Below are positions 1 through 23,942 of a stretch of DNA of 23,942 nucleotides, piece by piece. The position numbers and the translations under genes were made by a program. This stretch comes from Saccoglossus kowalevskii (lineage: Eukaryota > Hemichordata > Enteropneusta > Harrimaniidae): NCBI RefSeq assembly GCF_000003605.2, contig NW_003149267.1, positions 182,317-206,258 of the forward strand, written 5' to 3'. Every line of letters begins with the position of its first letter. Position 1 is the stretch's first letter. Below the pieces are notes generated by a model, which saw only the letters and a list, made by a program, of their open reading frames with translations, searched no databases and had not been told where the DNA came from.

Positions 1-540
1 ATCACATTGCAATGAAACTTGGTACATAGATCCTTTAGGACTATCAAGAGACCTGATTAATTTTAGGGTAAATAGTTGTGTATATTAATTACCTAATTTG
101 CATAATTAATTTTCAGCTTTCACACTGATTTCTCAAGTACTAATCATCACATTTCAATGAAACTTTGTACATGGATGCTGTAGAACAATAGACAATTGTG
201 GGTTAAAATCTGTACATATTAATTACTAATTTACATAATTAACCACTTTTAAGCTATCACACTGATATCTAAATTACTAATTATTCCATTTCAATGAAAC
301 TCAGTGCAAAGATGCTCTAAGACAAACATGATTAGTTTGGGGTTAAAATCTATTTATATTAATTCCCTAATTAGCATAATAATTTATAATTTGTTTTGGT
401 TCCAATCACATTTCAATAAAACTTGGTACATAGATGGTCTGTTACATTGTGCAGACCTCATTAGTTTTCCATTAAAATCTGTTCATATTAATTTTCTGAT
501 TTGCATTATTAGTTTTCTGATTTCCCATCACTATCACTAT
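1..540. repeat. Degenerate tandem repeat, about 120-146 bp period
   Basis: Four diverged units each carry a CAAT(G/A)AAACTT-like core followed by GTACATAGATG-like sequence, starting near 10, 156, 292 and 414. A TTAATTA-CTAATTTGCATAATTAA-like segment sits in the middle of the units. Spacings shrink from about 146 to 122 bp through small deletions. The array runs off the left window edge, so its full extent is unknown. The short open frame across it is a by-product of AT-rich repeats. Confidence 0.7.
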
Positions 541-1312
541 CTATGACAAGTAATTTTGAATTAAATAATATATTTAATGTGTCTCCAATACTCTCAGCAC
601 ATGGGAGTTCTTTCTAAGCTTTCTTTGATTTAAATTGTTGGGCTCCTAAAATTACTGTTAGAGATGCATCAATAAAGTTGAAACCAAGCAAAACTATATA
701 TAACGACAGCTCCTGAATCTCCCACCATTTATTATAATAAGGTCAATGTCTGCAATATACACGTTTTTAGATTGAGAGATGGTCTATGTTAGAAAGCAGT
801 TAAGACATGTTCTTATCCTCGGACATATATCAAAATTTGCCCAGAAGTTTTTTAAATATATATTAATATATATATATGCTATTGTCCAATGCAAGTAAAA
901 AAAATTGTGAAACACTCATGATTAAGAATTTTCAGAATGCATGAAGAGACTTTGGACAAATCAGTACACATACAACTATAGTTAAGATAACACAAAGAAT
1001 CCAAAGATTCTACTAAAATTATTAGGCAGAAGTAAGTTTGTAATATATATTTTACAGAAATGCTGTCGATCTTGATGTATAGGAACAACTAGTACATCCA
1101 ACGACTGACTTCCAAATGACACACAGTCCAAAGTAAAAAATATGTTAATTATATGTAAATGAGGCACTGGCGAACTGACTGTATGGTATCTATAATGAAT
1201 TGTGCATAGAATATATTCATAAGGGCAAGCTGTACATTATTACACTATGTTTTAGTTCTGCTGTCATCGAAAATGACAGAGCGGAGCTGTTCATATAGGT
1301 GATTTTCAGTTG
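541..1312. other. AT-rich intergenic DNA, no gene seen
   Basis: Only short AT-rich open frames occur here, without recognisable domains, splice structure or repeats beyond short (TA)n runs near 856-880. I see nothing that can be supported as a gene. Confidence 0.5.
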
Positions 1313-1630
1313 TCCGTCCATCAACAATTGTATTTTCAACTTTTTCAAAACCGGTAACCCAATGCTTTGATATTTGGTTTATAGGTACCTTAGCTGGACC
1401 TCTGTAAGATTTGTATATTTCATGGCCATATCTCAAATTCTCTATTTTTAGCAAATATTTGTTGTCATTTTTGATCAAAAATGCTATTTTCGACTTCTTC
1501 TTCAAAACCAGTAAACCTGAATGCTTTGATATTTGGTATATAGGTACCTTAACTGGACCTCTGTCAGATTTGTTCATTTCATTACATTATCTTCAATTCT
1601 CTATTTTTAGCAAATATTTGTAAAGATGTA
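1313..1630. repeat. Two tandem copies of a 159-bp unit
   Basis: Two adjacent units align throughout. AATGCTTTGATATTTGGT occurs at 1361 and 1520, and TCTATTTTTAGCAAATATTTG at 1441 and 1600, both pairs exactly 159 bp apart. The copies differ at scattered sites. Open frames on both strands across this region follow the repeat and show no protein family signal. Confidence 0.8.
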
Positions 1631-1735
1631 TACAATTTATAACTCTAACAGCCTAAAATGATCTGTCAACTTTCATTGTGGCATAATGAATTAAATTATT
1701 ATTACAATGTATTATTGTATTATAATTAAATATTA

Positions 1736-2492
1736 CAGTCGGGCCATGAATTCTAATAATGTGCTACTCAAGCAAGCTTTTGTGGTTAACCAAAACATTA
1801 AAAGTAAATGGTATCTAGAAGTTACATTGTTATCAAACAATAATATAGATATTGACTCGGCAACTGAACAATTAAAAAATACATTAATTAATACAGCTGA
1901 AAATTGTTTTAAAAAATAACAAAGAAAACAAGAAAGTCAAAAAGACCTAAACAGCAGTGGTTTGATAAGACGTGTTGTGAAGTTAAACAAGATCTAATTA
2001 ATATTTCTAAATCTTTATCAAAAAATCCAAACAATCATTTTGCTAGACAGAACTATCATAAAACCAAAAAAACACTACATTAAATTGATTAGAGATAAGA
2101 AAAGAGAATTTAAAAATACTATGATCAATCATCTGGAACAGCTAGATGTTACCAACCAGAATGAATACTGATCAGTACTTAAAAAGTTACGTTGTCCACA
2201 AAACAATAACACAACAGAACCCATTCTAACAAGTAGCGTTTTGACAGATCACTTCAGTAAACTTTATAATAACATAAATGTCAAAAATATCTTGAGGAAA
2301 CATTACTGGAAAAAAAAGGAAAAACATTATAACTCTACATTGAATTCAAAAATAACAATTATTGAAATAACAATGGCAATTAAAAAACTAACAAATAACA
2401 AATCAACAGATGAAGACGGAATAGCGAATGAAATGCTTAAAGTGAACAATGAACTGCTAGTTCAATGTTTACTGAAGTTATTTAATTTCATT
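1736..2492 (+). pseudogene. LINE polyprotein fragment: post-endonuclease linker and start of reverse transcriptase
   Basis: An open stretch to 1917 is followed by a stop or frameshift, then further coding-like sequence in shifted frames. This includes a QQWFDKTCCEVK-like segment near 1953-1990, typical of the W-C-K linker between endonuclease and reverse transcriptase in LINEs. From about 2241 an open frame contains the first RT block (KKLTNNKSTDEDGIANEML), matching the family's K-x-x-G/S-x-D-G-I pattern. Reading continues to the TTAA at 2493-2496, where the DNA transposon enters. In-frame stops near 2080 and 2169 show decay. Confidence 0.75.
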
Positions 2493-2496
2493 TTAA

Positions 2497-3382
2497 AGGG
2501 GAGCAGAGGTTCGGCTTTTGACACTCTGTACATGAAATTTGAGATCTATGAATGAATTCTGTCGATAAAAACAACTTGTATGTGCTGCGAAATGCCCTAA
2601 ATGTCGGGTATAAAACGGGCTGTGAAGCAGACGACAAACGTCCGCTTTTCATGGCGTCATTTCACCTCTAGAGGGCCAGTAAAATGACGTCATCAGTGAA
2701 CACTGATAATTGAGCCCATTCATGCTAGTATGTCAATCCCATAGAAATGCTACTATGAAAGACCTTGTTAACTGGCTACTTAAAAGTTGAAACATCGCGA
2801 AATGTTGTGCGTATGAATGCCATAACGATTCATGTTATGTTTCTCGAAATCCCAAATAAAAATCACATTGTTGGTTGCGAGAAATCGGCAGAAGAACTAA
2901 CCTGAAAACGAAGATACTAAACAGTGAGTAAACAAATATTGTTTGAGTTAAAAACTAATTTAGAAATACGCTAATATCACCTGAACTACAGTAATCATTT
3001 CGTCCAACTTCCCACTTTTAATCGACTGCTTATCGCTTAATATCCGACCGCACTGTATTTTCCGACCGGAAAACGACCGCATTTTTATCGTGTTTTCTCT
3101 CTCACTGACCCATTGAAAACACCGACCGGTCGCCCAAACACTGGTCACTGGCACAGGAGTGATCGAAATAGTGGTTTTGGGTGATATAGTTTGGGGATAC
3201 AACGGGTACTAACTATTATTAAATTCCGAACTACTCTTCAAATCTATACCACATTGTATCGTTCGCGGACAAAACTTCACCTGTGTTCAATATTAAATAA
3301 CTGACTTTGCGTAATTATTATTATGAAAGCGATATATTACAATGTTGAATTTTTTAGAGTTGGTACAACATTGTAAACAAAT
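2497..3382 (+). repeat. Left inverted-repeat arm of the TTAA element
   Basis: This arm is the reverse complement, with substitutions and small indels, of 4553-5345. Shared landmarks include GAGATCTATGAAT near 2540, CGACAAACGTCCGCTTTTC near 2630, TTGGTTGCGAGAAATCGGC near 2871, and GTATCGTTCGCG near 3257. The inner end is marked by GGTACAACATTGTAAACAAA at 3362-3381. A minus-strand open frame near 2960-3202 is repeat sequence, not a gene. Confidence 0.85.
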
Positions 3383-3410
3383 TTGCGTAATTAGAAAAGC
3401 AGCGCACTAA

Positions 3411-3864
3411 GGGACGACGTCAAAAGATCGATGTCGGATAAAAAACTTAATTCCTTTAGTTTTTTCCAAACCCCCCTACCCCCCACTGAAACTTAATTGA
3501 TAAATATTGGTCATGGCGTCAGACTACATTCACCATTAAATACAAATTGATAATTGGACAGTAGTATGGCATAGCAGTTGGCTGTCGGGTGGGTGTAAAA
3601 AGATTTTACAAATGCACCTCATTTGATGCACAGATTTACACTCGAACCAAACCATTTTTCTAGTTTTTTTTCCCCTTTTCGGTTATTTCTGTCCATGATT
3701 GGATAGAGAAAAAAAAATGAACTACAAATACTTCAAGATTTTTTTGACTTCATTAAAAAATAAAATCGTTTTTGTCGGATGGAAACTTTTTGAGGTCAAA
3801 ACCCCCCACCCCAAACTAAAGGAAACAAGTTTTTTATCCGACATCGATCTTTTGACGTCGTCCC
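3411..3864. mobile_element. PIF/Harbinger-like MITE nested in the TTAA element
   Basis: The termini GGGACGACGTCAAAAGATCG and their inverted copy at 3845-3864 match perfectly for about 39 bp and partly for about 50 bp. TAA flanks both ends (3408-3410, 3865-3867). A 3-bp TWA duplication with GGG-type ends is characteristic of PIF/Harbinger elements. The 454-bp interior has no significant ORF, so it is non-autonomous. It sits in the interior of the larger inverted-repeat element and therefore inserted after it. Confidence 0.85.
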
Positions 3865-4552
3865 TAAGTAAACGACCTCAAAATATACGCGGAGCATGAA
3901 AGAAAAAGATTGCTAAGGTAACGCGCCAGTTCTGTGCGTGACTTGGGGGTCAAACTTCGGTCAACGCTCACTTGATGTCGGCATCGCCGCGCAGTAAGTT
4001 ACGCAATGAAGTACTTAAAGGTCAATTGCATCCCAAAATGATGTTGTTGATCACTCAGTCTTTTGCAAAATTTCCAAGCTTTTGATGCAGCCAGATATAT
4101 TTAACTTTGTGGAAATATAATCTTTTTAATTTCCCAGTCCTTTCTGTTCATTCATTGTCTTGACAATAAGTGTGAATTGCTGTGCAAGCTTTTCGTACCC
4201 GACCGCCGTCAGACGGCGTCATGAAATCTATGCATAAAAGGCGGGCGACCTGCGGCTGTTTGATTTCCTACTCTCTCCTAAGCTAGCGATTGGTGAGAAT
4301 GGTCGTAAATCGGACAGTCATACCGCAATTGTGTTGAAACATTTTTGGGGCAGTAAGTAACGTCAGAATATTGTTTAAAATAAAATATTCCATCCCAATC
4401 AAATCTAGGTCAAAGGGTCAAATTGCGTGCATATAATTATAGATAGTTAAAAACTAAATATATTTGAATGTTTGACGGCTATTCAACGTTTGTGCAAACC
4501 AGAATAAAAAAGGTAGTGTATACAATAGCGATATGACTGAGATATCATGGCA
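3865..4552. other. Interior of the TTAA element, no ORF
   Basis: This unique middle part of the large inverted-repeat transposon carries no transposase-like open frame. A short inverted repeat GACCGCCGTCAGACGGCGTC lies near 4201-4220. Nothing else can be supported. Confidence 0.4.
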
Positions 4553-5345
4553 TTTGTTTACAATATTGTACCCTCTAGTATTTGACCACAGTCCCTCTAT
4601 ATCATGATAGAGGGACTGTGATTTGACACAGCTGAAGTTGTTCGCGAACGATACAGAATGGTATAGATTTGAAGAGCCGTTCAGAATTTTCTTTGTATAT
4701 CCCCAAACATTTTGACTACTCCTGTGCTGGTGACAAGTGTTTGGGCGAGCGGTCGGTGTTTTCAATAAGCGAGCGAGAGAAAAAAAAAACGGTAAAGATG
4801 TGGTCGTTTAAAAAGTGGGAAGTTGGGCAAAATGAGTACTGTGGTTCAAGTGATATTAGCATATTTCTCATTTAGTTTCAACTCGTACAATATTTATTCA
4901 CTCACTGTTTACTATAGCCAGAACGCTGTACTGTCTTTACTTTCAGGTTAGTTCTTTCGCCGATTTCTCGCAACCAACAACGTGATTTTTTATTTTCGAG
5001 AAACATAACATGAATCGTTATGGAATTCATAACCCAACACCTCGCCATGTTTCAACTTTTAAGTAGTCAGTTAACAAGGTCTTTCATAGTAGCATTTCTA
5101 TGGGATTGACGTACTAGCATGAATGGGTTCAATTATCAGTGTTCATTGATGACGTCATTTGACTGGCCCTCTAGAAGCGAAATGACGCCAGGAAAAGCGG
5201 ACGTTTGTCGTCTGCTTCACAGCTCGTTTTATACCCGATATTTAGGGCATTTCGCAACACATATAAGTTATTTTTATCACCATAATTAATTCATAGATCT
5301 CAGATTTCATGTACAGAGTGTCAAAAGCCACACCTCTGCTCCCCT
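4553..5345 (-). repeat. Right inverted-repeat arm of the TTAA element
   Basis: This is the inverted partner of 2497-3382. It is shorter than the left arm, partly because about 60 bp present in the left arm near 3295-3350 are missing here. It also carries a 34-bp hairpin insertion with a 7-bp duplication at 4580-4627 that the left arm lacks. Minus-strand open frames here are shadows of the repeat. Confidence 0.85.
4587..4620. mobile_element. Micro-palindrome insertion, copy 1 (7-bp duplication)
   Basis: A 34-bp perfect hairpin has 14-nt arms beginning CACAGTCCCTCTAT and a 6-nt loop. ATTTGAC occurs immediately on both sides (4580-4586, 4621-4627). It sits in the right arm of the TTAA element. 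The corresponding place in the left arm (near 3283-3296) lacks it, which acts as an empty site. Confidence 0.8.
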
Positions 5346-6790
5346 TTAATACAAGGTAAATTCCCAGAAAGCTGGAAATCAACAATACTGGTCCCTTTGC
5401 ATAAATCTGGCAACAAATCCGACCCAAATAATTATAGAGCGATTGCGTTATCAAGTTGCTTATCAATTTTAAGTCTACTTGTGGTGTTAAGCAAGGATGC
5501 AATATTTCACCAACACTTTTTAATATATTTCTGAATGACCTACCCGATTTATTTGGTAAAAAGGACGATGACCCAGTCTCGATTGGTAAAAAACATATAA
5601 ATTGTATCCAATATGCAGATGATTTAGTATTGGTGTCTAAGACTCCCGAAGGTCTACAAAATTGTTTAAATAAACTAGCCAACTATTGTGAAAAATGGAG
5701 CCTTGTAGTAAACATAAAGAAAACACAAGTGATGGTTTTTAATACTGGCAATCAACATTTCTCAATTAATAATCAAAATATTACAGCAGTGGGTGAATTC
5801 TGTTATTTAGGCACTATATTCACACCAAATGGAAAATTTAAATCAAATTTACTATGTTAAAAAAACAAAGCAATGAAAGCTTTATTCTCTATACGACAAA
5901 CCATATTAAATCACAAAATGGTGTCCCCTTCACTGTGTTTAAAGTTATTTGACCAACTAATTTCACCAATTTTAATGTACGGGGCAGAAATCTAGGCTTG
6001 TGATTAATTAAAAGATGACAATAATCTTGAACAAACCTGTAATCAATTCTATCGTTTCATAAGTATAACTACATCAGTAATCGGTATTAAAGGAGAACTT
6101 GGCAGAATGCCAATAAGAATAAAGGCATCGACATTGGCAACTAAATAATGGTTCGGGCTAAATACCCTACCTGATAACCATATACTTAAATGTGCTCTCG
6201 ATGAAGCAGTTAAGAATAATTCTAGCTGGATAAAACATATAGAAAATATAATGGGACACAATGACTTTGAAACAATAAAATTAAACCATAAAGCGAATAA
6301 CATTGATCAAATCTCAAATGTTGTTAAAATAAAACTCACAAAAGATTATGAAAAATTATGGAAAGAAAGCTTAAATTCTCCTCACAGTAAACATGGTAAA
6401 GATGGCAATAAAATGAGAACATGTAAATTATTTAAATTGTTTTTGAAAATAGAAACTTACCTGACAGAAATAACAAACTTGAGCCTTCGGAGAATTGTGA
6501 GTAAATTTAGGCTTAGTGATCATAAATTAGAAATTGAAAGAGGCAGACAACAACGACCAAAAATTCCTGCGGATGAGCGATTTTGTAAAAAATGTCATAC
6601 AAATTCAGTTGAGGACGAACAACATTTTATCCTAAATTGTGAATTTCTTGATAAAGAAAGAGGGGAGCTGTTTCAAGAAATAGGAATTAAAGATAAACTA
6701 AATAAAACAGACAATTTCATTAAAATAATGACGTGCTTCATACCCCTGGTAAAGTTTCTAAATAAGGCAAAAAAGAAATCAGGTATATGA
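5346..6790 (+). pseudogene. LINE reverse transcriptase (YADD) and C-terminal knuckle, broken
   Basis: Reading resumes in the same frame after the inserted element with a FPESWK...VPLHKSGN block, the second RT motif. It then reaches NYRAIALSSC and jumps almost directly to CGVKQGCNISPTLFN. The stretch that should lie between, with the first catalytic aspartate, is missing, so there is a deletion near 5455. The YADD active site is encoded around 5611-5622. Stops interrupt the thumb region (near 5858, 5994, 6146). The last open stretch (6251-6790) ends with a CX2CX9HX4C knuckle around 6592-6640, common at LINE C-termini. Not functional. Confidence 0.85.
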
Positions 6791-6984
6791 TAGCTATCAC
6801 CTCTACATTGGGAGAATCCTGTAACTATCATTAATTTGTTTTTCCTATTAAGCTTTTAACATCTTTTAATTTTATCTTATAGTTTAGCTACTGTATTTTT
6901 TCTTATGATTTGCATTTTATTTACCATACTGCGCCCTCTGATGGCATAGTAGTGTAATAAAGTTATTATTATTATTGTAATTTA

Positions 6985-7800
6985 GATTAGTTCCGTCCGT
7001 CCGTCCGTACGTACGTCCGGAGCTATATCTCGGACAGCCATTGACGGATTTCATTCAAATTTTACATGAAGACAATGCATAATGTCTTAAATATGCACGT
7101 CAAGTTACTTTATGATCGGAGCAAAAATGGCCGACTGGCGGCCATTTTGAATGTAAAATTTGCCATATCTGATACCTAAACGTATCTGCAGCAGTTTCTC
7201 GGAGATGACCGGGCCGATTTGGATCAAAGTTGGTATGATGATCATATATATTAGGTTGTAGGTGCACGTCATTTTTTTTTCGTGATTCGAACAAATATGG
7301 CCGACTGGCGGCCATCTGGTTTTTCATGGTACCCATGCTGCTTTATCTTGAATGCAAGGAACGTTTCTCTTTAAATTTTGTACAAAGATAGTATACCAAG
7401 GGATACATGTGCACCAACATTATTTTTGTGATTCGATTCAATATGGCCGGCCAATGCCCAATTTACATGTAAAAATGCTAAATCGTAATTTTTACATGTC
7501 CGGAGCTGTTTCTCAGAGATGGCTAGGCCAATTTGGATCAAAGTTAGTATGATGATCATACATATTGGGTTATAGTTGCATGTCATACTTTTTCTGTGAT
7601 TCAAACTAATATGGCTGACTGGTGGCCATTTTGTTTTTCATGATGCCCCTGCCTACTTTCCCATGAATGTGATGAACATTTCTGTTTAAATTCTGTACAA
7701 AGACAGTATACCAATAGATACATCAAGATGAACATTATTTTTGTAATTTGATTCAATATGACTGCCCAATGTTCAATTTTCGCGTAAAAGCACTAAATCA
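6985..7800. repeat. Diverged tandem repeat, about 314 bp period, with a TCCG microsatellite head
   Basis: After a (CCGT)n run at about 6990-7016, related units recur. GGATCAAAGTT(G/A)GTATGATGATCATA occurs at 7221 and 7535, about 314 bp apart. ACAAAGATAGTATACCAA-like sequence recurs near 7382 and 7697. The imperfect palindrome ATGGCCGACTGGCGGCCAT recurs near 7126, 7298 and 7611. No protein is encoded; short frames on both strands are repeat by-products. Confidence 0.75.
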
Positions 7801-8600
7801 TAACTTTTTACAAATCCATCTCCTATTAATGGTTTCAATCTAGTCTCAATGACTTCATCAGCATCAAATTGATATGTCAGATAACCCATATTTTGGACGG
7901 GGACTGTGTCGTTAACAATGACTTGTTTATTCAAGAATTACAACATTCTAACTTGCAAAAATACATAGTCTCAGCTACTTCAAATTTATAAGTTTTCTAA
8001 TAGTGCTTGTTTGTTTTCACAATACAGCCTTGACATGTTTAATTTCTAACATATTAGCGCTTTCTCTGTCTCTCTAAAAATCTGTGAAAATGGTGGGAAA
8101 ATTTCGTTAATACAGAAATAATCATAATTTGCATTGATTTCAGAGGGATTACGTATGCAAAAACAAAATAGTTTTTTGTGTGTTTTTTTGTATTCCCCTA
8201 CATTGAATGAGTTATTCTGGAAACGCACATGCGAAGCCAATCTGGTTAAAAGCGTATTTCTTTGCATTAACTATTTTAATTTTATGTATTTCAGTTTTGT
8301 TTTCTTTTCTCTAATTAAACGAAACAAAACGCATGTCAACTATTTATTAGCATATAGTACCCGAAATAAAAATAAATAAACACATAAAATTACAAATACA
8401 AGAAAAAGCCCAATTAAAAACCTTATTAACGTGAGACTGACGTCCTCTTAATTACCAGGGGGCTGGTACTCATACGATCTCGGGTTGTGCAATGTCAACC
8501 GTTTACCAGATCCTGTGATAAACGTGCTTGCCACCGAGACATGCTGAGTCATAAAAACGTGCTTCAGCAGTGTGAATCTATGACCTTCTATAGACCATGG
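7801..8600. other. AT-rich intergenic DNA, nothing recognised
   Basis: Short frames on both strands (for example 8046-8267 minus and 8134-8379 plus) overlap each other, have no domain signal and are AT-biased. I see no gene, RNA or clear repeat here. Confidence 0.45.
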
Positions 8601-8607
8601 AGGTAAT

Positions 8608-8878
8608 AATCTGATTAAAATAAGATCCTTTATTTTTTTCTATATTTATTTTATTTTGATCTAGTATTCATTCTTTGATAGTTTGTTTTTATGTTTTGGT
8701 AATTGCGAAAGCCAACAAGGATCGATGTATGTGGCGATAGTTAAACATATACCACAGTCCCTCTATCCGGAGGGACTGTGCATATACCAAATCACAAGTA
8801 CGTAACAAAAAACATAAAAAAATACAAAATAAATAAATAAAATACAAGCCGTACAATACATTAGATTTTAATCAGATT
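8608..8878. repeat. Possible fold-back repeat around hairpin copy 2
   Basis: AATCTGATTAAAAT at 8608-8621 is exactly inverted at 8865-8878. AT-rich stretches inside (TTTTATGTTTT near 8687 and its inverse near 8808) also pair loosely. The micro-palindrome lies near the centre. Much of the similarity is low-complexity, so the element call is weak. Confidence 0.35.
8753..8780. mobile_element. Micro-palindrome insertion, copy 2 (7-bp duplication)
   Basis: A 28-bp hairpin has 11-nt arms CACAGTCCCTC/GAGGGACTGTG and loop TATCCG. CATATAC lies directly on both sides (8746-8752, 8781-8787). It lies about 190 bp downstream of the sulfotransferase stop codon, so it could be in that gene's 3' UTR. Confidence 0.8.
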
Positions 8879-8970
8879 GAGACTCATTAGGTCACGTTAT
8901 TAATTATTACCATACTACGCCAATCACCTGTAAGTCTCAATCCAACACCGTTTCTAGAAGTACATGATAT

Positions 8971-10278
8971 TCAATAAAAATGTCTCCATGTAGCATTGTG
9001 TTCCTTTATTATAAAATCCGGCACTTTCTGAACTAGACTGATGTTCAGGTTCAAAAGAATAGAGTTATTTTGGGGAGTCACATAGCCTAAGGTGGAGAGT
9101 AATTTTTTGCACGGCGACAGTGCTTCCACAGCTCTCACTGCTGCCAATGTTAGCTTACTTCTCCAGCTTTGGGCTTGTTGTTTGGAGTTTCGACTTGTCC
9201 CAAAATCGCCGCCTTTACTCGTCTTTGTGTTATCCTGTAGCCAGTCACGAATACTTGTTGGGAAATGTAATCCTAATGTTTTATACAGACCTTCCGCCGA
9301 TAATTCTGGGTTCTCCGCCATGTCTTCGTATCTAACGAATGTATATTTGGTGTCGAAATATCCGATATTAGTCATAGTACGTCCAATTATATAATTATCT
9401 AACATTTGTTGACAGTATGTGTTTGCAGTCCACATCGTTTGCATATCTAAGTCATCCGAGTCATACTTGGGTTTGGCCCCTCTTTTCAACTTCAACCACG
9501 AAGCGATCCTACCACGAGGGTCTCTTATTACGTGCACGAGTTTAGTGTTTAGCGTTTCACCGCGTATTAAATGCAATGCCTCATTTATCTGTCTAACGCG
9601 TATGGTTTTAACAGCAATGTGTTTTTTGTTCCTGCATACCTCCCCTAGAGATTCAGCTGATATCGAACATGGTTTCACATTGGAGTGTTTACATTGGAGT
9701 GACGGAATATAGCGTAATCTCGACGAATTTGACAAAGCGGAGAGTTCTTGCAGATAACATTGCATGCTTGCAATTTCAAAGTCGCAGTGTAATATGTTTT
9801 CTAACATTTGCGAATATAGCGCAGGGAAGACAGCATCCGACATCCCCGATTTCATCGCACATTGTGTTAGAAGAAGGCCCGGTTCAAACACGTAGAAGAA
9901 GTCGTCATTGCGATTGAATAATTCTGCTGTAAAGCTGGAACCAGTCCTAAAGGCTGCCAATATAATTATATGTTGCGTCTTGGCACCACTGTCGAGTGTG
10001 CCACGATTGAAACTGTTATCGCCATTTTTTGTAAAAAACTGAATGTCCTGGCGTCTTGGATCAAGTATCTCGCTATCATTGCTACGAAACGCAGATATCA
10101 CAGCATCGCTTACTTCATATGTGTGTTTTTTATCCACCACATTCTGCCAGGAGTTAATCAGGAGACCCATCGCAGCCAGAACTATCGCCGTTACGATGTA
10201 GTGCCCAAACTTTTTAACCATCTTCAACGGCATTACGCGGTGTCTCGGTGGCGGCGATGGCGACGCAGTTGATTGCAT
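8971..10278 (-). CDS. Carbohydrate sulfotransferase (CHST1-like, Golgi type II membrane enzyme)
   Basis: This intronless 435-aa protein is predicted to transfer sulfate from PAPS to a sugar hydroxyl in the Golgi lumen. It has a short basic cytosolic tail, a signal-anchor helix at about residues 26-42, a stem, then the sulfotransferase domain. The 5'-phosphosulfate-binding loop reads AFRTGSSFTAEL (109-120). The 3'-phosphate-binding motif reads VHVIRDPRGRIASWL (248-262). FVRYEDM (314-320) fits the family's RYEDL-like motif. Several N-glycosylation sequons occur (for example N184 in NSS). The start at 10278 follows an in-frame TAA four codons upstream and has A at -3. The length fits CHST1/3/7-type enzymes (about 400-480 aa), which act on keratan, chondroitin or N-acetylglucosamine termini. 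Acceptor specificity cannot be told here. The plus-strand frames over this gene are shadows. Confidence 0.92.
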   Translation of the reverse strand: MQSTASPSPPPRHRVMPLKMVKKFGHYIVTAIVLAAMGLLINSWQNVVDKKHTYEVSDAVISAFRSNDSEILDPRRQDIQFFTKNGDNSFNRGTLDSGAKTQHIIILAAFRTGSSFTAELFNRNDDFFYVFEPGLLLTQCAMKSGMSDAVFPALYSQMLENILHCDFEIASMQCYLQELSALSNSSRLRYIPSLQCKHSNVKPCSISAESLGEVCRNKKHIAVKTIRVRQINEALHLIRGETLNTKLVHVIRDPRGRIASWLKLKRGAKPKYDSDDLDMQTMWTANTYCQQMLDNYIIGRTMTNIGYFDTKYTFVRYEDMAENPELSAEGLYKTLGLHFPTSIRDWLQDNTKTSKGGDFGTSRNSKQQAQSWRSKLTLAAVRAVEALSPCKKLLSTLGYVTPQNNSILLNLNISLVQKVPDFIIKEHNATWRHFY

Positions 10279-10581
10279 TTTGTTGTATTAGTAGTCACTG
10301 CTCTGAACAAAGTAATCCACTTTACTGTCGAACTACGTCAGCATGACGTCACTTCGTAGCCAATTCATTCTGGTCGTTAGACTTTCATACCAGCAGGAAA
10401 CATTTGAAACTTCGCTTTGTAAATACAAACGTCGCGTTATGGTAATTTTCCAAATTTACCTATTAACACAAATGTACCATATGGCGCGGGGTCGTTTATT
10501 TTGGCGTGTCCATAGAAACATGCAAATCGTTCACAGTCAATATGACAACATGTGTGGACATGTGGTCGATCAAATAATCAA
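10279..10581. other. 5' flank of the sulfotransferase gene
   Basis: This stretch should contain the promoter and 5' UTR of the minus-strand sulfotransferase gene. I see no clear TATA box or other defined motif. A plus-strand frame at 10343-10585 has no family signal. Confidence 0.4.
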
Positions 10582-10585
10582 TTAA

Positions 10586-10712
10586 AGGGCGGTGGTCGTC
10601 ACGTCGCGTCCTGTTCGATGGGGGACTCATAGCGACGTACGCAACGCGTGTAAAGAACCGATTGTTTGTTTACATGAAGCTCGGACAAGCGCTACGCTAC
10701 GACCACCGCCCG
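10586..10712. mobile_element. TTAA-type MITE, copy A (127 bp)
   Basis: The ends AGGGCGGTGGTCGTCACGTC and an inverted CTACGACCACCGCCCG define the copy. It is flanked by TTAA on the left (10582-10585) and TTAT on the right (10713-10716), one substitution away from a TTAA duplication. It shares terminal sequence with three copies in NOX5 introns and is non-coding. Confidence 0.7.
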
Positions 10713-11036
10713 TTATGCATTGCATTTGCAAGTTTATACATCGGTAATCCCAGGCTAGTCTACTGGAGGTATGAACATATCTCCATGGTAACCTCAGTGT
10801 ATATGAATTATTTATAAGTGGCAAATAGCTGCATAGTAGAATGAGGATGACGTTACGTGTGATTGGTTCAATGCGGACTCGTTAAATACTAATGAAACCC
10901 ATTAATGCGGTGACAGTTTGGTTTTATGGCACCGCACAATAGAATAACTTTGAGAGATCAGTCTACAAACATTTACGTATAATATGCTGGCATATAAAAT
11001 ATAATTTATTTAGATCATATGTTGTGTATACTACAG

Positions 11037-11037
<1 letters not shown>
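10713..11037. other. Intergenic DNA, nothing recognised
   Basis: No ORF with a family signal, no RNA gene and no clear repeat is seen between the MITE and the (TA)n run. Confidence 0.4.
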
Positions 11038-11071
<34 letters not shown>

Positions 11072-11121
11072 NNNNNNNNNNNNNNNNNNNNNNNNNNNNN
11101 NNNNNNNNNNNNNNNNNNNNN

Positions 11122-11151
<30 letters not shown>
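11038..11151. repeat. (TA)n microsatellite with a 50-N assembly gap
   Basis: An uninterrupted TA dinucleotide run enters and leaves a block of 50 Ns (11072-11121). The Ns are a placeholder, so the real repeat length is unknown. Open frames that read Ile-Tyr repeats through it are artefacts. Confidence 0.97.
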
Positions 11152-11154
<3 letters not shown>

Positions 11155-11740
11155 TTTTTGCGCAAACACGACCAAGTACCAGTAACCTTGTGATTTTCCT
11201 CACAGAATATACATATATAAAAGGCAGAATTTGAAATGCGAAAAAAACTGTCACCAGACAAGCTACTTTCTGATTGGTGTAGCCAGTTATTATGAAGGTT
11301 ATAGCTCGCAATAATGTCTCAGCTATGGACGGTGAAACGAAATCAACTTGTACTTGTTGATGCGGAATTGTTTCCGCCTCTCAACGTTAGGCTAAAAAAA
11401 GGAATATACTAGTAGAAAGCAAGGTGTTCACATGATCGTCTTGTTTACTCTCAAGCAGAGACAGCGAGTCTGCCACTGTGTTCCATTTCATCATGATACA
11501 CACCGTTTCAGACACAACGATGAAGAACCCGGATGAAGAACGATAATGATACACCGAATTACTGATATATTATGTCTACTGTATTCTAATTCAGATTTTT
11601 ATCCGTCAATGTTATCAATGAAATGTACTTGTTATAAATGTTATTTCGTGAAACAAATCGATATCTGGCATAACTTAAAATATATGATATGTTACAATAT
11701 AATATAAAATTCTCGATTGTTTGGTTTTGCAGAAATATGT
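11152..11740. other. Region downstream of the NOX5-like gene
   Basis: Non-coding DNA follows the NOX5-like stop codon (minus strand). It probably holds the 3' UTR and poly(A) site. No canonical AATAAA on the minus strand is obvious; AATATA variants occur near 11566 and 11695. Nothing else is supported. Confidence 0.4.
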
Positions 11741-11872
11741 CTAGAAGTTCTCCTGTCGAAATTTAAAATTGTATTGGCAACACTTCCGTTTTAATATTGA
11801 CGCTAGGTTAGATGGCCCACAGTAAAACACTGTTACATCTCCTTTGTTCTCTGCAGCAATTGCCTGGAATGC
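11741..11872 (-). CDS. NOX5: NOX5-like exon 16 (residues 889-931), C-terminus
   Basis: Acceptor TTTTGCAG. It encodes VTVFYCGPSNLA, the conserved CGP motif near the nicotinamide site, and ends KFRQENF followed by TAG. The terminal aromatic residue after EN is conserved across NOX enzymes, so the C-terminus is complete. Confidence 0.94.
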   Translation of the reverse strand, partial: AFQAIAAENKGDVTVFYCGPSNLASILKRKCCQYNFKFRQENF

Positions 11873-14800
11873 CTGCAAAAAAAAATATACAAAATAAATA
11901 TTAAATTTTTAATAAACATATCAATTGTCTCAAGGCTGTCATGTTTGCAATAAATAAAACGTCACTATTGTGAATAATATATGTATATGTTTTATGAATA
12001 TGCTATCAAAAAAAATATCATTTTAATCAACAACATAAATTAGATTATCAAATTAATGGGCATTACCTCATCCCAATCTGGTTTGCCAGGGTTAGTTTTT
12101 GTCATCAATCCTGTAATCATATCACGATTTTCCTTCTTATGTATTAGATCAAGCGCCATCTGGAGGCCAAAACTGTCAAGATCGCCCTTGCCGCGTGCTG
12201 ACGTCATGTACAGATGAAAATCGATAATGTTGTTCAAATTCGATAATTCAGACTGCTCTTGTTCTAATTGGTTCAATAGATTCACGAACCATTCAAATGA
12301 TGTCTGGCTCCGGTTAATCCAATAAAAATCGACCTGGTGGGAAAATAAAATAATATTTTATTCAATCACAAGGAACAATACAACATCAACACAAAGTTGT
12401 TATAACAGTGTTACTGTTACGGCAAATTTATATGATTAACAATAACACTCAAAAATTCAATCGACTGATTACTTCGGATTGTGACACAGTGGCATTGGTG
12501 GTTACCTCAAGATTGCAGAATTGTTTTGCGACCAAGGAAATAACCACGTCCTATGTAACTTCACCTGCTTTACCGACTTTCCCTCTAGTAAATTTTACTG
12601 TGTTCCCATGAAACTTTAACAACTTTCATGGCGAATTTCTACGCAACTTGATCGACTTTCCACGTAAGTTTGCCGACTTCCTGGGCAACTTTACCGAATA
12701 TTTACAAAAAAAAACACAACAATTTTACCTTTTTTAGAGTCAGATTCGTCTCTGGCAGTTCTTCCCTCCACGCATACCTGCATTTTGGGCAAACGTTTTT
12801 CGTGGATTTGAATTGCTCGTTAATACTCTGTAGAATTGAAGCAAATGGCGTGACGCCAATACCCGCACCGATCAAGACAGCGTGCTGCGAGTCAAATATG
12901 TGTTGAGAAGGGGAACCATATGGACCATCAATGTATACCTGCAATATAACAACAATCACATACTGTAAAATCATTTACTTTCACTGGCATTTAATTTTGA
13001 GCATACTAGTATTCACCGATTTCGAGTTCATGAACTTGCCATGGAGACAATGAGTTCCATAGTGATTTTACATATTCATGAAGATTTAATTTAGCGATAT
13101 TTACTGCATATATTTACAATGAAAAGACCGAAATTAAAACACCGTGAATAATTAGTGCCTCTACAGTAACATTAAATAGACTACACGGAGGACGTGGGGG
13201 TATTTTTGAGTATCTTTGAATGGAAGTGGTCGTTGCGCTATTCAAGCACGTGATATGAGTCCCATATGAACAAAGATGGTGACCTTGCGTAGCGCAGATC
13301 ACATTACCTCAACAGGGACGGTACGTTGGATAATTGGAACCATCAACGAAAATTTCAAAAAGTCGAAGTTGGTATTTAGTGCACATCGCGTTCAGATCAA
13401 AACTCGCGTTCGTGCTCACCACGCGTTAGATTGTGTGGATATCAGTGTTTTTTTTGTCAACACAAATCTCGCGCATGCGTGGCGCGACGACCACCACACT
13501 TTAAATATGTTTGCTTGATATTGCCTATTGATAAACAAAGTAGAGTATGGCTTATCGAAAAATGAAAACGTTGTATAGCAGTATACATTGAATAAAATAA
13601 CGAATACGGGGCTTATGTGCGTGTACCTCGAATTACCTGTACACATAAAAAAACTCAGGCCGCTGGCGCATGCGCAGTTGGATTTTTCGTTATTTCACCA
13701 ATGAATACTATTTGTATTATTATAGATCTCACTATTTTGAAATACTAGTAGTCAAAATTATTCGTAGTGCCTCTTTGATGATATTTTGAAATGGAAAACT
13801 ATATATATTGATATGTTTTCTGTTAGCAAAGACAAAAAAAGTTGACCTCTCTGGTTAGGGGTAGCGTAAACAAATCTCGCCAACACTTTGTTTAGTTTTT
13901 AAGATTAAACATTAAGAAAATTAACGCAGTGGATTAACCAAAACAAGACATGAATCTATCGATATAAAATTAACTAACTTCCAACTCAGTGTCACTGTCC
14001 TCTTTTTGAACAACACCGGACATGGTTTGTAGCGGAGGTGACGTAGAATGGATATCCAATAAGTCAAACACTATCCTATCATCGTCGTTCTCATTGGCAG
14101 TAGATCGGTCACGTGGATTTATGTCGCAGCGTTTTTCATCTGCAATGAGTACATTCGGTAAACTCATATTATCTTCTATATCTAATATTTGCAATTCCAT
14201 GGCATCCAACTCACTTAGGATATCGACAGTTGTAATACTGTCTTTCTTTGCCCACGTGACATCATTACTCGTCGGTGATGGACTGGGCTGTGTGTCACAT
14301 GCCTCCCTCACAGAATAATATTTGTGGAGTTTCTTTGTCCAGTTTCCAACAGCTCTGATGTGTAATGATATAGTATCTGCGAAATAGAACATACATTATT
14401 TATTTGGTTTTATGTACAAAAGCTAAAACGATGTCTGTAGAATATACGGATAAGTGAATCAGGCGTTTCTGGCGCCAACAACAACAACAGAAACTACCGG
14501 TAACATAAAAGAAAAAGCTGTACATTATATTTGTCTTCGGTTAGACGGATGACGTCATATTTCTTACCTAGTTGTTGAGGGGCACTACTGATCGTGAATG
14601 GATGCCATTCATATTTAGCGATCCGTGGAATATTGATATAAACATATTCCCCACACTGAAAATTGAAATGCGGTGGCCTCTTGATCCGAAGATGTACTAC
14701 CTAAGAAAATAAAATAGGATATATATGTTATAATGAAAACGTAATACTAGTAATATGGGTTCTTCGTGTTACATCCGGGCATTTTCCCGAAAACTTGCGC

Positions 14801-17800
14801 GTCGTCGCTGTAGCTCAGTGTTAGACTGGCACAGTCTGGGCGATTCATTTCTTTTTAAATTTAAAATTAAATAAAAAAAAAAATAGCGAAATGGAGGTGT
14901 TAACGCAAAATCCCCTGTAACCGCGAAATCACCCAGACTGTGGTGGTTTTCCGGTTCATCCCACCTTTCGCAAAACTATTTTTATCCATTTTTTTTTTAA
15001 ATCACCACAGCTGGGCCACTCTAGCTTAGTTTGTATGTGTACACTTCTTTTGTATGAGTGGCACGCTCGACACCTTTATGATCTGTGGTCGTTCATTATT
15101 GAAGAGTAGGTTTATGGGAGATTTTACCATATTCTAGATAAAGTACGACTACACAACCAACACAGTGTCGATTTTAACGACATAGACCACTTTTCCGGAA
15201 ATAGTGAGACTGAGGTGTAAGCACGACGCCCGCTTTTGTCATGGTGCAAATAACTTGAAGACGAACATGTTAGTCTATTGATTTTCGGTAAAATGGAATC
15301 TTATTGTAGCCACGTTGATTGGTAAACCCACAAGCACAATATCACGCGTGCAAGTTTACTTCACACCCCGAAACGACTTCCGGGAAAGTGGTCTATTGCG
15401 ACCCCCACCCCCACCCCATGTAAGTCAATTTGACGTCACAGGAACGCCGCGTCACTAGAGGGCACAGTCTACAGGAATAATGTACATCACAATAAACACA
15501 CATGATGTATATACAAGACTTACTTTAGATGGCAGAGTCTTCGCCGTCTTGATGTATGTTTTACCGTAGTTTGATCTCTTTATACACTTGGTACGCAGGA
15601 TTCGTTCCATTACATACAGTATACCAGGAAACAGAAACCATATCCAGAAGTAAGGCGCATGCGCAATCAGTACTGCCCATAGTAAAAATATCAACTGATG
15701 AGTCCAGTAGAAAAGCTAGAATAAATACAAAAAAATAGCACTGTAAAACCATTAATTATCACTATATTGATGTTGTGAACAATTTCACTATGTTTTAATT
15801 TCACGAATTGGTCAAAGAAACAATGAGTTTTATTGTTATTATACATGTTCACGTAGATTTAATTTACGGATTTTACTCATCAGCGAAAATATAAAAATTA
15901 AGACACAGTGAATAATTAACGCATTTACAGTATCTGCTTATGTGTATAAAGTGTGCGTTGGGAAATTCGTGATTGACCTTTGACCCTTACCTGGAAATAA
16001 CCGTTTCTCCTGACGAATGGTAATGAACACGCCACAATGATAATTAAAATAATAACCAATAGCAGCCCAGTAAGATTTGCCAAGTTATCATTCCATTTGA
16101 AACCTGTCATAAATAAGTAAAGATTTTGTAATTACTCGCTGTGACCATCGTCAGAATCGCACGGTCCCGTGTCTTCGACCTATAGGCCTCTGTTTAGAGG
16201 CTTGGCCGAATAAACTTAGACCTTGGCTAGTGAAGATGGCTGTGAAATTCGAACACGAACCGCGCTTTTAATTGAGTGGTTCGTCTTGTAACTTCATTAG
16301 TGTAGACGAATATTAACTCATTGGACATTAAATGGCTGATTAAAGCGGGGAGTCGTCACCTGCGCATGCGGCAGAAGGCATTGTTTACAAACACGCGTCT
16401 ACCCATGAGTCTTTGCGTTTTTAGCGTGGGTTGTTGTCGTCGCCTGGGACTCAATTCCCGCGCTTGCGCAGCTGACGACCCTCCCGCTTTAAATTGGTCA
16501 ACTTCTTATCGTCCAAGCGATAATTAATAAGTGATCAATTATGAATAATTATCTAATATACTACTCACCAAGGTTTAGAAGATGTGACACTGTGTGGATA
16601 ATACTAAGTATTACAATTATCCAACCAACCATCTTATGTAACATCACGTGGTCGTCTAATGGAAGATAATATCCTAGCATTGTACGGCGTAGCCACGTGA
16701 GGCATTTCCTCAACATTAATATGACAATGAACATAGTGTTGAAACTTAGACACCTTCCTGCCAAAAATGAGTTATTTCAAGAATTACTGGCATGAGAACT
16801 TTTTAGCAACTGAACGGAAATCACTTGTCAGTTGAAATCACGTTGATTATCTTTGACTTACCAGATCCTTTGGCAATTGCAATCCAGACGTCTGAGGGCG
16901 CTCCGTAATTCTGATAACCTGCCTCGGCAAACAACGCCATATTGAGAAGAACGTAGCAAGCGAGAAACGCGACGCACTTCTGATTGTCTCCAAGGTAACG
17001 ATAAATGAATTTGAACACAGATGGCGTTTTATTCTTCTGCTGCTTTTTGGGGGATGGGTTCAGCCAGCTTGTTGCACTATGGACGGAATTATGATTATAT
17101 ATATATATATTACCTCAATCACCTTTTAAGTCGAGCATCTGTGACGTCAATATGACGTACAGATGTGTAAGCAGGGCATTACAGCTCCATGGTGTAAGTA
17201 ATGTCGTTCATAACGACAATTCTGGTTCATTCTTTACTATTTTTGTTTTCATACATCTAAGTTAGTCATTTTGAATGACCTCAGATCAAAACAATCTGTT
17301 ACGTCACTGAAATAATTTGTCGCTGGAGGGCGCTTATAGCGAAGGTCTATTCACATCTTGAACGAAAGAAACGGTTTTTAATTCGCGTACATGATTAATT
17401 GTACGTACCTAGTAGTTAAATTGTCTAATATCTCGGGATATTTTTCTAATTGTACTCGAAAATCTTCAAACGTGATTACACCAGTGCCGTTGCGATCGGC
17501 GTCATTAAACAAGACGTCGGTCAACGTGTCTAGCTGTTCACTTGTACATTTAACACCGCTGTCTTTCATGCTCGATAATAATACAGTACGGAGTACATTC
17601 CAGTCAATTACATCATTTCCTGTTAGAGACAGTGTGAGAAGATCCATAAGTAACTTTATATACACGAGAGTGCGGTTAACGCCCCGGGGTTCACGCACCG
17701 CGTCCCGCCACGCTAGAAGTCGCGTGAATGGTCGCAACGACGTAATATTCGCTAAAAAGGCTGTTTCCCTTCTATATTGCACCATAATGTTAAAAGTTAT

Positions 17801-20800
17801 TAACATTTATTGCTTGTTATAACAACATTTTTAAAAATGTACACTTCTAAACGAAGTGAATATTCTTAGATCATTATTATGTAGTTGCTTTTTATGTATT
17901 CAATCATTGTTACACATGAACACACGATGCATTATACCACAGTCCCTCAACACCGGAACTGTGATTATTCATACTTTCAATTTTGTATACGTCATATGAG
18001 CCCCACACCGAACACGAGACGTTGGGTGACGCTTCAATCTAATAAGACCCCCCCCCCCGCGAAAAAATAATTGGGAGGCGTCGCCCCTCCATAATCAACT
18101 TGAAGTTGAAACCTTTTGTGTCAGCAAAATTAGCCTCTCAAAATGCAGGAAATAGCGTTTCAGAGGGTATAGATTCCATTTTTTTAAGGAGGGCATGCCT
18201 TTCTAGAAAGGTCGCTCCTTCGGCGCGAGGTTGGTGAGCAATCTCTGACCACTAAAAAAAGGTCTGAGCCAGAATGAACAAAGAAAATGTACACCTACCG
18301 CTAACATCGTAGACTTTAAATAGAAAGTTTAACTTGTCTGTTTTTGTTCCGTAATAAAGTCGATTTATTGCGTACAGTAGATGCCTTGTATTCACTCTAC
18401 CAGTATTGGTGTTGTCATAGAGACTGAAGAAACGCTTGGCAAAGAATGACTGAAACAAAAGATATGAAATTCAAATTATTTAGCAAAAGATGTATTATTA
18501 AAATATCAAAGGCTAATAAATCCATTGATAGTGTTAAAAATACAATAGAGAAGTTGTTGGTGTTTTATATTTTTAATTTTAAATTGTTTTTCATGTCAAT
18601 ATCTCATACGATGATTTTAAATCTTGCAACAATACGTCGTATTTAAGGCGGCATTGACGTCATGCCGAAATACCAAGTTTCGATTACATCGATGTGATAT
18701 CGAAACACATTCCCCTTGAATGCATTTGGTTGGGCCGTAACTGACTTTTCATGCATATGATTCTTGGTGAGGGCATGGAGCTTTGTTTTTAGCTCTATGG
18801 TGAGGGTCACCATGTATTTTGAAATATAAATGCAGTTATATTGTTTATGACTTTTTTATGTTTGTTAAATAAGTATCAGATACAGAATAATGTGGATATA
18901 AATGAACTATAAAAGGTCTTAGTGTGTAGTGTACAAAGTTCTAAGACGCAAAGCGGTTTACTTAAAATAACTGACCTTTTTCAAATGCAGAGCTTCTTTG
19001 AAGTCCAGAAAGTCGATCATTTTATCTTCTTTATCTCCTCGCACACCAAATAAATAGTGAAACCATGACAACCATTTTTCTTCTTTTGACAAACTGGGGA
19101 AAACAAGAGGAGGTTAATAATAACAATAACAAAATAACAAATATGACTATACATAATATTATTCTCTTGTCACATTATTTACAAACACTACCAAATCGAA
19201 ACTTACAAACTGATTACACGTAAGCATGATACAATGTCCACACAACTCAAATAACCACTTCCGTGGGCATCCAATATTTTAAACAACTTCTTGGCACACT
19301 GCAAAAAACACAAAACATAAGTAATTATTAAAGGGCAGTAGTCGTATCGCCACGCATGGGCGAGATTATGGGTCTCATATAAACAAAGATGGTGACTTTG
19401 ACTGTTGCGCAGATCAACATGTACAAACTGAGACGTTACGAAACTTTAATTAGGTACTTTTTAGGTGGTTGGAAGGTATCGAAGGAGTCACCGGTGGTAA
19501 TTAGTGTAAGTCGCGCCCAGGTCAAATCTCATATTGTGATTCCCATTAAAAGAGCGCATTGGATTGTGGGGTAATCAATGTTTATCAACACAAATGTCGG
19601 ACATGCGCAGCGAGACGACTACCGCGCTTTAAACATTCAGTGCATGCGCGTCATTGTAAAAAAAACAGCCTCTTTACGGCACCTTGTTATCACACGAGGA
19701 GATAAAAATATTTGTTGTACTTCTACTACCCAGTAATATATAAATCAAGTTAAAGACCTGCATATGGCATAGAGAGGTATTCTGTAAGTATTCCGTATTT
19801 AAAATTGTACAAGTAACCATGTGTATACCACCACAGTCACTCTCCTAGTAGAGTGGCTGTGATACCACTTACCTGACTGGTCTTTATGGTATCTCTAAAG
19901 CTCTTCATGGAAATTTCATGATTTTCTCCGCACACATTTTTAAATAATTTGTAAAACCAGTCTACATCTTGTTTCTGTTTTCCTTTACTGTAAATAATGT
20001 TGGATGAGAATGAATTGAGCTTACTTTTATATATAACAAAGACTTTACAATTGATTATGTTTCAATTACGCATGCGCAGTATTGCATAATTTCAATTTAC
20101 ATCAATACTACACAGTAATACCGCGATAGCACCGCTTACCTGGACAGTCTATAGAGTGCTCCTATCAACTCGTGAAAGTACATACTGCCGCCATTTTGTC
20201 CACTGAATATAGTATATAGTTGATATGCCAAATCCTATAATGAAAGTTACGGTAATAGTGAGTGGTTATTTATGGAAATTGCATTAGTCATTTGTGGTGG
20301 CATTGGTCGCAGATCATATGTTGCTGATTGTCTTTGTTACATTATTTGGTATATTGTAAATGTTTTCTCCAAACACAGGGTAAAATGACTACGTATATTC
20401 CAAACTGACATCATGAACTTTCATTTGTTGTTGTGAAATAGCAATTTAGTCACGTGGTAATGACATCACGTCATAATAGCATACCACGTGTTTCCGGTTG
20501 TCAGAAAGTACACTTATGTATACTGCTGTGCCGCCCATAGCCGAACGCATACTCTCCCGAACGCGACGATTCAATGTGCCACTGAATACAAAAAAATGTA
20601 TGTATCAGAAAAAATCACCCTCTTCATAGCTTCTCCTGCAAAGTGCATCAACTTTGACTGCGGGGGAAACATGAAACAGTCAATTCACCCTCGTGTTATA
20701 GGCTTTACGGTATCAGCAAGGCGCGTCGACACTTCTGAACAAACATCATCTAAGTCTAATTAGTTTATATCGGCATGTCACAGGTCAGATGCACACGTAA

Positions 20801-21663
20801 TGCTGTGTTCTCCCAGGAAGCTCCCTGGTTCTCCCAGGGTATCTTCGGGCATGGCGGTTTTACAGTGTTCAAACTTTCAAGAAAACAATAAAAGTTGTGA
20901 TTTTTCTAATCGATTTTATTGTTTCAAAATAGCTACTGATTGTTATGTCATGCTGTCCAAAATTCCCTAGAAGACCACTGTGACGCCTACATTAACTGCA
21001 ACACGGTTAGTAACCGTGACTGCAATAACGGTCTTAGGACGAGAATGTAGTTTTCATTTTAATAATACATGTAAATATTGGTAGCAACCGCTAGCGTGTG
21101 CTGTCCCATTATACTAGAAGGACTGTGGTATGTTGAAGAACGTGGATTCGTGGTTTAATACCGAAAATGACAAATAAAGTAACGTAATTGTTCTCAGTGT
21201 GATACTGGTTGCCTTATTTGACAACAACGGCTTTCTACTAGCCCGGAATTCTACGGGGTGGTTACCAACACACCGTGGAAATGATTTGACAAATTTGGAA
21301 AACAATCCTCATAAAATATTACATGGCGTAACATCGGTCCGGAATTATGGGAGTTATACAGAAGAGCAACGCTACATTCCCCAAAAAAGTCGCGACATGT
21401 TTTGCACGAAGTCCCGGACTTGCGAGGGAGGGTTGGTGTGATTACCCGTATTGCACGGCAATTTAGTTTACCGTACTCTCAGAGTACTTGGAACTTACCT
21501 CTGATAGCGAGGTGGCTCGGTCCACGAACTCCCTTTCTTTTATAAATCTTGACTCTCTGGTATTTAAGAAACGTTCCTCAAACCACGTCAATGCGATCGT
21601 TGTAGAGTTCTGTACGAAGTCTGGTACAATTTCGATAACTGCGTTCATAGATTTTGGTTCCAT
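11741..21663 (-). CDS. NOX5: NADPH oxidase 5 (NOX5)-like gene, 16 coding exons, 931 aa
   Basis: Predicted Ca2+-activated NADPH oxidase: electrons pass from NADPH through FAD and two haems across a membrane to O2, giving superoxide. Exons (minus strand): 21499-21663, 20140-20234, 19873-19987, 19207-19298, 18976-19093, 18299-18449, 17409-17619, 16862-17076, 16569-16757, 15991-16103, 15524-15715, 14568-14700, 13979-14376, 12729-12938, 12067-12333, 11741-11872. All introns are GT-AG, phases agree throughout, and the 2796-nt sum is divisible by three. Order: EF-hand-like motifs 56-300, six membrane helices about 348-525, FAD motif HPFTISSAP (585-593), acidic linker (about 618-729), NADPH motif GAGIGVTPF (753-761), C-terminus ENF. 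Haem ligands would be H428/H442 and H494/H507, with the family spacing of 13 and 12. The start has an in-frame TAA 13 codons upstream and a good Kozak context. The protein is longer than vertebrate NOX5 (about 720-765 aa). EF-hands plus this core make NOX5 far likelier than NOX1-4 or DUOX. Confidence 0.93.
12067..12333 (-). CDS. NOX5: NOX5-like exon 15 (residues 800-888), NADPH-binding core
   Basis: Acceptor CCACCAG and donor GTAATG, phase 0. It encodes VDFYWINRSQTSFEWF, the family's W-x-N/R-x-Q-x-x-x-x-WF signature, then HLYMTSARGKGD and NPGKPDWDE, conserved adenine- and ribose-phosphate contacts. Confidence 0.94.
12729..12938 (-). CDS. NOX5: NOX5-like exon 14 (residues 730-799), NADPH-binding start
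   Basis: Acceptor ATTGCAG and donor AAG|GTAAAA. It encodes VYIDGPYGSP and HAVLIGAGIGVTPFASILQS, the pyrophosphate-binding loop for NADPH. A CPKC pair follows, as in vertebrate NOX5. Confidence 0.94.
12961..13168. mobile_element. TACTGTAAA-type MITE in a NOX5 intron, copy 1
   Basis: This 208-bp inverted-repeat element begins TACTGTAAAATCATTTA and ends with a decayed CTACAGTA. It lies in the intron between exons 13 and 14. It aligns along its length with 15740-15932, including GATTTAATTTA and GTGAATAATTA. TA at both ends suggests a Tc1/mariner-like target, which is inference. Confidence 0.75.
13220..13500. mobile_element. TTAA-type MITE, copy B (281 bp)
   Basis: The right end GCGACGACCACCACACT is followed by TTAA (13501-13504). 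The left end ATGGAAGTGGTCGTTGCGC is preceded by a decayed TTGA. The interior TATGAACAAAGATGGTGACC matches copy D (TATAAACAAAGATGGTGACT). It lies in the intron between exons 13 and 14. Open frames inside it are not genes. Confidence 0.7.
13979..14376 (-). CDS. NOX5: NOX5-like exon 13 (residues 597-729), FAD barrel end and acidic linker
   Basis: Acceptor TTTCGCAG and donor GTTAGT, phase 0. It opens with DTISLHIRAVGNWTKKL, conserved in NOX5. About 110 unconserved residues rich in D, E, S and T follow (for example ANENDDDR and KEDSDTELE), filling the position of the regulatory loop between the FAD and NADPH modules. The exact 3' boundary rests on the GTTAGT donor and phase. Confidence 0.87.
14568..14700 (-). 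CDS. NOX5: NOX5-like exon 12 (residues 553-597), FAD-binding motif
   Basis: Acceptor TTCTTAG and donor GTAAGA. It encodes GEYVYINIP and EWHPFTISSAP, the conserved FAD isoalloxazine and ribityl binding motif of NOX enzymes. Confidence 0.93.
14830..14942. repeat. 113-bp inverted repeat with CACAGTCTGGG ends
   Basis: CACAGTCTGGGCGATT at the left is inverted as AATCACCCAGACTGTG at the right, with one mismatch. The A-rich middle is non-coding. No matching flanking duplication is seen. It lies in the NOX5 intron between exons 11 and 12 and may be a small MITE. Confidence 0.6.
15524..15715 (-). CDS. NOX5: NOX5-like exon 11 (residues 489-552), helices 5-6 with haem histidines
   Basis: Acceptor TATTCTAG and donor GTAAGT, phase 0. 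It encodes FYWTHQLIFLLWAVLIAHAP, with H494 and H507 12 residues apart as expected. Next come FPGILYVMER, the sixth helix exit, and LPSK, the start of the FAD-binding barrel. Confidence 0.93.
15740..15932. mobile_element. TACTGTAAA-type MITE in a NOX5 intron, copy 2
   Basis: Begins ACTGTAAAACCATTAATTAT and ends AATAATTAACGCATTTACAGTA, an inverted match. It is about 193 bp and homologous to 12961-13168. It lies between exons 10 and 11, ending about 58 bp from the exon 10 donor. Confidence 0.75.
15991..16103 (-). CDS. NOX5: NOX5-like exon 10 (residues 451-488), helix 4
   Basis: Acceptor TATGACAG and donor CAG|GTAAGG. It encodes NLTGLLLVIILIIIVACSLP, the fourth helix, then VRRNGYFQ. The loop between helices 3 and 4 is about 20 residues shorter than in vertebrate NOX5. 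Exons 9 and 10 meet in phase 1, so a skipped phase-1 exon in the intron cannot be ruled out, though none is obvious. Confidence 0.88.
16344..16488. mobile_element. TTAA-type MITE, copy C (145 bp)
   Basis: The ends AGCGGGGAGTCGTCACCTGC and GACGACCCTCCCGCT are inverted repeats. Exact TTAA lies on both sides (16340-16343, 16489-16492). GC-rich CGCATGCG-type motifs inside also occur in copies B and D. It lies in the intron between exons 9 and 10. Confidence 0.8.
16569..16757 (-). CDS. NOX5: NOX5-like exon 9 (residues 388-451), helices 2-3 with haem histidines
   Basis: Acceptor TTGGCAG and donor GTGAGT. It encodes LMLRKCLTWLRRTML, diagnostic of NOX5, then HKMVGWIIVILSIIHTVSH. H428 and H442 are 13 residues apart, the NOX third-helix haem-ligand spacing. 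Confidence 0.94.
16862..17076 (-). CDS. NOX5: NOX5-like exon 8 (residues 316-388), first membrane helix
   Basis: Acceptor TCCATAG and donor GTAAGT. A lysine-rich linker (SPKKQQKNK) precedes the first transmembrane helix (about 348-366, CVAFLACYVLLNMALFA). The exon ends in AIAKGS, leading into the conserved G-x-C/x-LNF segment. Confidence 0.92.
17409..17619 (-). CDS. NOX5: NOX5-like exon 7 (residues 246-316)
   Basis: Acceptor CTAACAG and donor AG|GTACGT. It completes one EF-hand (GNDVIDWNVL) and encodes the last and most canonical one, DRNGTGVITFED (287-298), followed by LEKYPEILDNLT, a strong NOX5 signature. A longer open frame runs upstream into the intron and is not exon. Confidence 0.92.
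17938..17963. mobile_element. Micro-palindrome insertion, copy 3 (7-bp duplication, one mismatch)
   Basis: A 26-bp partly decayed hairpin, CACAGTCCC...GGAACTGTG, is flanked by ATTATAC (17931-17937) and ATTATTC (17964-17970). It lies in the NOX5 intron between exons 6 and 7. Confidence 0.7.
18040..18240. repeat. Possible dispersed repeat fragment
   Basis: A C-run precedes GGGAGGCGTCGCCCCTCC and AAAATGCAGGAAATAGCGTTTCAGAGGG. Inverted or GC-rich short blocks such as GGCGTCGCC stand out from the AT-rich intron. The pattern resembles repeat fragments I have seen in marine invertebrate genomes, but I cannot name a family. It lies in the NOX5 intron between exons 6 and 7. Confidence 0.3.
18299..18449 (-). 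CDS. NOX5: NOX5-like exon 6 (residues 196-246)
   Basis: Acceptor TTTCAG and donor GTAGGT. It encodes SFFAKRFFSLYDNTNTGRVN, an EF-hand loop from D207 with H at position 12 instead of E. It ends in KVYDVS, the start of the next EF-hand, which the intron splits as in other NOX5 genes. Confidence 0.9.
18976..19093 (-). CDS. NOX5: NOX5-like exon 5 (residues 156-195)
   Basis: Acceptor CCCCAG and donor GTCAGT. It encodes EEKWLSWFHYLFGVRGDKED then DFKEALHLKK. This segment aligns best with the very start of vertebrate NOX5, so exons 1-4 are an extra N-terminal part. The EF loop is atypical, as in the first NOX5 EF-hand. Confidence 0.88.
19207..19298 (-). CDS. NOX5: NOX5-like exon 4 (residues 126-156)
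   Basis: Acceptor TTTTGCAG and donor GTAAGT. It encodes FKILDAHGSGYLSCVDIV, a good EF-hand loop starting at D135 with G140 and D146 at position 12. It probably pairs with the degenerate motif in exon 3. Confidence 0.88.
19332..19628. mobile_element. TTAA-type MITE, copy D (297 bp)
   Basis: The ends AGGGCAGTAGTCGTATCGCC and GCGAGACGACTACCGCGCT are inverted repeats. Exact TTAA lies on both sides (19328-19331, 19629-19632). Interior sequence matches copy B, including the TATAAACAAAGATGGTGACT block and AACACAAAT near the right end. It lies in the intron between exons 3 and 4. Confidence 0.8.
19832..19861. mobile_element. Micro-palindrome insertion, copy 4, next to a splice donor
   Basis: A 30-bp hairpin, CACAGTCACTC...GAGTGGCTGTG (one arm mismatch), is flanked by exact ATACCAC on both sides (19825-19831, 19862-19868). 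It begins at intron position +12 after NOX5 exon 3 on the minus strand. The duplication covers intron +5 to +11, so the donor sequence was kept. Confidence 0.8.
19873..19987 (-). CDS. NOX5: NOX5-like exon 3 (residues 87-125)
   Basis: Acceptor TTTACAG and donor CAG|GTAAGT. It encodes DVDWFYKLFKNVCGENHEIS, a degenerate second EF-hand with a shortened, unconserved loop. The donor is directly followed by hairpin copy 4. Confidence 0.85.
20140..20234 (-). CDS. NOX5: NOX5-like exon 2 (residues 56-87)
   Basis: Acceptor TTATAG and donor GTAAGC; phase 0 to 2. It encodes YTIFSGQNGGSMYFHELIGA, an EF-hand-like loop with G at position 6 and E at position 12 but S instead of D at position 1, so Ca2+ binding may be lost. 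Confidence 0.85.
20488..21060. other. Intron 1 segment without recognised features
   Basis: Part of the long first NOX5 intron. A plus-strand 91-codon frame (20488-20763) has no family signal. Short stem-loops occur: CCCTGGTTCTCCCAGGG near 20822-20838 and CACGGTTAGTAACCGTG near 21002-21018. Function is unknown. Confidence 0.4.
21101..21127. repeat. Decayed micro-palindrome, copy 5
   Basis: On the minus strand this reads CATAC then CACAGTCC...GGGACAG, matching the family's left arm and preceding AC, but the other arm and the second flanking repeat have decayed. It lies in NOX5 intron 1. Confidence 0.45.
21499..21663 (-). CDS. NOX5: NOX5-like exon 1 (residues 1-55)
   Basis: Starts GGGATGG (G at -3 and +4). 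An in-frame TAA lies 13 codons upstream with no other ATG between. Ends LSE before donor GTAAGTT, phase 0. It encodes the helical lead-in (WFEERF) before the first EF-hand-like motif and has no signal peptide, consistent with a cytosolic N-terminus. Confidence 0.8.
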
Positions 21664-22097
21664 CCCTGATCGGTGATATATGAATGTTACGTAACGATTT
21701 TACAGTCATTCGGTGAATTTCATGTATTCTATATTGGAGCGAAGAAGCGAAAATCATCTGGTATTTACGTTGCTACCATCTGATATGTGATCTATTAGCA
21801 CGATAACGTAGTTTTCAAGGAAACCGTTGGAAAGAAGTGTGAAACGTGTACGTCATACCGGGGTCCAAACACTCGAATTTATAACACCTTATTCATACCC
21901 TATCTGTCGACGTCGTTTATTTTTTAATCGTTGCTGTCTACTTTAAGTCAATATTGTAAAGGAGATAAGGCACGTAATCCAAACATTTGTTGATTTCTTA
22001 AACTCAACTGAATGGAATTATTCAGACTGTCGGCGACACTGTGTCTCCGGTAAAACAATTGAAGCTTAATTATGATGGCGCCGACACTACCGAGGTT
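21664..22097. other. 5' flank of the NOX5-like gene
   Basis: This should hold the 5' UTR and promoter of the minus-strand NOX5-like gene. No clear TATA box or named factor site can be supported, and no other gene is seen. Confidence 0.4.
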
Positions 22098-22345
22098 CAG
22101 GGAGCTGTAATGAGAGGGAGCTGTAATGAGAAGGAGACTGGACCAATTCTAATCCCCATTAACGCCCTTTGTTTTAAAGACTGTAATCCCTTATAAAACC
22201 ATTGTGTACGATTCCTTTGTCCCGTGTGATCGACGCCGCGGAGAACGTCCCTGATTTCACGCCCACTGAACTGAATAGCACTTGACGAGTCACGTGCACA
22301 GTGCGCAGTTAAGGTTGAAGGTTATCACTCATTACAGCTCCCTGA
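22098..22345. repeat. Inverted repeat with CAGGGAGCTGTAATGAG ends
   Basis: CAGGGAGCTGTAATGAG at the left, partly duplicated in tandem to 22130, is inverted as CTCATTACAGCTCCCTG at 22329-22345. No flanking duplication is visible. It may be a MITE or the remains of one. Confidence 0.5.
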
Positions 22346-23024
22346 TAATATTAGCACCACGGATTTAATTATTAGGGATTCGTCGCTTCAAAACTGGGCT
22401 GGAGATTTCATGTAAAGAAATTTTGTGAAAAAAAAGAAAATTTACGCGACTGCATAGTAAATGTAAGGAGGGAATGTATATCGCCAGACATATAGAAAAT
22501 AAAATATTTAGAAAAAAAAAATTAAACCAGTAATGAATCACATTCTCAGTGTGTGTTTATGAAATTTGGTTTGCTTCACGGTAACCTGACTTTGCCATTT
22601 ATACACTCACATAATATTTCATTTATTGAACAAAAAACAAAGGAGAGTATGTATGCAACCCAACACATTGTCCGCGTAGCTAAAACAGATTTTCAATGTG
22701 ACATACTCCCTTCCGGGTTTCTAACGCAATTTTGGCATTTTTATATATTTCGTAAATTTCTAACGAGATTTAGAACAACCATATCCGTCAAAAACTTGAC
22801 CAATCACAACGACTTAGCGGACGAATGACAGTAAATCGGCCAATGATTGAATGATACAAATACACTCATGGGGTACACTGATGGGCGTTACCATTTTTTT
22901 CTTCAGCCAATGAAAGCGTCTTTTATTTTTTTGAATGCAGCGCGAGGCTCTTCCGAGATAATTTTTTTTTTATAAATTCCCGTTCATGCCTTTATACGGT
23001 CATGAAAAAGCACTGGGCAAAATC
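22346..23024. other. Intergenic DNA, nothing recognised
   Basis: AT-rich with several poly(A/T) runs. A 91-codon plus-strand frame at 22553-22828 has no family signal or gene context. Confidence 0.4.
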
Positions 23025-23280
23025 GTTGATATACGATTGTATACGCAGATATACATTTTGTGTATATTCACGGTATACGTTTAGTATACGCAGATATGAT
23101 TACGTATACAAATCGTGGAATATACGTACATATGCGCTACGTATTTTTATGGTTTCTTTCACACATGCCCGCCTTGGGTGGCACGCAGCGTATACGTACG
23201 TATTTTACGTGCATTCTCGTAGTACAATTAACGTTGTTTAAACGAAGTCTGTATATTTACGCATACGTGGAGTATACTGT
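23025..23280. repeat. Patch rich in GTATAC and TACGTA motifs
   Basis: Variants of (G/A)TATACG occur about eight times in 250 bp. GTATACGCAGATAT appears twice, 47 bp apart (about 23039 and 23086). Adjacent ACGTA motifs are also frequent. The pattern looks like a decayed short tandem repeat; two overlapping open frames here follow from it. Confidence 0.5.
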
Positions 23281-23441
23281 GCGCGTGGAATTGTCCGGTT
23301 TTATTTGGGATCGCGGTCGCCAGTACTTATAATAAATAATTACCGGAACTGTCGACTCACATGGCGTCTTGAAACGATCTAAAAACGTCTCCTGTTTTGC
23401 CGAGTACATGTAATTGAGAAATGCCTATGTACAGGTACAAT

Positions 23442-23843
23442 TTAGAAACGGTTGTTACTAATTTCTAAATTAAAAAAAAAAACATTTCCTGACTGAAGTG
23501 CACCATCGCTTTGATAATAACGTGACGTCTTCATTTGTCTCACTATACACTGGTGAATTCGAACACAAGACAGGAAATTGCACAATACGTTGATTAATTG
23601 CAATATCATTCGCAAGCCTGAATGAATGCGAACAATACAGGTGTGAATATTTTGGCGAGTGTTAAAATACTTTCCATTCGGGTCGTGTGAGTGTTTCTCG
23701 GGGCCGCTTGTGGTCTCATACACGTGAATGTTGGCCGATCGGCATTTTGGTAAGAATAGCCACAAAGTCCATACCAAAAAAGTGAAATGAATTCTCACTG
23801 AGAGACATGTAACAAAATTGGTCGAATTTGCTGTCATCGCCAT
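23442..23843 (-). CDS. Doubtful 133-codon ORF with a hydrophobic N-terminal segment
   Basis: I do not recognise this product. After 18 residues it has a hydrophobic stretch, FTFLVWTLWLFLP, that could be a signal peptide or anchor, then a polar part with no motif. It could be a first exon of a minus-strand gene or a chance open frame in AT-rich DNA. No splice or homology evidence decides it. It is listed because it is the longest open frame in this flank. Confidence 0.15.
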   Translation of the reverse strand: MAMTANSTNFVTCLSVRIHFTFLVWTLWLFLPKCRSANIHVYETTSGPEKHSHDPNGKYFNTRQNIHTCIVRIHSGLRMILQLINVLCNFLSCVRIHQCIVRQMKTSRYYQSDGALQSGNVFFFNLEISNNRF

Positions 23844-23930
23844 TTCTAGGGATCGTTTGATTACGGAGTTTCATTTCTATTCCATTTACCATCGTACGCT
23901 GCGTTATTTTCAGAATACGATCTATATCAC

Positions 23931-23942
23931 CACAGTCACTCG
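23931..23942. mobile_element. Micro-palindrome, copy 6, cut by the window end
   Basis: The window ends in CACAGTCACTCG preceded by ATATCAC. This matches the left arm of copy 4 and the family's preceding AC. The right arm lies outside the window. Confidence 0.5.

Follow-up and report, generated by a model that had tools for sequence, protein, structure and literature searches.

The stretch of DNA analyzed here (hereafter the window, 23,942 nucleotides) lies on contig C3943 in a 572-Mb, 4830-contig assembly of Saccoglossus kowalevskii, the genome surveyed throughout. Coding pieces in the window are a sulfotransferase, EF-hand and NAD-binding exons, and a reverse transcriptase fragment. The latter occupies positions 5456-5860 on the forward strand (RVT_1, E 8.6e-21), and two ORFs lie near it on the same strand, one of 104 amino acids at 2241 and one of 179 amino acids at 6251. 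A large imperfect inverted repeat spans positions 2493-5349 and encloses about 1.3 kb; its alignment covers 813 columns at 77%, with one 315-nt stretch at 93%.

Four hairpins with common arms, each between 7-bp direct repeats, had been predicted in this window. All four were present at the predicted positions, three with exact repeats and one with six of seven bases matching. Two additional copies had been proposed. The one at 21101-21127 had no clear duplication and is a possible decayed footprint, and the one at 23931 met an assembly gap (the extended sequence to its right is N, L006 position 248) and was assigned to no class. The features are as follows.

4580..4586, unstranded: left target-site duplication, ATTTGAC
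4587..4620, unstranded: probable 34-bp excision footprint with subfamily A tails (CACAGTCCCTCTATCAC)
4621..4627, unstranded: right target-site duplication, ATTTGAC
8746..8752, unstranded: left target-site duplication, CATATAC
8753..8780, unstranded: probable 28-bp excision footprint with subfamily A1 tails (CACAGTCCCTCTATCCC)
8781..8787, unstranded: right target-site duplication, CATATAC
17931..17937, unstranded: left target-site duplication, ATTATAC
17938..17963, unstranded: probable 26-bp excision footprint with subfamily B tails (CACAGTCCCTCAACACC)
17964..17970, unstranded: right target-site duplication, ATTATTC (6/7 against ATTATAC)
19825..19831, unstranded: left target-site duplication, ATACCAC
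19832..19861, unstranded: probable 30-bp excision footprint with subfamily C tails (CACAGTCACTCTMCTAG)
19862..19868, unstranded: right target-site duplication, ATACCAC
21101..21127, unstranded: possible decayed footprint, only the right arm GAAGGACTGTG, no clear duplication
23931..23942, unstranded: left arm with flank ATATCAC, from either a footprint or an element; its right side falls in the assembly gap

By inspection, the hairpin at 4587..4620 divides into 14 nt on the left, 16 nt on the right and a 4-nt insert, and that at 8753..8780 into 16 nt and 11 nt plus one extra base. The hairpin at 17938..17963 has a whole 17-nt tail on the left and 9 nt with one substitution on the right. At 19832..19861 two 17-nt tails appeared on inspection to be fused through a 4-nt CTAG at their tips, with one substitution. 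Insofar as the four hairpins span at least three subfamilies of one terminal inverted repeat (TIR) family, they are not copies of one amplified unit. The arm sequence itself, searched in the window with up to two mismatches, gave 15 matches against 5.6 expected and a maximum of 14 in 100 shuffles.

The hairpin at 4587 lies just within the right arm of the large inverted repeat. The paralogous arm was considered as an empty site for this hairpin and rejected, being footprint-free but poorly aligned beyond the site. Evidence on alleles was drawn from one assembly.

Genome-wide hairpins, duplications and target sites

The genome search that had been proposed, with the pattern CACAGTCMCTC-N(2-12)-GAGKGACTGTG, was carried out and returned 330 places, and the reversed-pattern control returned none. 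A version with a centre of 13-42 nt returned 84 places, also with no control matches; this set partly overlaps the first (C310 is in both) and contains a deletion copy on C1346. The flanks were tabulated for 81 places among the matches listed (50 of the 330 and 31 of the 84). Exact 7-bp duplications were found at 59, six of seven bases matched at 14, and five or fewer matched at eight. When left and right flanks of different places were compared as a control, 1 of 6480 comparisons gave an exact 7-bp match. Duplications of 7-8 bp had been predicted, and the 7-bp length stood while the 8-bp length did not, since none of 25 sites (21 of the 81 plus the four in the window) matched over eight bases. 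One of the eight flank failures, L116 (C773:49900-50006), resolved by eye into two neighbouring scars separated by 5 bp, the first exactly duplicated as ACTAGAT and the second as GTTAAAC. The eight failures, of which L116 alone is so accounted for, count against the excision account given below.

A wider scan allowing short and asymmetric products listed 33 sites with exact duplications, although some of the rows with loose arms or very short length (L003 724, L010 3227, L032 243, L035 174) may be due to chance. Some copies had a more complex history. An identical 21-bp footprint in identical flanking sequence was present at three places (L033, L047 and L048), with L039 sharing the left flank only; this footprint is inherited within a repeat that multiplied later. 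At L020 4850-5546 a footprint is followed by a tandem repetition, 99% identical, of 287 bp from its right flank, with half a footprint at the end; complex repair, or the assembly of two haplotypes into one sequence, may account for this arrangement. The copy at L020 5278 had been taken as a longer element and proved to be this tandem right-flank copy and half footprint.

The predicted frequency of about one copy per 4 kb applies to the window only. The 330 places in 572 Mb correspond to about 0.014 per 24 kb, and two places in the window match the strict pattern. Scars appeared clustered in the window, with its four per 24 kb, and in L008, L021 and L022, the last with two whose starts are 75 bp apart. 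Such apparent clustering may reflect local hopping or insertion hot spots.

The duplications were also used to examine target preference. All sites had been expected to end in AC, but only 18 of the 59 exact duplications do so; 10 start with GT, and two have both. The stronger signals were T at position 2 (36/59) and A at position 6 (40/59). Both were present at 23 sites, one alone at 30 and neither at six. Random re-pairing of the duplication halves gave a mean of 24.3 sites with both, and 32% of re-pairings reached the observed value; the same test for GT and AC halves gave 31%. The halves thus appear independent over the 59 sites, and nothing points to the polar target choice that had been suggested. 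An earlier, smaller sample had leaned towards polarity, with exactly one GT or AC half at 15 of 19 sites, and this lean was lost at 59 sites. Outside the duplication, with both strands of 58 sites pooled, 84 of the 116 half-sites carried T at position -3. The half-site reads TNNRTT, with the first duplicated base G in 39 and A in 41 of the 116. Target motifs that extend past the duplication have been reported for Galileo and P (PMC4168063).

Retained arm lengths and repair products

The length of retained TIR was determined for 200 arms among the matches listed (both arms of 50 of the 330 and 50 of the 84 places) as the number of bases agreeing with the best of five TIR versions. The pattern fixes the first 11 nt of the arms. 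Retained lengths were 11 nt in 18 arms, 12 nt in 13, 13 nt in 21, 14 nt in 34, 15 nt in 27, 16 nt in 37 and 17 nt in 49. No arm retained 18-29 nt and one retained 30 nt, the parent TIR being 30-32 nt long. The sole arm at 30 nt belongs to the 59-bp deletion copy (L058, C1346). Hairpins of the 330-place set are limited by the pattern to 34 bp overall, and the 84-place set, free up to 64 bp, showed the same edge, with 19 of 100 arms at 17 nt and one beyond. Subfamily C arms compared with their own TIR gave 15 of 32 at 17 nt and none beyond. The Drosophila P transposase makes a staggered cut, with one strand opened at the end of the element and the opposite strand 17 bp further in (PMC7776569). 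Because the arms stop at 17 nt, equal to this stagger, the edge reads as a cut site, and the scars would on the evidence of their sequences carry the 17-nt stagger of the P superfamily.

The position of this edge bears directly on the possibility that the hairpins are extreme internal deletions, formed by interrupted gap repair from a sister element rather than by end joining of tails. An origin of this kind would suit a minority of copies, namely the 59-bp copy on C1346, in which one side has 30 nt or more of TIR and the duplication is exact, and a 318-bp copy on C532 (L031) with 17 nt on one side and apparent element sequence on the other. Interrupted repair would, however, be expected to stop at many points beyond 17 nt, and the 18-29 nt interval was empty among the 200 arms. 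As an account of the hairpins in general, gap repair is very improbable.

The joins themselves were classified according to the best-fitting tail version. Among the matches listed, 50 shorter hairpins comprised 16 simple joins with neither overlap nor insert, seven overlaps of 1-4 nt, 20 joins with 1-3 inserted bases and seven with at least four; in 50 longer hairpins, two had 1-3 inserted bases and 48 had at least four. There were 46 inserts of at least 5 nt (621 nt altogether); the deletion copy L058, the double scar L116 and a few inserts of low complexity are counted among them. Five-mers from the hairpin's own tails covered 294 nt of this insert sequence, whereas 500 shuffles gave 55 nt on average and never more than 104. 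One 21-bp product, CACAGTCCCTCTATCAC joined to TGTG, contains a 2-nt AC overlap corresponding to tail positions 16-17. It was found at five loci (L032, L034, L040, L049 and L050) with five different exact duplications, and so arose several times. Asymmetric products with 17 nt on one side, 4 nt on the other and an exact duplication were also observed. The tails of subfamily C end in CTAG, which is self-complementary, and 30-bp products joined at CTAG made up six of the eight C-type hairpins among 50 of the 330 matches listed.

An origin as minimal, TIR-only MITEs, or as an ultra-short mobile element, had been put forward in the original prediction; here a transposase would have inserted the 24-34 bp unit itself, and no larger element would ever have left the site. 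Common arms and site-specific 7-bp duplications are what such an insertion would be expected to give, and certain centres do recur (TCCTAGTA in four of 50 hairpins). The hairpins nevertheless share no internal sequence amplified as a unit. There were 43 different centres among the 50, the longer ones with copied filler, and the arms do not keep the full parent TIR but end at 17 of 30 nt (one exception in 200). The asymmetric products are a further point against this origin. The stiffness of short DNA limits how readily two ends can be brought together, and DNA of 24-34 bp would probably be too stiff for end pairing in a transpososome. The evidence thus runs against minimal MITEs, which we regard as a highly unlikely source of the hairpins.

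The classes of join resemble those described in flies. Excision of Drosophila P{wa} leaves 17-nt tails that are repaired by microhomology, blunt joins and templated inserts (PMC2895639). The same product classes were reported at P{wa} breaks in spn-A flies, which lack Rad51, and the authors credit polymerase theta with long-microhomology annealing and copied inserts (PMC2895639). By analogy, polymerase theta may act in repair in the present genome.

Source elements and a candidate transposase

The 17-mer CACAGTCCCTCTATCAC occurred at 163 places in the genome, and its reversed control at none. Twenty-two of these heads were inspected. In seven, as in real elements, the sequence carried on as CGGTCT-like or CAGTCT-like, eight were exact-duplication scars (L032 298, L034, L037, L038, L040, L043, L049 and L050), and the last seven included L033, L047 and L048, which belong to one repeat with an inherited scar, together with ambiguous ones. 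A pattern for the 30-bp TIR covering subfamilies A and B, with at most one mismatch, matched 185 places (control, none), at least one of which is the deletion copy of 59 bp on C1346. Seven inward-facing TIR pairs were read whole, with lengths of 191, 1014, 1130, 1131, 1144, 1167 and 1329 bp. Their 7-bp duplications were exact in six, and the 1144-bp copy matched at six of seven bases. Four of the seven form one family with 88-92% identity. The TIRs of these source elements, about 30 bp with CA..TG ends, are of the P-superfamily type, and the duplication length is 7 bp as in Galileo, not 8 bp as in P.

For subfamily C, a genome search for source copies by the inner motif of subfamilies A and B found no places. 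A looser pattern found one subfamily C end, on C314, in which AACGGTTAGGAAGCG directly follows the 17-nt tail. Scars of subfamily C often combine a TCCTAG tail with a TACTAG tail (C1, C169, C201, C344 and the window copy at 19832), as if the source had unequal ends. Inward-facing 17-mer tails 2405 bp apart on C2789 were considered as an element but read as two separate 21-bp footprints, one with an exact duplication and the other with none.

The genome was also searched with PF21787, a profile for the RNase H portion at the N terminus of P-type transposases. It gave 13 matches here and none in 14 control genomes, the best on C1630. When this locus was extended, a 7942-bp unit was found with an identical 30-bp TIR, CACCGTCCCTCAACACCCGGTTAAGAAACG, at both ends. 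The copy carries PF21787 (E 1.1e-27) and PF21789 (E 8.9e-7), and between them PF21788, the GTP-binding insertion (E 1.1e-13), across two ORFs in series. A single TIR-bounded copy is therefore predicted to encode the P-superfamily arrangement of an RNase H fold interrupted by a GTP-binding insertion domain, in a reading frame that is probably broken as by introns. Direct comparison with the structure 6p5a of Drosophila P transposase gave a weak match (E 0.0048; none at the default threshold of 0.001), which placed HDEVKI over FDEMKV. Longer elements with the same ends and a THAP/P-type transposase had been anticipated; the elements and the P-type domains were found, and the THAP domain was not found by Pfam in the ORFs of the 7942-bp copy, the first exons of which are outside the resolved ORFs. 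A C2H2 finger was found by Pfam in a separate reverse ORF of the copy. Its reverse-strand ORFs (L030 1036-2007 and 2953-3300) comprise a frame of 351 amino acids (323 from the ATG) with no Pfam match and the C2H2-finger ORF.

Three further ends of the C1630 family are 98.6-99% identical over 71-150 bp, which suggests that movement was perhaps not long ago. The 7942-bp copy has CACCGTC where the B tail has CACAGTC, a difference of one base. Its two flanks, agtgggt and gcaatac, are unlike each other, so that the copy may be rearranged. In view of the tail mismatch and the unmatched flanks, it is only a candidate source of the scars. At other P-transposase loci (L026, L027 and L028), no matching TIR pair was found in the stretches searched, which in L027 included 2082 N. 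The C1630 locus L025 by itself also lacked a TIR pair, which was found in its extensions L029 and L030.

These elements bear on whether the hairpins could be excision scars of another superfamily, such as hAT, PIF or mariner. Cut-and-paste elements outside the P superfamily also leave scars between duplications. Those of hAT, PIF and mariner are not known to retain more than a few TIR bases, though, and the 7-bp duplications, the 30-bp TIRs with CA..TG ends and the P-type transposase inside fit the P superfamily instead. Another superfamily is hardly credible as the source, the least probable of the alternatives considered. As far as could be seen, the source elements form a family that is new within the P superfamily and has a Galileo-like duplication length.

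An excision account and its comparison with known systems

The hairpins are almost certainly repair scars of P-superfamily transposon excision, one scar for each element lost. The excision-footprint reading of the original prediction was borne out by the source elements, the P-type transposase, the 17-nt edge and the repair products. In the proposed mechanism, a P-superfamily transposon would insert with a 7-bp duplication and later be excised. The transposase would make staggered cuts, one at the element's end and one on the opposite strand 17 nt into the TIR, so that each broken chromosome end would be left with a 17-nt single-stranded TIR tail. End joining would then trim, anneal or fill the tails, often copying pieces of them, before sealing. 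In the product, the two copies of the duplication would enclose a stretch of TIR followed by an inverted one, neither longer than 17 nt. The result would be a hairpin of at most 34 bp, or a longer one where an insert was copied. The cutter would be a C1630-type transposase and the repair enzyme polymerase theta; both, like the overhang's polarity, are inferred.

Drosophila P{wa} junctions, as described in PMC2895639, have the same layout, with remnants of TIR and inverted TIR, each of 17 nt at most, between the two duplications, and the same short microhomology, blunt joins and templated inserts. P{wa} is one marked element followed in laboratory crosses, whereas the present set comprises hundreds of natural candidates in one genome; Drosophila P also has an 8-bp duplication, against 7 bp here, and another TIR sequence (PMC2895639). 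Galileo shares the 7-bp duplications and a target motif beyond the duplication (PMC4168063, PMC3573991). Its consensus GTANTAC (PMC4168063, PMC3573991) has T2 and A6 in common with the present sites, at which G1 and C7 are weak. Galileo has long, internally repetitive TIRs, while those of the present elements are 30 bp and not of the very long kind. Anopheles P elements and P-MITEs are similar in their 27-31 bp TIRs, in autonomous copies of 4.2-7.5 kb and in short non-autonomous copies that share ends with the autonomous ones, and differ in having 8-bp duplications (PMC1562414). Zebrafish THAP9 and Pdre2 likewise represent a P-type transposase in a non-insect animal, but Pdre2 has 13-bp TIRs (CATACCTGTCAAC) and 8-bp duplications (PMC10983969). 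The term "footprint" is absent from the main texts of the Galileo paper PMC3573991 and the Anopheles P paper PMC1562414. Among the papers listed, no title or abstract opening mentioned genome-wide P-type footprints, a scope that does not establish absence from print.

The mechanism is the ordinary one of P-element excision repair, and what is unusual is the scale, a dispersed repeat composed of repair scars. It is an evenly balanced proposition that this is a recently active, non-insect P-superfamily system in which theta-type joining sealed excisions often enough to make scars the commonest dispersed trace, including subfamily C scars with rare source copies. The data suggest that the 17-nt cut has been conserved in a distant family whose duplications are 7 bp long. 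For repeat annotation, a dispersed hairpin with duplications may be a family of scars and not a mobile element, and such scars can reveal transposons that are now rare or gone. P-element scars have so far been studied at marked fly loci, and one assembly here gives hundreds of natural candidates, enough to map the cut to the base. If the system was indeed of this recently active kind, these scars would be a natural, genome-wide record of the cut site of one transposase and of break repair in one animal, with a repair spectrum of microhomology, blunt joins and tail-copied inserts that could be read in an animal without genetics.
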